Shown here: in pieces, positions 1-64,000 of the stretch
Layout of the letters: each line of letters starts with the position of its first letter
How positions within the stretch are numbered: the stretch's first letter is position 1
Source: Roseinatronobacter domitianus
Lineage (GTDB): Bacteria > Pseudomonadota > Alphaproteobacteria > Rhodobacterales > Rhodobacteraceae
NCBI RefSeq assembly: GCF_023336755.1
Contig: NZ_JALZWP010000001.1
Span: 203,959 to 267,958 of the forward strand
Direction of reading: 5' to 3'
DNA: 64,000 bases
Made by a program: the position numbers and the translations under genes
Notes under the pieces: model-generated
What the model was told of the DNA's origin: nothing
The model's input: only the letters and a program-made list of their open reading frames with translations
Database searches by the model: none

Positions 1-65
1 ATGACGAAGGTAAAAAGCAGGGCGGACAAAAGGAGCAGCGAAACGAACAGGCGGCGGCGCAGCAT
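1..65 (-). CDS. 5' end of an exported or membrane-anchored protein (cut by window edge)
   Basis: Reading leftwards from an ATG at 65-63, the frame stays open to the window edge and encodes about 21 residues: Met-Leu, three arginines, then a hydrophobic run (LFVSLLLLSALLFTFV). That is the shape of a signal peptide or N-terminal anchor. A Shine-Dalgarno-like GAAAGG lies just upstream on the minus strand. The rest of the gene lies outside the window, so no function can be given. It follows the rhodanese gene on the same strand, with a hairpin between them. Confidence 0.6.
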   Translation of the reverse strand, partial: MLRRRLFVSLLLLSALLFTFV

Positions 66-85
66 GGTCGGCCTTTCAAGTTATG

Positions 86-113
86 CCCCGGCGCTGCATG
101 TGGCAGGCCGGGG
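86..113. terminator. GC-rich hairpin between rhodanese gene and next minus-strand gene
   Basis: A 7-bp stem (CCCCGGC at 86-92 with GCCGGGG at 107-113) lies downstream of the rhodanese gene on the minus strand. There is no strong U-run on that strand, so termination is inferred from position and stem only. Confidence 0.4.
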
Positions 114-119
114 TGTTTT

Positions 120-141
120 GAGTATTTAAAGCAAGATGAAG
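120..141 (-). repeat. Stop-codon-proximal short motif, copy 1
   Basis: Read on the minus strand this is CTTCATCTTGC, three variable bases, then AAATACTC. It begins 4 nt after the rhodanese stop codon. A near-identical copy begins 5 nt after the iron permease stop (11634-11655), and a looser copy lies at 7656-7677. Confidence 0.6.
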
Positions 142-145
142 CAGG

Positions 146-1078
146 TCAGAACAACCCGTTTACCCAGCGTTTGGTCGAGAGCCACAGATATGCAACGCGG
201 TTCGGTTCATTGTCGAGCGCGTGGCCGTGAATTGTATATTCCGCCATGCTTTCCGCATAGAGCCGGGTATTGGGAACTTCTGCCAATTCGCTCAGGGCGA
301 ACCAGTTGATTGCGGCCCAATGGCCGGTATTGCAGAAGGATACGGTTACGGGGGCGTCTTGCAAGCCTTGCTCGGCGGCGATTTCGCGGGCGCGCTCTGG
401 GGCGACCATCAGGCTATCCTCGAAGAATTGCGAGAATTGCAGGTTTTCGGCGCTGCGGATGGTGCCGGGGCGGGCGATGGACCAGGTGATCCCCTCGAAG
501 AAGCCTTCGGGGCGGCTGTCGACCAGCCGGGCTTCGCCGCTCTCGACCAGGTCCACAACTTCAGAGGTCGGAATATACCAGTCGTCGCGCCATTCGGCGT
601 AGAAATCCGATTCTGTTGGTGTAACTTTGCCTTTGGCGGTGGGCAGACCAGCAGCGGCCCAAGCCTGATACCCGCCATTGAGCAGCGCCAAATCCTGCAC
701 GCCCAGGGATTTCAATGTCCAATACACCCGCGCGGCGGCGCCCATGTCGGATGGGCTGTCGCCATTATGCACGATCACGGTGGGGCGGTCTGCGGTGACG
801 CCGACGCGCACGGCCTCGGATTCGTATTCCAGTTCGGGCTTCAGCGCGCCGGGATTGGTCGGGCCGGCCCGCCATTCGGAATAGGGCGAGAAGACCGCGC
901 CGGGGATATGGCCGGCCTCAAAGTCACCGGTCACGCGGATGATGTGGATGTCCTCGCCACGTTCCAGCAGCGCCGACAGGTCGGACGGTGCCAGCAGGGG
1001 CTGCCAACCTTCGGGCGCGGCAAGGGCGAAGCCGGGCAGGGCGGTCAGTGTCAGGGTCAGGGCGGTCTTGCGCAACAT
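146..1078 (-). CDS. Exported two-domain rhodanese (sulfurtransferase)
   Basis: 310 aa. The N-terminus (MLRKTALTLTLTALPGFALA) is a Sec signal peptide, so the enzyme should act in the periplasm. Two rhodanese domains follow, at about residues 28-155 and 165-300. The second carries the active-site loop with Cys249 (FCNTGHWA). The first has Asn-Gly-Asp at the equivalent loop and no cysteine, as in other tandem rhodaneses where only the C-terminal domain is catalytic. The likely reaction is sulfane-sulfur transfer from thiosulfate or 3-mercaptopyruvate to a thiophilic acceptor; the donor cannot be told from sequence. The start is supported by GGAGG 9 nt upstream. A second exported rhodanese lies at 44954-45556. 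Confidence 0.88.
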   Translation of the reverse strand: MLRKTALTLTLTALPGFALAAPEGWQPLLAPSDLSALLERGEDIHIIRVTGDFEAGHIPGAVFSPYSEWRAGPTNPGALKPELEYESEAVRVGVTADRPTVIVHNGDSPSDMGAAARVYWTLKSLGVQDLALLNGGYQAWAAAGLPTAKGKVTPTESDFYAEWRDDWYIPTSEVVDLVESGEARLVDSRPEGFFEGITWSIARPGTIRSAENLQFSQFFEDSLMVAPERAREIAAEQGLQDAPVTVSFCNTGHWAAINWFALSELAEVPNTRLYAESMAEYTIHGHALDNEPNRVAYLWLSTKRWVNGLF

Positions 1079-1295
1079 GTCAGAGCCTCCGGTTGTGATG
1101 TGTTGTCGCTCAGCTAGGCCTGTGCCGACTGCCGCGCAAGGGATAGGGGCGGGAGCTGCCGCTTGTCTGCGCGACGGAAATTTGCCCGAATTCCAAGGCA
1201 GAAAAACATCTGTTCCGCGCTGGGGCGTGAACTTGGAACAGCGTCACGCGCGGTGCGCGATGGCTGGCAAATGGCCCTTATTTGCCCGTGGCCTG

Positions 1296-2222
1296 CTATA
1301 GCGGCGTTATGCGCCGTGGTGCCACCTTGCCCAGCCGCGATTCGCGCCATGCGATCAGCAAACCCGCCGCGATCACCAGCCCGGCACCTGCCAGCATTTG
1401 CGGGGTTGGCACCTCGTCGAACAGCACAAAGCCCAGAACCGTGGCGAAGATAAGCTGCGCATACCAGAAGGGGGCCAGCGCCGAGGCATCGGCATAGCGG
1501 TAGCTGGCGGTCATCATCAATTGCCCAACGCCGCCCAACAGGCCAGAGGCGACCAGCAGCATGGCCACTTCTGGCGTGGGCCAGACCCAACCGAAGGGGG
1601 CCGTCAACAGGCCCATCAGGCTGGCCGTCAGCGCGAAGTAGAACACGATGGCGGGGGTGCTTTCCTGCACCACCATCCGGCGCAGCAGAATTTTCACCAA
1701 GGCCGCTGCGGTGGCGGACCCAAGCGCCGCAAATGCGCCGATCCGGGCAAGGTTATCGGCGCCGCCGCCCATGCCCAGACGCGGCCAGACCACGATCATC
1801 ACACCTGCAAAGCCGATGATGACCGCGCCCCAGCGCACCAGCCGCACCTTTTCGCCAAGGATGACCACGGCGAAAACCAGTGTGACCATAGGGGCGGCAA
1901 ATCCGATGGTGGTCACCTCGGGCAAAGGGAGCAGTGACAGCGCCAGAAAGTTCAGCGACAGCGCCACCGTGCCAAGCGTGCCGCGCAGCAGGTGGTGGCC
2001 CGGTCTGGCCATGCGCAACCCATCCCAAAGCGGGCCTTGCGCCGCGATCCACCCAAGGATCAGCGGCAGCGAGAACGCGGCGCGTGCGAATACCGCCTGA
2101 CCCGTGGGCACCTCTGCGGTTGCGGCCTTGACGCAGGCGGCCATGCAGACCAGCACGAACAGCGCCGCGACATTCAACGAGATGCCGGTCAGGGGTTTTG
2201 CGGTATGGCCGCGGGTGAGCAT
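1296..2222 (-). CDS. DMT-superfamily (EamA) transporter
   Basis: 308 aa. About ten hydrophobic segments are arranged as two EamA repeats: the first runs from the N-terminus to about residue 140 and ends in a VVILGEK-type motif, the second from about 155 to 295 and ends in VLFDEVPTPQ. The Gly/Glu motif at the end of each repeat is the family signature. It is an inner-membrane metabolite or drug exporter; the substrate is unknown. The open frame extends much further upstream, but ATG 2222 places the first membrane segment (GISLNVAALFVLVCMAA) near the N-terminus and gives the usual family length of about 300 aa. Confidence 0.85.
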   Translation of the reverse strand: MLTRGHTAKPLTGISLNVAALFVLVCMAACVKAATAEVPTGQAVFARAAFSLPLILGWIAAQGPLWDGLRMARPGHHLLRGTLGTVALSLNFLALSLLPLPEVTTIGFAAPMVTLVFAVVILGEKVRLVRWGAVIIGFAGVMIVVWPRLGMGGGADNLARIGAFAALGSATAAALVKILLRRMVVQESTPAIVFYFALTASLMGLLTAPFGWVWPTPEVAMLLVASGLLGGVGQLMMTASYRYADASALAPFWYAQLIFATVLGFVLFDEVPTPQMLAGAGLVIAAGLLIAWRESRLGKVAPRRITPL

Positions 2223-2342
2223 GGGGCGTCCTTGGTGCTTCACATGTTCAATAGGCGCGCCCTGAGCAAAATGCAATTCTGTTGGCTTGCCAATCGGGCG
2301 CGTGGCTTCTAGCCATGGCACAGGACAACACAGGGGCCGACC

Positions 2343-3125
2343 ATGACCGATACGCCGCTCGACCTTGCCTTTGCCGCGACAGAAGCCGCGCCGGACGATA
2401 TTCCGACCCGTCTGAGCTATTATGCACGCCTGACAGAGGGTGAGTTGTTCCTGCTGCTGGAGCATGAAGCGACGGGCGACAAGCTGGACCCAAAAGTGTT
2501 CGAACTGGAGGATGGCCCGATTGTGCTGGCCTTCGACCGTGAGGACCGCTTGACCGAATTCACTGGTTTGGCTGCCCCCTACGCGGCGCTTCCGGGGCGT
2601 GTGGTGGTCGAGATGCTGGCGGGCAGCAATCTTGGGCTGGGGCTGAACCTTGGGGTCGCGCCCTCGGCGCGGGTATTCCCGCCAGAGATACTTGCGTGGT
2701 TGGCAGAAACGCTGTCGGAACGGCCCGAAGAACTGGAAAACCGTGTCACCGCCTTTCGCGCCCCACGCGGGATGCCAGAGGCTTTGTTGACTGCGCTTGA
2801 TGCGCGTCTGGCGCGGATGGAGGGGCTGGCCGCGCTCGCTTATCTTGTGGGCACCGAATATGAGGGCGGTGTGCGCGGCCATATGCTGGTTTTTGTCGAT
2901 GCCGCTCCTGGCGCCGAAAGCGCGCTGGCGCGGGCGGTGCAGGGCGCTTTGGGCTTTTCGGGTGTGGAAGCGGGGCAGTTGGATGTGACTTTTTTGGGGT
3001 CTGACGATCAACGCGCGGCGGAATTGGCGCGCGTGGGCTTGCGGTTTGATCTGCCGCAACCGGCCAAGCCGGTTGAAATGAAAGCGCCGGGGCTGGACCC
3101 CGACACACCGCCCCGGCTGAAATAG
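2343..3125 (+). CDS. SseB family protein
   Basis: 260 aa, soluble, no signal peptide. The N-terminal half resembles the SseB domain: a helix with LSYYARLTEGELFLLLE, then a strand-rich stretch ending in AFDREDRLTEFTG and PYAALPGRVVVEML. The C-terminal half (from about residue 140) resembles the SseB C-terminal domain. In enterobacteria SseB is linked to serine sensitivity or rhodanese activity, but in this order the function is not established. An AGGGG sequence precedes the ATG. The next gene starts 39 nt downstream on the same strand, so the two may be cotranscribed. Confidence 0.75.
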   Translation: MTDTPLDLAFAATEAAPDDIPTRLSYYARLTEGELFLLLEHEATGDKLDPKVFELEDGPIVLAFDREDRLTEFTGLAAPYAALPGRVVVEMLAGSNLGLGLNLGVAPSARVFPPEILAWLAETLSERPEELENRVTAFRAPRGMPEALLTALDARLARMEGLAALAYLVGTEYEGGVRGHMLVFVDAAPGAESALARAVQGALGFSGVEAGQLDVTFLGSDDQRAAELARVGLRFDLPQPAKPVEMKAPGLDPDTPPRLK

Positions 3126-3164
3126 GCACGTAACGGTGCTGGGGCGCAGGCCGAAGAGTTTGAT

Positions 3165-3938
3165 ATGAGTGAATCGATTTCCATCCGTGACCGCATCGGG
3201 CAGGCGCTGGGCCGATGGTTGGAACGCGACCGCCCGCAATTCGAACCGCGTGCAGCGCTCGACCCCGACACTTTGGTGCGCACTTTGCGGCGCGGCGATG
3301 TGCTGTTGGTCGAGGGGCGGGCCAAGATTTCGACCGCGATCAAGTATCTGACGCAAAGCACATGGTCACATGCGGCCCTGTATGTGGGTGATATGCTGCC
3401 GGGGCAGGGGCCGCACATGCTGGTCGAGGCGACGCTGCAAGACGGGGTTCATGCTGTGCCGCTGTCGAAATACGCGCGCGCGAATATCCGCATCTGCCGC
3501 GCGGTTGGGTTGTCAGAGGCCGAACGCAAGGCGGTGGCGCGCTATATGATCGACCGCATCGGGTATGAATACGATCTGCGTAACATCATCGACCTTGCGC
3601 GCTACCTGTTCCCGACTCCGCCTGTCCCGGTGCGTTTTCGTCGGCGTATGCTGGCGCTTGGGTCTGGTGATCCGACACGGGCGATCTGCTCGTCGCTGGT
3701 CGCGCAAGCGTTTCAATCGGTGCGCTATCCGATCCTGCCCGACATTCGCCGGTCGCGCGCGCACGGGTCCGACTATTCCCGGCGCGAGATATTCCACATT
3801 CGTCATCATTCGCTGTTCGTGCCGCGCGACTTCGACCTGTCGCCGTATTTCGAGATCGTGAAGCCAAGCATCCGCAACGGGTTTGACCACGGATTGATCG
3901 AATGGGCAGTTCAATCAGAGGCGAAAAATTTGGGGTAA
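3165..3938 (+). CDS. YiiX/YebB-like NlpC/P60-superfamily cysteine hydrolase
   Basis: 257 aa. The pattern is that of the circularly permuted papain-fold group: GDVLLVEG, then STWSHAALYVG with candidate catalytic His69, then LVEAT with Glu89, and late in the chain AICSSLVAQAF with candidate nucleophile Cys175. Family members hydrolyse amide or thioester bonds in lipids or peptidoglycan-related substrates; the actual substrate here is unknown. There is no signal peptide, so it is probably cytoplasmic or membrane-peripheral. Confidence 0.72.
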   Translation: MSESISIRDRIGQALGRWLERDRPQFEPRAALDPDTLVRTLRRGDVLLVEGRAKISTAIKYLTQSTWSHAALYVGDMLPGQGPHMLVEATLQDGVHAVPLSKYARANIRICRAVGLSEAERKAVARYMIDRIGYEYDLRNIIDLARYLFPTPPVPVRFRRRMLALGSGDPTRAICSSLVAQAFQSVRYPILPDIRRSRAHGSDYSRREIFHIRHHSLFVPRDFDLSPYFEIVKPSIRNGFDHGLIEWAVQSEAKNLG

Positions 3939-3995
3939 TATAATACCTAAATTGTAATGCACTGATTATACTCATTTAATTCAAGTCAACGCCCC

Positions 3996-4049
3996 TTGAC
4001 CGTAGCGTGAATATCCTTAGAAGACACCCAGCGCCCCGGTTGGGGGCTG
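3996..4049 (+). promoter_or_regulatory. rplM leader: possible -35 and hairpin
   Basis: An AT-rich stretch after the hydrolase gene leads to TTGACC (3996-4001), a possible -35. The -10 is poorly defined. An imperfect GC hairpin follows at about 4029-4049 (CAGCGCCCC / GGGGGCTG) upstream of rplM. In many bacteria the L13-S9 operon is autoregulated through its leader; whether this hairpin is such a site is unproven. Confidence 0.3.
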
Positions 4050-4075
4050 AAATGTTCTCTCTCAAGGGTCTCGTC

Positions 4076-4537
4076 ATGAAAACCTTCTCTGCCAAACCGG
4101 CGGATATCGAGAAGAAATGGATCATCATCGACGCCGAAGGTGTCGTGCTGGGCCGTCTTGCCTCGATCATCGCCATGCGCTTGCGCGGCAAGCACAAAGC
4201 CTCTTTCACTCCGCATATGGACATGGGTGACAATGTCATCGTGATCAACGCGGAAAAGGTGCAGATCACCGGCAACAAGCGCGCCAAGCCGAACTACTGG
4301 CACACCGGCCACCCCGGCGGCATCAAATCGCGCACCACCGGCCAGATTCTGGAAGGGCGCTTCCCCGAGCGCGTGCTGATGCAGGCCGTCAAGCGCATGC
4401 TGCCCGGCGGCCCGCTGTCGCGCCAGCAGATGACCAACCTGCGCGTCTATGCAGGCACCGAGCATCCGCATGAAGCCCAGCAACCCGAAGTTCTGGATGT
4501 CAAATCCATGAACACCAAGAACACGCGGAGCGCATGA
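4076..4537 (+). CDS. rplM: 50S ribosomal protein L13
   Basis: 153 aa, the usual L13 length. It begins [20 protein letters not shown] and contains the family signature around VLGRLAS, the [11 protein letters not shown] block and TGHPGGIK, with the conserved [10 protein letters not shown] late in the protein. It binds 23S rRNA early in large-subunit assembly. The frame opens upstream at 4007, but the conserved N-terminus fixes the start at 4076. Its stop codon overlaps the start of rpsI (ATGA), the standard translationally coupled L13-S9 pair. Confidence 0.97.
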
Positions 4538-5034
4538 CCATGAGCGACGATCTGAAAACGCTGGACGATCTGAAATCGGTCGTCACCCCGGTTGCCGAAG
4601 AGGCACCCGTCCGCGAAGCCGTCCGTGACGAGCTGGGTCGTTCCTACGCGACCGGCAAGCGCAAAGACGCTGTTGCCCGTGTCTGGATCAAGCCGGGTTC
4701 CGGCAAGATGCTGGTGCGCGACAACAAGGGTCAGTTCATCGACTACACCAAGTATTTCGCACGCCCGGTGTTGCAGATGATCCTGCGCCAGCCTTTCCAG
4801 GTGGCCGGTGTTGTCGACCAGTTCGACGTGATCGCAACGGTTGCCGGTGGTGGCCTGTCCGGTCAGGCCGGCGCGGTCAAGCACGGCATTTCGAAAGCGT
4901 TGCAGCTTTACGATCCGTCCTTGCGCGCTGCGCTGAAAGCGGCAGGCTTCCTGACCCGCGACAGCCGCGTTGTGGAACGCAAGAAGTTCGGCCGCGCGAA
5001 AGCCCGCCGTAGCTTCCAGTTCTCCAAGCGTTAA
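4534..5034 (+). CDS. rpsI: 30S ribosomal protein S9
   Basis: 166 aa. An N-terminal extension of about 35 residues typical of alphaproteobacterial S9 precedes the core, which starts at [17 protein letters not shown]. The core has [19 protein letters not shown], and the protein ends in the basic tail [17 protein letters not shown] that reaches the P-site tRNA. The ATG at 4534 overlaps the rplM stop and has GGAG 5 nt upstream; a second in-frame ATG is at 4540. A strong terminator follows at 5056-5085. Confidence 0.97.
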
Positions 5035-5055
5035 TCGTTTCGAACATGCCATCTT

Positions 5056-5085
5056 AAACGCCCGGACGGATCGTCCGGGCGTTTT
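5056..5085 (+). terminator. Intrinsic terminator of rplM-rpsI
   Basis: A perfect 13-bp stem (5056-5068 paired with 5072-5084), a 3-nt loop and a T-run lie 21 nt after the rpsI stop. This is the clearest rho-independent terminator in the window. Confidence 0.92.
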
Positions 5086-5152
5086 ACTTTTCGGGTTTCT
5101 TTCTGCGACCTCTCTTGGTTTAGTGGCTGTGCCACACCAGACAGGAGGCCGC

Positions 5153-5569
5153 ATGTATTCCCATTTACTTGTTACCGTCGCCTATGAGGGCGAACATGAT
5201 GCCGCCCGCTCGTTACAAGTTGCGCGCGCGCTGGCCGCGCCGGGGGCGAAGGTCACGCTGATTCACGTGATGGAACCCGCGCCGCTGTTCACGTTGGACT
5301 ATCTGCCGGATAACTGGCGCGAGGATATGCAACGGGCGATCACTGCCGATCTGGGCGCGCTGGCGTCGACGTTCGAGGATGGCCGCGTCGTTGTGACAGA
5401 GGGGGATCCGGCACATGAGGTGCTGGATTATGCGCAAGAAAACGGGGTTGATTGCATCGTTGTTGCGTCGCATCGCCCTGGCACTCATAGCCTGATGCTT
5501 GGGTCTACCGCCGCAAAGATCGTGGGCCGTGCCCTGTGCGCGGTGCATGTTGCACGGCGTGAGGACTGA
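5153..5569 (+). CDS. Universal stress protein (UspA family)
   Basis: 138 aa, one Usp domain. The N-terminal strand MYSHLLVTVAY is followed by helix-rich sequence and DCIVVASHRPG, then the nucleotide-binding signature GSTAAKIVGRALCAVHVAR. That signature suggests the ATP-binding subgroup. The start at 5153 is chosen because AGGAGG lies 7 nt upstream and the conserved strand follows directly. It is monocistronic, bounded by the rpsI terminator and a terminator shared with rpsU. The role in stress survival is family-level inference. Confidence 0.9.
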   Translation: MYSHLLVTVAYEGEHDAARSLQVARALAAPGAKVTLIHVMEPAPLFTLDYLPDNWREDMQRAITADLGALASTFEDGRVVVTEGDPAHEVLDYAQENGVDCIVVASHRPGTHSLMLGSTAAKIVGRALCAVHVARRED

Positions 5570-5617
5570 CATCAAAAAACCCCCGCAGGCCAAGCCTTCG
5601 GGGGTTCGTTTTTGATG
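5570..5617. terminator. Bidirectional terminator between the Usp gene and rpsU
   Basis: An 8-bp stem (AACCCCCG at 5578-5585 with CGGGGGTT at 5599-5606) is flanked by an A-run on the left and a T-run on the right. It therefore reads as a hairpin plus U-tract on both strands. The two genes converge here. Confidence 0.88.
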
Positions 5618-5649
5618 CAAGGCAAGCCTTGCCTTCGGTCCTGTCGAGC

Positions 5650-5856
5650 TTAGAGCCCGTTCTCGCGCTGCAATTTCTTGCGCGCCAGCTTGCGAGCACG
5701 ACGAATCGCTTCGGCTTTTTCACGGGCCTTTTTCTCGGACGGTTTCTCGAAATGCTGCTTGAGCTTCATTTCGCGAAACACACCTTCACGCTGGAGTTTC
5801 TTCTTCAGCGCACGAAGGGCCTGATCGACATTGTTGTCACGAACCGATACCTGCAT
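5650..5856 (-). CDS. rpsU: 30S ribosomal protein S21
   Basis: 68 aa, beginning [20 protein letters not shown], with the characteristic [21 protein letters not shown] and an arginine/lysine-rich C-terminus. S21 binds the small-subunit platform near the anti-Shine-Dalgarno sequence and aids initiation. The frame opens further upstream, but the conserved start and AAAGGTGG upstream fix ATG 5856. Confidence 0.95.
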
Positions 5857-5965
5857 GTGGTTTTCACCACCTTTCCAAGTTAAAGTTGCATAAATCGCAG
5901 GAAGCGGTCGCATAGCAGAGCCGTGGCGCTATGTCCAGCCATGTGACCATGACAGGGAGCATCCG

Positions 5966-6655
5966 ATGAATGATCTGACAGAGAAATTGCTTGATGCCGC
6001 GTTGATCCATGTGCCGTTTGACGGCTGGAGCGAGGCCGCTTTGAGCGCCGCTGCCGCGGATTGCGGGGTGGACATGGCCGCAGCACGCGCGGTCTTCCCG
6101 CGCGGTGGTGTCGATATGGCGCTGGCCTATCACGCGCGCGGGGATGCTTTGATGCTGGCGCGGCTGGCCGATCATGACCTGTCGCAACTGCGCATCCGCG
6201 ACCGGATAACGTTGGCGGTACGCTTGCGCTTGGAAGCCGCAGAGGACCGCGAGCTGGTGCGGCGCGGCACCACGTTGTTCGCCCTGCCGCTTTATGCCGC
6301 TGATGGTGCGCGCGCGATCTGGGGGACGGCAGATGCGATCTGGACCGCGCTTGGCGACAGTGCGACCGATTACAACTGGTATACCAAGCGCGCGACATTG
6401 GCGGGTGTCTATTCGGCCACGGTGCTGTTCTGGCTGGGCGACGAGAGCGAGGGCACGCACGCGACATGGGGCTTTCTGGACCGCCGCATTGACGGTGTGA
6501 TGCAGATAGAGCGGGTGAAAGGGGCCGCGCGCAAGAACCCGGTTTTGCGCACGCTCTTTGCCGGGCCAAGCGCGGTCTTGTCCTGTATCAAGGCGCCAAC
6601 GGCCCGCGCGCGGCCCGATCTGCCGGGCTATATGCCGCCGAAGCCGCAGGGTTGA
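5966..6655 (+). CDS. COQ9 family ubiquinone biosynthesis protein
   Basis: 229 aa. The N-terminal half has the TetR-like helical layout of COQ9, including FPRGGVDMALAYHARGD. The C-terminal half carries the diagnostic stretch TDYNWYTKRATLAGVYSATVLFWL and a following TWGFLDRRIDGVM. COQ9 binds lipids and presents ubiquinone intermediates to the COQ7 hydroxylase in mitochondria; homologues are characteristic of alphaproteobacteria. AGGGAG precedes the ATG. The aminotransferase gene begins 58 nt downstream on the same strand. Confidence 0.88.
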   Translation: MNDLTEKLLDAALIHVPFDGWSEAALSAAAADCGVDMAAARAVFPRGGVDMALAYHARGDALMLARLADHDLSQLRIRDRITLAVRLRLEAAEDRELVRRGTTLFALPLYAADGARAIWGTADAIWTALGDSATDYNWYTKRATLAGVYSATVLFWLGDESEGTHATWGFLDRRIDGVMQIERVKGAARKNPVLRTLFAGPSAVLSCIKAPTARARPDLPGYMPPKPQG

Positions 6656-6713
6656 CGCCACCGCCCTCACGCCGCAAGTTGCGCCTATCCAACAGCAAGA
6701 CGGGACAGGCGCA

Positions 6714-7613
6714 ATGGCGGTCGGCAAGGAGATACTCACCTGGTATGAGGGCACGTGGCATGACGGGGCCGCGCCGATCATCTCATCGGCGGACCATGCC
6801 GCGTGGCTGGGCAGCACCGTGTTCGACGGCGCGCGCCAGTTCGAGGGCGCACGCCCCGATCTGGACCTGCATTCTGCGCGCATCATCCGCTCTGCCGAGA
6901 CGATGGGAATGATCCCCCCGGTCGATGCTGCGACCGTGCAAGGGCTGATGGAGGAAGGCTGCGCGCGCTTTGGCGCTGACCGTAGCCTTTATCTGCGTCC
7001 GATGATGTGGTCGCGCGACTCCGCCCCCGGTATTATCGATGTGGAGCCGGAAAACACCGGCTTCGCGATCTGTATCGAGGCGCTGGACATGCCCGCACCC
7101 GGGGGCTTTTCGCTGACCGTGTCGCCCTTCTGCCGCCCGCGCCCCGACATGGCGGTAACAGAGGCCAAGGCCGGCGCGCTTTACGCCAACAATGCCCGGA
7201 TCATGGCCGATGCCCGCAAGCGCGGCTTTTCCAACGCGCTTTCGCTGGATGTAGACGGATTCGTGGCTGAAACCGCGTCCACTAACGTGTTCATGGTGCG
7301 CGACGGGGTGGTGTTTACGCCGGTGCCAAATGGCATGTTCCTGAATGGGATCACGCGCCAGCGGGTGATCGCGCTGCTGCGGGCCGACGGGATCGAGGTG
7401 GTCGAGACAAGCCTGACTTTGGACGATTTCGACACGGCGGAGGAAATTTTCGTGACCGGAAATATCGCCAAGGTGATGCCGGTCGCGCGCTACAAAGACC
7501 GCGAGATGGGCACGCCCCGGATGGGGATGCGGGCGCGGGAGTTGTATTGGGATTATGCGCTGTCAGGGGGTGAGACCGTCGCGGCGCTGCGCAAGACGGC
7601 GGGCTTGGTGTAA
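6714..7613 (+). CDS. Class IV (branched-chain type) aminotransferase
   Basis: 299 aa. This is a PLP fold-type IV enzyme resembling IlvE: GSTVFDGARQFEG near the N-terminus, YLRPMMW in the middle, EAKAGALYANNARIMADA holding the likely PLP lysine, and VAETASTNVFMVRDG followed by GITRQRVIALL. The probable reaction is branched-chain amino acid/2-oxoglutarate transamination, but D-amino acid transaminase and aminodeoxychorismate lyase share the fold, so substrate is not certain. The ATG at 6714 is chosen because it precedes the conserved start of the fold. Confidence 0.83.
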   Translation: MAVGKEILTWYEGTWHDGAAPIISSADHAAWLGSTVFDGARQFEGARPDLDLHSARIIRSAETMGMIPPVDAATVQGLMEEGCARFGADRSLYLRPMMWSRDSAPGIIDVEPENTGFAICIEALDMPAPGGFSLTVSPFCRPRPDMAVTEAKAGALYANNARIMADARKRGFSNALSLDVDGFVAETASTNVFMVRDGVVFTPVPNGMFLNGITRQRVIALLRADGIEVVETSLTLDDFDTAEEIFVTGNIAKVMPVARYKDREMGTPRMGMRARELYWDYALSGGETVAALRKTAGLV

Positions 7614-7644
7614 GGGGCTTTGCCCCTCTGAGGCCGTTGGCCTC
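7614..7644 (+). terminator. Two tandem small hairpins after the aminotransferase gene
   Basis: Immediately after the stop codon, GGGGC-TTT-GCCCC (7614-7626) and GAGGCC-GTT-GGCCTC (7630-7644) form two consecutive hairpins with 3-nt loops. There is no U-run. They precede copy 2 of the stop-proximal motif. Confidence 0.45.
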
Positions 7645-7655
7645 ATTCACCCCAG

Positions 7656-7677
7656 GATATTTCTGCAAGGATGAAAT
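7656..7677 (+). repeat. Stop-proximal short motif, diverged copy 2
   Basis: GGATATTT, CTGCAAG, GATGAAA: this resembles the reverse complement of copies at 120-141 and 11634-11655. Here it lies after tandem hairpins and just before the quinone oxidoreductase start, in the same orientation as the genes. Confidence 0.45.
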
Positions 7678-7691
7678 GGGAGGGCATGGGC

Positions 7692-8687
7692 ATGGACCTG
7701 CCACATACGATGCGCGCGATCGAAATTGCCAAGCCCGGCGGGCCGGAGGTGCTGCGAGAGGTCGAGCGTCCCGTGCCGGTGCCGGTTGCGGGGCAAGTGG
7801 TGGTGCGCATGGCCTATGCGGGCGTGAACCGGCCCGATGCATTGCAGCGCGCCGGTGCCTATGACCCACCGCCGGGGGCAAGCGATCTGCCGGGGTTGGA
7901 AGGCGCGGGCGTGATCGCCGCTGTGGGGGCAGGGGTCGCGCGTTGGAAGGTGGGCGACAGGGTCTGCGCCCTGTTTCCCGGCGGGGCCTATGCCGAGCAT
8001 GCCGCGACCGATGCCGGGCAGGTGCTGCCGGTGCCCGAAGGGTTAAGCCTGCGCGAAGCCGCCTGTTTGCCGGAGACCTGTTTTACCGTCTGGTCGAACG
8101 TGTTCATGCGCGGCGGCTTGCAGGCAGGCGAGCGGTTCTTGGTGCATGGGGGATCGTCTGGCATTGGCACGACGGCGATTCAACTGGCCACTGCCTTTGG
8201 CGCGCGGGTGTTTGCAACCGCCGGGTCGGCCAAGAAATGCGATGCCTGTGTGCAATTGGGGGCCGAGCGCGCGATCAATTACCGCGACGAGGATTTCGTG
8301 ACGGTGCTGCGCGATGAGGGCGGCGCGAACCTGATCCTCGACATGGTCGGCGGCGATTACCTGCCGCGCAATTTGAAAGCCCTGGCTGAAGATGGGAGGC
8401 TGGTGCAGATCGCTTTTCTGCAAGGGCCGAAAGTGGCGGTGAATTTCGCGCCGCTGATGGTGCGACGGCTGACGATTACCGGGTCCACGTTGCGCCCGCA
8501 GTCGGATGCCGCGAAGGCTGCGATTGCCGCCGAGCTGGAGGGCAAGGTTTGGCCGTTGATCGCCGCCGGACGGCTGGCCCCGGTGATGGACAGCGAGTTT
8601 CCCCTGGCCGATGCCGCGGGCGCGCATGCTCGGATGGAGAGTTCCGAACATATCGGCAAGATCGCTTTGTCCATCGCGCCGGAATGA
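7692..8687 (+). CDS. NAD(P)H-quinone oxidoreductase, zinc-independent MDR family
   Basis: 331 aa. An N-terminal GroES-like domain (EIAKPGGPEVL, AYAGVNRPDALQRAG, LPGLEGAGVI) is followed by a Rossmann domain with HGGSSGIGTTAIQLA. The zinc ligands of alcohol dehydrogenases are missing, matching the quinone oxidoreductase (PIG3-like) branch. It probably transfers hydride from NADPH to quinones or enals. Start 7692 has GGGAGGG 7 nt upstream; in-frame ATGs at 7671 and 7686 are possible but less well placed. Confidence 0.85.
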   Translation: MDLPHTMRAIEIAKPGGPEVLREVERPVPVPVAGQVVVRMAYAGVNRPDALQRAGAYDPPPGASDLPGLEGAGVIAAVGAGVARWKVGDRVCALFPGGAYAEHAATDAGQVLPVPEGLSLREAACLPETCFTVWSNVFMRGGLQAGERFLVHGGSSGIGTTAIQLATAFGARVFATAGSAKKCDACVQLGAERAINYRDEDFVTVLRDEGGANLILDMVGGDYLPRNLKALAEDGRLVQIAFLQGPKVAVNFAPLMVRRLTITGSTLRPQSDAAKAAIAAELEGKVWPLIAAGRLAPVMDSEFPLADAAGAHARMESSEHIGKIALSIAPE

Positions 8688-8710
8688 TATTCGGAATGGT
8701 GCCTACGCAA

Positions 8711-8736
8711 AAGGGCCGGTCATATGACCGGCCCTT
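8711..8736. terminator. 26-bp perfect palindrome between converging genes
   Basis: Thirteen bases (AAGGGCCGGTCAT) are followed at once by their exact reverse complement. It sits between the oxidoreductase and iron-binding-protein genes, which converge. Bidirectional termination is likely, although U-runs are absent. Confidence 0.6.
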
Positions 8737-8759
8737 CGCATGTCAGCCCTGACAGGGGA

Positions 8760-9770
8760 TCAGGGAAACGCGGCACGGTCCCAGACGGTGATCGCGGCGG
8801 CCTGATTGGTGCCGTAATCGGCGATATTGGTGTCGCTGCGCTTGAAATCGGCCCAATCACGCATCGGCCCGGAAATAACCGTGCCTTCGACGACCGGGTA
8901 TTCGTTATTGGTGTCGGCCAGAATGCTCTGCACGAAAGGCGAGGTCAGGTATTCGATGAATTTGACCGCGTTTTCCGCATTCGGCGCATTCGCCACCACA
9001 CCGATGCCCGAGACGTTCACATGCGTGCCGCGATCGTCCTGGTTGGGGAAGATTGGCAGAACCTTGCTTGCCACTTCGCGGTCGGCCGGATTTGACGAGG
9101 TTTGCAGGCGGCCCCAGTAATAGGTGTTGGCCACGGCAAGGTCGCATTCGCCCGCGGCAAGCGCGCGAAGCTGGTCGGTGTCGCCGCCTTGCGGATCGCG
9201 CGCAAGGTTGCCTTTCAGCCCTTCGGCCCAGGCTTGCGCATCTTCCTCGCCATGGACATGGACCATCTCTGCCATCAGCGAGACGTTATAGATATTCGAA
9301 GAGGTGCGGATGCAGACCGTCAGGCCCAGATCGTCACGCGCCAGGTCTTCGTAGGTGGTGACGCCTTCGGGCATTCCGGCATCGGCGCTGTAATAGATGA
9401 CGCGGGCGCGGCTGGTCAGGCTGTAGAACAGCCCGTCAGGATGCCGCAGATCGGCCGGGATACGTTCGTTCAGAATGTCGCTTTCGACCGGCTGGAACAG
9501 GTCTGCTTCTACCGCCCGATGCAGGCGTCCGCCATCGACTGTCCAGAACAGGTCTGCGGGGGAGTTGGCCCCCTCGGCTTGGATACGGGCCTGAAGTTCG
9601 TCGCCGGACCCGTCCAGCACATTGACCGTGATGCCGGTCTCCTCGGTGAAACGCTCGTAGATTGCCAAGTCTGTGTCGTAGTGGCGCCCGGAATAGAGGT
9701 TTACCTCTTGTGCCAAGGCCGGAAGCGCGGTTGCCAGCGCCATTGCGGATACAGTTGCGAACCGAAGCAT
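8760..9770 (-). CDS. fbpA: Fe(3+) ABC transporter periplasmic binding protein
   Basis: 336 aa. It has a signal peptide (MLRFATVSAMALATALPALA, cleavage before QE). The mature start EVNLYSGRHYDTD is the hallmark of FbpA/AfuA/FutA ferric-binding proteins. Later blocks, YYSADAGMPEGVTTYEDLA, VANTYYWGRL and VNVSGIGVVANAPN, carry the paired tyrosines (YYWG) used for iron coordination in this family. GGAGAAATCC upstream supports ATG 9770. It diverges from the permease gene at 9973; no ATP-binding subunit gene is adjacent. Confidence 0.9.
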   Translation of the reverse strand: MLRFATVSAMALATALPALAQEVNLYSGRHYDTDLAIYERFTEETGITVNVLDGSGDELQARIQAEGANSPADLFWTVDGGRLHRAVEADLFQPVESDILNERIPADLRHPDGLFYSLTSRARVIYYSADAGMPEGVTTYEDLARDDLGLTVCIRTSSNIYNVSLMAEMVHVHGEEDAQAWAEGLKGNLARDPQGGDTDQLRALAAGECDLAVANTYYWGRLQTSSNPADREVASKVLPIFPNQDDRGTHVNVSGIGVVANAPNAENAVKFIEYLTSPFVQSILADTNNEYPVVEGTVISGPMRDWADFKRSDTNIADYGTNQAAAITVWDRAAFP

Positions 9771-9896
9771 GGATTTCTCCTTTATGTTACAGCTTTCCGC
9801 CTGCCTGGGCAGGGCTGCGCGCCCCGCTGGGTTGGCCGTTCGGACAGGGGTTTGCCCCGCCTTGGCCCTGACATAACCTGCCAATTCAAACTTGAC

Positions 9897-9916
9897 AATA
9901 ATAATCAGTTATTATT
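9897..9916. promoter_or_regulatory. AT-rich dyad between divergent iron-transport genes
   Basis: AATAATAA-TCAG-TTATTATT is a perfect 8-bp inverted repeat in a locally AT-rich spot, 127 nt upstream of fbpA and 57 nt upstream of the permease gene. A TTGACA (9893-9898) overlaps its left edge and could be a rightward -35. Position and sequence suggest an operator for an iron-responsive Fur-family repressor. It does not match the usual Rhodobacterales Irr motif (TTTAGAA-type), so the factor is unknown. Confidence 0.55.
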
Positions 9917-9972
9917 TTCGTGCCGCCGGATATTCGCTTTTCCTGCGCCGTCAAACCCTATAATCAACCGGT

Positions 9973-11628
9973 ATGACAGACCAGACACCTCCCATCCTCG
10001 CCCGCTCGCGCCCGCGCTATTCGCCTTGGGCGGTGTTGGCGTTGATCGTGGCCTTGGTGATCCTGATGCCCATTGCCAGTGTCGTCAGCCGGGTCTTTGT
10101 GCCGGCCGAAGATGTCTGGGCGCAACTGATCGACACGGTGCTGCCGCTCTACATCCGCAATTCGGTGCTGATGGTGCTGGGCGTCGTCAGCTTGGCGGCC
10201 CTGATCGGGGTGGCGACCGGCTGGCTGGTTGCCGCCTATGATTTTCCGGGCCGCCGGATGTTTGAATGGGCGCTGATGCTGCCCTTGGCCATGCCGGGCT
10301 ATGTGATCGCCTATGTCTATTACGACCGGCTTAGCTATTGGGGGCCGATCCAGTCGGGACTGCGCGACCTTTTTGGCTGGAGCGGGCAGGGCTATTGGTT
10401 TCCCGATATCGCATCGGTGCCCGGCGCGATTTTTGTGCTGGCCTTGGTGCTCTATCCCTATGTCTATCTGTTGGCGCGGGCGGCCTTTATGGGCCAGTCA
10501 CAACATTTGATGGAGGCCGCGCGCACGCTTGGTCACAGTCGGGTATCGGCGTTCTTCCGGGTGGCGCTGCCCATGGCATGGCCTGCCATTGCTGCCGGGG
10601 CCGCCTTTGTTGCCATGGAAACGCTGGCGGAATATGGCGCGGTGCTGCATCTGGGGGTGCAAACCCTGACCACCGGCATCTTCCGGACATGGTTCGCGCG
10701 TGGCGCACCGGTCGCAGCAGCGCAGTTGGCCGCGCTTTTGTTGTTCTTCGTGCTGGCCTTGTTTTACGCCGAGAAACTGGCCCGCGGGAAACGGCATTTC
10801 GCCTCTGACAGCGGCGGACGGTCGGCGCAGCTTGTGCGCAAACGGCTAACGACGGGGCTGGGCTTGCTGGCCGCGCTGTCCTGCGCTTTGCCGCTTGCCT
10901 TGGGGTTTGCGTTTCCGGCTGCCGAACTGGCACGCCTTGCCTATATCGCGGGCGACCCGATGTGGGGGCCGCGATTCTATGAATTCGTGGTCAACAGTCT
11001 GAGCATGGCCGGGGGCGCTGCGCTGCTTCTGGTCGCGGTGGCCTTGCTTCTGGCCTATGCCAAGCGCTTGCAGGGTGGCCCGGTGGTTTCTATCGCCACA
11101 CAGGCGGCCAGCCTTGGCTATGCGCTGCCCGGTGCTGTGATCGCGGTGGGCATCCTGATCCCGATGGCCGCCTTCGACAATGCGCTCGACAGTTTCATGC
11201 GCACGACCTTTGGCATCTCGACCGGGCTTTTGCTGACGGGCACGATCACCGCGCTGATGTTCGCCTATGTCGTGCGCTACCTGGCCGTGGCACTCAAAAC
11301 CACCGAAGCGGCGTTCACCCGTATTCCCCGCAGCATGGATGACGCAGCGCGCAATCTTGGGCTGGGGCCGTTCGGGCTGCTGACCCGTGTGCATATTCCG
11401 CTCTTGCGCCGGGGTATGCTGACGGCTGCGATCTTCGTTTTTGCCGATGTGATGAAGGAGCTGCCGGCCACGCTTATCGTGCGACCGTTCAATTTCGACA
11501 CGCTGGCAATTCGCGTCTTCCGTTTGGCCAGCGACGGACGGCTCGAGGAAGCCTCGACCGCGGCGCTGTTGATCGTCGCGGTCGGCATCTTGCCGGTTAT
11601 CATCCTCAGCCGCGCGATGAACCGTTAA
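9973..11628 (+). CDS. fbpB: Fe(3+) ABC transporter permease (fused two-repeat type)
   Basis: 551 aa with about 12 membrane segments in two homologous permease halves. Each half has an EAA loop for docking the ATPase: EAARTLGHSRVSAFFRVALP at about residues 180-200 and DAARNLGLGPFGLLTRVHIP at about 455-475. This fused architecture is that of FbpB/SfuB iron permeases. It diverges from the binding-protein gene across an AT-rich dyad, so both are likely coregulated by iron. The ATPase must be encoded elsewhere, since the next gene is ectoine hydrolase on the other strand. Confidence 0.9.
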   Translation: MTDQTPPILARSRPRYSPWAVLALIVALVILMPIASVVSRVFVPAEDVWAQLIDTVLPLYIRNSVLMVLGVVSLAALIGVATGWLVAAYDFPGRRMFEWALMLPLAMPGYVIAYVYYDRLSYWGPIQSGLRDLFGWSGQGYWFPDIASVPGAIFVLALVLYPYVYLLARAAFMGQSQHLMEAARTLGHSRVSAFFRVALPMAWPAIAAGAAFVAMETLAEYGAVLHLGVQTLTTGIFRTWFARGAPVAAAQLAALLLFFVLALFYAEKLARGKRHFASDSGGRSAQLVRKRLTTGLGLLAALSCALPLALGFAFPAAELARLAYIAGDPMWGPRFYEFVVNSLSMAGGAALLLVAVALLLAYAKRLQGGPVVSIATQAASLGYALPGAVIAVGILIPMAAFDNALDSFMRTTFGISTGLLLTGTITALMFAYVVRYLAVALKTTEAAFTRIPRSMDDAARNLGLGPFGLLTRVHIPLLRRGMLTAAIFVFADVMKELPATLIVRPFNFDTLAIRVFRLASDGRLEEASTAALLIVAVGILPVIILSRAMNR

Positions 11629-11633
11629 TTCGG

Positions 11634-11655
11634 CTTCATCTTGCCAGAAATACTC
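11634..11655 (+). repeat. Stop-codon-proximal short motif, copy 3
   Basis: CTTCATCTTGC, then CAG, then AAATACTC, beginning 5 nt after the iron permease stop codon. It matches copy 1 (120-141) in all bases outside the three-base spacer and has the same spacing from a stop codon. Confidence 0.6.
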
Positions 11656-11748
11656 ACGACACGCGCTTGGTCACAAGTGGTCCTTGGCACGATGCGATCA
11701 GATTTGCCCCGGCTTGCGGCCCCGCGTCAGCCGGGGTCGCACTTATGG

Positions 11749-11792
11749 CCTGACGGGTGGGGGCGGGTCTTGGCCCGCCTCCGCCCGTCAGG
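11749..11792. terminator. Long hairpin between converging permease and doeA genes
   Basis: A 19-bp stem, 11749-11767 with 11774-11792, contains two G-U pairs and a 6-nt loop. A second, shorter stem (CCCCGGC/GCCGGGG) lies just upstream at about 11707-11735. No clear U-run follows. It lies 9 nt beyond the doeA stop on the minus strand, which fits a terminator. Confidence 0.6.
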
Positions 11793-11801
11793 GCGCCTCC
11801 C

Positions 11802-12983
11802 CTACTTGACGAAAATCTCGCGCGGGGTGGTGCATAAGGGTTCCGGCCCGTGCTCGGTAATCAGCACGGGTTCGGTAATTTCCAAGCCACCGTCTTCCAG
11901 CCACAACGCGGGCATGAAATGCATGACCATGCCGGGTTTCAATTCGGTCATGTCACCGCGCCGCAGCGACAGCGTGCGCTCGCCCCAGTCTGGCGGGTAG
12001 CTTAGCCCGATGGAATAGCCGCAGCGATTGTCCTTCTCGAAGCCGCGTTTGTTCAGCGCCGCGTTGAAGGCGTTGGCCACGTCTTCGGCCCGCGCGCCGG
12101 GGTGGCATTGCGACAGCCCGGCCTCGGTTGCTTCCAGCACCGCTTCTTCCGCGTGGCGATACAGGTCTGGGACCGATCCAAAGAACAATGTGCGCGATTG
12201 CGGGCAATGGTAGCGCCGGTGCACGCCCGCGATCTCGAAAAACGTCGCCTCGCCCGCGCGCATGGGCCGGTCGTCCCATGTCAGATGCGCCGCAGTGGCA
12301 TCCAGACCTGACGGGGCCATCGGCACGATGGCAGGGTAGTCTCCCCATTGCCCATCAGCGCCTTCGATCCCGGCCTTGGTGATTTCAGCCACCAGCTTGT
12401 TCTTGGCCATGCCCGGTTCGGCCACCTCCAGAATGACGCGGTGCATGCGCTCCACGATGCGCGCGGCGCGGCGCATATACAGCAATTCCGATTCGGATTT
12501 GACGAGCCGTTGCCAGTTGACCAGCCCTGTCCCATCCTCGAACCGAGCCTCGTGCAGGTGGTTGACCAGCGTCTGGTGTGCGGCGGCGGAATAATAGTAA
12601 TTGTCCATTTCCACCCCGATCCAGCCGGTATTCCAGCCGCGATCGACGATCAGCGCCGCCAGCGATTCCATTGCGTGTTTCTGGGGGTTCTGCACATAGG
12701 TGTCATCATAGGGCACAATGCTGTCGGGGCTGCGCATGAACACGGTGCGCGCGGCTCCCGGCCCGTCAATGCCGCGCCCCCACCAGACGGGTTCCCCCTC
12801 CATCGGCAACAAGACCGCCTGATGCACATAAAAGGTCCAGCCGTCATAGCCGGTGATCCAGTTCATGTTCGACGGGTCGGAAATAATCATCAGGTCCAGC
12901 CCGCGCAGTTCCATTTCGGCGCGGGTGCGGGCGATGCGGGCTTCATATTCGGCATCGGTAAAATTCGGGTTGGTGGTGGTCAT
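11802..12983 (-). CDS. doeA: Ectoine hydrolase (M24 peptidase family)
   Basis: 393 aa. An N-terminal creatinase-type domain (ARTRAEMELRGLDLMIISDPSNMNWITGYDGW) precedes a C-terminal pita-bread domain typical of M24 enzymes such as Xaa-Pro peptidase and creatinase. DoeA/EutD opens the ectoine ring to N-acetyl-diaminobutyrate as the first step of ectoine use. Length and the FYVHQAVLLP and EMDNYYYSAAAHQTL stretches fit DoeA. The aminotransferase gene lying just upstream supports this, as such aminotransferases accompany doeA in ectoine clusters. The deacetylase (doeB), dehydrogenase (doeC) and uptake genes are not in the window. Confidence 0.85.
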   Translation of the reverse strand: MTTTNPNFTDAEYEARIARTRAEMELRGLDLMIISDPSNMNWITGYDGWTFYVHQAVLLPMEGEPVWWGRGIDGPGAARTVFMRSPDSIVPYDDTYVQNPQKHAMESLAALIVDRGWNTGWIGVEMDNYYYSAAAHQTLVNHLHEARFEDGTGLVNWQRLVKSESELLYMRRAARIVERMHRVILEVAEPGMAKNKLVAEITKAGIEGADGQWGDYPAIVPMAPSGLDATAAHLTWDDRPMRAGEATFFEIAGVHRRYHCPQSRTLFFGSVPDLYRHAEEAVLEATEAGLSQCHPGARAEDVANAFNAALNKRGFEKDNRCGYSIGLSYPPDWGERTLSLRRGDMTELKPGMVMHFMPALWLEDGGLEITEPVLITEHGPEPLCTTPREIFVK

Positions 12984-13011
12984 GAGCGTGCGGTCCTGTG
13001 GCGCGAGAACG

Positions 13012-13041
13012 AAAAACCCCGACGCGAAGGACGCGCCGGGG
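13012..13041 (-). terminator. Hairpin plus U-tract between doeD and doeA
   Basis: On the minus strand a 10-bp stem with one mismatch (13041-13032 with 13026-13017) is followed by TTTTT (13016-13012). It lies 9 nt after the doeD stop and 28 nt before the doeA start. It should terminate or attenuate read-through from doeD into doeA. Confidence 0.75.
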
Positions 13042-13049
13042 CAGGGGGA

Positions 13050-14426
13050 TCAGAGTGCGCCGGTGACATCTTCCAGCGCTTGGGCTGTCACATCCGCGAC
13101 CTTGTCGACCTCTGCTGGCGTGATGCACAAAGGCGGGGCAAAGCCGATGATCTCTCCCTGTGGCATGGCGCGGGCAATCACGCCATGTTTCGCCATCGCG
13201 CCCACCACTTGTGCGGTGATCTTGTCGGCCGCGTCGAAATCGGTCCCTGCGTCCGGGTCGCGCTGCAATTCGACGGCGGCCATCAGCCCCTCGCCGCGCA
13301 CATCGCCCACGAAACGGTGGCTGCCCAGCCGTGCTTTCAGCGCGTTCTGGAAATAGGCGCCAGTGTCGCGTGAGTTTTGCACCAGCCCCAGATCATCCAC
13401 CAGCTTCAGGTTGGCGACACCTGCCGCCGCACCGATGGGGTGTGCCGAATAGGTCCAGCCATGCCCGAAGGGGCCGAATTTGTCGGTGCCCTCTTCCAGC
13501 ACCTTGAACAGATCGTCGCTGACAATACTGCCCGACAGCGGCGCATAGGCCGAGGTCAGACCCTTGGCGATGGTGATGATGTCGGGCGTGATGCCGTAAT
13601 GGGTGGACCCCATCATCGTGCCCAAACGGCCAAAGCCCGTGACCACTTCATCGGCAATCAGCAGGATGTCGTGCTTTTTCAGGATCGGCTGAATCGCCTC
13701 CCAATAGCCCGCAGGCGGGGGAACAATGCCGCCGGTGCCCAAGATTGGCTCGCCGATGAACGCGCCGATATTGTCCGCGCCTTCGCGCTCGATCAGCGCT
13801 TCCAGTTCTGCCGCGCAATGGGCGGTGAATTCGGCTTCCGACATGTCACGGCGCGGGCGGCGGAAGTAATAGGGCGCTTCGGTATGCACGACTTCAGCCA
13901 TTGGCAGGCCGAATTTGGCGTGGAATGGCGTCAGCCCGGTCAGCGACCCGGTCACAAGGCCCGACCCGTGATAGCCGCGCCAGCGCGAGATGATCTTGCG
14001 CTTTTCGGGGCGGCCCTTCACGTTCCAGTAATACCAGACCAGCTTGACGTTGGTTTCATTCGCGTCCGACCCGGACAACCCGAAATAGACCCGGTTCATA
14101 TGCGCAGGCGCGCGCTCTGCCACCATATGCGCCAGCGTGATCGAGGCTTCGGTGCCATGGCCGACATAGGAATGGTAATAGGCCAGTTCGTGCGCCTGCT
14201 TGGAAATGGCGTCGGCAATCTCGGTGCGTCCATAACCCACATTCACGCAATAGAGGCCCGCGAACGCATCCAGAAAGCGGTTGCCGTCGCGGTCTTCGAT
14301 ATGCACGCCTTTCGCGGTGGTCACGATCCGCGTGGCGCTTTCGCCGCGTGCGTGCTGTGCGAAATGGGTGGACGCGTGCAGGAAATGCTCGCGGTCCCAC
14401 TTGTTAAGCTGGTCATTGGTCAGCAT
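13050..14426 (-). CDS. doeD: Class III aminotransferase, probable L-2,4-diaminobutyrate transaminase of ectoine degradation
   Basis: 458 aa, an omega-type PLP aminotransferase. Visible landmarks are the GLYCVNVGYGRTEIADA start of the large domain, FGLSGSDANETNVKL, WRGYHGSG, the PLP-binding aspartate in LLIADEVVTGFGR, and the PLP lysine in TIAKGLTSAYAPLSGS (about residue 285). The subfamily also contains pyruvate-dependent aminotransferases for taurine, beta-alanine and putrescine. The assignment to DoeD rests on the adjacent doeA gene. AAAGGACATCCG precedes the ATG. Confidence 0.8.
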   Translation of the reverse strand: MLTNDQLNKWDREHFLHASTHFAQHARGESATRIVTTAKGVHIEDRDGNRFLDAFAGLYCVNVGYGRTEIADAISKQAHELAYYHSYVGHGTEASITLAHMVAERAPAHMNRVYFGLSGSDANETNVKLVWYYWNVKGRPEKRKIISRWRGYHGSGLVTGSLTGLTPFHAKFGLPMAEVVHTEAPYYFRRPRRDMSEAEFTAHCAAELEALIEREGADNIGAFIGEPILGTGGIVPPPAGYWEAIQPILKKHDILLIADEVVTGFGRLGTMMGSTHYGITPDIITIAKGLTSAYAPLSGSIVSDDLFKVLEEGTDKFGPFGHGWTYSAHPIGAAAGVANLKLVDDLGLVQNSRDTGAYFQNALKARLGSHRFVGDVRGEGLMAAVELQRDPDAGTDFDAADKITAQVVGAMAKHGVIARAMPQGEIIGFAPPLCITPAEVDKVADVTAQALEDVTGAL

Positions 14427-14503
14427 CGGATGTCCTTTCTTACCCGTTTTGCGGGCAGGTCTGTTCAGAGGGCGGAGGGGCCTTTGCTCAACGGGCTATG
14501 CCC

Positions 14504-14743
14504 TTATGAGGTTTTGCGCACCAACCGGTAGCTTCCCTCGGGCAGGTCAAGCGCTGCGGCCAGATCGCGCAGTTGCGACAGCGACAGCGTGACGACCGCT
14601 TCGGTCTGCGCGCTTGCGTCGAACTGCGCCACGCTTACCCGGTCATCGGTGGCGCGGATGGTAATATCCTCGCGCAGGCTGGGGGTGCCTTCGTCGATCA
14701 GGGTGATGATGGTCGCGTCGAAATCATGCTCGATGGTAAACAT
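14504..14743 (-). CDS. Small conserved protein of unknown function
   Basis: 79 aa from ATG 14743 (MFTIEHDFDATIITLIDEG). An in-frame start at 14788 would add 15 residues and has a better-placed purine-rich sequence. The chain is strand-rich, acidic, and ends SQLRDLAAALDLPEGSYRLVRKTS. No catalytic motif is visible. It lies 77 nt upstream of doeD on the same strand and diverges from the rRNA methyltransferase. I do not recognise a function. Confidence 0.6.
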   Translation of the reverse strand: MFTIEHDFDATIITLIDEGTPSLREDITIRATDDRVSVAQFDASAQTEAVVTLSLSQLRDLAAALDLPEGSYRLVRKTS

Positions 14744-14889
14744 GTGCAGAGCGTAGCCGAGTGACGCGCCCATTGAAAGGGGGGGCATCAGCCCGCCTGT
14801 CGGGATTTGCCGGTGCCGCGCGCCCCTTTCCCCGGAGGATCAAAGCGGCTATGGGCTGCGTTTGCATCTATCAGTGAAAGAGCCGCCCC

Positions 14890-16071
14890 ATGCCCACGAT
14901 CCGCCTGAAACCCAAGGCCGAAGCCCGCGCCATCCGTCATGGCTTCCCATGGGTGTTTGCCAATGAGGTCGTGACCGACAGGCGCACGCGTGCCATCGCG
15001 CCCGGAACATTCGCGCGGCTGGAAGAACATGACGGGCGCGCCCTGGGCTTGGTCACGGTCAACCCGGCGTCAAAAATCATCGGGCGGATGATGGACCGGG
15101 ACCCCGATGCGCAAATCGACCAAGCCTGGATCGCAGGCAAGATTGCCCATGCGCTGGCCATGCGCGCCGCGCTCTATGAGACCCCGCATTACCGCCTTGT
15201 TCATGCCGAGGCTGACGGACTGCCCGGCGTGGTCATCGACCGCTTTGGCGATGTGGCGGTGATCCAGCCCAATGCCGTATGGGCCGAAGCGCATTTTGAC
15301 CTGATCGCTGATGCGCTGATACAGGTAACGGGCGTCAGCAGCATTGTCCGCAACGGGTCTGGGCGCGCGCGCGCCCTGGAAGGTTTGCCAGAACTGACAG
15401 AGATCGCGCGCGGCGCGGTGGATGGCCCGGTCCCGGTGCCGATGAACGGGGCGACCTATATGGCCGATGTGCTTGGCGGGCAGAAAACCGGGCTGTTCTT
15501 CGACCAGCGTCCGAACCATGCCTTTGCCGCAAAACTGGCCAAGGGCGGCTCTGTGCTGGATGTGTTCGCGCATGTGGGGGGCTTTTCGCTGGCAGCCCTT
15601 GCAGGTGGTGCCACCCAAGCCTTGGCGGTCGACAGTTCGGCGCCCGCGCTGGCGCTGGCCGAAGCCGGCGCAAAGGCCAGCGGCATGACCGACCGGTTTG
15701 ACACCTTGCAAGGCGATGCGTTCGACATTTTGCAAAAGCTGGCGGAAGACGGGCGACGTTTCGACACTGTCATCTGTGACCCGCCCGCGTTCGCGCCGAA
15801 CAAACCGGCCCTTGATGCGGGTCTGCGTGCCTATGAGCGCGTGGCGCGCGGGGCAGCGGCCTTGGTGGCACCGGGGGGCTATCTGGGGCTGTGTTCGTGT
15901 TCGCACGCCGCCGACCTTAGCAGCTTTCGCAACGCCAGTGCGCGCGGCATAGGCCGCGCCGGGCGGCGTGGGGTTATGCTGCATACAGGCTTTGCCGGGC
16001 CGGACCACCCGCAACTGCCGCAACTGGCCGAAAGCGGTTATCTGAAAGCCGTGTTCTTCCGGCTGGATTGA
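14890..16071 (+). CDS. RlmI-like class I SAM-dependent 23S rRNA cytosine methyltransferase
   Basis: 393 aa. It has an N-terminal PUA domain (RAIRHGFPWVFANEV, APGTFARLEEHDGRALGLVTVNP). A middle segment with YRLVHAEADGLPGVVIDRFGD follows, then a Rossmann methyltransferase domain with motif I VLDVFAHVGGFSLAALAGGA and motif IV VICDPPAFAPNK. The catalytic cysteine motif is plausibly LCSCSH near residue 337. This matches the RlmI/RlmK family that makes m5C in 23S rRNA. The exact target position cannot be read. Its stop overlaps the start of the PIN gene by one base. Confidence 0.85.
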   Translation: MPTIRLKPKAEARAIRHGFPWVFANEVVTDRRTRAIAPGTFARLEEHDGRALGLVTVNPASKIIGRMMDRDPDAQIDQAWIAGKIAHALAMRAALYETPHYRLVHAEADGLPGVVIDRFGDVAVIQPNAVWAEAHFDLIADALIQVTGVSSIVRNGSGRARALEGLPELTEIARGAVDGPVPVPMNGATYMADVLGGQKTGLFFDQRPNHAFAAKLAKGGSVLDVFAHVGGFSLAALAGGATQALAVDSSAPALALAEAGAKASGMTDRFDTLQGDAFDILQKLAEDGRRFDTVICDPPAFAPNKPALDAGLRAYERVARGAAALVAPGGYLGLCSCSHAADLSSFRNASARGIGRAGRRGVMLHTGFAGPDHPQLPQLAESGYLKAVFFRLD

Positions 16072-16607
16072 TGCGGCTGGTTCTGGATGCTTGCGTCCTC
16101 TATCCGACCATTCTGCGCGAAATCCTGATCGGCGTGGCCGAGCAGGGCGGGTTCGTGCCGCTTTGGTCCGCGCGGATCTTGGGTGAATGGCAGCATGCGG
16201 CGGCGCGGCTGGGGCCAGAGGGCGCGCAGGTCGCCTCTGGTGAAATTGCGATTTTGCGCGCGCGCTGGCCCAAGGCCGAAATTCCCGCCGACCCGGTGCT
16301 GGAAGCGCGACTATCCTTGCCCGACCCGGCGGATTGTCACGTTCTGGCAGCGGCGATCCTCGGCAGGGCGGATGCGGTCGTCACACTTAACCTGCGCGAC
16401 TTTCCCACCCGTCAGATGGAAGGGATGCGTGCGACCTCGCCCGACGATCTGTTGATGGATCTGTGGTTGGCAGACAGTGCTATGGTCGAGCAGGCTGTGA
16501 CGCAGGTGCGGGACCGCGCGCAGGCGATCTCTGGCCAGCCGCGCCCGCTGCGGGCCATGTTGAAACGCGCCAAGCTGCCAAGATTGGGGAAGGCGCTGGA
16601 CGGGTAG
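16071..16607 (+). CDS. PIN domain protein (putative ribonuclease)
   Basis: 178 aa. The PIN fold is indicated by an N-terminal strand with acidic residue, LVLDACVLYP. A conserved LPDPADCHVLAAAI block follows and then VVTLNLRDFP, giving the spaced acidic residues that bind Mg or Mn. PIN proteins are often VapC-type toxins, but this one is longer than a typical VapC (about 130 aa). It has a C-terminal extension and is not preceded by a visible antitoxin gene. It is translationally coupled to the rRNA methyltransferase (TGATG), so an RNA-metabolism role is as plausible as a toxin. Confidence 0.75.
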   Translation: MRLVLDACVLYPTILREILIGVAEQGGFVPLWSARILGEWQHAAARLGPEGAQVASGEIAILRARWPKAEIPADPVLEARLSLPDPADCHVLAAAILGRADAVVTLNLRDFPTRQMEGMRATSPDDLLMDLWLADSAMVEQAVTQVRDRAQAISGQPRPLRAMLKRAKLPRLGKALDG

Positions 16608-16616
16608 GGCCACTTT

Positions 16617-16767
16617 AGCGCCAGCGGCGGGCCGGGGACTGCCGATCAGCAGTGCTTTATGGCTACCAATTCCGTAAAACAGTCGTGCGGCGCGCATGCA
16701 TCAGCCCATCGGCAGGCCGCGGGACGGCCCGCCAATGGCGCGGCGGGCTACGCCCTTGTTCCGCGCC
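16617..16767. repeat. REP-like intergenic element, copy A
   Basis: A 29-base left block (16617-16645) and a 60-base right block (16708-16767) are shared with copy B at 34728-34890. The left block is identical in both copies; the right block is nearly so. The right block folds into hairpins, and its end is 6 nt beyond the stop of the TauE-like gene on the minus strand. The central part differs between copies except for a short GCTTTATGGC match. Confidence 0.8.
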
Positions 16768-16773
16768 AGAGGG

Positions 16774-17595
16774 TTAGAACCCCACCGCCTTGCGCAACAT
16801 GTTCAGCGCCATGACCATGATAAACACCGCGAAGACCCGTTTCAGCGGTTTCGGGTCCATCGCATGGGCCAGTTTCGCGCCCATGGGGGCGGTTATCAGG
16901 GTCATTGCCACCACCAGTGCAAAGGCGGGCAGGTTGACGGCACCGATTGTGAAGGGTGGTGCATCCGCAATCGGCACAAGCAAAAATGTCAGCACCGAGG
17001 GCAGTGCGATGATTATCCCGAATCCGGCGGCCGTTGCCACCGCGCGGTGGATGGCCACGCCATGCAACGTCATGAGCGGCACGCCAAAAGACCCGCCGCC
17101 AATGCCCATCAGCACTGACAGAAACCCGATGACCGGAGCTATCAGCAGCTTTTTCACCCCGGATGGCATGACCGGGCCCAATTGCCAACTATTGCGACCG
17201 AAGCCGAAATAAAGGCCGATGAATACGCCCAGAAGCCCGAAAATACCTTGCAACACGACCGACCGCAGCCCTGCGGCAACCAGAACCCCCAGCACCGCGC
17301 CCAGACCGATCCAGATCGCCCAGCCGCGCAGGATATCCCAATCCACCGCGCCCTTGCGGTTATGGCTTTGGACAGACCGTGCAGAGGTTACGATGATCGT
17401 GGCCAGGGACGTGGCAAGGCAGACTTGCATCAATTGCGCGCTGCCATAGCCCAAAGCAGAAAACAGGTAGAAAAACGCAGGCACCAGCACAATGCCGCCG
17501 CCCACGCCCAACAGCCCAGCCACCACGCCCGCAAAGGCACCGATGACCAGCAAAAGCCCGGCCATCTGCGCCAGTAGCCATGGATCGGCGGTCAC
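16774..17595 (-). CDS. TauE/SafE family sulfite (organosulfonate) exporter
   Basis: 273 aa with about eight membrane segments. It has the two family GxGGG motifs: GLLGVGGGIVLVPAF near residue 30 and MGIGGGSFGVPLMTL near residue 165. Family members move sulfite, sulfoacetate or related anions out of the cell. The start is GTG at 17595, overlapping the sufE stop as GTGA, so the two genes are translationally coupled. Whether the SufE link reflects a shared sulfur role or only position is unclear. Confidence 0.85.
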   Translation of the reverse strand: MTADPWLLAQMAGLLLVIGAFAGVVAGLLGVGGGIVLVPAFFYLFSALGYGSAQLMQVCLATSLATIIVTSARSVQSHNRKGAVDWDILRGWAIWIGLGAVLGVLVAAGLRSVVLQGIFGLLGVFIGLYFGFGRNSWQLGPVMPSGVKKLLIAPVIGFLSVLMGIGGGSFGVPLMTLHGVAIHRAVATAAGFGIIIALPSVLTFLLVPIADAPPFTIGAVNLPAFALVVAMTLITAPMGAKLAHAMDPKPLKRVFAVFIMVMALNMLRKAVGF

Positions 17596-18017
17596 GCGGC
17601 GGCCTCTGCGGCTTTGATGCGAATGCGTTCGACCATGGCGCGCAGCCCGTTCGAGCGTTGCGAAGACAAATGTTGATCCAGCCCCAGCCGCGCCAGTTCG
17701 GCGGGTGCGTCGATGGCGGGAACATCGCCCAGCTTCTGCCCGGCATAAAGCGCATGCAGCACCGCGATCAGACCCTGCACGATCATCGCATCGCTTTCGC
17801 CCGCGAAATCGAAACTGGCGTCGGGGCCGGTACCGTCGATCAAGGGCTGAATCCAGACCTGGCTGGCACAGCCATCGACCTTGGTGGCCGGCGTTTTCAG
17901 CGCCGGGTCCATGCTTGGTAGGGCGCGGCCCATTTCAATGACATGGCGGTAGCGGTCTTCCCACCCGTCCAGAAATTCGAATGTCTCAACGATATCCTCG
18001 AATGCCGCGCTGGCCAT
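17592..18017 (-). CDS. sufE: SufE family cysteine-desulfurase activator
   Basis: 141 aa. The conserved active-site loop VDGCASQVWIQP carries the persulfide-accepting cysteine at about residue 50. The layout (LDGWEDRYRHVIEMGRALP, then LIAVLHALYAGQ) matches SufE. SufE accepts sulfane sulfur from SufS and passes it to the SufBCD scaffold during Fe-S cluster assembly. No suf genes lie nearby. GAGAGGAACG upstream supports ATG 18017; longer frame extensions upstream are not supported. Confidence 0.9.
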   Translation of the reverse strand: MASAAFEDIVETFEFLDGWEDRYRHVIEMGRALPSMDPALKTPATKVDGCASQVWIQPLIDGTGPDASFDFAGESDAMIVQGLIAVLHALYAGQKLGDVPAIDAPAELARLGLDQHLSSQRSNGLRAMVERIRIKAAEAAA

Positions 18018-18150
18018 AGCCGTTCCTCTCTGATGGTCGCGCAACAGGTAAAGCGCAGGGCGATCAAGGTCCAGCCTGCGAGAGCACTTTTCAAGCGGGC
18101 CCATTTGCGCTAACCCGAAACAACGCCCTTGCCATATGAGGACCGCCCCT

Positions 18151-18618
18151 ATGCAAAAGCCCGCTGTTGCCGCCCTTGCCCTGGTGCTTGCGCTTGGCGC
18201 TTGCGGTTCGGGTAGCCTGTCGCGCCTGAACCCGATGACGTGGTTCGGCAGTGACGAGGTTGAGACCATCGCGCCTGCGGGCGGATGGGGTGGCCCTGCG
18301 GATCGGCGCGCGCTTGTGCCGGCAGTGCGCGACATGGAAGTTCTGCGCACCCCCGAAGGTGCAATCATTCGCGCCAGTGGCGTGACCGAAACACAAGGCT
18401 GGTGGGACGTGCAGTTGCGCCCGGTCAATGATGAACGCCCGCTTGACGGGGCGTTGATCTATGAATTCGTGCTTGCCGCGCCGCGCACCCAGACGGGCAC
18501 TGGGCCAGAGCCCTCCCGCACCGTAAACGCTGCGGTGAAAGTGACGAATTTCCAATTGGCAGGCGTGCGGCGCATCGTGGTGCGCGGTGCTCAGAACGCA
18601 CTGAGCGTGCGTCGCTAG
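18151..18618 (+). CDS. Putative outer-membrane lipoprotein of unknown function
   Basis: 155 aa from ATG 18151 (GAGGA about 10 nt upstream); an in-frame ATG at 18136 is also possible. The N-terminus MQKPAVAALALVLALGAC ends in a lipobox (LGAC), so the mature protein should start at a lipid-modified Cys18 followed by GSGSLSRLNPMTWFGSDE. The rest is strand-rich with GWWDVQLRPVN and a C-terminal VKVTNFQLAGVRRIVV. No enzymatic motif is visible. It diverges from sufE. Confidence 0.75.
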   Translation: MQKPAVAALALVLALGACGSGSLSRLNPMTWFGSDEVETIAPAGGWGGPADRRALVPAVRDMEVLRTPEGAIIRASGVTETQGWWDVQLRPVNDERPLDGALIYEFVLAAPRTQTGTGPEPSRTVNAAVKVTNFQLAGVRRIVVRGAQNALSVRR

Positions 18619-18756
18619 GTTCTGGCGTCAGCGTCCAAGTTCAGGCTGAGGGTGTCAGGCAAGTGAGTTTGCGGGCTCGCAATGCCCTCAGCAGCGGCTG
18701 GCGCGCATTGGCATTCACCTGACCCACTCTAACCTGTTGTTGTCGCAGATCCTTTT

Positions 18757-18784
18757 GCGCAAAAGCGAGGAACCGCTTTTGCGC
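18757..18784. terminator. Perfect 11-bp hairpin downstream of rnd
   Basis: GCGCAAAAGCG (18757-18767) pairs with CGCTTTTGCGC (18774-18784) around a 6-nt loop, 9 nt past the rnd stop on the minus strand. It is flanked by converging genes. No U-run follows, so termination is inferred. Confidence 0.5.
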
Positions 18785-18792
18785 GATATGCT

Positions 18793-19977
18793 CTAAAGCG
18801 TGATGACTTCGACCCGCTCGCCTTTTGCCGCCAGCGCAACTTCGCCCGCACAAAGCCGCAGCGCATCCTGTCCGAAGACATCCGCACGCCAGCCGCGCAG
18901 GGCAGGGGCATCGCGCAAACCCGCCGCGATTCCGTCCAGATCGGCGCTTGACGCGATGAGCTTGGCCGCGACCCCCTCATTGTCGGATTTCGCCTTCAGC
19001 AACACCCGCAGCAAATCGGCCAGCGCCGGATTTACCTGAAGATTGTCGCGCGCGCCGCTGGCTTTTGGGTGGTTTTCCGGCGCGCAATCCAGCCCGCGCG
19101 CGACGGCGGCAAGAATGCCGTCAGCAATATCACCGCGCCGCGCCTCGCGCAAAAGCAGGCGCGTGCGGCCAAGGTCGTCGGTGCTGCGTGGCTTCAGCGC
19201 GGCCAGTTCCAGCAGCGCGTCATCCTTGAACACACGCCCGCGCGGAATGTTGCGGGTCTGGGCATGCTCTTCGCGGAACGCCGCAAGTTCCCGCAGAATA
19301 GCCAAGAACTTGCCCGAATCGTTGCGGGTCTTGACCCGTTTCCAAGCGTCTTCCGGGCGGATGATATAGGTTTCGGGGTCCAGCAAGACGGCGATTTCTT
19401 CGTCCAGCCACGGCGCGCGCCCGGTCTCTTGCAGCATGGCCGCCAGCTTTTCATAGATCACCCGCAAATGCGTCACATCGGCCAGCGCGTATTTCGCCTG
19501 CGCATCCGATAGAGGGCGGCGCGACCAATCGGTAAAGCGCGACGATTTGTCGATATTGGCGCGCGCCAACTTCCGCGCCAAGGTTTCATATCCAGCCTGA
19601 TCGCCAAAGCCACAGACCATCGCGGCCACCTGCGTGTCGAACAGCGGCCGGGGCAGGGTGCCGCCTTCGATGCAGAAGATCTCCAGATCCTGCCGCGCGG
19701 CGTGCAGCACCTTGACCACCGCTTCATCCCGCATCAGCGCATAGAATGGCGCAAGGTCCAGCCCCTCTGCCAGCGGGTCCACCAACACCGCAGGACCGCT
19801 GGTCGGACCATCCGCCCCCGGCAGCGCCATCTGCAACAGGCAGAGCTTGGCGTAATAGGTGCGCTCGCGCAGAAATTCCGTGTCTATGGTGACATAGGGC
19901 GCGTCGGCGGCCTGCGCGCAAAAGGCGGTCAGCGCGGCGGTCGTGGTGATAAGCGGGAGGGAGCTGTCTTGTGTCAT
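18793..19977 (-). CDS. rnd: Ribonuclease D
   Basis: 394 aa. The DEDD exonuclease domain is evident: VTIDTEFLRERTYYAKLCLLQMA (Exo I), KVLHAARQDLEIF (Exo II) and SDAQAKYALADVTHL (Exo III, DEDDy tyrosine). An HRDC domain follows at about residues 215-290 (FLAILRELAAFREEHAQTRNIPRGRVFKDDALLELA). RNase D trims tRNA 3' ends. The start at ATG 19977 is chosen because it lies just before the conserved exonuclease strand. The gene diverges from tRNA-Pro. Confidence 0.92.
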   Translation of the reverse strand: MTQDSSLPLITTTAALTAFCAQAADAPYVTIDTEFLRERTYYAKLCLLQMALPGADGPTSGPAVLVDPLAEGLDLAPFYALMRDEAVVKVLHAARQDLEIFCIEGGTLPRPLFDTQVAAMVCGFGDQAGYETLARKLARANIDKSSRFTDWSRRPLSDAQAKYALADVTHLRVIYEKLAAMLQETGRAPWLDEEIAVLLDPETYIIRPEDAWKRVKTRNDSGKFLAILRELAAFREEHAQTRNIPRGRVFKDDALLELAALKPRSTDDLGRTRLLLREARRGDIADGILAAVARGLDCAPENHPKASGARDNLQVNPALADLLRVLLKAKSDNEGVAAKLIASSADLDGIAAGLRDAPALRGWRADVFGQDALRLCAGEVALAAKGERVEVITL

Positions 19978-20036
19978 GCTCCAGAGCCATAGGCAAATTC
20001 CAGAGACTTGAAAAGAACTTCTTGAGCGCGACCCTC

Positions 20037-20065
20037 TTGCCAAGCCCGGCGCGCAGTCTTATACG
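20037..20065 (+). promoter_or_regulatory. Promoter of tRNA-Pro
   Basis: TTGCCA (20037-20042), a 17-nt spacer and TATACG (20060-20065) place transcription start within a few bases of 20072, just before the tRNA at 20078. Confidence 0.6.
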
Positions 20066-20077
20066 CCGCGGCACGGT

Positions 20078-20154
20078 CGGAGTGTAGCTCAGCCTGGTAG
20101 AGCACTGTCTTCGGGAGGCAGGGGCCGGAGGTTCGAATCCTCTCACTCCGACCA
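20078..20154 (+). tRNA. tRNA-Pro (anticodon CGG)
   Basis: 77 nt including an encoded CCA. The acceptor stem CGGAGTG pairs with CACTCCG. The D-arm GCTC...GAGC, the anticodon loop TTCGGGA (anticodon CGG, reading CCG), the T-arm GGAGG-TTCGAAT-CCTCT and a short variable loop are all present. The 218 nt between its 3' end and ppk show no gene. Confidence 0.95.
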
Positions 20155-20372
20155 TATAAAGCGCCGGAAAACCCAGCACGCAAGCCGCAGTGTCGCGCGA
20201 TGGGTGTTCCTGTGGGCCGTGGTTTCCGCGATCCGTCAGATGCGCTGTTCGTCAACGCTAGAACAGAACGGTAGCGACATGCGCGCAGTCATGTTTCCGC
20301 ATCAGTCACATTTTGCGGCTTTAAGTTCCCAGCGCCGTCATACGACCGATCAGGCGCCAAGACCCAAACCCC

Positions 20373-22556
20373 TCAATCAAACCCATGTGTCAGTTCCGGG
20401 ACGTCATCTGCCCCCGCCGACCCGCGCCCGGACAAAGACGGGTTTTCCATGAAGAAGCGGTGGCAGTTGAACAGCCGCCGCGCGTCGCCATCTTCGGGCA
20501 GCATGCGGCGCGCCGGGCCGTCGGGTTGCAGCACCCAGCTTTGCGCCTCATCGGCAAGGTTCGCGGCCATGACCTGCCCCACGATCTGCGCTTTGACCGT
20601 GTCGTTCATGATCTCGACCAGGGTTTCCACCCGCCGGTTCAGGTTGCGCCCCATCCAGTCGGCCGAGGAGATGAACACCCGCGCCTGATCCGAGGGCAGC
20701 GCCGCGCCATTGCCGAAGCACACGATGCGCGAATGCTCCAGAAACCGGCCCACCACGGACTTGATGCGGATATTTTCAGACAGCCCCGCAATGCCGGGCC
20801 GCAGCCCGCAAATGCCGCGAATGACAAGGCTGATCTTCACACCCGCGCGGCTGGCATCATAGAGCGCGTCGATGATGTCCGGCTCTATCAGCGAATTCAT
20901 CTTGGCCCAGATTTCGGCGGGGCGCCCGGCGCGGGCATTCCCGGCCTCTGCGGCAATCAGGTCCAGCAGGCGCGGCTTGATGCCCATGGGTGAAATCGCC
21001 AGGTTTTCCAGCCGCGCGGGTTCGGCATAACCAGAGACATAGTTGAACACCCGCGCCGCATCGCGCCCCAAGGCGGCATCGCAGGTGAACAGCGACAGGT
21101 CGGTATAGATGCGCGCTGTAATGGGGTGGTAATTGCCGGTGCCCCAGTGGGTATAGGTCACAAGCCGGTCGCCCTCGCGGCGCACGACGGTGCTGATCTT
21201 GGCGTGTGTCTTGTAGTTGACAAAGCCGTAAACCACATGCGCGCCCGCACGTTCCAGACGGCGGGATTGGCGGATATTGGCGGCCTCGTCAAAGCGGGCT
21301 TTCAGTTCGACCAGGGCGGTGACGGATTTGCCGTCTTCCGCAGCCTCGCACAGGGCTTCGACAATGGGGCTGTTGCGCGAGGTGCGATAGAGCGTCTGCC
21401 GAATGGCCAGCACATCGGGGTCGCGCGCGGCCTGTTGCAAGAAGCGCACCACCATGTCGAAGGTCTCATAGGGGTGGTGCAGCAGCATGTCCTTTTGCCG
21501 GATGGCCGCGAACATGTCGCCGTCATGGTCTTGCACACGTTCGGGCACGCGCGGGCTGAAGCTGGGCCATAACAGGTCGGGGCGTTCATCGAGGACCAGC
21601 TCTTTCAGCGTGGAAATCCCCATGATGCCGCGCACTTCGACCACTTCACCGGCATCGACGCGCAGCTTGTCCATGACCAGATCGCGCAGGTCTTCGGGCG
21701 CGCCTTGCGACAGCTTCAAGCGGACGACCTCGCCCCGGCGGCGGCGTTTCAAGGCCACTTCAAACTCGCGCACAAGGTCTTCGGCTTCTTCTTCGACTTC
21801 AAGGTCACTGTCGCGCAGCACAGAGAAGGTGCAAGAGCCGCGCAACCGGTAGCCCGGAAACAGGCTGTCCAGTTCTGCAAGGATCAGCTCTTCCAAAGGC
21901 AACAGGCGGATCGGGTTCGTGCCCACGCGCACGAAACGGTCGATCTGGCCGGGAACCGGGACCAAGGCATCCAGTTGGCGGCCTGTCGGATCTTCCAGTT
22001 CCAAAGCCAGCGAGAAGCCCGCATTGGGGATGAACGGAAACGGGTGCGCCGGGTCGATCGCCAAGGGCGAGAGCACCGGAAAGACATTGTCCAGATACCA
22101 ATCCTGTAGCCATGCGCGGTCGGCTTCGGTCAGATCATGGCGCGACAGAATGGCGATGCCTTCTTCGGCCAGAAGCGGGCGCAGATTGGCCCAGACCTCT
22201 TGTTGATACTCCATCAGGCGGCGCGCATCCGTGTCGATCAGCACAAGCTGTTCGGCGGGGGTCTTGCCATCGTCGGACGGGGCAACATGCCCGGCGCGCG
22301 CCAATTCGCGCAGACCGGCCACGCGCACGGTGTAGAACTCGTCCAGATTGGTGGCGGAAATGGACAGGAATCGCACCCGCTCCAGCAGCGGCACACGCGG
22401 ATTCATCGCCTCTTCCAGAACCCGCCAGTTGAAGGCCAGCCATGACAATTCGCGGTTGAAAAAGCGATCCGGTCCGGTCGGGTCGAAACCGGGCAGGGTC
22501 ACAGGTGCGGCGAAGGGGCTGGACAGGAAATCTGCCGAAGGGGTTGGGTGTGTCAT
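20373..22556 (-). CDS. ppk: Polyphosphate kinase 1
   Basis: 727 aa. All PPK1 blocks are visible: the N-terminal FNRELSWLAFNWRVLEEA and FLSISATNLDEFYTVRVAG, then HHPYETFDMVVRFLQQAA, and VNYKTHAKISTVVRREG holding the autophosphorylated histidine. THWGTGNYHPITARIYTDLS and the C-terminal FGNGAALPSDQARVFISSADWMGRNLNRRVE follow. It makes polyphosphate reversibly from ATP at the inner membrane. Start 22556 precedes MTHPTPSADF; ATG 22580 is an alternative. A partner exopolyphosphatase gene would often follow, but here tRNA-Pro and rnd do. Confidence 0.94.
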   Translation of the reverse strand: MTHPTPSADFLSSPFAAPVTLPGFDPTGPDRFFNRELSWLAFNWRVLEEAMNPRVPLLERVRFLSISATNLDEFYTVRVAGLRELARAGHVAPSDDGKTPAEQLVLIDTDARRLMEYQQEVWANLRPLLAEEGIAILSRHDLTEADRAWLQDWYLDNVFPVLSPLAIDPAHPFPFIPNAGFSLALELEDPTGRQLDALVPVPGQIDRFVRVGTNPIRLLPLEELILAELDSLFPGYRLRGSCTFSVLRDSDLEVEEEAEDLVREFEVALKRRRRGEVVRLKLSQGAPEDLRDLVMDKLRVDAGEVVEVRGIMGISTLKELVLDERPDLLWPSFSPRVPERVQDHDGDMFAAIRQKDMLLHHPYETFDMVVRFLQQAARDPDVLAIRQTLYRTSRNSPIVEALCEAAEDGKSVTALVELKARFDEAANIRQSRRLERAGAHVVYGFVNYKTHAKISTVVRREGDRLVTYTHWGTGNYHPITARIYTDLSLFTCDAALGRDAARVFNYVSGYAEPARLENLAISPMGIKPRLLDLIAAEAGNARAGRPAEIWAKMNSLIEPDIIDALYDASRAGVKISLVIRGICGLRPGIAGLSENIRIKSVVGRFLEHSRIVCFGNGAALPSDQARVFISSADWMGRNLNRRVETLVEIMNDTVKAQIVGQVMAANLADEAQSWVLQPDGPARRMLPEDGDARRLFNCHRFFMENPSLSGRGSAGADDVPELTHGFD

Positions 22557-22611
22557 AATGCTCGCATAGCCAGATTTCATGTCGGTTTTGTAACGGCGCA
22601 GGCGCATGGCG

Positions 22612-23553
22612 CTATTGGCGGCGGGCGTCTATCACAATCTCGCCCGCAGTGGTCAGCGCCAGCCGCCCGGTTTCGGGCGACAGGCGGAACCCGTCAACGC
22701 GTTCCAATGCGCGGGCGAAACGGCGTTCCTGCGCCATGGTCGGTTCGGTGCAGGCCATCTTGGTGCTGGCAATGCGCCCGAAGGCCAGAATGCCGCCATG
22801 GCGCTGGAAGCTGCCAATCAGCCGGTTGCAGCCGACTGTGGCCGACATGCGCCCATCTGCAAAGAATACCAGTTCGGTGCGCGATGGGAACAGTGCCGCG
22901 GTGCCGTCAATTTGGGTCAGGTTCCAGACGCCGCGGGCCAGTTCCTCGCTGGCAGCGATGAAGCTGCATTCCGCCAGTTTGGCGCCGTCAATGCTGAGGA
23001 TCGCGCTCTCACCTTTCAGATGCGCCGAGGTAGCCGGATTGTCGGCCTGTTCGTAATACGCGCCGGATGCCGCTGGGCGGGGCACCATGGTCAGCACTTG
23101 TTCGTTGAAGCGCAGCCGCAATTCTTCGGGCAGAAAGCCGATTTCCAGATATTGCCCGCCACATTCGAGCAAGCTGGCAAACCCCATCGGAGGGGTGGCA
23201 ATGGCACGCAATGGCGGCAGGGTGATATCTTCGGTGCCGGGGGCGATGGCCACGGGTTCGGTCAGCCAGAGCCGCCCACCCGGAACCCGCACGCCTGTGC
23301 GCAGGATCAGTGGGCGGTCGCTGGGCACATCAAGCCCAAAGGCGAAGGGGCTTTGCGTTTCGCCCACGCTTTGGCGGCTGTCGGTGATCGTGTTGTCATG
23401 GGTATCGACAATGTCGACCATGAAACTGGTGCCGAAGGGCAGGGCAATCCGTTCCAGCAGCATGACTTCGCCGCTGACATGCCGCACGGTCTGAGCCAGC
23501 GTGGCAGGAGCGGCCAGAATCAGGCCAAGAGCAATGAGAAGGGGGCGGAGCAC
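22612..23553 (-). CDS. Exported three-part envelope protein: YbaY-like, MliC-like and META domains
   Basis: 313 aa from a GTG start at 23553 (AGAGG upstream). It has a signal peptide (MLRPLLIALGLILAAPATLA). The first part (about 22-115: VSGEVMLLERIALPFGTSFMVDIVD) resembles YbaY. The second (about 125-205) has the MliC lysozyme-inhibitor pattern: LECGGQYLEIGF, the ASGAYYE motif, a KGESA strand and a closing cysteine. The third (about 210-313: WNLTQIDGTAALFPSRTELVFFADGRMSATVGCNRLIGSF) is a META/HslJ domain. It likely acts in the periplasm in envelope stress or host-lysozyme defence; this is inference from domains. It lies between hdaA and ppk on the same strand. Confidence 0.75.
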   Translation of the reverse strand: MLRPLLIALGLILAAPATLAQTVRHVSGEVMLLERIALPFGTSFMVDIVDTHDNTITDSRQSVGETQSPFAFGLDVPSDRPLILRTGVRVPGGRLWLTEPVAIAPGTEDITLPPLRAIATPPMGFASLLECGGQYLEIGFLPEELRLRFNEQVLTMVPRPAASGAYYEQADNPATSAHLKGESAILSIDGAKLAECSFIAASEELARGVWNLTQIDGTAALFPSRTELVFFADGRMSATVGCNRLIGSFQRHGGILAFGRIASTKMACTEPTMAQERRFARALERVDGFRLSPETGRLALTTAGEIVIDARRQ

Positions 23554-23692
23554 GGCGTAGGCCTCTGACGATTTGAAATGAATTCCAACAACAGTAAGCG
23601 CGGGCCTGCGACGCTACAAGGCACGCCGCGCAAGAAAGCGCGTGATGTTTGCACGCGGCCAAGCGCCGAAGCGTGTCGCCAGAGGGCGACAG

Positions 23693-24361
23693 CTAGGCGC
23701 GCTGCATGACCTCTGCCGCCAAGGCCCGCCCGATGGGTTTGCCGCGTGCCAAGGCTTCGGTATCCAGTTGGGCGACAAGGCGTTGCGCGGCGGCCAGTGA
23801 CCGTTCCATCCGTGGCAGCAGATAGGGGATCAGCCGGTCCGAGATGACCACCTGCCGGTCAGCGAATAGCTTGGCCAGAACGGCGGCCAGAAGCGCGTCA
23901 TCCGGTGCGGCAAGGGCCACATGCGCGCAGGCACCAAGCCGCGACGCAAGATCGGGCAGGGTGACACCCCAATCGCGGGCTGGCGCGCGCGCGGCCATCA
24001 GCACCTCTGCCCCATGTGCTTGCGCAAGGTTCAGCAGATGAAACAGCGCGGTTTGCGCCTCAGAGCTATCGGCCACGCGCTCGGCTTCATCCAGCCAGAC
24101 CGCGCCATGCGCGATCAGCGCTGGCAGGTCTGCCCCGGCAAGCTGCGCCCCCATAAGATGCTGCGCGCCGCGCGCCGCGCCCCACACATGGCCCAAATGG
24201 GTCTTGCCCGACCCTTGCGGCCCGTGCAGCACCAGTCGCCCGCCGGGCAGGGCCGCGCCCAGCAGGCCCAATGCGGCCGCGTTGCAGGCACTTGGCACGA
24301 AATCGGCGCGGCCCATGCGCGCAGGCAGGTCCAGTTTCAGGGCACTCTGACGCGGGCTCAT
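23693..24361 (-). CDS. hdaA: DnaA-related regulatory inactivator (Hda family)
   Basis: 222 aa, a small AAA+ protein related to DnaA domain III without the DNA-binding domain IV. Walker A is HGPQGSGKTHL (about residues 46-56) and the Walker B region is AVWLDEAE. A sensor region near DLASRLGACAHVALAAPDD follows, where Hda proteins carry SRL and LxxPDD. Hda stimulates ATP hydrolysis by DnaA after initiation, with the beta clamp. Its start overlaps the stop of the upstream transporter gene (ATGA). Confidence 0.85.
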   Translation of the reverse strand: MSPRQSALKLDLPARMGRADFVPSACNAAALGLLGAALPGGRLVLHGPQGSGKTHLGHVWGAARGAQHLMGAQLAGADLPALIAHGAVWLDEAERVADSSEAQTALFHLLNLAQAHGAEVLMAARAPARDWGVTLPDLASRLGACAHVALAAPDDALLAAVLAKLFADRQVVISDRLIPYLLPRMERSLAAAQRLVAQLDTEALARGKPIGRALAAEVMQRA

Positions 24362-25413
24362 GATGATCCGCCGCCCTTGCCATACAGCTTGCTATCCATG
24401 TATTGCGAGACCCCAAAGCGCACCAGCACGCCGATGCTGGCGGCCAGTGGCACCGCGATCAGCATCCCGGTAAAGCCCAGAAGCGCGCCAAAGGCCGAGA
24501 CCGCAAACAGCAACCAGACCGGGTGCAGCCGCACCGAGTTGCCGACAATGCGGGGCACAAGGATATTGCCTTCCAGCATCTGCCCAAAGACAAACACCGC
24601 ACCTACAAGGCCCAGCTCTATCGGGCTGCCCCAGAATTGCCAAAGCGCCACGCCAATCGCAAGCGCGCCGCCGATGATAGCCCCGATATAGGGAATGAAA
24701 GAGATCAGCCCCGCCGTCACGCCAATCGCCAGCCCGAATTGCAGACCGATCAGCCCCAGCGCCGTCGCGTAATAGGCGGCAAGGATAAAGCACACCGTTA
24801 CCTGCCCGCGCACGAATCCGGCAATGCTGGCGTCGATCTCTCCGGCAAGATGGCGCAGCATCGGTGCGTGTTGGCGCGGCAGCAGGTCGTCAAGCTGGCG
24901 GACAAGGCGTTCCCAATCCAGCAGCAGGTAAAACGCCACAACCGGCGTGACCACCATGAACACAAGCGCGCCCACCAGCCCCGTGACCGAGCGCAGCAGG
25001 CCCTGCGCCAGCGCCGCGCCGCGCTCGCGGATCGCTTCGCCCAGCGATGACAGCGAATTGCGCAGCGTGTCTTCGAGTTGCGCGATATCGGGAAAGCGCG
25101 CTGTCAGGAATTCTTGCAATCGAGCGAACAGGTTGGGGGCGGTTTCTGAAAACTGCACGGCTTGGCTGACAACCGCGGGGATGACCAGAACCCCCGCAAG
25201 CACCACCACACCAATCGCCACCGCCATCAGGGCAGACACGGCCAAACTGCGTGGTATCCCGCGATTTTGCAGCTTTGTCACAACCGGGTTCAGGAAATAG
25301 GCCATGGCCATGCCGGTGATAAAGGGCAACAGCACGTCCCCCATCACCCACAGCAGGGCGATAAACACCACCCCCGCCACGCCCCAATAGCGCAATTGCT
25401 GGTCGATCGGCAT
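24358..25413 (-). CDS. AI-2E/PerM family transporter
   Basis: 351 aa. Seven to eight hydrophobic segments with the family layout: VVFIALLWVMGDVLLPFITGMAMAYFLNPVVTKL at the N-terminus and a long amphipathic middle region (QFSETAPNLFARLQEF). The conserved FIPYIGAIIGGALAIGVAL and a final EGNILVPRIVGNSVRLHPVWLLFAV follow. The substrate is uncertain; the name comes from TqsA. ATG 25413 is used. A TTG at 25428 would extend it by 5 residues but has no proper spacing from a ribosome site. Confidence 0.85.
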   Translation of the reverse strand: MPIDQQLRYWGVAGVVFIALLWVMGDVLLPFITGMAMAYFLNPVVTKLQNRGIPRSLAVSALMAVAIGVVVLAGVLVIPAVVSQAVQFSETAPNLFARLQEFLTARFPDIAQLEDTLRNSLSSLGEAIRERGAALAQGLLRSVTGLVGALVFMVVTPVVAFYLLLDWERLVRQLDDLLPRQHAPMLRHLAGEIDASIAGFVRGQVTVCFILAAYYATALGLIGLQFGLAIGVTAGLISFIPYIGAIIGGALAIGVALWQFWGSPIELGLVGAVFVFGQMLEGNILVPRIVGNSVRLHPVWLLFAVSAFGALLGFTGMLIAVPLAASIGVLVRFGVSQYMDSKLYGKGGGSS

Positions 25414-25433
25414 GGCCAAGGCAAACAATCCTT

Positions 25434-25856
25434 CTAAAGTGTCAGATGCCGCGCGCGAGAGCCGCGCTCAATAGCGGCGGCATACAGCCTGTCTATGCCA
25501 AGTTCATGGCGAATTTCTTCCAGCATGCGCAATTCCTGCTGTCCTAGCAAGCCATCAGCGGCGGCGACGTCGCAAGACAGGGCATACGCCGTCTCGAACA
25601 GTTTTTCCGGCAGGCTATCGCGAACAATCCCGAACAGGGCATCCAGCCCGTCATCTTCCTCGAACAGGTCGAACACGGTCTGCGCGATGGTGCGAATGCG
25701 GTCGACATCATATTCGGCAAAGATCGGCAGATGGTTCACCAGTGCCTGAATGGCGACCAGTTCAGAGGTGCGGATGCTCTGGTCGGCGGCAGAGACCGCG
25801 ATCATCACCGCGACAAGGCTGTCCTGCGGTGACATCGGGTGTGGAAGGGCGGGCAT
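25434..25856 (-). CDS. TerB-like (tellurite resistance B family) protein
   Basis: 140 aa, all-helical. [32 protein letters not shown] and a later [30 protein letters not shown] are the paired acidic helices of TerB/DjlA N-terminal domains, which bind metal in characterised members. Function here is unknown and no other ter genes are near. AGGA precedes ATG 25856. It diverges from lysK. Confidence 0.75.
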
Positions 25857-25965
25857 GTGTGTGTCCTGTTTGTATGCGTGCAGGCGCAGAATATTGACGT
25901 GGGCGCGCCACCGCAATAGGAACCAAGGCCAGACCAGCACCCCCCACACGGAAGTGACCAGATCC

Positions 25966-27585
25966 ATGTCCAGCTTGCGCGACGCTGCCCTCTCTTCGAA
26001 AGCCTGGCCGTTCGAGGAGGCCCGCAAACTGGCCGCGCGCTACAAGGATGGCCCCCCCGCGAAAGGACATGTGCTGTTTGAAACCGGCTATGGCCCTTCT
26101 GGCCTGCCGCATATCGGCACCTTTGGAGAGGTGGCGCGCACCACCATGATCCGGCGCGCGTTTGAAACCATCAGCGACATTCCGACTCGCATGATCTGCT
26201 TTTCCGACGATATGGACGGCATGCGCAAAGTGCCCGACAACGTGCCGGACCCGGCAGCGCTGGCCACGCATCTGCAAAAGCCGCTGACCGCCGTGCCCGA
26301 CCCGTTTGGCACGCATGACAGCTTCGGCGCGCATAACAACGCCATGCTGCGCCGGTTTCTGGACACGTTCGGCTTCGATTACGAGTTCATCTCGGCCACG
26401 GAATATTACACATCCGGCCAGTTCGACCCGGTGCTGTTGCGCGCCGCCGAACGCTATGACGACCTGATGGCCGTGATGCTGAAATCCTTGCGCGAAGAAC
26501 GCCAGCAGACCTATTCCATTTTCCTGCCCATCCACCCGGAAACGGGCCGCGTTCTGTATGTTCCGATGAAGCATGTGGACGGCGCCAAGGGCGAGATTAC
26601 CTTCGACGACGAACATGGCCGCGAATGGACGCTGCCGGTCACAGGCGGGCAGGTCAAGCTACAGTGGAAGCCGGATTTCGGCGCGCGCTGGGCGGGTCTT
26701 GGTGTCGATTTCGAGATGTATGGAAAGGACCACGCCGCCAACACCCCGATCTATGACCGGATTTGCGAAATTCTGGGTGGGCGCAAGCCAGAGCATTACA
26801 TCTATGAGCTTTTCCTTGATGAGCAGGGCGAGAAGATCAGCAAATCCAAGGGGAACGGCATCAGCATTGACGAATGGCTGAAATATGCCAGCACGGAATC
26901 GCTATCCTATTACATGTTCCTCAAGCCCCGCACGGCCAAGCGCCTGTCATGGGACGTGATCCCCAAGGCGGTGGATGAATACCACCAGCAGTTGCGCGCG
27001 TTCCCCGGCCAGACGCCGGACCAGCAGGCCGCGAACCCGGTCTGGCATATCCATGGCGGGCAGGTGCCTGCGTCGGGTATGGTCGTCAGCTTCTCGTTGC
27101 TGCTGAACCTTGCGTCGGTCGCACGGGCACAGGACAAGGATACGCTCTGGGGATTTATTCGCCGCTATGCGCCAGAGGCCGCGCCGGAAACCCACCCGGA
27201 CCTTGACCAGGCCGCAGGCTTTGCCGTGCGCTATTTTGCCGATTTCGTGGCCCCCACGCTGCACCCGCGTGCGCCCGATGCCGCAGAGCGCGCGGCGTTG
27301 GTCGACTTGTCCGCCACCTTGGCGCAGATGGCTCAAACCGGCGCTGTCCCGGCGGCGCATGCGGCTGAATATGACAGTTTCAGCGAAGAACTGTTCATGT
27401 CGGTCGTCCGCGACACTGGCAAGGCGCATGGGTTCGACAACCTGCGCGCATGGTTCAAGGTGCTCTATGAGGTGCTTCTGGGGTCCGACCAAGGGCCGCG
27501 CTGGGGCAGCTTTATCGCGCTTTATGGCCTGTCAGAGACCGTGACGCTGATCGACCGCGCGCTTGCGGGCGAATTGGCAGCTTAA
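25966..27585 (+). CDS. lysK: Lysyl-tRNA synthetase, class I
   Basis: 539 aa. This is the archaeal/alphaproteobacterial class I enzyme, not the usual bacterial class II. The HIGH motif appears as [11 protein letters not shown] (about residues 44-54) and the KMSKS motif as [10 protein letters not shown] (about 290). Other blocks, [17 protein letters not shown] and [22 protein letters not shown], are family-specific. It charges tRNA-Lys. The frame extends upstream, but ATG 25966 ([19 protein letters not shown]) gives the family N-terminus. Its last four bases overlap the converging CHAD gene. Confidence 0.93.
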
Positions 27586-28451
27586 CCCGCGCGCCAGAGT
27601 TGCCAGCTTGCCGCCCATCCCTCTGCTGGGTTGGGGGCGGCGTAAAGCGTAGCGGCCGCATCAAGGGCTTGCTGCGCCAGCCCGCGCCGAGCCCGCAAAA
27701 GGTCCGGGGCAAGGCGGGCAAGGGCTGGGTCGTTGGGGCATAACGCCTGCAAATACATGTGCAGCACGTCCATATCATTATGCGCGCCAAGGGTTTTGCC
27801 CAATGCATCCACTTGTGCGACATGCGCGCGCAAAGCCGGGCGGTCGATGGGTTTGAAAAACCGCGCCTGATACCAATGCCGCTTCAGCCACTTGCGCCAG
27901 TCATGAAAGGCGGTGGCATCTTCGCCAGCTTGCGCGGCTTCCTGGCAGGCGCGTTGGCCTTTCGTCCATGTGCGCGCCAGATTATGCCAGACGATTGGCG
28001 CTGTCTTGTCGGCCATCTTCAGCGATCGGGCCGCGCGCGCGAACTCTGCCATGATGTCGGCGAATTGCGCGATGGAATCGGGGTCCGTGGCGGCATCCGC
28101 GATCTCTATCTCATCCAGCAAAACCTCGCGCAGGCTGTCGAATTCGGATGGCGCGCGCCGCCGCGCCGTCAGGCTGTCAAAGGTGTTCAGCATCACTTCG
28201 GCATCGCGGGCAGGGGCCAGTTTGGCGGCGGCGTCACGAAGTCGGGCGTTCCACTGCGTGCTGTCCTCCCATCCGCTGTGTAACAAGTGCAAAAGCCCGC
28301 GACATTCCTTCGCGCGTTTGCGCAGCGCGAACACGCTTGCGGATGCGCCATGCGTCGTCACCTCGGTGCAGGCCATCTCTGCGCGCAGGGAAAGTGTTTG
28401 GCGCAGCGCCGGTTTCAGTTTGGGGCGTTCGGACGGGTAGGACAATTTCAT
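27582..28451 (-). CDS. CHAD domain protein
   Basis: 289 aa. A helical CHAD domain is marked by conserved histidines and basic residues: [36 protein letters not shown] and [25 protein letters not shown] domains bind inorganic polyphosphate, and a polyphosphate kinase gene lies about 5 kb away. ATG 28451 is used; a GTG at 28463 would add four residues. No CYTH domain is attached, so it is not the fused phosphatase type. Confidence 0.85.
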
Positions 28452-28590
28452 TGCGCGGAACACTCGTTAATCGTGGTGCCCGACCGTGCAGGGCGAATAT
28501 GGCAGAGGCAGGGCCAATCCAAGGCGGCGCGCTGAAACTGATCCGATGGTGCTGCCGTGGCGTAAGCACCTATATGCGAAAGGACATGCC

Positions 28591-28992
28591 ATGCGCGTCG
28601 TGATTGCCTTGTTGCTTGCTGTTTCCCTTGCGCCCGCCGGTTTGCGGGCCCAAGAATCAGAGATTCCCAATGTGATCCGTGACCAGATCAGTGCCTTTCA
28701 GGCCGATGATTTCGGTGCCGCCTTCGACTATGCCAGCCCGACGATTAAGCGCCTTTTTGGCACAGCGGAACGGTTTGGGCAAATGGTGCAGAATGGCTAC
28801 CCGATGGTCTACCGCCCTGCCGATGTGCAAATGCTGGAGCTGCGCGACATGGGCGCAGCCCGCGTGCAGCGCGTGATGATCCGCGATGACGGCGGACGCC
28901 TGCATTTTCTGGATTACCAGATGGTGCCCAGCGAAGATGGCTGGCAGATCAACGGCGTGCAGATCGTGCGAGCCGCACAGGTCGGCGCCTGA
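28591..28992 (+). CDS. Exported DUF4864 family protein
   Basis: 133 aa with a signal peptide (MRVVIALLLAVSLAPAGLRAQ). The mature part has the pattern VIRDQISAFQADDFGAAFDYASPTIKRLFG, then YPMVYRPADVQMLELRD and a C-terminal SEDGWQINGVQIV. This resembles the NTF2-like DUF4864 fold. Function is unknown. AAAGGACATGCC supports the start. It stands alone between the divergent CHAD gene and the converging cobalamin adenosyltransferase. Confidence 0.75.
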   Translation: MRVVIALLLAVSLAPAGLRAQESEIPNVIRDQISAFQADDFGAAFDYASPTIKRLFGTAERFGQMVQNGYPMVYRPADVQMLELRDMGAARVQRVMIRDDGGRLHFLDYQMVPSEDGWQINGVQIVRAAQVGA

Positions 28993-29039
28993 CGCGTATC
29001 GGCATCTCGCTGAAACGCCGATACGCTGTTGCGATTGTG

Positions 29040-29612
29040 TCAGCGGTTCGCGCCGGGCACCCACAAAATGTCGTCCGCGCCATTATTGTTGACCACACGG
29101 CCCGCGACAAAGAACCAGTCCGACAATCGGTTCAGGTATTTGACCGCCGATTCATTGACCGATTCGACTGCGGCCAAGGATATCGTTTCCCGCTCGGCGC
29201 GGCGTGCAACGGTGCGGCACATGTGGAAATGCGCGGCCAAAGGCGTGCCGCCGGGCAGGATGAAACTGCGCAGGGGGTTCAAATCCTTGTTCATCGCGTC
29301 GATCTCGGCTTCCAGCCTGTCGACCTGTTCGGGGATCATGCGCAAGGGGGTGTATTCGGCCTCTGAGTCGCGCTCCATGTCCGGGGTGCACAGGTCGGCC
29401 CCCAGATCGAACAGGTCATTCTGGATGCGTGACATCGCAGCAGCCATGTCACCCTCGGCATGCAGCCGGGCGATTCCCATAACCGCGTTCAGCTCATCGA
29501 CCGTGCCATAGGCCGTTACGCGCTGCGAGTGTTTGGCCACCCGCGCGCCATTGCCCAGCGCGGTTTCGCCCGCGTCGCCAGTGCGCGTGTAGATCTTGTT
29601 CAGAACAACCAT
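29040..29612 (-). CDS. PduO-type cob(I)alamin adenosyltransferase
   Basis: 190 aa. The N-terminal ATP-binding motif KIYTRTGDAGETALGNGARV, the middle DLGADL segment and the C-terminal FHMCRTVARRAERETISLA are all PduO/MMAB signatures. It transfers the adenosyl group from ATP to cob(I)alamin to make coenzyme B12. This would serve methylmalonyl-CoA mutase in propionate metabolism, and prpE lies 3 kb away; that link is inference. The small HIG1-like gene ends one base upstream of its start. Confidence 0.92.
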   Translation of the reverse strand: MVVLNKIYTRTGDAGETALGNGARVAKHSQRVTAYGTVDELNAVMGIARLHAEGDMAAAMSRIQNDLFDLGADLCTPDMERDSEAEYTPLRMIPEQVDRLEAEIDAMNKDLNPLRSFILPGGTPLAAHFHMCRTVARRAERETISLAAVESVNESAVKYLNRLSDWFFVAGRVVNNNGADDILWVPGANR

Positions 29613-29613
29613 G

Positions 29614-29823
29614 TCAGGCCCCTTTTTGTCGGAAATAGACGAATGCGACGATCAGGATGACCGCGGCGAACTGCGCATAAAGCCGCCAGCGCATCATCCG
29701 GTTGCCGTGCTTCTGGTTAAAAGCCCCGCCGCGGCCAAAACCGCCAATGCCGACCACCAGAACGCCCAGCACCCCAAGACAGGCCACCAGTGCGGCTATG
29801 AATAACGGATCGCTTGCAAGCAT
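29614..29823 (-). CDS. Twin-transmembrane HIG1-like small protein
   Basis: 69 aa with two membrane helices (LFIAALVACLGVLGVLVVGIGGF and LYAQFAAVILIVAFVYF). They are joined by a basic loop GGAFNQKHGNRMMRWRL, the arrangement of HIG1-domain proteins. Mitochondrial relatives associate with cytochrome oxidase and bacterial ones are thought to do the same, but this is not shown here. AGAGGGACAGG precedes the ATG. It is tightly linked to the adenosyltransferase gene. Confidence 0.8.
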   Translation of the reverse strand: MLASDPLFIAALVACLGVLGVLVVGIGGFGRGGAFNQKHGNRMMRWRLYAQFAAVILIVAFVYFRQKGA

Positions 29824-29904
29824 GGCCTGTCCCTCTGTTATCGCGTCTTGTCGCGCAACTTAACGCTATTGCCGCGCGTTGCGACCCCTAATTTTCCCGC
29901 GTGA

Positions 29905-30729
29905 TTACAGGCGCTGCAAGACCATGTCCAACAGTCGCGTGGGCAGCACGCGGCGCAAGGCCGCCAGCAGGTAGGTGGGGGTTGTGACCGGGTAGCGCGC
30001 GCACGGGCGGCGCGCTTCCAGCGCATGGATCAGGCGTTTTGTGACCGCGTCGGGCGGCAATTCGAAGAAATCGGGTTCGCGTTTGTCGTATAGCCGCGCC
30101 AGCAGGTTATCGCGATACTGCTCGGCGCGCGGGCTGTTTTCCCAGTCGATCCACCGCTCGAAATGCGGGATCGAATTTTCCCGTATGCGCGAGGTGATCG
30201 GCCCCGGCTCTATAAGCGATACATGAAGGCCCGTGCCCGCCAGCTCCAGCCGCATCACGTCGGTCAGCCCTTCCAGCGCGAATTTGCTGGCGACATAAGC
30301 GCCGCGCCATTTCAGCGCGGCCAGCCCCAGAACGGAGGAATTCTGCACGATCCTGCCATGCCCTTGCGCCCGCATTACCGGAATGACCGCGCGGGTCAGT
30401 TCGTGCCAGCCAAAGAGGTTGGTTTCAAACAGCGCGCGCAACCCGTCGGTGGGCAGGTCTTCGACCGCGCCGGGCAAAGCGAAGGCCCCGTTGTTGAACA
30501 GCGCGTCAAGCCGACCGCCGGTGCTATCCAGCGCCTTTGAAAGCCCTTGGTGAATGCTGGCCGCGTCGGTCAGGTCCAGCGCGAAACTATCCAGCCCTTC
30601 GGCGCGCAAACGCGCGCAATCCTCTTCTTTGCGGCAACTGGCCAGCACATGCCAACCGCGTGCAGCCATTGCATGCGCCGCATGATAGCCAATTCCAGAG
30701 CTGCACCCGGTCATCAGAACGCTGCGCAT
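29905..30729 (-). CDS. Short-chain dehydrogenase/reductase (SDR)
   Basis: 274 aa classical SDR. The cofactor motif is TGCSSGIGYHAA (residues 7-18), the NxG-type motif FNNGAFALPG, the catalytic serine in VQNSSVLGLAAL and the catalytic YVASK (about residues 150-154). A short region after it (LEGLTDVMRLELAGTGLHVSLIEPG) is conserved. The ARG near the first strand (MAARGWHV, SCRKE) suggests NADP preference. The substrate cannot be read. It lies 9 nt downstream of the response-regulator gene on the same strand. Confidence 0.87.
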   Translation of the reverse strand: MRSVLMTGCSSGIGYHAAHAMAARGWHVLASCRKEEDCARLRAEGLDSFALDLTDAASIHQGLSKALDSTGGRLDALFNNGAFALPGAVEDLPTDGLRALFETNLFGWHELTRAVIPVMRAQGHGRIVQNSSVLGLAALKWRGAYVASKFALEGLTDVMRLELAGTGLHVSLIEPGPITSRIRENSIPHFERWIDWENSPRAEQYRDNLLARLYDKREPDFFELPPDAVTKRLIHALEARRPCARYPVTTPTYLLAALRRVLPTRLLDMVLQRL

Positions 30730-30738
30730 CTGCGGCCC

Positions 30739-32133
30739 TTACGATTTGTCCCATTGTTCGCGTTTGCGGTAGATGGTCGAGGGCGCGATGTCCAGTTCAC
30801 GCGCCGCGCGCGGCACCGACCCGTCATGGCGCGCAATGGCTGCGGTGATAACGCGCTCTTCGATCTGCGCCATGGTCAGCCCCTCGAAAACCGCGTTGGT
30901 CGGGCTGTGACCGGCATTGGTCGCCAGCTTCCGCGCGTCCGAAAGGCCGGGGGGCAGCATTTCTCGGGTCACGATCTCGCCCTCATGCAGGATCACGGCA
31001 TGGCGCAGAACGTTTATCAATTCGCGCACATTGCCCTGCCATGGCAGGTTCAGGAACAGGTCCAGCACATCGGGGCTGAAACGGCAGAATTGCTTGTTTT
31101 CCTCTGCGGCGATCTGGGCAAGATAATGCTGCGCCAGCAAATGAATGTCGGTTCCGCGCGCGCGCAATGGCGGCATGGTAATGGGGATGACGAACAGCCG
31201 GTAATACAAATCCTCTCGCAGACGGCCTGCGCGCATGTCTTCGGTCGGGTCGCGGCTGGCGGTGCAGATAAGCCGCACATCGACCTTGATCTGGCGCGTA
31301 TCGCCCACGGGCGTAAAGCTGGAGCGTTGCAGAAAGCGCAGGAAAGCCGCCTGCAAATCCGGGCTCATATCCTGAATATTCTGCACGAACAGCGTGCCGC
31401 CATCGGCCTGCGCAACCGCGCCTGCGCGGACCTGAGACTGTGCCTGCCCGCGCCCCGATTTCGGCGGGGATTGCCCGAACAATTCGATCTCCAGCCGTTC
31501 GGGATCTGTGGCGCTGCAATTGAGTGTGACGAAACGCTGTGCGGCGCGAGCTGATTTAAGATGCACCGCGCGCGCGCACATTTCCTTGCCAGTGCCGCTT
31601 TCTCCCAGAATAAAGACCGGCGCGGTCGATGCGGCGACGGCGGCAATCCGGCTATGGACCTCTTGCATCGCGACGGAGCGCCCCATAAACGCGCGGTCCA
31701 GAGCATCGCTGCGGCTGGCTTCATCGATGGTCAGGCTGACATCTTCGCGCAATTCCGCAAAGGCGCTTGCCACGGCCCCGATCATTCGAATGTCGCCCAG
31801 CGGTTTGACAAGGAAATCATGCGCGCCTTCGCGCGTCGCCTCGATCGCGTTGTTCACCGACCCGTTGGCGGTGATGACGATAATCCGCGTTTCCGGCTGC
31901 AATTCCAGTATTTCGCGCATGACCATAAGCCCGTCAGCATCTGGCAGCATCAGGTCCAGCAACACCACGCGCGGTCGGTGCTCTGCGAATTTGGTCAGCG
32001 CTTCGGCACCGCTAGCGGCCAGCATGGGCTTGTATCCAGCCTTGCGCAAGACTGTGGCATAAAGCATCTGCAAGGATGGCGTATCCTCGACCAGAAGCAA
32101 CCCGTGTGCGGTCCCGTCTTGCTGATGCGGCAT
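30739..32133 (-). CDS. NtrC/LuxO-type response regulator with degenerate sigma-54 activation domain
   Basis: 464 aa. The receiver domain is intact: acidic pair E16/D17, phospho-acceptor D60 (LLDLMLPDADG), T88 and K110. The AAA+ domain keeps Walker A (GESGTGKE, about 177-184) but deviates twice. The GAFTGA loop that contacts sigma-54 is replaced by SPPKSGRGQAQSQ (about 222-234). Walker B reads GGTLFVQNI with Gln251-Asn252 where Asp-Glu is expected. R-finger-like REDLYYRL is retained, and a Fis-type helix-turn-helix closes the protein (VPRAARELDIAPSTIYRKREQW). It is probably a phosphorylation-controlled DNA-binding regulator that does not activate sigma-54. Its start overlaps the Hpt gene stop. 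Confidence 0.9.
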   Translation of the reverse strand: MPHQQDGTAHGLLLVEDTPSLQMLYATVLRKAGYKPMLAASGAEALTKFAEHRPRVVLLDLMLPDADGLMVMREILELQPETRIIVITANGSVNNAIEATREGAHDFLVKPLGDIRMIGAVASAFAELREDVSLTIDEASRSDALDRAFMGRSVAMQEVHSRIAAVAASTAPVFILGESGTGKEMCARAVHLKSARAAQRFVTLNCSATDPERLEIELFGQSPPKSGRGQAQSQVRAGAVAQADGGTLFVQNIQDMSPDLQAAFLRFLQRSSFTPVGDTRQIKVDVRLICTASRDPTEDMRAGRLREDLYYRLFVIPITMPPLRARGTDIHLLAQHYLAQIAAEENKQFCRFSPDVLDLFLNLPWQGNVRELINVLRHAVILHEGEIVTREMLPPGLSDARKLATNAGHSPTNAVFEGLTMAQIEERVITAAIARHDGSVPRAARELDIAPSTIYRKREQWDKS

Positions 32134-32513
32134 CAGTCTTCCTTGGCCAGAGCGGCCAAAGCGGTTCCGGCTTGTGCGGTTTGCGTGGTCAACTCCGGCA
32201 GCAGATATGCAAGCGCCGCCACGTCCTGCGAAGTGCAGGCCAGTTCGGCCCGCATGGCCGTTTCTGCAAGGGTGAATGCGCCGATGGTGGCCGCAAGCCC
32301 CTTGACCTCATGTGCGGTCTTGCACAGGGCCAATAGGTCGCGGTCCTGTTCCGGGGCATGTAGCGTTGCCGTCAATGCATCATGGCACCTGTTCAGGTCC
32401 AGTTGCACCTGTGCCAAAAGCGCGCCTCTCAACTCCGATCCACCCATTGCCAGAAACTCTGACAGAGTTTTCGCATCAATAGAGATTATCTCTGTCGCAG
32501 AGCTGCCAGACAC
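32133..32513 (-). CDS. Histidine phosphotransfer (Hpt) protein
   Basis: 126 aa from a GTG at 32513. A four-helix Hpt domain with phospho-acceptor His68 in the motif TAHEVKGLAATIGA. It overlaps the start of the response-regulator gene by one base (TGATG), so the two are translationally coupled and form a phosphorelay output pair, similar in gene order and domains to Vibrio LuxU-LuxO. No sensor kinase is nearby. The Shine-Dalgarno sequence is weak. Confidence 0.82.
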   Translation of the reverse strand: MSGSSATEIISIDAKTLSEFLAMGGSELRGALLAQVQLDLNRCHDALTATLHAPEQDRDLLALCKTAHEVKGLAATIGAFTLAETAMRAELACTSQDVAALAYLLPELTTQTAQAGTALAALAKED

Positions 32514-32539
32514 CGTTACACCACGTTGTTACCAAGGGC

Positions 32540-32593
32540 GAAACCCCTTGATGCCAGCCTAGTCCGAAGCCGGTTCCGACAACAAGGGGTTTC
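32540..32593. repeat. Inverted repeat between prpE and the Hpt gene
   Basis: GAAACCCCTTG (32540-32550) and CAAGGGGTTTC (32583-32593) are exact reverse complements separated by 32 nt. The site lies downstream of prpE and upstream of the Hpt gene, both on the minus strand. It could terminate prpE or bind a regulator of the phosphorelay pair. Confidence 0.5.
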
Positions 32594-32640
32594 ATTGCCT
32601 CTGCGTGTAATTCGCAACGGGCTTGGTGCTTGCGGTTGTG

Positions 32641-34542
32641 TCAGCCTGCGTCTTTTGCGGGCAGGCCCAGCGTTTTCAGGGCTGCCGCGATTTCATCAAG
32701 GATGACCGGATCATCGATGGTCGCAGGCATCTTGAATGCCTCGCCATCCGCGATCTTGACCATGGTCGCGCGCAGGATCTTGCCAGAGCGGGTTTTGGGC
32801 AGGCGGTCCACGACCACGGCCAGTTTGAACGCCGCAACCGGGCCGATCTGATTACGCACCAGTTTGACGCATTCTGCCACGACCTCGGATGCCTCGCGGT
32901 CGGCACCTTTGTTCAAGCACAAAAACCCCAGCGGCGCTTGGCCTTTCAGCGTGTCCGACACACCGATCACCGCGCATTCGGCCACGTCCGGGTGGCTGGC
33001 CAGCACTTCTTCCATGCCGCCGGTCGACAGGCGATGCCCCGCCACGTTGATGACGTCATCTGTGCGCGCCATGATGTAGACATAGCCGTCTTCATCCATA
33101 TAGCCCGCATCGCCCGACGCATAGTAACCGGGGAATTGGTCCAGATAGCTTTTGCGGAAGCGCGCTTCGGCGTTCCAAAGCGTTGGCAGCGTGCCCGGTG
33201 GCAGCGGCAGCTTGATGGCGATGGCGCCCAATTCGCCTGCCGCGACCGGGTGGCCGCCTTCGTCCAGCACTCGCACGTCATAGCCCGGCATTGGCACGGC
33301 GGGAGAGCCGATCTTGACCGGCAGTTGTTCCACGCCCACCGGGTTTGCGGCAATTGCCCAGCCGGTTTCGGTCTGCCACCAATGGTCGATCACCGGCACG
33401 TTCAACTGGTTTTGCGCCCAGGTGATCGTGTCAGGGTCGGCGCGTTCGCCTGCAAGATAGACCTGTTTCAGACAGGACAGGTCATATTTGCCGACAAACT
33501 CGCCCTTCGGGTCTTCGCGTTTCACGGCACGAAACGCCGTGGGCGCGGTGAAGAAGCTTTTGACCTTATGTTCTGAAATCACGCGCCAGAACGTGCCCGC
33601 ATCGGGGGTGCCGATGGGTTTGCCTTCGAACACGATGGTGGTGTTCCCGGCAATCAGCGGCGCGTAGCAGATATAGCTATGGCCCACGACCCAGCCGACA
33701 TCGGATGCCGCCCAGAACACATCGCCGGGGTCTACGTTATAGATGGCCTTCATCGTCCAGTTCAGCGCCACCAAATGCCCGCCGGTGGGGCGCACCACGC
33801 CCTTGGGCTGGCCGGTCGTGCCAGACGTGTAGAGAATATAGGCCGGATGGTCGCCCGACACGGGCACACAGTCTGCCGGGGCAACGCCATATTGAAAGCC
33901 GTGCCAGTTATAGTCGCGCCCGTCGATGAGCTTGGCCACTTCCTGCTCGCGCTGGAAGATGACGCAGAAATCGGGCTTGTGGCTGGCGGCGTCGATCGCG
34001 GCATCCAGCAGCGGTTTGTAATGGACCACGCGGCCCGGCTCTAGCCCGCAGCTTGCGGCGATGATGGCCTTGGGGGTCGCGTCGTCAATGCGCACGGCCA
34101 GTTCATTGGCGGCAAAGCCCCCGAACACCACCGAATGCACAGCGCCCAGCCGCGCGCAGGCCAGCATTGCTTCCAGCGCTTCGGGGATCATCGGCATGTA
34201 GATGATGACCCGGTCGCCTTTTTCCACACCCTTGGCGCGCAGCGCACCTGCCAGATTGGCCACGCGGTTCCGCAGTTCCACATAGCTGAGTTCGCGCTTG
34301 GTATGGGTGATGGGGCTATCATAGATGATGGCCGTTTGGTCCCCGCGCCCGGCTTCGACATGGCGGTCGACCGCGTTCCAGCACGTGTTGACCTGACCGT
34401 CCTTGAACCATTCGTAAAGCGGTGCGTTCTCGTCGAACAGTGCCTTGGTCGGCGGCGTCACCCAGTCGATGGATTTTGCTTGCTCCATCCAGAATGCGTT
34501 GGGGTCGGTCAATGATGCGCGGTGCAGATCGGCATAGGCCAT
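32641..34542 (-). CDS. prpE: Propionyl-CoA synthetase
   Basis: 633 aa ANL-family acyl-CoA synthetase of the PrpE/Acs type. Visible motifs are YILYTSGTTGQPKGVVR (P-loop-like), DHWWQTETGWAIA, YASGDAGYMDEDGYVYIMARTDDVINVAGHRLSTG and the C-terminal LPKTRSGKILR, whose lysine is the catalytic and acetylation-regulated residue. The order of blocks and length match PrpE more than acetyl-CoA synthetase. GGAGG 7 nt upstream places the start at 34542 and not at 34548. Paired TTTGCAAA-type boxes upstream suggest control by a short-chain-fatty-acyl regulator. Confidence 0.9.
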   Translation of the reverse strand: MAYADLHRASLTDPNAFWMEQAKSIDWVTPPTKALFDENAPLYEWFKDGQVNTCWNAVDRHVEAGRGDQTAIIYDSPITHTKRELSYVELRNRVANLAGALRAKGVEKGDRVIIYMPMIPEALEAMLACARLGAVHSVVFGGFAANELAVRIDDATPKAIIAASCGLEPGRVVHYKPLLDAAIDAASHKPDFCVIFQREQEVAKLIDGRDYNWHGFQYGVAPADCVPVSGDHPAYILYTSGTTGQPKGVVRPTGGHLVALNWTMKAIYNVDPGDVFWAASDVGWVVGHSYICYAPLIAGNTTIVFEGKPIGTPDAGTFWRVISEHKVKSFFTAPTAFRAVKREDPKGEFVGKYDLSCLKQVYLAGERADPDTITWAQNQLNVPVIDHWWQTETGWAIAANPVGVEQLPVKIGSPAVPMPGYDVRVLDEGGHPVAAGELGAIAIKLPLPPGTLPTLWNAEARFRKSYLDQFPGYYASGDAGYMDEDGYVYIMARTDDVINVAGHRLSTGGMEEVLASHPDVAECAVIGVSDTLKGQAPLGFLCLNKGADREASEVVAECVKLVRNQIGPVAAFKLAVVVDRLPKTRSGKILRATMVKIADGEAFKMPATIDDPVILDEIAAALKTLGLPAKDAG

Positions 34543-34636
34543 GGTCATCCTCCTCAGAATGACTATGGCTTAGCCGAGCGCAAGGGCCACGCGCAATGGG
34601 TGTTACCGGGAACATGCGGGCCGGGGGTGCGGAAAG

Positions 34637-34722
34637 TTTGCAATTTTGCGGGTAGAGTTTGCAAATATTGCGCGTTCTGCGCCTGATTGCCTGATCTGGT
34701 GCCATGTTTGCAAATTGGTGCG
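34637..34722 (-). promoter_or_regulatory. Cluster of TTTGCAA(A) boxes upstream of prpE
   Basis: Three related sites read TTTGCAATTTTGCG (34637-34650), TTTGCAAATATTGCG (34658-34672) and TTTGCAAATTGGTGCG (34707-34722). TTTGCAAA half-sites are bound by the RamB/ScfR/PccR family of short-chain fatty acid regulators in Rhodobacterales and actinobacteria, and prpE is an expected target. The rest of the 360-nt gap between prpE and maeB holds REP-like copy B; no gene is seen. Confidence 0.6.
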
Positions 34723-34727
34723 ATCAG

Positions 34728-34890
34728 AGCGCCAGCGGCGGGCCGGGGACTGCCGAACCGTCCTATGATCTGCCGCGCTTTATGGCAGCCATGTCCATCG
34801 TCCATCTGACCTACGCAGTTGCTGCAACAAATCGGCAGGCCGCGGGACGGCCTGCCGATGGCGCGGCGGGCTTCGCCCTTGTTCCGCGCC
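34728..34890. repeat. REP-like intergenic element, copy B
   Basis: The left block (34728-34756) is identical to copy A. The right block (34831-34890) contains a perfect 12-bp hairpin, ATCGGCAGGCCG with CGGCCTGCCGAT around CGGGA, and a small GGGC-TTC-GCCC hairpin. It ends 12 nt beyond the maeB stop on the minus strand, mirroring the position of copy A after the TauE-like gene. Confidence 0.8.
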
Positions 34891-34902
34891 CAACACGTTC
34901 GC

Positions 34903-37182
34903 CTACCCGTATTGCGCCACCGGCGTGCCCGCCAGCGCCGACATGTTCAACAAGCCCCGCGCTGTGATCGACGGTGTCACGATATGCGCCGTGTTGCCCA
35001 TGCCCATCAGGATCGGCCCCACTTCCAACGCACCCGCGCGGGTTTTCAGAATGTTGCGCACGCCGCTTGCGGCATCGGTATTGGCAAAGATCAGCACATT
35101 TGCCGGGCCGCTGAACCGCGCATCGGGCAACAACCGCGCGCGCAGGTCTGTATCCAGCGCCGCATCGACATGCATCTCGCCCTCGTAGTCGAAATCCATG
35201 CCCATAGAGTCCAGCATTTCCAGCGCGGCGCGCATGTTGCGGCCCGAGGGTGTGTCCAGATTGCCGAACTGACTGTGCGAACAGAGCGCGATTTTCGGGT
35301 CCAGACCAAAGCGGCGCACATGGCGCGCAGCCCCGATTGTGGTTTCGACAATCTGCTCGGGGGTTGGGTTTGGATGGACCTGCGTATCGGCCACGAACAG
35401 GTTGCCTTCCTGCTGGATCAGCAAGGACAGCGCGCCAACCGGGTGACGCGCGGCGCTTCCAAGTATCTGAGAGATGTAATTCAGGTGCCACAGATATTGC
35501 CCAAACGTGCCGCAGATCAGGCTGTCGGCATCGCCTCTGTGCACCATGATCGCCCCGATGGCGGTGGTGTTGGTGCGCAGAATGGCACGCGCAAGGTCCG
35601 GCGTGACACCGCGCCGTTGCATGATCTGGTGGTAGCTTTGCCAGTAATTCCGGTAGCGCGGGTCATCTTGCGGGTTGACCAGTTCGAAATCGCGCCCCGG
35701 CTTGATCGACAGGCCCGCGCGTTCCAGCCTGTTGGCGATGACCTCTGGCCGACCGATCAGAATTGGAACTTCGGTGGTTTCTTCCAGCATGGCGCTGGCG
35801 GCGCGCAGCACGCGCTCATCCTCGCCCTCGGCAAAGACGATACGGCGTGACGCGTGGCGCGCGGCCTCAAACACCGGGCGCATAATCATCGCAGACCGGA
35901 AGACAGAGGCATCCAGCCCGGCCTTGTAGGCGTCCAGATCGGGCAAGGGGCGCTTGGCCACGCCAGAGTCCATTGCCGCGCGCGCCACGGAACTGGCGAC
36001 AATCCCCATCAGGCGCGGGTCAAACGGCTTGGGGATCAGGTAATCCGCCCCGAAGCTCAGTTGCTCGCCCTTATAGGCCGCCGCCGCTTCGGCGCTGGTG
36101 GTTGCGCGGGCCAAAGCGGCGATTCCTTCAACACAGCCGATTTGCATGGCATCGTTGATTTCGGTCGCGCCGACATCCAGCGCACCGCGAAAGATGAACG
36201 GAAAGCACAGCACGTTATTGACCTGATTGGGAAAATCAGAACGCCCGGTCGCAATGATGGCATCGGGGGCGACTTCGCGCACTTGGTCAGGCAGAATTTC
36301 GGGCGTCGGGTTGGCCAGTGCAAAAATAATCGGCCGCTGCGCCATGCGGGCGACATGATCGGCAGTCAAAGCGCCGGGGCCGGACAGGCCCAAAAACAGG
36401 TCGGCCCCGTCGATCACATCATCCAGCGTGCGCCCGTCAGTGACTTGGGCGAAGGCGGCTTTTTGCGGGTTCATATCCACCTCGCGCCCCGCATGGACCA
36501 GCCCGTGAATATCGCACAGCCACACGTTTTCGCGCTTCACACCCAGCTTCAGCAGCATGTTCAGGCAGGCAATGCCCGCGGCGCCACCGCCGGTGCTGAC
36601 GATCTTGATATCCTCGAACCGTTTGCCCGCAACCCGCAGCGCGTTGGTTGCGGCAGCGCCGACCACAATCGCGGTGCCGTGCTGGTCATCATGGAACACC
36701 GGAATGCCCATCCGCTCGCGGCAGATTTTTTCCACGATAAAACAATCGGGCGCCTTGATGTCTTCCAGATTGATCGCGCCGAAGGTTGGTTCCATCGCGC
36801 AGACAATTTCCGCCAGCTTCACCGGGTCCGGTTCATCCAGCTCGATATCAAAACAATCAATATTGGCGAATTTCTTGAACAGAACCGCCTTGCCTTCCAT
36901 CACCGGCTTGGAGGCCAGCGCGCCGATATTGCCCAATCCCAGAACGGCGCTGCCATTGGTGACAACTGCCACAAGGTTGCCGCGCGTGGTGTAGCGGGCG
37001 GCGTTTTCCGGGTCTGCCTTTATCTCCAGGCAGGCTTCGGCAACGCCGGGCGAATACGCGCGCGACAGGTCATACCCATTTGCCAAAGGCTTGGTTGCGC
37101 GGATCTCCAGTTTACCGGGGCGCGGGTATTCGTGATACAAAAGGGCAGGGTGGCGGTTGTCGTCTTGGGTCTGCTCGGTCAT
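34903..37182 (-). CDS. maeB: NADP-dependent malic enzyme (with phosphotransacetylase-like domain)
   Basis: 759 aa two-part enzyme. The N-terminal half (about 1-430) is malic enzyme: RAYSPGVAEACLEI, GLGNIGALASKPVMEGKAVLFK, IPVFHDDQHGTAIVV (metal site) and the Rossmann VSTGGGAAGIACLNMLL. The C-terminal half (about 440-759) is phosphotransacetylase-like, starting at RRIVFAEGEDERVLRAA, and is regulatory in MaeB. It converts malate to pyruvate, CO2 and NADPH, feeding gluconeogenesis and acetyl-CoA from C4 acids. AGGAGGGACAG precedes the ATG. Confidence 0.95.
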   Translation of the reverse strand: MTEQTQDDNRHPALLYHEYPRPGKLEIRATKPLANGYDLSRAYSPGVAEACLEIKADPENAARYTTRGNLVAVVTNGSAVLGLGNIGALASKPVMEGKAVLFKKFANIDCFDIELDEPDPVKLAEIVCAMEPTFGAINLEDIKAPDCFIVEKICRERMGIPVFHDDQHGTAIVVGAAATNALRVAGKRFEDIKIVSTGGGAAGIACLNMLLKLGVKRENVWLCDIHGLVHAGREVDMNPQKAAFAQVTDGRTLDDVIDGADLFLGLSGPGALTADHVARMAQRPIIFALANPTPEILPDQVREVAPDAIIATGRSDFPNQVNNVLCFPFIFRGALDVGATEINDAMQIGCVEGIAALARATTSAEAAAAYKGEQLSFGADYLIPKPFDPRLMGIVASSVARAAMDSGVAKRPLPDLDAYKAGLDASVFRSAMIMRPVFEAARHASRRIVFAEGEDERVLRAASAMLEETTEVPILIGRPEVIANRLERAGLSIKPGRDFELVNPQDDPRYRNYWQSYHQIMQRRGVTPDLARAILRTNTTAIGAIMVHRGDADSLICGTFGQYLWHLNYISQILGSAARHPVGALSLLIQQEGNLFVADTQVHPNPTPEQIVETTIGAARHVRRFGLDPKIALCSHSQFGNLDTPSGRNMRAALEMLDSMGMDFDYEGEMHVDAALDTDLRARLLPDARFSGPANVLIFANTDAASGVRNILKTRAGALEVGPILMGMGNTAHIVTPSITARGLLNMSALAGTPVAQYG

Positions 37183-37346
37183 CTGTCCCTCCTGCCGAAA
37201 TCTGGTTTACCCTTAAACCATTGCTGGATCGCTGCAAGGCCCGGTAGCGCTAAAGCTGTTTCAAGCCTGTGCGGACAATTGGCGCGCCCAAGGCTTGCAT
37301 CGGCCTGCGTCGCGGCGCAAACTTGGCCCAGAACAAGGGGTGCGAC

Positions 37347-37739
37347 ATGACACTGGAAGACGCGGCGCGCGATGTGCGAGAGCGGGCCTATGTGCCCTAT
37401 TCCAATTTCAAGGTGGGGGCCGCGTTGCGGTCCGATACCGGTGCCGTCTTTGTTGGCTGCAACGTGGAAAACGTGGCCTATCCGGAAGGCACTTGCGCCG
37501 AAGCGGGGGCGATTGCAGCCATGGTCGCCGGTGGCGCGCGGCGGATCATGGAAATCGTGGTTATTGCCGATAGTCCGACGCCGGTGCCGCCCTGCGGTGG
37601 CTGCCGCCAAAAGATCGCGGAATTCGCGGCGGGTGACGTCCCGGTCACGCTATTGTCACTGAACGGCGCGCGGCTGGAGACCACGGTCGCAGCCCTGCTG
37701 CCCGGAGCCTTTGGCGCGGATCATATGGAGCGCGGCTGA
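37347..37739 (+). CDS. cdd: Cytidine deaminase
   Basis: 130 aa, the tetrameric short form. The zinc and catalytic motifs are CNVENVAYPEGTCAEAGAI (Cys and the proton-shuttling Glu) and PCGGCRQ. The N-terminal YVPYSNFKVGAAL is a family signature. It deaminates cytidine and deoxycytidine. Its stop overlaps the start of deoB (TGATG), opening a four-gene nucleoside-salvage operon whose genes all overlap. The ATG at 37347 is used because the frame upstream lacks family sequence. Confidence 0.95.
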   Translation: MTLEDAARDVRERAYVPYSNFKVGAALRSDTGAVFVGCNVENVAYPEGTCAEAGAIAAMVAGGARRIMEIVVIADSPTPVPPCGGCRQKIAEFAAGDVPVTLLSLNGARLETTVAALLPGAFGADHMERG

Positions 37740-38938
37740 TGCCGCGCGCTTTCGTGGTCGTGCTCGATTCTGTCGGCTGCGGCGGCGCGCCCGATGCCGA
37801 AGCGTTCGGCGATGCGGGCGCGAATACGCTGGGTCATATCGCGCAGGCCTGCGCTTTGGGGCAGGCAGATCAGGGTCGCGCAGGCCCGCTGCGTCTGCCC
37901 GTGCTGGACCGGCTGGGGCTGGGGGCTGCGATCAAGCTGGCCTCTGGTATGACGGCGCCGGGGCTTGGGGCCATACCCACGGGGCTGTGGGGGGCGGCGA
38001 CCGAACTCTCGCGCGGGAAGGACACGCCCTCTGGGCATTGGGAACTGGCGGGCGTGCCGGTTCCGTGGGACTGGACATATTTTCCGCGTCAGGTGCCTGC
38101 CTTTCCGCCCGAACTGACCTCCAAGGTTTGCGACTTGGCCGGGACCGACGGCATTTTGGGCAACTGCCATTCCGGCGGGGTGGCCATAATCGACCGTTTC
38201 GGGGCAGAGCACCTGCGCACCGGCTGGCCTATTTGCTACACGTCTGCCGATAGCGTGTTCCAGATTGCCGCGCATGAAACCGCCTTCGGTCTAGAACGCT
38301 TGCACAAGCTATGCGCCGACCTTGCCCCGCATCTGCATGCAATGCGCGTGGGCCGGGTCATTGCGCGCCCCTTTGTCGGGACCGACGGCAATTTCACGCG
38401 CACCCATCACCGCCGCGACTACGCCATTGCCCCGCCCGCGCCCACGCTCTGCGACTGGGTCAGCAACTCCGGGCGCGCGGTGCATGCCGTGGGCAAGATT
38501 TCTGACATTTTTTCGGGGCAGGGCATTACCCATAGCCACAAGGGCAAGGATGACGCTGCACTTTGCAATCACCTGTTACGGCTGGTTGAAAGTGCGGAGG
38601 ATGGCGCGCTGACTTTCTGCAACTTGGTCGAATTCGACAGCCTCTATGGCCACCCGCGCGACGTGGCGGGATATGCGCGCGCGCTGGAGCGCTTCGATAA
38701 GGTGGCGGGCCAGATGCTTGACCGCTTGCGCCCCGGCGATATGGCGATCTTTACTGCCGACCACGGCAATGACCCAACCGCGCCGGGATCCGACCACACG
38801 CGCGAGCGCGTGCCGGTGCTGGTGGCAGGGCAGGGCGCAGGGCAAATCGGGCATTGCGGTTTCGTCGATGTCGCGGCAAGTGTCGCCGATCACCTTGGCG
38901 TCCCCGCGCAAGGGCCGGGACGGAGCTTTCTGCCATGA
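37739..38938 (+). CDS. deoB: Phosphopentomutase
   Basis: 399 aa, alkaline-phosphatase superfamily. FVVVLDSVGCGGAPDA at the N-terminus and TADHGNDPTAPGSDHTRERVP near the C-terminus hold the two-metal site ligands, and TGLWGAATELSRGKDTPSGHWELAG carries the phosphorylated threonine. It interconverts (deoxy)ribose 1- and 5-phosphates. The stop codon overlaps the adenosine deaminase start (ATGA). Confidence 0.95.
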   Translation: MPRAFVVVLDSVGCGGAPDAEAFGDAGANTLGHIAQACALGQADQGRAGPLRLPVLDRLGLGAAIKLASGMTAPGLGAIPTGLWGAATELSRGKDTPSGHWELAGVPVPWDWTYFPRQVPAFPPELTSKVCDLAGTDGILGNCHSGGVAIIDRFGAEHLRTGWPICYTSADSVFQIAAHETAFGLERLHKLCADLAPHLHAMRVGRVIARPFVGTDGNFTRTHHRRDYAIAPPAPTLCDWVSNSGRAVHAVGKISDIFSGQGITHSHKGKDDAALCNHLLRLVESAEDGALTFCNLVEFDSLYGHPRDVAGYARALERFDKVAGQMLDRLRPGDMAIFTADHGNDPTAPGSDHTRERVPVLVAGQGAGQIGHCGFVDVAASVADHLGVPAQGPGRSFLP

Positions 38939-39924
38939 ACGATTTCACAAACCTGCCGAAACTGGAACTGCATCTGCATCTGGAAGGAGCGGCGCCGCCT
39001 GCCTTTATCCGTGGGCTTGCACAGCGCAAGGGTGTCGATTTGTCCGGCATCTTCGATGAGCAGGGTGCCTATAAATACAAGGGCTTCGTAGATTTTCTGC
39101 GCGTCTATGAAGCCGCTTGCACGGTGCTGACCACGCCGCAGGATTTCCACGATCTGACGCTTGCGGTGCTGGAGCAATCCGCGGCCCATGGGGTGATCTA
39201 TTCCGAAGCGTTCCTGTCGCCGGATTTCTGCGGCGGCGGCGATCTGCTGGCATGGCGCGACTATATGGCGGCGATCCAGACGGCGGCACAAACGGCAGAG
39301 GCGCAGATGGGCGTCACCCTGCGCGGTTGCATCACTTGCATCCGGCATTTCGGGCCGGAACAGGCGCGCATCATTGCGCGCTGCGCTCAGGAAACGGCGG
39401 GCGATTTCATCACTGGTTTTGGCATAGCCGGGGATGAGAACGCGGGCGAGTTGGCCGATTTTATCTACAGTTTCGACGCCGCGCGCGAGGCAGGGCTGGG
39501 TCTGACCGCCCATGCGGGCGAGTGGCGTGGCCCGGATGAGGTGCGCGCGGCGCTCAAGCACTTGCGTGTCAGTCGCATCGGCCACGGGGTGCGCGCCATC
39601 GACGATCCCGCCTTGGTGGACCATCTGGCCGAAACCGGCACGGTGCTGGAAGTCTGCCCCGGCTCTAATGTCGTGCTTGGTGTTTATCCCGATTTGCGCG
39701 CACATCCGGTTGAAAAACTGAGGGCGGCGGGCGTGGCCATAACTGTCTCGACCGATGATCCGCCATTTTTCCACACCGATATGAGCGCGGAATATGCCGG
39801 GCTGCACCGCGCCTTTGGCTGGGAACAGCCCGAATTCGACGCGCTGGCGCAAACCGGGCTGCGTGCTGCCTTTTGCGACGACAGCACCCGCGCACGACTT
39901 GCCAAACGATTGGAGCCTGCATGA
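38935..39924 (+). CDS. add: Adenosine deaminase (or adenine deaminase) of the ADD family
   Basis: 329 aa. Metal and catalytic motifs are [11 protein letters not shown] (residues 8-18), [10 protein letters not shown] with the catalytic Glu, [11 protein letters not shown] and [14 protein letters not shown] with the Asp ligands. The fold is a TIM barrel. Adenosine is the likely substrate given the operon. The family also includes adenine deaminases, which are similar in size, so the substrate is not certain. The start overlaps deoB and the stop overlaps upp. Confidence 0.9.
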
Positions 39925-40556
39925 CCCATCCCGACCTGACCCTGATCGACCACCCGCTGGTGCAGCATAAACTTAGCCTGATGCGCGACATGCGCACGCC
40001 CAGCCCGGAATTTCGTCGCCTGCTGCGTGAAATCGCGCTGCTGCTGACCTATGAGGCCACGCGCGATCTGCCCATCGCGCCGCAACGCATCGACACGCCG
40101 TTGACGGCGATGGACGCGCCCATGCTGGCCGGTCCCGACCCTGCTGTGGTCTCGATCCTGCGGGCGGGTAACGGCTTGCTGGACGGGGTGTTGGACGTGG
40201 TGCCAACCGCGAAGGTCGGGTTCGTCGGCCTCTATCGTGACGAGAAAACCCTCCGCCCCATCGAGTATTACAACAAGTTGCCCTCGGACATGGATGCGCG
40301 GTTTGTCATAGCCGTGGACCCGATGCTGGCCACCGGCCATTCCGCCGCTGCCGCGATTGACCTGTTGAAACGGGCGGGCGCCGCGCGGATCTGTTTCATC
40401 TGCCTTCTGGCGGCGCCCGAAGGCGTGGCGGTTATGGCCGAGCAACACCCCGATGTGCGGATCGTGACCGCCGCGCTTGACAGCCATCTGAACGAGAAAG
40501 GCTATATTGTGCCGGGCTTGGGCGATGCGGGTGATCGCATTTTCGGGACAGTTTGA
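39921..40556 (+). CDS. upp: Uracil phosphoribosyltransferase
   Basis: 211 aa. The PRPP-binding loop is [21 protein letters not shown] (about 130-150), and [14 protein letters not shown] precedes it. The C-terminal [17 protein letters not shown] matches the uracil-binding end of UPRT. It salvages uracil to UMP, completing the operon cdd-deoB-add-upp. Thymidine phosphorylase (deoA), often present in such clusters, is absent here. Confidence 0.95.
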
Positions 40557-40632
40557 CGGCATTCACGGCGAATCGGCTTTACTTTCTTAGGGTTGCAACG
40601 GCATCCTTTAAGCAATTGACCGGGGGGTTAGG

Positions 40633-41565
40633 ATGAACCGATTTTTAATGGCCGCAAGCGTGGCGGCAATTTGCACCGGGTTAGCGGCGCAGGCCCAAAC
40701 CAATGGGCTTGACCCGGCGAATTTACCGCCTTCCAGCTTCGAGGGGCGCGAGTTCGTTGACAGCGCGGGCTGTTCCTTTCTGCGCTCGACATTCGGGGGC
40801 GAGGTGACATGGGTTCCGCGCTACGGGCCGGACCGCAACCCGGTCTGCGACCTGTCACCAACCGATTTCGCGTCTGCTCCGTCTGCGGCACCTGCGATGG
40901 AGGCCGCCGAAACCGAACTGCCTGCCCAGAATGATCCCGCAGCGACCGAGAATGCGGCGTCCAGCATGGCACCAGCTCCGGACTCTAATGATGCGGCAGC
41001 AGTGACTGCCCCCGAGGCGCCGCGCGGCCGGATAGAAGTGGTTGGCCCGGTCAATGACCCGGTGCGCCGCCCGGCCCCAAGCTATCTTGGCAAAGAACCA
41101 ACCGTGTCGGGTCTTGCGCCGCGCCGTCAGGCGGCAGCGCCCGTGGCCCGTGCCAAGCCGCGTTATCCAGTGGCTGATGCCTCTGGCCGGCATCCGTCTT
41201 GCCCCGGCAGCGCGCCTTACGGGCAATTGGTCGACACGATGGTTGGCCGCAAAATGGTGCGCTGCGTGACCAGCCCGTCGCTCTTTCTGAGCGACTATGA
41301 TGTCAGCCCGGTGCAAGCTGCGGCCCCTGCTGTGCGCGCTGCGGTTGGGCAAGGGGCACGGGTTCAGGTGGGCAGTTTTGGCGTGGCAAGCAACGCGCAT
41401 CGCCTTGTTGCGCGTCTGAAAGCGCATGGTCTGCCTGCCGGAACTCATTCTGCACGCGGGCTGATGGTTGTCACCGTCGGGCCTTTTGCCAGCGGTTCAT
41501 CGGCACATCAGGCTTTGTCGCAAGTGCGGGCCATGGGGTTCGGAGACGCGTTCCTGCGTCGCTGA
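40633..41565 (+). CDS. Exported SPOR domain protein
   Basis: 310 aa with a signal peptide (MNRFLMAASVAAICTGLAAQA). After a proline/alanine-rich low-complexity middle (about residues 75-165), a conserved cysteine-containing segment ASGRHPSCPGSAPYGQLVDTMVGRKMVRCVTSPS follows. The last 75 residues form a SPOR domain (ARVQVGSFGVASNAHRLVARLKAHGLPA), which binds denuded glycan strands at division sites. It probably acts in the periplasm during cell-wall growth or division. It ends at a strong bidirectional terminator. Confidence 0.83.
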   Translation: MNRFLMAASVAAICTGLAAQAQTNGLDPANLPPSSFEGREFVDSAGCSFLRSTFGGEVTWVPRYGPDRNPVCDLSPTDFASAPSAAPAMEAAETELPAQNDPAATENAASSMAPAPDSNDAAAVTAPEAPRGRIEVVGPVNDPVRRPAPSYLGKEPTVSGLAPRRQAAAPVARAKPRYPVADASGRHPSCPGSAPYGQLVDTMVGRKMVRCVTSPSLFLSDYDVSPVQAAAPAVRAAVGQGARVQVGSFGVASNAHRLVARLKAHGLPAGTHSARGLMVVTVGPFASGSSAHQALSQVRAMGFGDAFLRR

Positions 41566-41604
41566 TCGGCGGCTCCTTCGCCACGACCTGCTGAAACAGA
41601 TGAC

Positions 41605-41650
41605 ATTAAAAAACCCCCGGCACGCAAGCATCGCGCCGGGGGTTCTGTTT
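41605..41650. terminator. Bidirectional terminator between the SPOR gene and the acidic repeat gene
   Basis: A 10-bp stem (AACCCCCGGC at 41611-41620 with GCCGGGGGTT at 41634-41643) is flanked by an A-run (41607-41612) and by a T-rich tail. Both strands therefore read hairpin plus U-tract, the minus strand more strongly. Confidence 0.85.
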
Positions 41651-41668
41651 TGCCAATCTGGCCCGCGC

Positions 41669-42280
41669 TTATTGAGCGGTGGCGTCTTCGCCTTCGGGCA
41701 GGATGTCTTCGGCAGCGTCCGTTGCGGCGTCCGTGGCTTCCGTCGCTGCGTCAGATGTAGCATCAACCGCGTCTGTGGTTGCGTCGGTTGTGGCCTCAGA
41801 AGCGGCGTCGGTCGTTGCATCGACGGCGTCTGTGGTCGCATCGACTGCATCGGTCGCGGCCTCGGTGCTGGCCTCTGCTGCGTCATTGGCCATGTCAGCG
41901 CCTTCAGATGCGGCGTCAGTTGCGGCCTCTTCGCCCGAACCCATCAGATCGTTCACCATTGATTCGGCTTCTTCGACAGCACTGTCCACGGCGTCTTGCG
42001 CTGCGGTGGTTGCGTCTTCCACAGCAGTCTCAGCCGCCGTTACGGCATCTTCCACAGCCGTTTCGACCGCGCCGGTTGCGTCTTCGACCGCAGTTTCCGC
42101 TTCGGTCACGGCATCTTCCACCGGGTCAGATTCGGGCGCTTCGGTGCTTTCTTCGGCCGGTGCCTCGACCGGTTCTTCGACAGGCGCGACAACTTCTGTC
42201 GGCGTGCGCGACTGAACACCCAGCCAGATTCCCACCGCGGCGACCGCGATCGCGATCAATGCCAAAACCATTTTATTCAT
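41669..42280 (-). CDS. Membrane-anchored acidic low-complexity repeat protein
   Basis: 203 aa. The N-terminus MNKMVLALIAIAVAAVGIWLG is one membrane anchor. Everything after about residue 25 is Ala, Asp, Glu, Thr and Val, with repeats such as AVEDA/AETAVEDA (about 55-100) and TDAVDAT-type units (about 130-185), and almost no basic residues. The pattern resembles late-embryogenesis-abundant or other disordered stress proteins, but I cannot name a family. Strong Ala/Thr repetition could also reflect slippage. It faces the SPOR gene across a terminator. Confidence 0.8.
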   Translation of the reverse strand: MNKMVLALIAIAVAAVGIWLGVQSRTPTEVVAPVEEPVEAPAEESTEAPESDPVEDAVTEAETAVEDATGAVETAVEDAVTAAETAVEDATTAAQDAVDSAVEEAESMVNDLMGSGEEAATDAASEGADMANDAAEASTEAATDAVDATTDAVDATTDAASEATTDATTDAVDATSDAATEATDAATDAAEDILPEGEDATAQ

Positions 42281-42454
42281 GTTACGGTCCTCTCAAACCT
42301 AATTACGCTGCCGCTGCCTATGCCAGATTTTTCTGCGCTTGCAAAGGTGAGCCCCGATAAACCAGCGATATACTGCGCGCGATTCCTGCTTGAATCACGC
42401 GGGGCGCGGCCTTAGATTGCGCGCCACACACGTCAATATACAAGGAATTCAGCC

Positions 42455-42994
42455 ATAGCTCGCAGACCGCACAACGCCCCGCCCCCGCGCGATACCGGAC
42501 CCCGCGTCAATGAGCGCATTCGTGCGCCTGAAATACGCCTGATCGGTGCCGAAGGCGAGAATCTGGGCGTGGTTAAACCGTCTCAAGCCATGATGCTGGC
42601 GGAAGAGGCCGGCCTCGATTTGGTCGAGATTTCGCCCAATGCCACCCCGCCGGTGTGCAAGATCATGGATTTCGGTAAGTTCAAGTATGAGCAGCAGAAG
42701 CGCGAGGCCGAGGCCCGCAAGAAGCAGCACATCATCGAGATCAAGGAAGTCAAATTCCGCCCCAACACCGACACGCATGACTACGAGGTCAAGATGCGCA
42801 ATGTCATGCGCTTTCTTGAAGGGGGCGACAAGGTGAAGGTGACGCTGCGTTTCCGGGGGCGTGAAATGGCGCACCAGAATCTTGGGTCAGACCTGCTTCA
42901 CCGTGTGGCGGCTGATGTCGACGAAATCGGCAAGGTCGAGAACATGCCCAAGATGGAAGGACGGCAGATGATCATGATGATCGCGCCGCGCTGA
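42455..42994 (+). CDS. infC: Translation initiation factor IF-3, with AUA start
   Basis: 179 aa reading from ATA at 42455-42457. The sequence begins (Met)[22 protein letters not shown], then [15 protein letters not shown], the conserved IF-3 N-terminus. AAGGAA lies about 8 nt upstream, and no ATG/GTG/TTG occurs at the N-terminus in this frame. The first in-frame ATG (42569) would delete 38 conserved residues. AUU/AUA/AUC starts are known for infC and allow IF-3 to repress its own translation, since it rejects non-canonical starts. The C-terminal domain contains [16 protein letters not shown]. Confidence 0.92.
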
Positions 42995-43017
42995 CCCTTT
43001 CAAGCTTTCAGATTGGC

Positions 43018-43045
43018 AAAAGCCCGGCGCCTGCCGGGCTTTTTC
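43018..43045. terminator. Terminator after infC (bidirectional)
   Basis: AAAAGCCCGGC (43018-43028) pairs with GCCGGGCTTTT (43033-43043) around a 4-nt loop, with a T-run on the plus strand and a T-run on the minus strand. It serves infC and the converging acetyltransferase gene. Confidence 0.9.
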
Positions 43046-43050
43046 ATGCG

Positions 43051-43593
43051 CTACATCCGCCGGATATAGGTCCATGTGGGCACATTGGCGCGGCGGGCGA
43101 CCGAGTAGGCTTCGGCATCGCCCAGATAATCGAACCCTGCATTGGTCAGCACATGGGCAGAGGCCGCGTTGTCCTGAAACACTTCGGCAAACAGCGTGCG
43201 GGCGTTGTGCGGGTTTGCCTTGATGATGCAGGCCACGGCTTCCGATGCGTAGCCCGCGTTCCAGAAGGCGGGTGCCACCCAGTAGCCGATCTGGCTTTGC
43301 TGGCGGTCCAGCGGTTTGAGCGAAATCAGCCCCAGCACCGCCGCGCGATCATGCCCGGCACCGTCCAGAACCCAGACGTCTTCCTCGTGGTTGGGGGCGG
43401 TTGCGCGGGCAATGAATTGCTCTGTCGCGCCCGGTGGCAACGGGTGGGGAATGGACCGCGTTCCCTTGGCCACGCGGGCATCGCTTGTGTAAAGTTCCAG
43501 CAGCCCTTCGTCTGACGGCTGCAACGGGCGCAGCACCAAACGCGCGCTGGTGAGCACCGGCAAATCCGCGCCGAACGTGGTGTTGAGTGTCAT
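43051..43593 (-). CDS. GNAT family N-acetyltransferase (RimJ/RimL-like)
   Basis: 180 aa. The N-terminus LTSARLVLRPLQPSDEGLLELYTS and the central IGYWVAPAFWNAGYASEAVACII (acetyl-CoA-binding A motif region) are those of the Acetyltransf_3 group that acetylates ribosomal-protein N-termini, antibiotics or amino acids. The acceptor is unknown. GGAGGATGAC precedes ATG 43593; the longer frame upstream is not supported. Confidence 0.88.
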   Translation of the reverse strand: MTLNTTFGADLPVLTSARLVLRPLQPSDEGLLELYTSDARVAKGTRSIPHPLPPGATEQFIARATAPNHEEDVWVLDGAGHDRAAVLGLISLKPLDRQQSQIGYWVAPAFWNAGYASEAVACIIKANPHNARTLFAEVFQDNAASAHVLTNAGFDYLGDAEAYSVARRANVPTWTYIRRM

Positions 43594-43737
43594 GTCATCC
43601 TCCAATCGGGCCCTCACCCGGATCGTTTCGCGCGGGGTGATTGGTCGGCTGCTCCTCCAGGCGACACATAGCGCAAAACGAAACAGGGCCGGCATTTCTG
43701 CCGACCCCGTGTTACTAAATAAATGTAACAGTTCGGC

Positions 43738-44007
43738 TTATTCAGCGGCGTCTGCCATCGGTTGAATGGACACGAAGCTGCGACCTTTCAAACCCTTGGT
43801 AAAGGTCACGTGACCTTCAGTCAGGGCAAACAGGGTGTGGTCGCGGCCCATGCCGACGCCTTCACCTGCGAAATGTTTGGTGCCGCGCTGACGCACGATG
43901 ATGTTGCCGGGGATCGCGAGCTGACCGCCATAGAGCTTGACGCCAAGGCGGCGTCCGGCAGAGTCGCGACCGTTGCGGGAGGAACCGCCTGCTTTCTTGT
44001 GTGCCAT
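43738..44007 (-). CDS. rpmA: 50S ribosomal protein L27
   Basis: 89 aa beginning [29 protein letters not shown], the invariant L27 N-terminus that reaches the peptidyl transferase centre. [24 protein letters not shown] follows. It lies 6 nt downstream of rplU on the same strand, the classic pair. Confidence 0.97.
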
Positions 44008-44013
44008 GAGCTG

Positions 44014-44703
44014 TTACTCCTGTTCAGATGCGAATTGCTTGGCTTGGTCGATCCAGCCATCGCGTTCGATGCGGCCTTTGAACGACAGCTTGTCATCCAT
44101 ATAGGCAATCTCTGCCGGACCCCAAGAGGCGATCTGGTCGAAATGGAACACGCCGTTTTCGTGCAGCAGACCTTCCAGCTTGGGACCAACGCCGGAAATC
44201 TTTTTCAGATCATCGGCTTTGCCGTCGCGGGCTTCGGTCAGCAGGTTGGCAGGGCGGGTGCCTTCGACTGCATCGGCCGCAGGGGCTGCGGCTTTCTTGC
44301 CGGGTTTGGGGCCAGGGGCGGCCGCTTCGATCGCAAAGCCCGATACCGAACCCGTGCCGATCGCCGCTTTCACGCCGGATGCATCCGCGCCAGAGGCCAG
44401 AATGTCGGTCACGCGCACAAGCGTCAGCTTCTGGCGGTGGCCCTTGGTGCGCTGCGAGCTGTGCTTGCGGCGACGCTTGACAAAATGGATGACTTTGTCG
44501 GCCTTGATCTGGTCGATCACTTCGGCCTGCACGCCTGCACCTTCAACGGTGGGCGTGCCGATGACGGGGCTGTCGCCGCCAACCATCAGAATTTCGTTGA
44601 ACTGGACGGTTTCGCCAGCTTGTGCGGCAATGCGTTCCACGCGCAGAACGTCACCCGCCTGCACCCGGTATTGCTTGCCACCTGTTTTCAGGACCGCGAA
44701 CAT
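44014..44703 (-). CDS. rplU: 50S ribosomal protein L21 with C-terminal helix-hairpin-helix extension
   Basis: 229 aa, about twice the usual L21 length. Residues 1-103 are L21 (MFAVLKTGGKQYRV, HFVKRRRKHSSQRTKGHRQKLT). A linker rich in Ala/Pro/Lys (about 130-165) leads to a tail resembling a helix-hairpin-helix domain: LKKISGVGPKLEGLLHENGVFHFDQIASWGP. Such fusions occur in alphaproteobacterial L21 genes. The tail could bind nucleic acid; its role is not established. AAGGA about 9 nt upstream supports ATG 44703 over 44712. Confidence 0.94.
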   Translation of the reverse strand: MFAVLKTGGKQYRVQAGDVLRVERIAAQAGETVQFNEILMVGGDSPVIGTPTVEGAGVQAEVIDQIKADKVIHFVKRRRKHSSQRTKGHRQKLTLVRVTDILASGADASGVKAAIGTGSVSGFAIEAAAPGPKPGKKAAAPAADAVEGTRPANLLTEARDGKADDLKKISGVGPKLEGLLHENGVFHFDQIASWGPAEIAYMDDKLSFKGRIERDGWIDQAKQFASEQE

Positions 44704-44839
44704 GTCGGTCATTCCTTGTCTGTCTGCCGCGCCCTGTGGCCCCTGCGGCTGGCGCAGGCGTTTGGTGCCGTCGGGCTGCGTGCCCCTTTTGGGGCATAGC
44801 CATAAGTCCGCGCGGACCGAATGCCCGAACGGAAGCTGC

Positions 44840-44868
44840 CTGATGCACCAGAGGGCGCGCTCTGTCAA
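44840..44868 (-). promoter_or_regulatory. Candidate promoter of rplU-rpmA
   Basis: On the minus strand TTGACA (44868-44863), a 17-nt spacer and CATCAG (44845-44840) lie about 140 nt upstream of rplU. A TGCCCC-TTTT-GGGGCA hairpin sits in the resulting leader (about 44784-44799). The -10 is weak, as is common in this order. Confidence 0.5.
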
Positions 44869-44953
44869 GCGCTCCCGGCGGTAGTTTCGCGGGGTGTTGC
44901 GTGCTGAGAGAACTGCGTTAGGCTGGGGGCTTGTCTTATCGGAGGAGAAGACC

Positions 44954-45556
44954 ATGACCCGCTTTGTTCCCATGACTGCCATCGCCTTGGCCTTTGCCGG
45001 GCCTGCGCTGGCTGAGAGCGTCAATATCACGCCCGATATGTCCGCTGTCACGGTCGAAACACCGTCCGGCGCGGTAGAGATTTCGCGCGTGCAGGACGAA
45101 TCGGCGGTGATAGAGGGGGAGTTCGCACGCATCGCGCGACCTTGCCCGGAATTTTGTATTCAGCCCATGACACCCGCCGAAGGTGTGCGCACCGTGGGTG
45201 AGCTGGAAGTGATGGACGCGCTGCAAGACCCCGGCACCTTGGTTGTCGATGGCCGCGTGCGCCCCGACTGGCAAACCGGCACGATCCCCGGCGCGATCAG
45301 CATGCCCTACACGGAAATGGCCGATCAGTTGCATGAACTGGGCTGCGAGCCGGATTTCGAGGGCTTTATCTGCGATGCCGATGTGGTGCCGAATCTGGTG
45401 ATGTTCTGCAACGGGCCGTGGTGCGGTCAATCGCCCGCTGCAATCCGGCGCATTATCGATGCGGGCTACCCGGTCGAAAAGATCGCCTATTATCGGTGGG
45501 GTATGCAGGGCTGGCGTATGTTGGGCCTGACGGTGGCCGGTGGCGCCGAGGGTTAA
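44954..45556 (+). CDS. Exported single-domain rhodanese-like protein
   Basis: 200 aa with signal peptide (MTRFVPMTAIALAFAGPALA). A rhodanese domain runs from about residue 80: LVVDGRVRPDWQTGTIPGAISMPYTEM, then the active-site loop MFCNGPWCGQSPAAIRRI with a Cys at about 156 and a second Cys five residues on. Two further cysteines (RPCPEFCIQPM) sit before the domain. It could act in periplasmic sulfur or redox chemistry. GGAGGAG 6-7 nt upstream fixes the start. Its stop overlaps by four bases the stop of the converging PilP-like gene. Confidence 0.85.
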   Translation: MTRFVPMTAIALAFAGPALAESVNITPDMSAVTVETPSGAVEISRVQDESAVIEGEFARIARPCPEFCIQPMTPAEGVRTVGELEVMDALQDPGTLVVDGRVRPDWQTGTIPGAISMPYTEMADQLHELGCEPDFEGFICDADVVPNLVMFCNGPWCGQSPAAIRRIIDAGYPVEKIAYYRWGMQGWRMLGLTVAGGAEG

Positions 45557-46137
45557 CCCCCCAGCACCAGCGCGCTGGACGTGTTGTCAGGGCGCAGCAT
45601 GTAAAGTTTGCGCGCGCCGATCGTGGCCACGGTGGCATCTTGCAACGTGTCGCCTTCTTGCACGCGCAGGATGCGCCCGCCGGGTAAGCGCACAAGCGCA
45701 TGGCGCACGCCGTCAGCTTCGACAACGGCGATCAGGTTCATTTCATCCAGCGGGATGGCATTGGGCAAGGTCGCCACATCCTGCACCGTCTGGCCCGGCG
45801 GCAGGCTGTAGGTTCGATGTGTCGGAGCATCCGCCATACTGAGCGGCAAGGGTGCAAAGGCCACACGCAGGATAGGGCGCGCGGGTGGCGCTGCTTCTGA
45901 CGGTGGGTCTTGTGGCGATGGCGCTGCCGTTACCATTGGCAAGGCGGGTTCGGGGCAAGTGGCGCCCGGCCCGGCACAAGGGCCGACCAGCGCCGCCGCT
46001 GCGTAAAGCGCGCCCAAGGTCAGTGTAACGCAGAGCGGCACCTGCCACAGCCAAGCGCGGGCAGGTGCGGGTGATACCGGGCGCAGATGCTCCGGCAGGG
46101 GGTGCGAAATCTGTCGCATAGGGCGGCGGGCTTTCAT
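45553..46137 (-). CDS. Single-pass membrane protein with PilP/GspC-like C-terminus
   Basis: 194 aa. One membrane helix at about residues 32-52 (VPLCVTLTLGALYAAAALVGP) is followed by a proline/alanine-rich linker. The compact C-terminal domain reads LNLIAVVEADGVRHALVRLPGGRILRVQEGDTLQDATVATIGARKLYML. The last part resembles the small beta domain of PilP and the HR domain of GspC, which connect inner-membrane machines to secretins. No pilus or type II secretion gene is nearby, so the role is open. Confidence 0.65.
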   Translation of the reverse strand: MKARRPMRQISHPLPEHLRPVSPAPARAWLWQVPLCVTLTLGALYAAAALVGPCAGPGATCPEPALPMVTAAPSPQDPPSEAAPPARPILRVAFAPLPLSMADAPTHRTYSLPPGQTVQDVATLPNAIPLDEMNLIAVVEADGVRHALVRLPGGRILRVQEGDTLQDATVATIGARKLYMLRPDNTSSALVLGG

Positions 46138-46220
46138 GGTGCAAACGTAGTATAGATCATGCGTCTGTGCGAGAGCCTGAAGTGTAACAGCCGTGGGTTA
46201 CGAATGCATGAAGCTGGGCG

Positions 46221-47141
46221 TTAATAGCCGTTATGGCGTGAGACCTCGTGCAAGAGCGGTTGCCCGCGCTCGACCCGCGCGATATTCGCCGCGATCACGT
46301 CGGATGCCGTTTCGGTTCGCGTGGCCGCCGCGATATGCGGGGTCACGGTCACATTCGGGTGGTGCCAGAACGGATGATTTTCGGGCAAAGGTTCGGTGCG
46401 GAACACATCAAGCGTGGCGGCGGCAATTTGGCCTTGGTCCAGCGCGGCCAGAAGTGCCGCATCATCAATCGCTGTCCCGCGTCCCGGATTGATGATCCGT
46501 GCGCCGCGCGGCAGGTGCGCCAGCGTCGTTGCGTTCAGAATGTTGGTTGTGGCCGGCGTGTCGGGCAGAAGGGTGACAAGGATGTCCGAGCGCGCCAGCA
46601 CGGCGCGCAGCCCCTCTGGCCCGCTATGGCAGGCGATGCCCTCAAGCTGGCGGGGGCTGCGCGACCAGCCCGCCACGTCAAACCCCAACGCTCTTAAAGC
46701 CCCGGCACAGGCACGGCCCAATTCGCCCAGTCCAAGAAAGCCAACGCAGCGATCCTGCGCCAGCGGCGGCACAACCGGCGTCCATGATGTGGCGGGCTTA
46801 TCCAGTGCCAGATGATAGCGCAACACATGCCCCACGACATATTCGACCATGCCTTGTGTCAGGCTGGGGTCGACCATGCGCGCCAAGGGCTGCGTCAGGG
46901 TCGCGTTGCCGACAATGCGCTCAACCCCGGCCCACAGGCTTAGAACGGCGCGGCAGTTGGTAAAGGGCGTGAAATCCTGCAACGGGCTGGACGGGGCGTA
47001 GACGATGTAATCCACCGTCTGGGCGGGCGCATCGGTTACAAGCTGCGCGTCCAGCCCCTGTTTTGCGATGGCCGCGCGCAAAGGCGCGTCATAATCTTCG
47101 AATACACCATCCCCGGCGGCCAGCAGAACAGTCAGAGTCAT
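46221..47141 (-). CDS. ghrA: Glyoxylate/hydroxypyruvate reductase A-like D-2-hydroxyacid dehydrogenase
   Basis: 306 aa. The NAD(P)-binding motif is GFLGLGELGRACAGALRALGF (about 140-160), followed by WSRSPR, which favours NADP. Catalytic Arg (INPGRGTAID), Glu (FRTEPLPENHPFW) and His (VTPHIAAATR) are in the usual order. It reduces glyoxylate or hydroxypyruvate. ATG 47141 overlaps the rodA stop (ATGA), so the gene is the last member of the rod-shape operon though unrelated in function. Confidence 0.88.
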   Translation of the reverse strand: MTLTVLLAAGDGVFEDYDAPLRAAIAKQGLDAQLVTDAPAQTVDYIVYAPSSPLQDFTPFTNCRAVLSLWAGVERIVGNATLTQPLARMVDPSLTQGMVEYVVGHVLRYHLALDKPATSWTPVVPPLAQDRCVGFLGLGELGRACAGALRALGFDVAGWSRSPRQLEGIACHSGPEGLRAVLARSDILVTLLPDTPATTNILNATTLAHLPRGARIINPGRGTAIDDAALLAALDQGQIAAATLDVFRTEPLPENHPFWHHPNVTVTPHIAAATRTETASDVIAANIARVERGQPLLHEVSRHNGY

Positions 47142-48286
47142 GTCGGCAACCTTGGGCGGTGGATATGGGCAGATTGCAGCAATCCGAAGCCGCCCATCAG
47201 CACCAGCATGGCAGAGCCGCCATAGCTGACCAGCGGCAAGGGCACGCCGACCACGGGCGCAAGCCCCATGACCATTGCGGTATTCACGGCAAAATACAGG
47301 AAGAAATTGGCCGTCACCCCCACAGCAAGCAGGGCCGCAAAACGGTTCGACGTGCGCAGCACCGTCACAAGGCAGAAGCCAAGGATCATCACATAGAGGA
47401 CCAGAAGCGATCCGGCCCCGATAAAGCCGAATTCCTCGGCCAAGGTGGTGAAGATGAAATCGGTCTGCTTTTCGGGCAAGAAGTTCAGCCGCGATTGCGT
47501 GCCTTCCATAAAGCCGCGTCCGGACCAACCACCTGACCCCAGCGCGATCATGGCTTGGTTAATGTGGTAGCCCGCGCCCAGCGGGTCGAGCGTGGGGTCC
47601 AGAAACGCATCGATCCGGCGATACTGGTAGTCTTTCAGCAGTTGCCAGTCCGTGCCGCGAGAGGTGAACACGGCCACAACCAGGCCCACGAAAGACCCGA
47701 TAACCCCGGCGAAATACCCCCAATGCACGCCCGCGGCGAAGATCACGGCGCCGCCTGCAGCCGCGATAAGCAAAGCCGTGCCCAGATCGGGCTGGCGCAC
47801 CACAAGAAAGACCGGCAGCAAGACAATGACCGCCGCGCCCAGAACGAACACGGGGCGCGAGATTTTCTTGATGTCGACCCAGTCGAAATAGGCGGCGAGC
47901 GCCATGATTGTCGTGATCTTGGCCAGTTCCGACGGTTGCAGGCGCAGCGGCCCGATCTCCAGCCAGCGCTGCGCCCCCATGCCGACCGACCCGAAGAATT
48001 CGACCCCCAACAGCAGAATGGTGGTCAGCCCATAGGCCAACCCGGATACAGAGCGCCAGAACCAGATCGGCACCATGGCAACCACGAGCATCACAACCAG
48101 CCCGACGCCAAAACGCTGCATCTGCGGTTCCATCCACGGGCGCGCATTGCCTGCCGCCACCGAATACAGCATCACGAAACCATAACATGCGACCGCGATC
48201 AGCAGCACCACCAGCGGCCAATTCATGTAAAGCACCTTGGCCATACCCTTGGGCATGCGTTGGGTGTTGTATTCAAGGTAGCTCAT
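47138..48286 (-). CDS. rodA: Rod-shape-determining protein RodA (SEDS glycosyltransferase)
   Basis: 382 aa with about ten membrane segments. Family motifs include WLEIGPLRLQPSELAKI, QPDLGTALLIAAAG and, near the C-terminus, VPLPLVSYGGSAMLVLM. RodA polymerises glycan from lipid II together with PBP2 (mrdA) in the elongasome. ATGA overlap with the mrdA stop and with the ghrA start shows tight coupling. Confidence 0.95.
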   Translation of the reverse strand: MSYLEYNTQRMPKGMAKVLYMNWPLVVLLIAVACYGFVMLYSVAAGNARPWMEPQMQRFGVGLVVMLVVAMVPIWFWRSVSGLAYGLTTILLLGVEFFGSVGMGAQRWLEIGPLRLQPSELAKITTIMALAAYFDWVDIKKISRPVFVLGAAVIVLLPVFLVVRQPDLGTALLIAAAGGAVIFAAGVHWGYFAGVIGSFVGLVVAVFTSRGTDWQLLKDYQYRRIDAFLDPTLDPLGAGYHINQAMIALGSGGWSGRGFMEGTQSRLNFLPEKQTDFIFTTLAEEFGFIGAGSLLVLYVMILGFCLVTVLRTSNRFAALLAVGVTANFFLYFAVNTAMVMGLAPVVGVPLPLVSYGGSAMLVLMGGFGLLQSAHIHRPRLPT

Positions 48287-50220
48287 GCGCGGCTTACCCG
48301 GAAAGAGCCCAGATCGCGCAGCCGGTCTTTCAGGGCTTCTTGTTCGGCATTGATGCGGTTGCGCTGCGATGTCGGGTAAGCGCCAAGCGGGGGACGTCCC
48401 TCATTCAGCGCGGCAAGCAGAATATCGCGCCCAATGGGGGCGGCTGCCGTGGACCCGCCGCCCCCATGTTCGACAATGACGGCCACGGCCACACGCGGAT
48501 TGTCGATCGGCGCGTAATTCACGAACAGCGCATGGTTGCGCCGGTTCCAGGGCAGATCTTCCTGCCGTCGGATTCCGGCGTCACGCTCGGCTTGGGTGAT
48601 GCGGAATACCTGGCTGGTGCCGGTCTTGCCAGCCATCGCCATCGTTGGCTCTACCACGCGAGAGGAATAGGCCGTGCCGCGCCGGTCATTGACGGTTTGC
48701 ACCATGCCACGGCGCACCATCTCCAGCCATTCAGGGCGCAAATCAAGACTTGCGGCTTGCGGTATCGCGCGTTCCAGCGGGTCGCGCAGCAAGCGCGGCA
48801 ACACCGCGCGATTGCTCGCCAGACGCGCTGTCATGATCGCCAGTTGCAAAGGCGTGGTCAGCACATAGCCTTGCCCGATAGAGACATTGACCGTGTCACC
48901 AATGCGCCAAGCGGCATCGCGGGTGCGCGTCTTCCACTCACGCGAGGGGTTCAGGCCGGACGCGACAGAGGTCATTGGCAGGTCGTAACGCTCGCCAAGC
49001 CCAAGACGTTCTGCCATGGCGTTGATGCGGTCAATCCCGCAACGCTGCGACATTTCATAGAAATAGACGTCACAGCTTTCCGACAGCGCCGATACAAGGT
49101 CCATCTGCCCGTGGCCGCTGCGCTTCCAACAATGAAACCGGTTGCCCGACACGTCCATATGGCCGGGGCAGTAGACGCGCTCGCGACCATCGGTTTCGGC
49201 GGCGTCCAGCGCTGCCAGCGCCGTGACCATCTTGAAGGTTGAGCCCGGCGGATACATGCCCTGCACGCATTTATTGACCAACGGGCGGAAATCATTTTCC
49301 AGCAGAGCATTGTAGTTCGTCCTGGAAATGCCGCGCACGAACATGTTGGCGTCATAGCTGGGCGCAGAGGCCGAGGCGAGGATGTCGCCGGTCGGAATGT
49401 CGATGACCACCGCGGCTGCGCTTTGCCCCGCAAGCCGTTCCAGCGCGTAATTCTGCAAACGTGCGTCAATGGTCAGGTGCAGGGTTTCGCCCGGTTCTCC
49501 CTCGATCCGGTCCAGCTCGCGCATGACCCGACCGACCGAGTTCACCTCGACACGTTGCGATCCGGCCTTGCCACGCAGACGCGCTTCCACCTCGCGCTCG
49601 ACCCCGCTTTTGCCGATCTGGAAGCGCGGGATCATCAGCACCGGATCTGGGCTTTCCTCGCGCGCAAGATCACGGTCCGAGACAGGGCCGACATAACCAA
49701 CCACATGCGCCATATCGGCCATCAGCGGATAAGCGCGCGACAGCCCCATCTCTGGCGTGACGCCGGGCAGGGCCGGGGCATTGGCGGCAACGCGGCTTAT
49801 CTCTTCCCAGCTCAGCCGCTCTGCGACCGTGACCGGCACGAAGGGACGGTTGCGCAGCATATCCTCGCGGGCGCGCTCGACCATCTCGTCCTCCAGCCCG
49901 ATCAAGCGTTGCAGCCGGTCCAGAACAAGGTCGATATCGCCCGCATCATCGCGGGTCATGACCACGCGGTAATTCTGCTCATTCCCGGCCAGCAGCACGC
50001 CGTTGCGATCGTGGATCGGGCCACGCGTAGGCGGCAACAGCCGCAGGTTGATGCGGTTTTCCTCTGCCAGCAGGCGAAAGGCGTCGGCCTGTTCCAGTTG
50101 CATATCACGCAGCCGCCAGAGCAGCGTGCCCGTAACCGCCAGTTGTAGCGCACCAAGACCAAGCGCCCGGCGTGTAATCACCCGGCGACTCTGTTCCTTG
50201 TCACGGTCGGTGCGTTTCAC
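48283..50220 (-). CDS. mrdA: Penicillin-binding protein 2 (peptidoglycan transpeptidase)
   Basis: 645 aa. An N-terminal anchor (about 20-40: LGLGALQLAVTGTLLW) is followed by the pedestal domain, then the transpeptidase domain with the catalytic serine in GSTFKM at about residue 326, a SxN-type motif and MAGKTGTSQVF (KTG) at about 540. It cross-links peptidoglycan during lateral growth with RodA. The start is GTG at 50220, overlapping the mreD stop as GTGA. Confidence 0.95.
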   Translation of the reverse strand: MKRTDRDKEQSRRVITRRALGLGALQLAVTGTLLWRLRDMQLEQADAFRLLAEENRINLRLLPPTRGPIHDRNGVLLAGNEQNYRVVMTRDDAGDIDLVLDRLQRLIGLEDEMVERAREDMLRNRPFVPVTVAERLSWEEISRVAANAPALPGVTPEMGLSRAYPLMADMAHVVGYVGPVSDRDLAREESPDPVLMIPRFQIGKSGVEREVEARLRGKAGSQRVEVNSVGRVMRELDRIEGEPGETLHLTIDARLQNYALERLAGQSAAAVVIDIPTGDILASASAPSYDANMFVRGISRTNYNALLENDFRPLVNKCVQGMYPPGSTFKMVTALAALDAAETDGRERVYCPGHMDVSGNRFHCWKRSGHGQMDLVSALSESCDVYFYEMSQRCGIDRINAMAERLGLGERYDLPMTSVASGLNPSREWKTRTRDAAWRIGDTVNVSIGQGYVLTTPLQLAIMTARLASNRAVLPRLLRDPLERAIPQAASLDLRPEWLEMVRRGMVQTVNDRRGTAYSSRVVEPTMAMAGKTGTSQVFRITQAERDAGIRRQEDLPWNRRNHALFVNYAPIDNPRVAVAVIVEHGGGGSTAAAPIGRDILLAALNEGRPPLGAYPTSQRNRINAEQEALKDRLRDLGSFRVSRA

Positions 50221-50795
50221 AGTTTCTGCCCCAGATCATCGACTTCGCCGGTGGCGGGTTTGCGCAGGCTCAGCCCGAAATGCAGCCCCGCCGCCACCAG
50301 CGGGTATGTGGCGACAGTGCCGACAAACTGCGCAAGGCTCAAGCCAAGTGGCGCTTGCGGCACCATCACAATTCCGAGCATCATACGGTTCAGCAAGAAC
50401 ATGCCCAGCATAAGAGCCGCTATCAACGCATATTCCAGCAAGAAGGACAATCCGCGCAAGGTCGGGTTGCGTTGGCGCAGAAATTCTGTCGCCCCCAGCA
50501 CGATCAGCGCCCATAATCCGGGCGGGCGCATCATCAGGATGTCTTCGAAAAAGATGTAACCTGCGATCAATGGCGCGGGTAGCAGGTCGGGTCGGCGCAC
50601 CACCCACGCCAAGCATAGGGCCAGCATCAGGTCGGGGGTAGGCCATGTCGCAAGGCTGAGGCTTGTATCACCGGGCACGCGACTGGCATCACCCAAGCCC
50701 TGCAATGGCAATAAGCGAAACAACCAGATCAATGCGCCGATGCCAAGGAACAGCGCAACATACCAGAGCCGGCTAGAGAGGCTCCGCTCAGCCAT
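50217..50795 (-). CDS. mreD: Rod-shape-determining protein MreD
   Basis: 192 aa with five to six membrane helices (WYVALFLGIGALIWLF, LMLALCLAWVVRRPDLLPAPLIAGYIFF, ALIAALMLGMFLLNRMM). Position between mreC and mrdA identifies it, since MreD sequences are poorly conserved. ATG 50795 overlaps the end of mreC by 8 nt. Confidence 0.88.
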   Translation of the reverse strand: MAERSLSSRLWYVALFLGIGALIWLFRLLPLQGLGDASRVPGDTSLSLATWPTPDLMLALCLAWVVRRPDLLPAPLIAGYIFFEDILMMRPPGLWALIVLGATEFLRQRNPTLRGLSFLLEYALIAALMLGMFLLNRMMLGIVMVPQAPLGLSLAQFVGTVATYPLVAAGLHFGLSLRKPATGEVDDLGQKL

Positions 50796-51777
50796 CGGTC
50801 CGGGCCGCGTCGGGGACGGGGGCAAGGGGGGGCGCAATATTTGGCGTCACAATGCCGGTCACGGATGGTGTTTCACCCTCGGGTCCGGGCGTTTCGGGCG
50901 CGCTATCGACTTCGGGGGGCAGGATCAATTCGCCGGTCGAGGTGATCTCTTCCAGCGGGCGCGACCGCAGGACGCGCAGAAATTCCAACCGCCCATAATC
51001 CGCAGCCAGACGCACCCGCAAACGGCGGTCGCGGGACAACACCACTTCGCCCACCAGCAGCCCGGCGGGAAACACGCCGCCATCGTCGGAACTCACCACC
51101 CGGTCGCCGGGGCGCAGGTCGTCAGGGTCTTCGACAAAATCCAGAAGCGGGAAGGCGCTGTTGTCGCCCGACAGCATGGCGCGTTGCCCAGAGGGTTGCA
51201 CCACCACCGGCACGCGGCTGGCGCTGTCGGTCAGCAACACAACCCGTGATGTGCGTTGCCCCACGCCGGCAATGCGACCGGCAAGGCCAAGCCCGTCCAT
51301 CACTGCCCAGCCATCAATCAGCCCGTCGCGCGCGCCTACGTTCAGCAGCACCGAATTGCGGAAGGGAGAGCCGCTATCGGCCATGACGACACCGGTAACA
51401 TGGGTCAGTTGCGGGTCAAGCCGCACTTGGTTCAAATCCAGCAACTCTGCATTGCGCTGTTCCAGTTGCAAGGCCGCCTCGCGCCAAGCGCGCATCTGTT
51501 GCAATTCGCGGCGAAGCTGTTGGTTCTGCTCCATGATCCGGGCATAGGACCGGAAATCATCCAGCAGCGCCGTGGCCTGTGTGACAGGGGCAATCGCCCA
51601 ATCGAAGGAGGGCACTACAGTGTCAATCACGGCCATACGAAAACGCTCAACGCGTGGGCTGTCGATGCGCCAGACCAGAAATACCGCAATCAAGACAACA
51701 GCAAGCAAGCCGACGAAGATGCGTCGTAACGGCCGTGCGTACTCTGTGTCTGTCTGGCGTTCGCTGGCCAAGGCCAA
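50788..51777 (-). CDS. mreC: Rod-shape-determining protein MreC
   Basis: 329 aa. It has one membrane helix (IFVGLLAVVLIAVFLVW), a coiled coil with repeated Gln/Leu/Arg (MEQNQQLRRELQQMRAWREAALQLEQRNAELLDL, about 80-115), and the periplasmic double beta-barrel (VTGVVMADSGSPFRNSVLLNVGARDGL). A Pro/Glu-rich tail ends the protein. It bridges MreB to the wall synthases. No ATG is available; TTG 51777 with AGGTAGG upstream is the likely start. Confidence 0.92.
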   Translation of the reverse strand: MALASERQTDTEYARPLRRIFVGLLAVVLIAVFLVWRIDSPRVERFRMAVIDTVVPSFDWAIAPVTQATALLDDFRSYARIMEQNQQLRRELQQMRAWREAALQLEQRNAELLDLNQVRLDPQLTHVTGVVMADSGSPFRNSVLLNVGARDGLIDGWAVMDGLGLAGRIAGVGQRTSRVVLLTDSASRVPVVVQPSGQRAMLSGDNSAFPLLDFVEDPDDLRPGDRVVSSDDGGVFPAGLLVGEVVLSRDRRLRVRLAADYGRLEFLRVLRSRPLEEITSTGELILPPEVDSAPETPGPEGETPSVTGIVTPNIAPPLAPVPDAARTDG

Positions 51778-51787
51778 GCCCTACCTG

Positions 51788-54192
<2,405 letters not shown>

Positions 54193-54200
<8 letters not shown>

Positions 54201-54648
54201 GGCGGGCCTTGATTGCTGCTCCGGCCTTGGCAAAATCCATCTCGCCCGCATGGCGGGTTTTCAATACCCCCATGACGCGGCCAATATCGCGCACGCTGGC
54301 GGCGTTGGTTTCTGTCACAGCTGCCTCTACTGCGGCGGCGATTTCGTCGTCGGTCATCTGGCGCGGCAGGAAATCCTCGATAACGGCGATCTCTGCGGTT
54401 TCCTTCTCGGCCAGGTCCAGACGTGCGGCTTCTTCATAGGCGCGCGCCGATTCGCGGCGTTGCTTGACCATCCGGGTCAGCACCGTGATGATCTCTGCAT
54501 CCGACACCTCTGGCGCACCCTCGCCGCGGGCCACGATGTCGCGGTCCTTGATGGCGGCGTTTATCAGCCGCAACGCGGCAAGGCGCTCTGTATCGCGCGC
54601 TTTCATGGCTGTTTTCAGCGCGTTAGAGATCTTGTCCCGCATGGACAT
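54193..54648 (-). CDS. GatB/YqeY domain protein
   Basis: 151 aa, helical. MRDKISNALKTAMKARDTERLAALRLINAAIKDRDI at the start and IEDFLPRQMTDDEIAAAVEAAV in the middle are YqeY signatures. The C-terminal half resembles the tail domain of GatB, which binds tRNA in the amidotransferase. The stand-alone protein's role is unclear. AGAGGA 6 nt upstream supports ATG 54648. It diverges from carA and overlaps the epimerase gene. Confidence 0.88.
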
Positions 54649-54778
54649 GGGCGGTCCTCTTTTCATGGTCGGTTCTGCAAAGGCCACATACTAGGCAAGC
54701 AGAGCGAGCACGGCAATGCCAATTAAAACTTCATGAAAACATAGCCTTGTGCGTATTTTCACTTCGGGCCGGTTTCGC

Positions 54779-54807
54779 TTGATTCTTTTGGTCCGGCCCC
54801 ATAGTTT
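54779..54807 (+). promoter_or_regulatory. Candidate promoter of carA
   Basis: TTGATT (54779-54784), a 17-nt spacer and TAGTTT (54802-54807) predict transcription start near 54814, 28 nt before the carA ATG. Confidence 0.5.
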
Positions 54808-54841
54808 GCGCCAAATTCAGCCAGCCCGGAGTCGTTTCGCA

Positions 54842-56002
54842 ATGTGTGCCCAGCCACTCAAACCCACAGCATGCCTTGCATTGGCCGATGGAACCATTTT
54901 CTACGGGCGCGGCTTTGGCGCGACTGGCGAAACGGTGGCGGAACTGTGCTTCAACACCGCCATGACCGGCTATCAGGAAATCATGACCGACCCGTCCTAT
55001 GCGGGCCAGATCGTGACCTTCACCTTCCCGCATATCGGCAATACCGGCGTGACCATTGAAGACGATGAAACCGCTGAACCCGTTGCTGCCGGCATGGTGG
55101 TGAAATGGGACCCGACCGCGCCTTCCAACTGGCGCGCGCAGGAAACGCTTCTGACGTGGCTGGAGCGGCGTGGCCGTATCTGCATGGGCGGGGTGGATAC
55201 CCGCCGCCTGACCCGTGCGATCCGCCTGCAAGGCGCACCGCATGTCGCGTTGGCCCATAACCCCGACGGGGTGTTCGATCTGGAAGCGCTGGTTGCCAAG
55301 GCGCGCGCCTGGAAAGGGCTGGTTGGCCTTGATCTTGCACGCGATGTGACCTGCGCGCAAAGCTACCGGTGGGATGAAATGCGGTGGGCTTGGCCCGAAG
55401 GCTACACCCGCCAGACCGACCCGAAGCACAAGGTCGTCGCCATCGACTATGGCGCGAAGCGCAACATCCTTCGGTGTTTGGCCTCGGCGGGCTGCGATGT
55501 GACCGTGCTCCCGGCCAGCGCTACAGCGGAAGATGTGCTGGCGCTGAACCCCGATGGGGTGTTCTTGTCGAACGGACCCGGCGACCCCGCCGCGACGGGC
55601 GATTATGCCGTGCCGATGATCCGCGACGTGTTGAAAGCCGATCTGCCGGTTTTTGGCATTTGCCTTGGCCACCAGATGCTGGCGCTGGCCCTTGGCGCGA
55701 AAACCATCAAGATGAGCCACGGCCATCACGGTGCGAACCACCCGGTGAAAGACCACACCACCGGCAAGGTCGAGATCACCTCCATGAACCACGGGTTCGC
55801 GGTCGATGCGCAGACTCTGCCGGATGGGGTGGTCGAAACGCATACCTCGCTGTTCGATGGGTCAAATTGCGGCATCCAAGTGCAGGGCAAGCCGGTGTTT
55901 TCGGTTCAGCACCACCCAGAGGCCAGCCCCGGCCCGCAAGACAGCTTCTACCTGTTTGAAAGGTTCGCCAAGGCGATGGAAGACCGCAAGGCAACTGTCT
56001 GA
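54842..56002 (+). CDS. carA: Carbamoyl-phosphate synthase small (glutaminase) subunit
   Basis: 386 aa. The N-terminal domain contains LADGTIFYGRGFGATGETVAELCFNTAMTGYQEIMTDPSYAGQIV. The class I glutaminase domain has the nucleophile in VFGICLGHQ (Cys at about residue 275), with the catalytic His/Glu in VQHHPEASPGP. SNGPGDPAATGDY is the oxyanion region. It releases ammonia from glutamine for CarB, which is not in the window, to make carbamoyl phosphate for pyrimidines and arginine. Confidence 0.96.
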   Translation: MCAQPLKPTACLALADGTIFYGRGFGATGETVAELCFNTAMTGYQEIMTDPSYAGQIVTFTFPHIGNTGVTIEDDETAEPVAAGMVVKWDPTAPSNWRAQETLLTWLERRGRICMGGVDTRRLTRAIRLQGAPHVALAHNPDGVFDLEALVAKARAWKGLVGLDLARDVTCAQSYRWDEMRWAWPEGYTRQTDPKHKVVAIDYGAKRNILRCLASAGCDVTVLPASATAEDVLALNPDGVFLSNGPGDPAATGDYAVPMIRDVLKADLPVFGICLGHQMLALALGAKTIKMSHGHHGANHPVKDHTTGKVEITSMNHGFAVDAQTLPDGVVETHTSLFDGSNCGIQVQGKPVFSVQHHPEASPGPQDSFYLFERFAKAMEDRKATV

Positions 56003-56027
56003 TAGCAAGCCTGTTCCCGGTATTTTG

Positions 56028-56062
56028 AAAGGGCCAGCCGCAGCTTCGGGCTGGCCCTTTTT
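56028..56062. terminator. Terminator after carA (bidirectional)
   Basis: AAAGGGCCAGCC (56028-56039) pairs with GGCTGGCCCTTT (56049-56060), loop 9 nt, then further T. The reverse strand carries TTTC after the stem, so it can also serve the converging OB-fold gene. Confidence 0.9.
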
Positions 56063-56065
56063 GTA

Positions 56066-56416
56066 TCAATCGTAGCGGCGCTCGAATGTGACAACCTCGC
56101 CATTGGGCATGGTCAGGGTGCGGGCATAAAGCTCGCGCAGCAGGTCATTGTCTATGAATCCATGCACTGTCACGGCATCGCCCACCTTGGCGGGCACCCA
56201 GTTCGGGCCGACATAGACGCGGATACTGTCGCTGGTATCGGTCAGGATGAATTCATCTTCGTCGGTAATGCGCTCTACCGTGCCCGCGACCGTCACCATC
56301 ATGCCGCGCTTGGCGTCGGCGATGGGAATGACCGTATCGGCCAAGCTGGCCCCGCCAAGGGGCAGCGCGATCAGGGCGGTGGTGAACATTGCAGGCAGAA
56401 AGCCCAAGCGAGCCAT
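56066..56416 (-). CDS. Exported OB-fold protein (YgiW/YdeI-like, NirD family)
   Basis: 116 aa. It has a signal peptide (MARLGFLPAMFTTALIALPLGGASLA). The mature domain, MMVTVAGTVERITDEDEFILTDTSDSIRVYVGPNWVPAKVGDAVTVHGFIDND, is the bacterial OB-fold of YgiW/YdeI stress proteins, which are periplasmic and may bind cationic ligands or heme-like molecules. AAGGA 8 nt upstream supports ATG 56416 over ATG 56434. Its neighbours give no further clue. Confidence 0.82.
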   Translation of the reverse strand: MARLGFLPAMFTTALIALPLGGASLADTVIPIADAKRGMMVTVAGTVERITDEDEFILTDTSDSIRVYVGPNWVPAKVGDAVTVHGFIDNDLLRELYARTLTMPNGEVVTFERRYD

Positions 56417-56486
56417 TGGTGTTATTCCTTTCATGTTAAGGTGTTTAACATTTAGGAACAACCGGGTTCGGTGGCAATCGCCGACA

Positions 56487-56516
56487 CGATAACGCCGGAT
56501 GACTTCGGCGTTATCG
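56487..56516. terminator. Perfect 11-bp hairpin downstream of proS
   Basis: CGATAACGCCG (56487-56497) pairs with CGGCGTTATCG (56506-56516) around an 8-nt loop, 44 nt after the proS stop on the minus strand and 70 nt before the OB-fold gene. No U-run follows. Confidence 0.5.
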
Positions 56517-56560
56517 ATGAATTGCAGGGGGGGAGGCCGCGCTGTCGCCGCCCGCCGGAT

Positions 56561-57895
56561 TTATGCGTAGATCTGGGCGATCCGATCGATCGCGACCTCT
56601 GGCGACATGTCTTCGCTCTCGCCCGTGCGGCGCGAGGTCAGTTCCACAACACCTTTCGCCAACCCGCGCGGGCCGACGGTAATGCGCCATGGCAGGCCAA
56701 TCAGGTCCATCGTGGCGAATTTCGCGCCCGCGCGTTCCGAGCGGTCGTCGTAAAGCGGCTCCAGCCCCTTGGCAGTTAGTGCCGCATACAGGCTTTCACA
56801 GGCTGCATCCGCTGCTTCATCGCCCTGCTTCAGGTTCACGATCCCGCAATGGAAGGGCGTCACGCCTTCGGGCCAGATGATGCCACGGTCATCATGGCTC
56901 GCCTCGATAATCGCGCCCAGCAGGCGCGACACGCCAATCCCGTGGCTGCCCATATGCACCGGCACGCGGCTGCCATCGGGGGTCACAACGGTGGCGCCCA
57001 TAGCTTCGGAATACTTGGTGCCGAAATAGAAGATTTGCCCCACTTCGATCCCGCGCGCAACGCGGCGGCGCTCTTCGGGCACTTGCTCGTTAAATGTGGC
57101 TTCGTCGTGGGTTTCATCGGTGCGTGCGTAGCGCGAGGTAAACTCCTCCAGCACCGCCTGGCATTCGGGCACGCTGTCGTAATCTACCGCGCGGTCGCCA
57201 AAGCTCTGGTCGGTGATCGCGCTGTCATAGAACACTTCCGACTCGCCCGTTTCGGCCAGAACCAGAAACTCATGCGTGTAATCGCCGCCAATCGGGCCAC
57301 CATCGGCGCGCATCGGGATGGCTTGCAGCCCCATCCGCTCATAGCTGCGCAGGTAGCTGACCAGATGGCGGTTATAGGCGTGCAGCGCGTCTTCCTTGGT
57401 CAGGTCGAAATTATACCCGTCCTTCATATAGAACTCGCGGCCCCGCATGACGCCGAAGCGCGGGCGCACCTCGTCGCGGAACTTCCACTGAATATGATAC
57501 AGCGTCAGCGGCAGATCCTTGTAGCTGCTGACATGGGTGCGGAAAATGTCGGTAATCAGCTCTTCGTTGGTGGGACCATAGAGCATATCGCGCCCGTGCC
57601 GGTCGGTGATGCGCAGCATTTCCTGCCCGTAGTCATCGTAGCGCCCGGATTCGCGCCACAGATCGGCCGATTGCAGCGTGGGCATGAGCATGGGGATATG
57701 CCCCGCGCGGATCTGTTCTTCATGCACGATGGTTTCAATGCGCTTCAGCACCTTGTAGCCCAAGGGCAGCCACGAATAGATCCCCGCGCTCGCCTGCTTT
57801 ATAAGCCCTGCGCGCAGCATCAGCCGGTGGCTGACGATCTGCGCCTCGGACGGGGTTTCCTTCAGCACGGGCAGGAAATAGCGGGTCAGGCGCAT
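56561..57895 (-). CDS. proS: Prolyl-tRNA synthetase, short (editing-domain-less) form
   Basis: 444 aa, class II aaRS. The N-terminus [46 protein letters not shown] and motif 2-like [23 protein letters not shown] are present. The [20 protein letters not shown] motif 3 region follows, with a C-terminal anticodon-binding domain. The insertion domain that edits mischarged alanine in long ProS is missing, as in other alphaproteobacteria. AAAGGACACCCCC supports ATG 57895. Confidence 0.94.
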
Positions 57896-57963
57896 GGGGG
57901 TGTCCTTTGGCATCTGCGGTCTGCGCCCGGTGTAAGACGTGGCGCGGGCAGGGGCAAGCGCCC

Positions 57964-58560
57964 TCAATATCCCTTTCGCGCGCCCCGGTCGCCACTCAGC
58001 GACTGTTGCCGCCGTTCCACAAGCAGCTCTATCGCGTCGGCCAAGTGCTCGCGGTCAATGTTGCGGTCGCCCTGCGCCACGCGGATGCGGTGGGCTTCGA
58101 TCATCACGTCGGCATGGCGGCAGCCTTCGGGCGGCTCGAACCGGTAGCTGGCCAGTTCGATGCGCAGGCCCAAAGGGTCGCGGAAATAGATCGAGTCCAT
58201 GAAGCCGCGATCCACCGGCCCCGAATGGCGCACGCCCCGCGCGTCCAGCCGCGCGGCCACTTGCCAGAACGTGGCTTGCGACAGGTTGAAGGCCAGATGG
58301 TGCAAGCTGCCGGTATCTTCCGGCACAGCTTTCGGGTCGGGCTTGCGGGACTCGTTGGTGAAGATGGTTATCAGCCGTCCATCACCCGGATCGAAATACA
58401 GATGCCCTTCATCCGGGTTGTCCAGATTGGGCTGGTCGAAGATGAAGGGCATGCCCAGCACCCCTTCCCAGAAATCGATCGAAGTCTGCCGATCCGCCCC
58501 GATCAGGGTGATGTGATGGACCCCTTGGGTTTGAATTTTTCGGTGCTGCGCGTCGGACAT
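57964..58560 (-). CDS. VOC superfamily protein (glyoxalase/dioxygenase type)
   Basis: 198 aa. A vicinal-oxygen-chelate fold is shown by [28 protein letters not shown] and, in the second module, [22 protein letters not shown] with [16 protein letters not shown]. The His/Glu metal ligands are His residues in VHHIT and LHHLAF and Glu in RIELA. The reaction is unknown; ring-cleaving dioxygenase-like members look similar. AGGGGGG 5 nt upstream supports ATG 58560. Confidence 0.83.
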
Positions 58561-58657
58561 GATGCCCCCCTGACTTGGTGTCGTCGACAGGTAGCGCAAA
58601 ATTCTGCCTTTGTCCTGTTCGCCGCTGCACAGGCCCTGTTGGCTCGGCGCGATCCGG

Positions 58658-59572
58658 TCAGGCGACCGGTTCGACCGGTTGGCGGGCGCCGGTTTGTGAT
58701 GTCTTGGCGTCGCGGGTCAGCGCCATGGCCTTGCGCGCGGCGATTGCGGTCAGGGCCGGGCGCTCGCTGCGGGCGATGTGGCGGGTCAGGGCGCGCAGAT
58801 AGGCTTTGTCGCTATGGCGTTTGCGCAAGAGCGCGGCCAGCTTGGTGCCGGTCAGGCGGCCAGTGACCGCCAGTTCCATAATGGGCGCAAGCAGGTCCAT
58901 CCGGGCAAGCACCTCTGGCGTTGGGCCATAAAGGCGTGGGGTGCGCAGAACATGCACGAAAGGCCGCTGGAACAATGCTGCATGCATGCTGTCTTCCGGG
59001 CGGGACGGATCACTTACCACAAAGGCGTTGCGGCTGCCGTCGAGCATGTCGGGTGCAAAGCCGAAGCGGCTGCGGAAATCCAGCCGTCGCGCCCATTTGA
59101 AACGCGTGTCCCAAACCGCGAATTCCGGGTCGAGCGTGGCTTGCGGGGCAATCGCCAGAACCGTCGCACCCGGCGCGGTCAGGCTGAAGGCGCAGGCCGC
59201 GTAGCCGGCCATGCCGACACCGAAGAACAGCACGCGCTTGAAGCTGTCGAAGAACCCTTCGTCAATCTGCGCATCGAAAAAATCCAGCACTTCCGTGTCG
59301 CGATACCACCGCGGGGCACGGGCGATCAGGCTTAAGTGCGACCAGCCATTCGCCTCTGCGACGAGCAACCCGAGGGGTTTGTGTTCTGGGCCGGTGGCGC
59401 GACACTCTGCGATCGTCTCAAAGCTGACGATCAGGGTGTCATCGCCATCGGCATAGAATGCGGCGTGCTGGCTGCCCAGCGGGGTGAACGCGCCCAACTC
59501 ATCGCCCAATTCGTCCAGTCGTGCCAGCCATTCGGCATCGGTGCGCGCGGTGGAAAGGTCAATATCGGTCAT
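58658..59572 (-). CDS. Conserved Rhodobacterales protein of unknown function, alpha/beta-hydrolase-like core
   Basis: 304 aa, soluble. SLIARAPRWYRDTEVLDFFDAQIDEGFF leads to RVLFFGVGMAGYAACAFSLTAPGATVLAIAPQATLDPEFAVWD, which has the nucleophile-elbow layout of the alpha/beta-hydrolase fold, but the central residue is Met in GVGMAG instead of Ser. Homologues in this order are sometimes labelled phosphoadenosine phosphosulfate reductase; no PAPS-reductase motif is visible here. A basic C-terminus (LLRKRHSDKAYLRALTRHIARSERP) follows. Function not known. Confidence 0.7.
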   Translation of the reverse strand: MTDIDLSTARTDAEWLARLDELGDELGAFTPLGSQHAAFYADGDDTLIVSFETIAECRATGPEHKPLGLLVAEANGWSHLSLIARAPRWYRDTEVLDFFDAQIDEGFFDSFKRVLFFGVGMAGYAACAFSLTAPGATVLAIAPQATLDPEFAVWDTRFKWARRLDFRSRFGFAPDMLDGSRNAFVVSDPSRPEDSMHAALFQRPFVHVLRTPRLYGPTPEVLARMDLLAPIMELAVTGRLTGTKLAALLRKRHSDKAYLRALTRHIARSERPALTAIAARKAMALTRDAKTSQTGARQPVEPVA

Positions 59573-59771
59573 GGTTACCCTGCCGGATCATGGATTGCTG
59601 TAAAACTACCGAGCAGGACCTGCGCTGGCAAATCCCGCATGGCGAAGAAACGTCAAGTTTCTGTCAAAATCGAGGCAATCTTGAAGGATTGTTTGCGTAA
59701 CGCAGACTTTCCTCTGCAAAATAGCTGATTGTGCGCATTATCAGGTCTTTGACACGTTTGCGGTGCGCTTC

Positions 59772-59785
59772 TTGATCCAGATCAA
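59772..59785. promoter_or_regulatory. FNR/FnrL binding site
   Basis: TTGATCCAGATCAA is an exact match to the FNR-family consensus TTGAT-N4-ATCAA. Its centre is at 59778.5. If FnrL activates from -41.5, transcription starts near 59820 on the plus strand. TTATAC (59805-59810) or the nearby ATATAT lies roughly where a -10 would be. Confidence 0.75.
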
Positions 59786-59816
59786 TGAACGCCGGACACA
59801 ATGATTATACGCATAT

Positions 59817-59907
59817 ATATGTTTTTTGGCTTTGCCGGAAAACACTTTCCTCCCTGTCCCGCCGACACGCGGGTGACTAACCCGCCCTTGACCAAGGGCG
59901 GGCTTTT
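59817..59907 (+). ncRNA. Candidate FnrL-activated small RNA (about 90 nt)
   Basis: Between the FnrL-linked promoter and a strong terminator lies a compact transcript with three hairpins. The first is a U-rich stem (TTTTTTGGC, TTT loop, GCCGGAAAA, about 59822-59842, with G-U pairs). The second is CCCGC-CGACAC-GCGGG (about 59858-59873). The third is the terminator at 59881-59902. The single-stranded stretch between the first two reads CACTTTCCTCCCTGT, complementary to Shine-Dalgarno sequences. No open frame of note is present. The 5' end is an estimate. The remaining 59573-59760 shows no gene. Confidence 0.5.
59881..59907 (+). terminator. Intrinsic terminator of the candidate sRNA
   Basis: CCCGCCCTT (59881-59889) pairs with AAGGGCGGG (59894-59902), 4-nt loop, followed by CTTTTT. 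No annotated plus-strand gene precedes it, which is what first pointed to an RNA gene here. Confidence 0.88.
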
Positions 59908-60001
59908 TCCTTGCTCCGGATATGGTCTTTGACACCCGAGATGGCTTGCCGTGCTGTGCGTTGCGCTGCATAGTCGCGCCATGACCCAGAGCCGAGGCCC
60001 C

Positions 60002-61012
60002 ATGACGAACTCTTACGGCCCAGATTATGCCCTGCGTTGTCCCCGAACGGTGGTGTGGCTGTTTGTGTTGCTGTGCCTGGCTGTCATGCTGGTGCCGGGC
60101 GCGCTGCGTGCCCAAACACTGGAAGTGCGGCGCGATGCGGCGATTGCCGCCTGGCTGGCGGATGACGAATTGACGGGCTTGCGCGGCTTGGCGGATCTTG
60201 CGCATCAAGGTGATGCGCAAGCCCAGCTTTTCCTGGGGCTGATCGACCGCCATGCCGCGTTGCAGGGGCCAGCCGTGTTGGGCCTGACGCGGGCGGACCG
60301 AATTGCGCTGTTGCGCGCACCCGGCGGGATGTCTGGCCGCAACTGGGTGGGCGTCGCTGCCGAGCAGGGCAATGCGCTTGCGCGCGCGTGGCGTGCTATG
60401 GCCGAGGTGCAAAGCGACCTGGAGATGGCCGCCCAATTTGCCGAATTGGAAGAAACGCGCGCATTGGCGCAGGCGCTGCTGAGCATTGCAAAACGGCAAG
60501 AGCATGGTTTTGCCGCCGATATAGTGGCGCAGGACTGGTATCCTGAAACCTTGTTGTTTCTGTCGCCGGACATGACCCTGACCGCAGAGCGGGCAGCAGG
60601 GCTACATCCGGGAGATCCGCAGCACCGTTACCAAAATGGGCTGAAGCCACCCAAGGCCGCCTTGCAGGATTGGTTGGGGCAAGCCCCCGCTGCGCTGCAT
60701 TTGCGCGCGACCTGTGCCTCTGTCTGTCCGTCTGAGGCGTCGCAATGCGTGCTGGCGCTGTATCATGCTCTGGGCAATTATCAGGCGCTGCTTACCCATG
60801 GTAGCCCGGCGAACAGCATTGTCCCGGATGCAGAGCTGGCCGCCAGCCCGCGCGGGCAAGCTGCTCTGGCGCGGCGCATTATGCTGATGCGCTCGACCCG
60901 GATGCGCGAAGCAGAGCGCGTGAAACTGGTAGAGGTCAGCCTGTGCGCCACCGACTGGCTTGCCGCGCAATTCGAGGCGCATACCACGCGCAAAATCCCC
61001 GCGCCGCAGTAG
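60002..61012 (+). CDS. Exported conserved protein of unknown function, Sel1-like N-terminal half
   Basis: 336 aa from ATG 60002 (CGAGG 5 nt upstream); ATG 59981 is an alternative. A hydrophobic segment (VVWLFVLLCLAVMLVPGALRAQ) acts as a signal peptide. Helical sequence follows with LAHQGDAQAQLFLGLIDRH and VAAEQGNALARAWRAMAE, resembling Sel1/TPR-like repeats. The C-terminal part has cysteines in ATCASVCPSEASQCVLALYHALGNY and SLCATDWL. I do not recognise a function. It starts about 95 nt after the sRNA terminator and may have its own promoter. Confidence 0.7.
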   Translation: MTNSYGPDYALRCPRTVVWLFVLLCLAVMLVPGALRAQTLEVRRDAAIAAWLADDELTGLRGLADLAHQGDAQAQLFLGLIDRHAALQGPAVLGLTRADRIALLRAPGGMSGRNWVGVAAEQGNALARAWRAMAEVQSDLEMAAQFAELEETRALAQALLSIAKRQEHGFAADIVAQDWYPETLLFLSPDMTLTAERAAGLHPGDPQHRYQNGLKPPKAALQDWLGQAPAALHLRATCASVCPSEASQCVLALYHALGNYQALLTHGSPANSIVPDAELAASPRGQAALARRIMLMRSTRMREAERVKLVEVSLCATDWLAAQFEAHTTRKIPAPQ

Positions 61013-61035
61013 GTGGTAAATTCGCTCGTGGCCAG

Positions 61036-61114
61036 GTGTCGGCCTTATGGAAAGTCATAGGGTGGTGCAGCCACCTATGATCGGCTTATAGACAAGTGCG
61101 ACCTTTGCCGACAC
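61036..61114. other. Structured intergenic stretch, possible RNA fold
   Basis: Outer arms GTGTCGGC (61036-61043) and GCCGACAC (61107-61114) enclose a strong hairpin, TCATAGGGTGG-TGCAG-CCACCTATGA (61055-61080, one bulge). It lies between the converging unknown gene and rimO. Terminators or a small RNA are both possible. Confidence 0.4.
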
Positions 61115-61205
61115 ATCCGAAAATGCTTGCCGATCTCTGAAAAGCGCCGATTTGCTGGCGCCGCTTGGTCGCCTCTGCGGGGCAGAAGATGGCGCGAGCA
61201 GGGGG

Positions 61206-62588
61206 TCAGACCCCGTCTGCCCGCGTTCCCCAAAGGTCATACTCGCCGGCTTCGTCCACTTCGACTGTGACGATATCACCGGCGGCCAACCCGTCCGTGT
61301 TTTCGTCAATGAACAGGTTGCCGTCGATCTCTGGCGCATCGGCCTTGGTGCGGCAGGTGGCAATGCCGTCTTCGTCGATATCATCAACAATCACCTGCAT
61401 CACCTGACCTACTTTCGCGGCCAATTTGGCCTCGGAAATGGCTTGCGCTTTTTGCATGAAACGGTCCCAGCGGTCGGCCTTGACCTCGGCGGGCACATGG
61501 TCGGGCAGGGCATTGGCGCGGGCGCCCGCAACATTTTCGTATTGGAAACACCCGACACGGTCCAACTGCGCCTCGTCCAGCCAATCCAGCAGGGTCTGGA
61601 ATTCTGCTTCCGTCTCTCCCGGATAGCCGACGATGAAGGTGGACCGTAGCGTGATGTCGGGGCAGATGTCGCGCCAAGCCGCGATATGGTCCAGCGTGCG
61701 CTCTGCATGGGCGGGCCGCGCCATGCGTTTCAATGTGTCGGGATGCGCGTGCTGGAAGGGTATATCCAGATAGGGCAGGATCAACCCGTCTGCCATAAGC
61801 GGGATCAGATCGCGGACATGCGGGTAGGGGTAGACATAATGCAGCCGCACCCAAGCGCCCAAAGACCCCAGATCGCGCGCAAGGTCTGTGATATGGGCGC
61901 GGTGGCCCCGGTCCTCGGCGTGTTTAATGTCCACGCCATAAGCCGATGTATCCTGCGAAATCACCAGCAATTCCCGCACCCCGGCCTCGACCAGCTTTTC
62001 GGCCTCGCGTATGATTGCATGGGCGGGACGGCTGACCAGTTTCCCGCGCATGTCGGGGATAATGCAGAATTTGCACTTGTGGTTACAGCCCTCGGAAATC
62101 TTGAGGTAGCTGTAATGGCGTGGCGTCAGGCTGACACTGCTGGCGGGCAGCAGGTCCACGAACGGATCGGGCTTCGGCGGGACGGCCTTGTGCACAGCGT
62201 CCAGCACTTGCTCATATTGGTGCGGCCCGGTCACGGCCAGAACCTTGGGATGCGCCCCGGTGATGTAATCGGGTTCCGCGCCCAGACAGCCGGTCACGAT
62301 TACGCGGCCGTTTTCGGTCAACGCCTCGCCAATTGCATCCAGACTTTCGGCCTTGGCGCTGTCCAGAAACCCGCAGGTGTTGACGATCACTGCATCCGCG
62401 CCGGTGTAATCGGGGCTGATAGCATACCCCTCGGCGCGCAGGCGGGTCAAAATGCGTTCGCTGTCGACCAGCGCCTTGGGGCAGCCAAGGCTGACCATAC
62501 CGATGGTCGGCTGACCAGGGCGGGTGCTGTCACGCATAAGCGCGCGCGGGGCGATATCGGGGCGAAGCTGGGGCGGGTTTTGAGACAT
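61206..62588 (-). CDS. rimO: Ribosomal protein S12 (Asp) methylthiotransferase
   Basis: 460 aa. The N-terminal UPF0004 domain ([41 protein letters not shown]) carries the first Fe-S cluster cysteines. The radical-SAM domain has [18 protein letters not shown] (CxxxCxxC). A TRAM domain ([11 protein letters not shown]) ends it. RimO adds a methylthio group to an aspartate of S12. The sequence around [11 protein letters not shown] and [12 protein letters not shown] separates RimO from MiaB. ATG 62588 is used; 62597 is possible. Confidence 0.93.
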
Positions 62589-62632
62589 GCGCGCCATATA
62601 GTCCCACGCAGGCGCGCAGGAAAGCGCAAAAC

Positions 62633-63595
62633 TCAGCGCGGCTTTTCGGCAACTAACACCGAATAGGTGATTGCTCCCATCGTGTCGCCAGAATTCGGCC
62701 CGGCCCCTTCGATCATATAGGGGCCGACCAGCGCGGCCACGGCATTGCGGATCAGGTATTTCGGCAAGAAAGGACGCAGCAGACGGTATTTCCACGAATG
62801 AAAAAACCGCGCCGCGCGATTGTGCAGGTAGCGCAGTCCGGCGATGGATTGATCGCTCAGATCATCGGAGTGCAGGACCACCAGCCCGGCACGGGCGAGC
62901 GCGGCTTCCCAAGCCTCGATCATATGAAAGCCCCCGGTGACAGCGGTCGTCACCTCGAACAGTCGGGCGGCGGTCTGCACATCTTCGGGCGCGGTGACGA
63001 AATCGGCGCGGCGAAACCCGTCATACATCACGAAACGCCCGCCCGGCGCCATCGCGGCGGCAATCTGGCGTGCTACAGCATCCAGGTCGTTGGCATAGCA
63101 CAGGGTTTCCAAGGCAAAGATCACATCCGCATTGTGCAGATCGGGGGAAATGTCGAAATAGCTGCCCTGCAGGAACCGCAGATTGGGCACATGGCCCGCG
63201 TTCTTGCGGGCGGCTTTGACATGATGCGCCATCAGGTCCAGCCCGGTGAACTGCACATCCGGATGATCTGGCGCAAGCGAGAGTGTGTTGAACCCCATGC
63301 CGCTGCCCAGTTCCAGCACGCGGGCGGCTTGCACCTGCCTGATCTGGTAGGCCACGTTGCGGATCTGGGTGAAATAGCCATCGGTGGCGTAAACCCCGTC
63401 AGGGTTCAGAGCCATATGCATACACCCCTTTTCGGAATGCACACGTTTATAGCCCGGTTCGGATTGCAGATAATAAGGTTTCAGAATGTCCTGCCCTTCA
63501 TCGGCCAGGATCTGGTCAATGCCGAAAACCCGGTCCACATGCCCCAGAGCTTCGGTCAAGGACATGGCAAAGGGTGTGGTCCGGGCATGGGGCAT
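62633..63595 (-). CDS. Class I SAM-dependent methyltransferase
   Basis: About 320 aa. The SAM motif is [16 protein letters not shown] (about residues 105-120), with [11 protein letters not shown], a motif with [37 protein letters not shown] and a C-terminal cap. It resembles methyltransferases acting on sterols, lipids or small molecules, but the substrate is unknown. It follows trpE by 10 nt on the same strand; the start is uncertain (63595 or 63565). Confidence 0.75.
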
Positions 63596-63605
63596 GGCGA
63601 AACGG

Positions 63606-64000
63606 TCAGGCGTTGCCGCGCGCAAAGCGGCCCGCTTCTTCTGCGGCACGGCGCAGGGCTCGGGATTTGTTCACCGTCTCTTGATATTCGGCCTCTGGAT
63701 CGCTGTCATAGACAACACCGCCCCCGGCCTGAATATACAAAGTTTCATCCTTCAGAACGGCCGTGCGCAGGCAGATGCACATGTCCATTTCGCCATTGGC
63801 AGAAAAATATCCCGCCCCGCCACCATAGACACCCCGTTTTTCGGGTTCCAACTCGTCTATGATCTGCATGGCGCGGACTTTCGGCGCACCGCTGACCGTG
63901 CCTGCGGGCAGCCCGGCCAACAGCGCGGATAGCGCATCCTGCCCCTCGGCCAACTCGCCCACCACGTTGGATACGATATGCATGACATGGCTGTAGCGTT
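63606..64000 (-). CDS. trpE: Anthranilate synthase component I, C-terminal end (cut by window edge)
   Basis: About 131 residues visible, running off the right edge. The chorismate-binding domain shows [15 protein letters not shown], then [27 protein letters not shown] and [51 protein letters not shown], the conserved catalytic end of TrpE. It makes anthranilate from chorismate and ammonia. PabB shares this domain, but [18 protein letters not shown] favours TrpE. Confidence 0.9.

Follow-up and report, generated by a model that had tools for sequence, protein, structure and literature searches.

The window, a 64,000-nucleotide stretch of the Roseinatronobacter domitianus genome, contains a predicted small RNA gene at 59772-59908 on the plus strand (Table 1). 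A divergent gene lies on one side of it. On the other is the 60002 gene, on the same strand as the RNA, with 93 nt between the T run and its ATG, and rimO lies further downstream. NCBIfam has no match to either neighbour at E 0.001, and no Pfam match to them exceeds the cut-off; a longer version of the 60002 frame gives a sub-threshold DUF4123 match (15.6 bits). Two minus-strand frames, 59741-60505 and 59782-60003, overlap the RNA stretch; a Pfam search at E up to 0.1 gave nothing for either. Across the window, no Rfam family, and no leader family among them, reaches its gathering score except one tRNA.

Table 1. Parts of the predicted RNA gene and its most constant neighbour (positions in the window)
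Feature	Position	Strand	Basis
FNR/FnrL box TTGATCCAGATCAA	59772..59785	+	exact match, 0 mismatches
-10-like region	59805..59813	+	T and A conserved at box+36 and box+37
predicted transcription start	59819..59820	+	A of conserved ATGTTT, or the base after
predicted small RNA, ~90 nt	59819..59908	+	folds, covariance model, covariation
hairpin 1	59820..59844	+	fold; two-sided changes in 7/8 modelled pairs; 81.5% of cells paired
unpaired anti-Shine-Dalgarno seed TTCCTCCCTGT	59847..59857	+	conserved; common to SorX-type siblings
hairpin 2 (CCCGC/GCGGG)	59858..59873	+	fold; 90.8% of cells paired; two-sided changes in 2/5 pairs
intrinsic terminator with U tail	59881..59908	+	scan; 98.1% of cells paired; two-sided changes in 6/9 pairs
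divergent gene, 304 aa, most constant neighbour of the RNA	58658..59572	-	ortholog adjoins the RNA in 21/24 other genus loci

The original prediction, made from the window sequence, had proposed a perfect FNR box followed by a strong plus-strand terminator. Both were recovered. The box matches without mismatch and is the sole perfect match in the 64 kb, and the terminator scan places a hairpin at 59881-59902 and a T5 run at 59904-59908 (in 1.6 kb, the same scan found 7 terminator-like sites against 1.8 expected). Folding the 90 nt from 59820 yields three hairpins at -38.1 kcal/mol (z -4.35), with none of 200 shuffles as stable. This is consistent with the transcript of about 90 nt and three hairpins that had been envisaged, and the modelled structure covaries across the genus. 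The three-hairpin fold leaves UUUCCUCCCU unpaired, and TTTCCTCCCT at 59846-59855 is likewise unpaired. The anti-Shine-Dalgarno stretch proposed at the outset is thus unpaired, and it is conserved, but it forms an open linker rather than a loop; it is also the seed of SorX and SorY. A leaderless micropeptide starting at ATGTTT was rejected, since the distance from ATGTTT to the seed ignores frame (28, 29, 35, 37, 38 and others), leaving no conserved reading frame.

FNR-like sites with up to two mismatches occur in the window at chance level (18 found versus 15.2 expected). Perfect sites number nine in the 3.36-Mb genome, and a reversed control pattern gives none. The other perfect boxes adjoin hemA, hemN/fnrL, ccoG, ctaD, and an Rrf2-type regulator, while the last three are inside or next to other frames (L021, L022, L027). 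The ctaD label refers to a fragment at the locus edge that scores below its curated cut-off. At that locus (L023, near 1501) the perfect box stands upstream of a ctaD-like aa3 oxidase gene, where FnrL repression is possible. FnrL itself is encoded in the genome (equivalog NF045989, 457.2 bits, cut-off 300).

Across 25 genus members carrying the RNA, the best upstream box has no mismatch in 18, one in five, and two in two. As controls, 100 stretches of 130 nt were taken near these loci: none has 0 or 1 mismatches, one has two, and 99 have three to five. Two of the 25 members (L050 and L051) lack a good box. The distance from box start to start motif is 47 nt in 19 members, 46 in three, 48 in one, and 49 in one; it is undefined in L051, where the best site is misplaced. 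The box centre thereby falls at -40.5 or -41.5 relative to the predicted start. A box centred near -41.5 is typical of class II FNR promoters. In a box-anchored profile of the members with distance 47, the -10-like T is present in 16/19 and the A in 19/19, and the middle part of the spacer between box and -10-like region is unconserved. The promoter scan found no match to a sigma-70-type consensus here; activator-dependent promoters often lack one. The class II start originally expected near 59820 agrees within one base with the putative start motif, and its spacing is kept in the genus. Box position and the FnrL gene point to class II activation by FnrL, from a start deduced from sequence.

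Sixty genomes, 36 of them from the genus (including that of the window), were searched at the DNA level; 18 gave matches, all within the genus. Two (L016 and L017) are not this RNA, matching only a terminator-like stretch without seed or box. The remaining 16 align with a common box, ATGTTT, seed, and terminator. The original prediction had called for a covariance search for conserved stems in related genomes. Such a model, built on the transcript part, detected the RNA, at E 0.01 or better, in 25 of the 37 genomes searched from the genus, and the helices covary. The named genus records carrying it belong to Roseinatronobacter, Natronohydrobacter, and Roseibaca. In the 12 of 37 genomes where this model did not find the RNA, a second model, run at E up to 1, had 13 matches, spread over nine genomes. 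Nine of these matches, from seven genomes, are SorX-like siblings with the seed, which is missing at the match in the other four. The best FNR-like site within 180 nt of those nine siblings has two mismatches in one (L116), three in one, and four or five in seven.

The seed TTCCTCCCTGT does not vary among the 16 aligned members and is complete in 24 of the 25. Single folds of 15 of the 16 members are all better than the shuffle mean (z -2.57 to -6.39); L009 and L018 have a different 5' fold. Over 24 distinct sequences, pairing holds in 90.4% of cells and two-sided changes are seen in 15/22 pairs, with hairpin 2 the weakest in this respect. The covariation score is 0.450 versus 0.189 in shuffles, with 0/500 shuffles as high, on an alignment fitted to the model, which favours the model, and against shuffles that do not keep relatedness. 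When the pairing partner is slid, pairing falls to 43-54%. The box, the predicted class II spacing, the modelled hairpins, the terminator, and the unpaired seed are conserved together across the genus, with covariation.

A family search of 296 genomes from 295 genera gave a match in 11: two belong to the genus, and the nine outside it score weakly. The seed is absent from one of these nine (L060); in the other eight it sits in a SorX-like setting. This search scored 13 first-look candidates per genome and gives a lower bound on the RNA's presence outside the genus. Six of the eight seed-bearing matches were scanned with Rfam (L058 and L063 were left out), and all six are SorX hits at 24-41 bits, below the cut-off of 46.6. 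A scan for box plus seed in one genome per species (84,980 species) returned 44 stretches. Eighteen are genus members, from records named Roseinatronobacter, Natronohydrobacter, Roseibaca, or Rhodobacteraceae/Alphaproteobacteria without a genus; two (L088 and L099) are candidates from other Rhodobacterales, eight are from Alcanivorax, and 16 are chance-like. The Alcanivorax stretches represent one conserved stretch with no terminator behind the seed. Over 320 nt they are identical or nearly so under several species names (L065, L070, L071, L080, L086, L089, L093, L097), which is unusual at species-level divergence. L088 (Rhodobacteraceae Clear-D3, 3291-3441, plus strand) has the box TTGACTTAGGTCAA, then TTCCTCCCTGT in an apparent hairpin loop, then a terminator-like stretch, and gives a weak anti-hemB score of 27.7 bits.

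The SorX model (RF02784) scores above its cut-off in 10/10 genus genomes tested; in 14 control genomes it matches in four, never over the cut-off. The genome of the window has five matches, all outside the window. One is a true SorX (L158, C2:232837-232914, 76.3 bits), and two are seed-bearing siblings, L176 (C16:50478-50539) at 41.3 bits and L184 (C1:136891-136962) at 27.2 bits. Two weaker matches (23.8 and 23.5 bits) are terminators without seed and were not counted as siblings. The three siblings have the seed CCTCCCTGT behind differing conserved upstream elements and lack a good FNR box; the window RNA is a fourth carrier of the seed. Among 22 sibling loci inspected (of 30 fetched), 21 have the seed, and no FNR box with fewer than three mismatches lies in the 180 nt upstream of these 21. 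We also asked whether the window RNA is itself a known family. It is not SorX, given no model match at E up to 10 (cut-off 46.6) and a separate true SorX in the genome. Nor is it SorY (RF02651; no match at E up to 10, cut-off 111 bits) or anti-hemB (RF02837; 25.1 bits, cut-off 49.5).

The seed is complementary to a strong ribosome-binding site, and 16 coding sites CAGGGAGG or AGGGAGGA, that is (C)AGGGAGG(A), stand before an ATG in the same genome. This target set leaves out frames shorter than 70 aa and reverse complements of the sibling RNAs or of the window RNA. For the latter reason C2:232874 and C16:50515 in this genome, and L148 in the relative G060, were dropped by hand. C1:402328, a conserved stretch before a cobQ-like frame with no 70-aa frame and no Rfam match, was also dropped, and the site match C54:7837 in the relative G028 was left out of the comparison. 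By Pfam, 8/16 candidate targets are solute-binding proteins (six SBP_bac_1, one TctC, and one DctP). Of the remaining eight, two are short-chain dehydrogenases; the rest are a molybdopterin oxidoreductase, a xanthine-dehydrogenase-type subunit, an ATP-grasp CoA ligase, a P450, a DUF2160 protein, and a 501-aa frame that matched nothing at E 1e-8. We considered whether the DctP protein (L223) might be TakP; a DHPS-binding TRAP protein is its best solved relative.

A control set with the canonical site AAGGAGGA contains solute-binding proteins in 0/9 cases. The enrichment (8/16 versus 0/9; one-sided Fisher p 0.012) is small and post hoc. The site is kept in both relatives (G060 and G028) for 6/16 candidate targets and in one of them for five more, and solute-binding proteins make up six of these eleven. 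Seed-site duplex energies run from -15.6 to -20.5 kcal/mol versus -10.6 to -13.2 in the control set, a contrast that is partly by construction. The anti-Shine-Dalgarno stretch is a generic seed, and strong ribosome-binding sites may simply be usual for solute-binding genes. SorX and SorY are known to target transport genes (PMC5502269, PMC5036791, PMC6238624), among them potA for spermidine uptake and takP (PMC5502269, PMC6238624). These agree in kind with the solute-binding candidates.

Four genus genomes (L129, L130, L151, and L156) share a further, nearly identical stretch near 1380-1640 that contains ACAGGGAGGGATCCCGATG and GGGTGAAAGCACCGCG. In three of the four it precedes a cobQ-like frame. 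It has no Rfam match at E up to 0.1. It is possibly a leader RNA and could also pair with the seed.

Taken together, we think it likely that 59819-59908 encodes an FnrL-activated, Hfq-type trans-acting small RNA that keeps uptake proteins from being translated when oxygen is low. Comparison of genomes gives good support to the gene, its structure, and its link to FnrL; its expression, its dependence on FnrL and Hfq, the direction of regulation, and its targets we infer. At low oxygen, FnrL with its iron-sulphur cluster would bind the box at about -41.5 and activate transcription as a class II activator. The RNA would fold into the 5' hairpin, the open seed UUUCCUCCCUGU, the second hairpin, and the terminator, whose U tail would serve as the landing site for Hfq. 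An Hfq gene is present in the genome, and with the intrinsic terminator and U tail this matches the sequence pattern of an Hfq-type small RNA. The seed would then pair with extended ribosome-binding sites (C)AGGGAGG(A) and block translation. As a result, the cell would make less of the periplasmic solute-binding proteins that serve ABC, TRAP, and TTT transporters, and less of some oxidoreductases. The RNA would be an oxygen-controlled sibling of SorX and SorY, with the same seed under another promoter.

The hairpins could instead be the 5' leader of the 60002 gene, acting as an FnrL-controlled attenuator or riboswitch, an alternative that had been named beforehand. That gene does lie on the same strand, 93 nt past the T run, and its ortholog follows the RNA in 16 of 24 other genus loci. 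However, a strong intrinsic terminator precedes the gene, and the ortholog was not found at the other eight loci, at six of which the sequence downstream runs for about 1.5 kb or more (L073 and L098 are too short to tell). The ortholog of the divergent gene is the more frequent companion (21/24 against 16/24), and the RNA does not depend on the gene downstream. The most conserved part is, moreover, the open seed, and Rfam shows no leader family at gathering score, so that a leader is the least probable of the readings weighed here. The constancy of the divergent 58658-59572 gene raises another reading, in which the box serves that gene, the palindrome being symmetric, or is bound by a different FNR-type factor, with the small RNA constitutive or otherwise regulated. 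In R. sphaeroides, CrpK has binding determinants in common with FnrL (PMC4263372). Against a box that faces the other way, the plus-strand spacing from box to start motif stays at 46-49 nt in 24/25 members, together with a conserved -10-like element. We consider this second reading improbable.

Equally improbable, in our judgement, is that other RNAs or a protein, rather than the ribosome-binding sites of mRNAs, are the main targets of the RNA, which would then be a sponge for its siblings or a CsrA- or Hfq-type decoy. With one seed common to the three siblings, competition for targets or for Hfq is to be expected. Yet the sibling seeds are the same and not complementary, and candidate mRNA sites exist, 11/16 of them kept in at least one of the two relatives. 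A translation-blocking RNA under FnrL control accommodates these observations best.

This reading suggests that oxygen has been connected to an RNA circuit that already controlled nutrient uptake, because an FnrL-linked RNA carries the messenger-blocking stretch of the Rhodobacter stress RNAs SorX and SorY. More tentatively, and with doubt outweighing confidence, the genus may have extended a set of one-seed siblings with separate promoters by a fourth arm, driven by FnrL. Oxygen loss and other signals would then converge on AGGGAGG-marked mRNAs, mostly for transporter solute-binding proteins. If so, the AGGGAGG site would act as a code word that means 'shut off uptake on signal' and that interchangeable RNAs can read. 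The locus matters in that the FnrL link, the structure, and the seed are kept as one unit across a genus. Through it, oxygen could adjust nutrient uptake post-transcriptionally by a concrete route, and it would be a clean example of how sibling RNAs with a seed in common can differ in control.

FNR-controlled small RNAs are best known from gamma-proteobacteria, and FnrS, from one of these, has another seed. No Rfam match to FnrS was found in the window. The control logic is nonetheless the same, FnrS of Escherichia coli being an FNR-activated trans-acting small RNA (PMC4263372). The Burkholderia anti-hemB RNA resembles the window RNA in having CCUCCCUG followed by two hairpins, in line with the weak score above, but the window RNA lacks the first stem of that model, and anti-hemB comes from a different class of bacteria. 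AbcR1 and AbcR2 of Rhizobiales are anti-Shine-Dalgarno small RNAs that shut off many ABC solute-binding proteins. Neither is among the Rfam matches of the window, and to our knowledge they are not FNR-controlled. Among the papers listed in open-access literature searches, none reports this RNA, its exact seed in Rhodobacterales, or small RNAs of these genera.

The closest relatives are SorY and SorX. The SorY model consensus (RF02651) contains the same seed, and SorY has its own promoter and acts on the transport gene takP (PMC6238624, PMC5036791); unlike the window RNA with its FNR box, it is RpoHI/RpoHII-dependent in R. sphaeroides (PMC5036791). SorX likewise has the seed CCUCCCUGU behind a 5' hairpin and a terminator hairpin downstream. 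The window RNA differs in an extra hairpin between seed and terminator, which separates the seed from the GACU that comes after it in SorX-like RNAs. It also has its own box and start rather than deriving from an ompR 3' UTR, and its upstream neighbour is divergent and without a Pfam match. Both SorX and SorY of R. sphaeroides co-precipitate with Hfq, and SorX is the former RSs2461 (PMC5036791). In that species FnrL ChIP-seq sites lie near two small RNAs, with an effect that could not be established, and one such site is in the RSs2461 promoter region (PMC4263372). In Tateyamaria sp. Alg231-49 (L099, 6413-6547, minus strand), a SorX above the cut-off (59.8 bits) has an FNR box, TTGACCCAGATCAA, 90 nt before the seed, and lies just after a frame that by eye resembles a response regulator. 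SorX itself may therefore have an FnrL promoter there. With the ChIP-seq site at RSs2461, this box raises the possibility that FnrL control of the seed arose, or was kept, more than once. By its predicted promoter and its seed, the window RNA joins both the FNR-controlled small RNAs and the SorX/SorY seed group.
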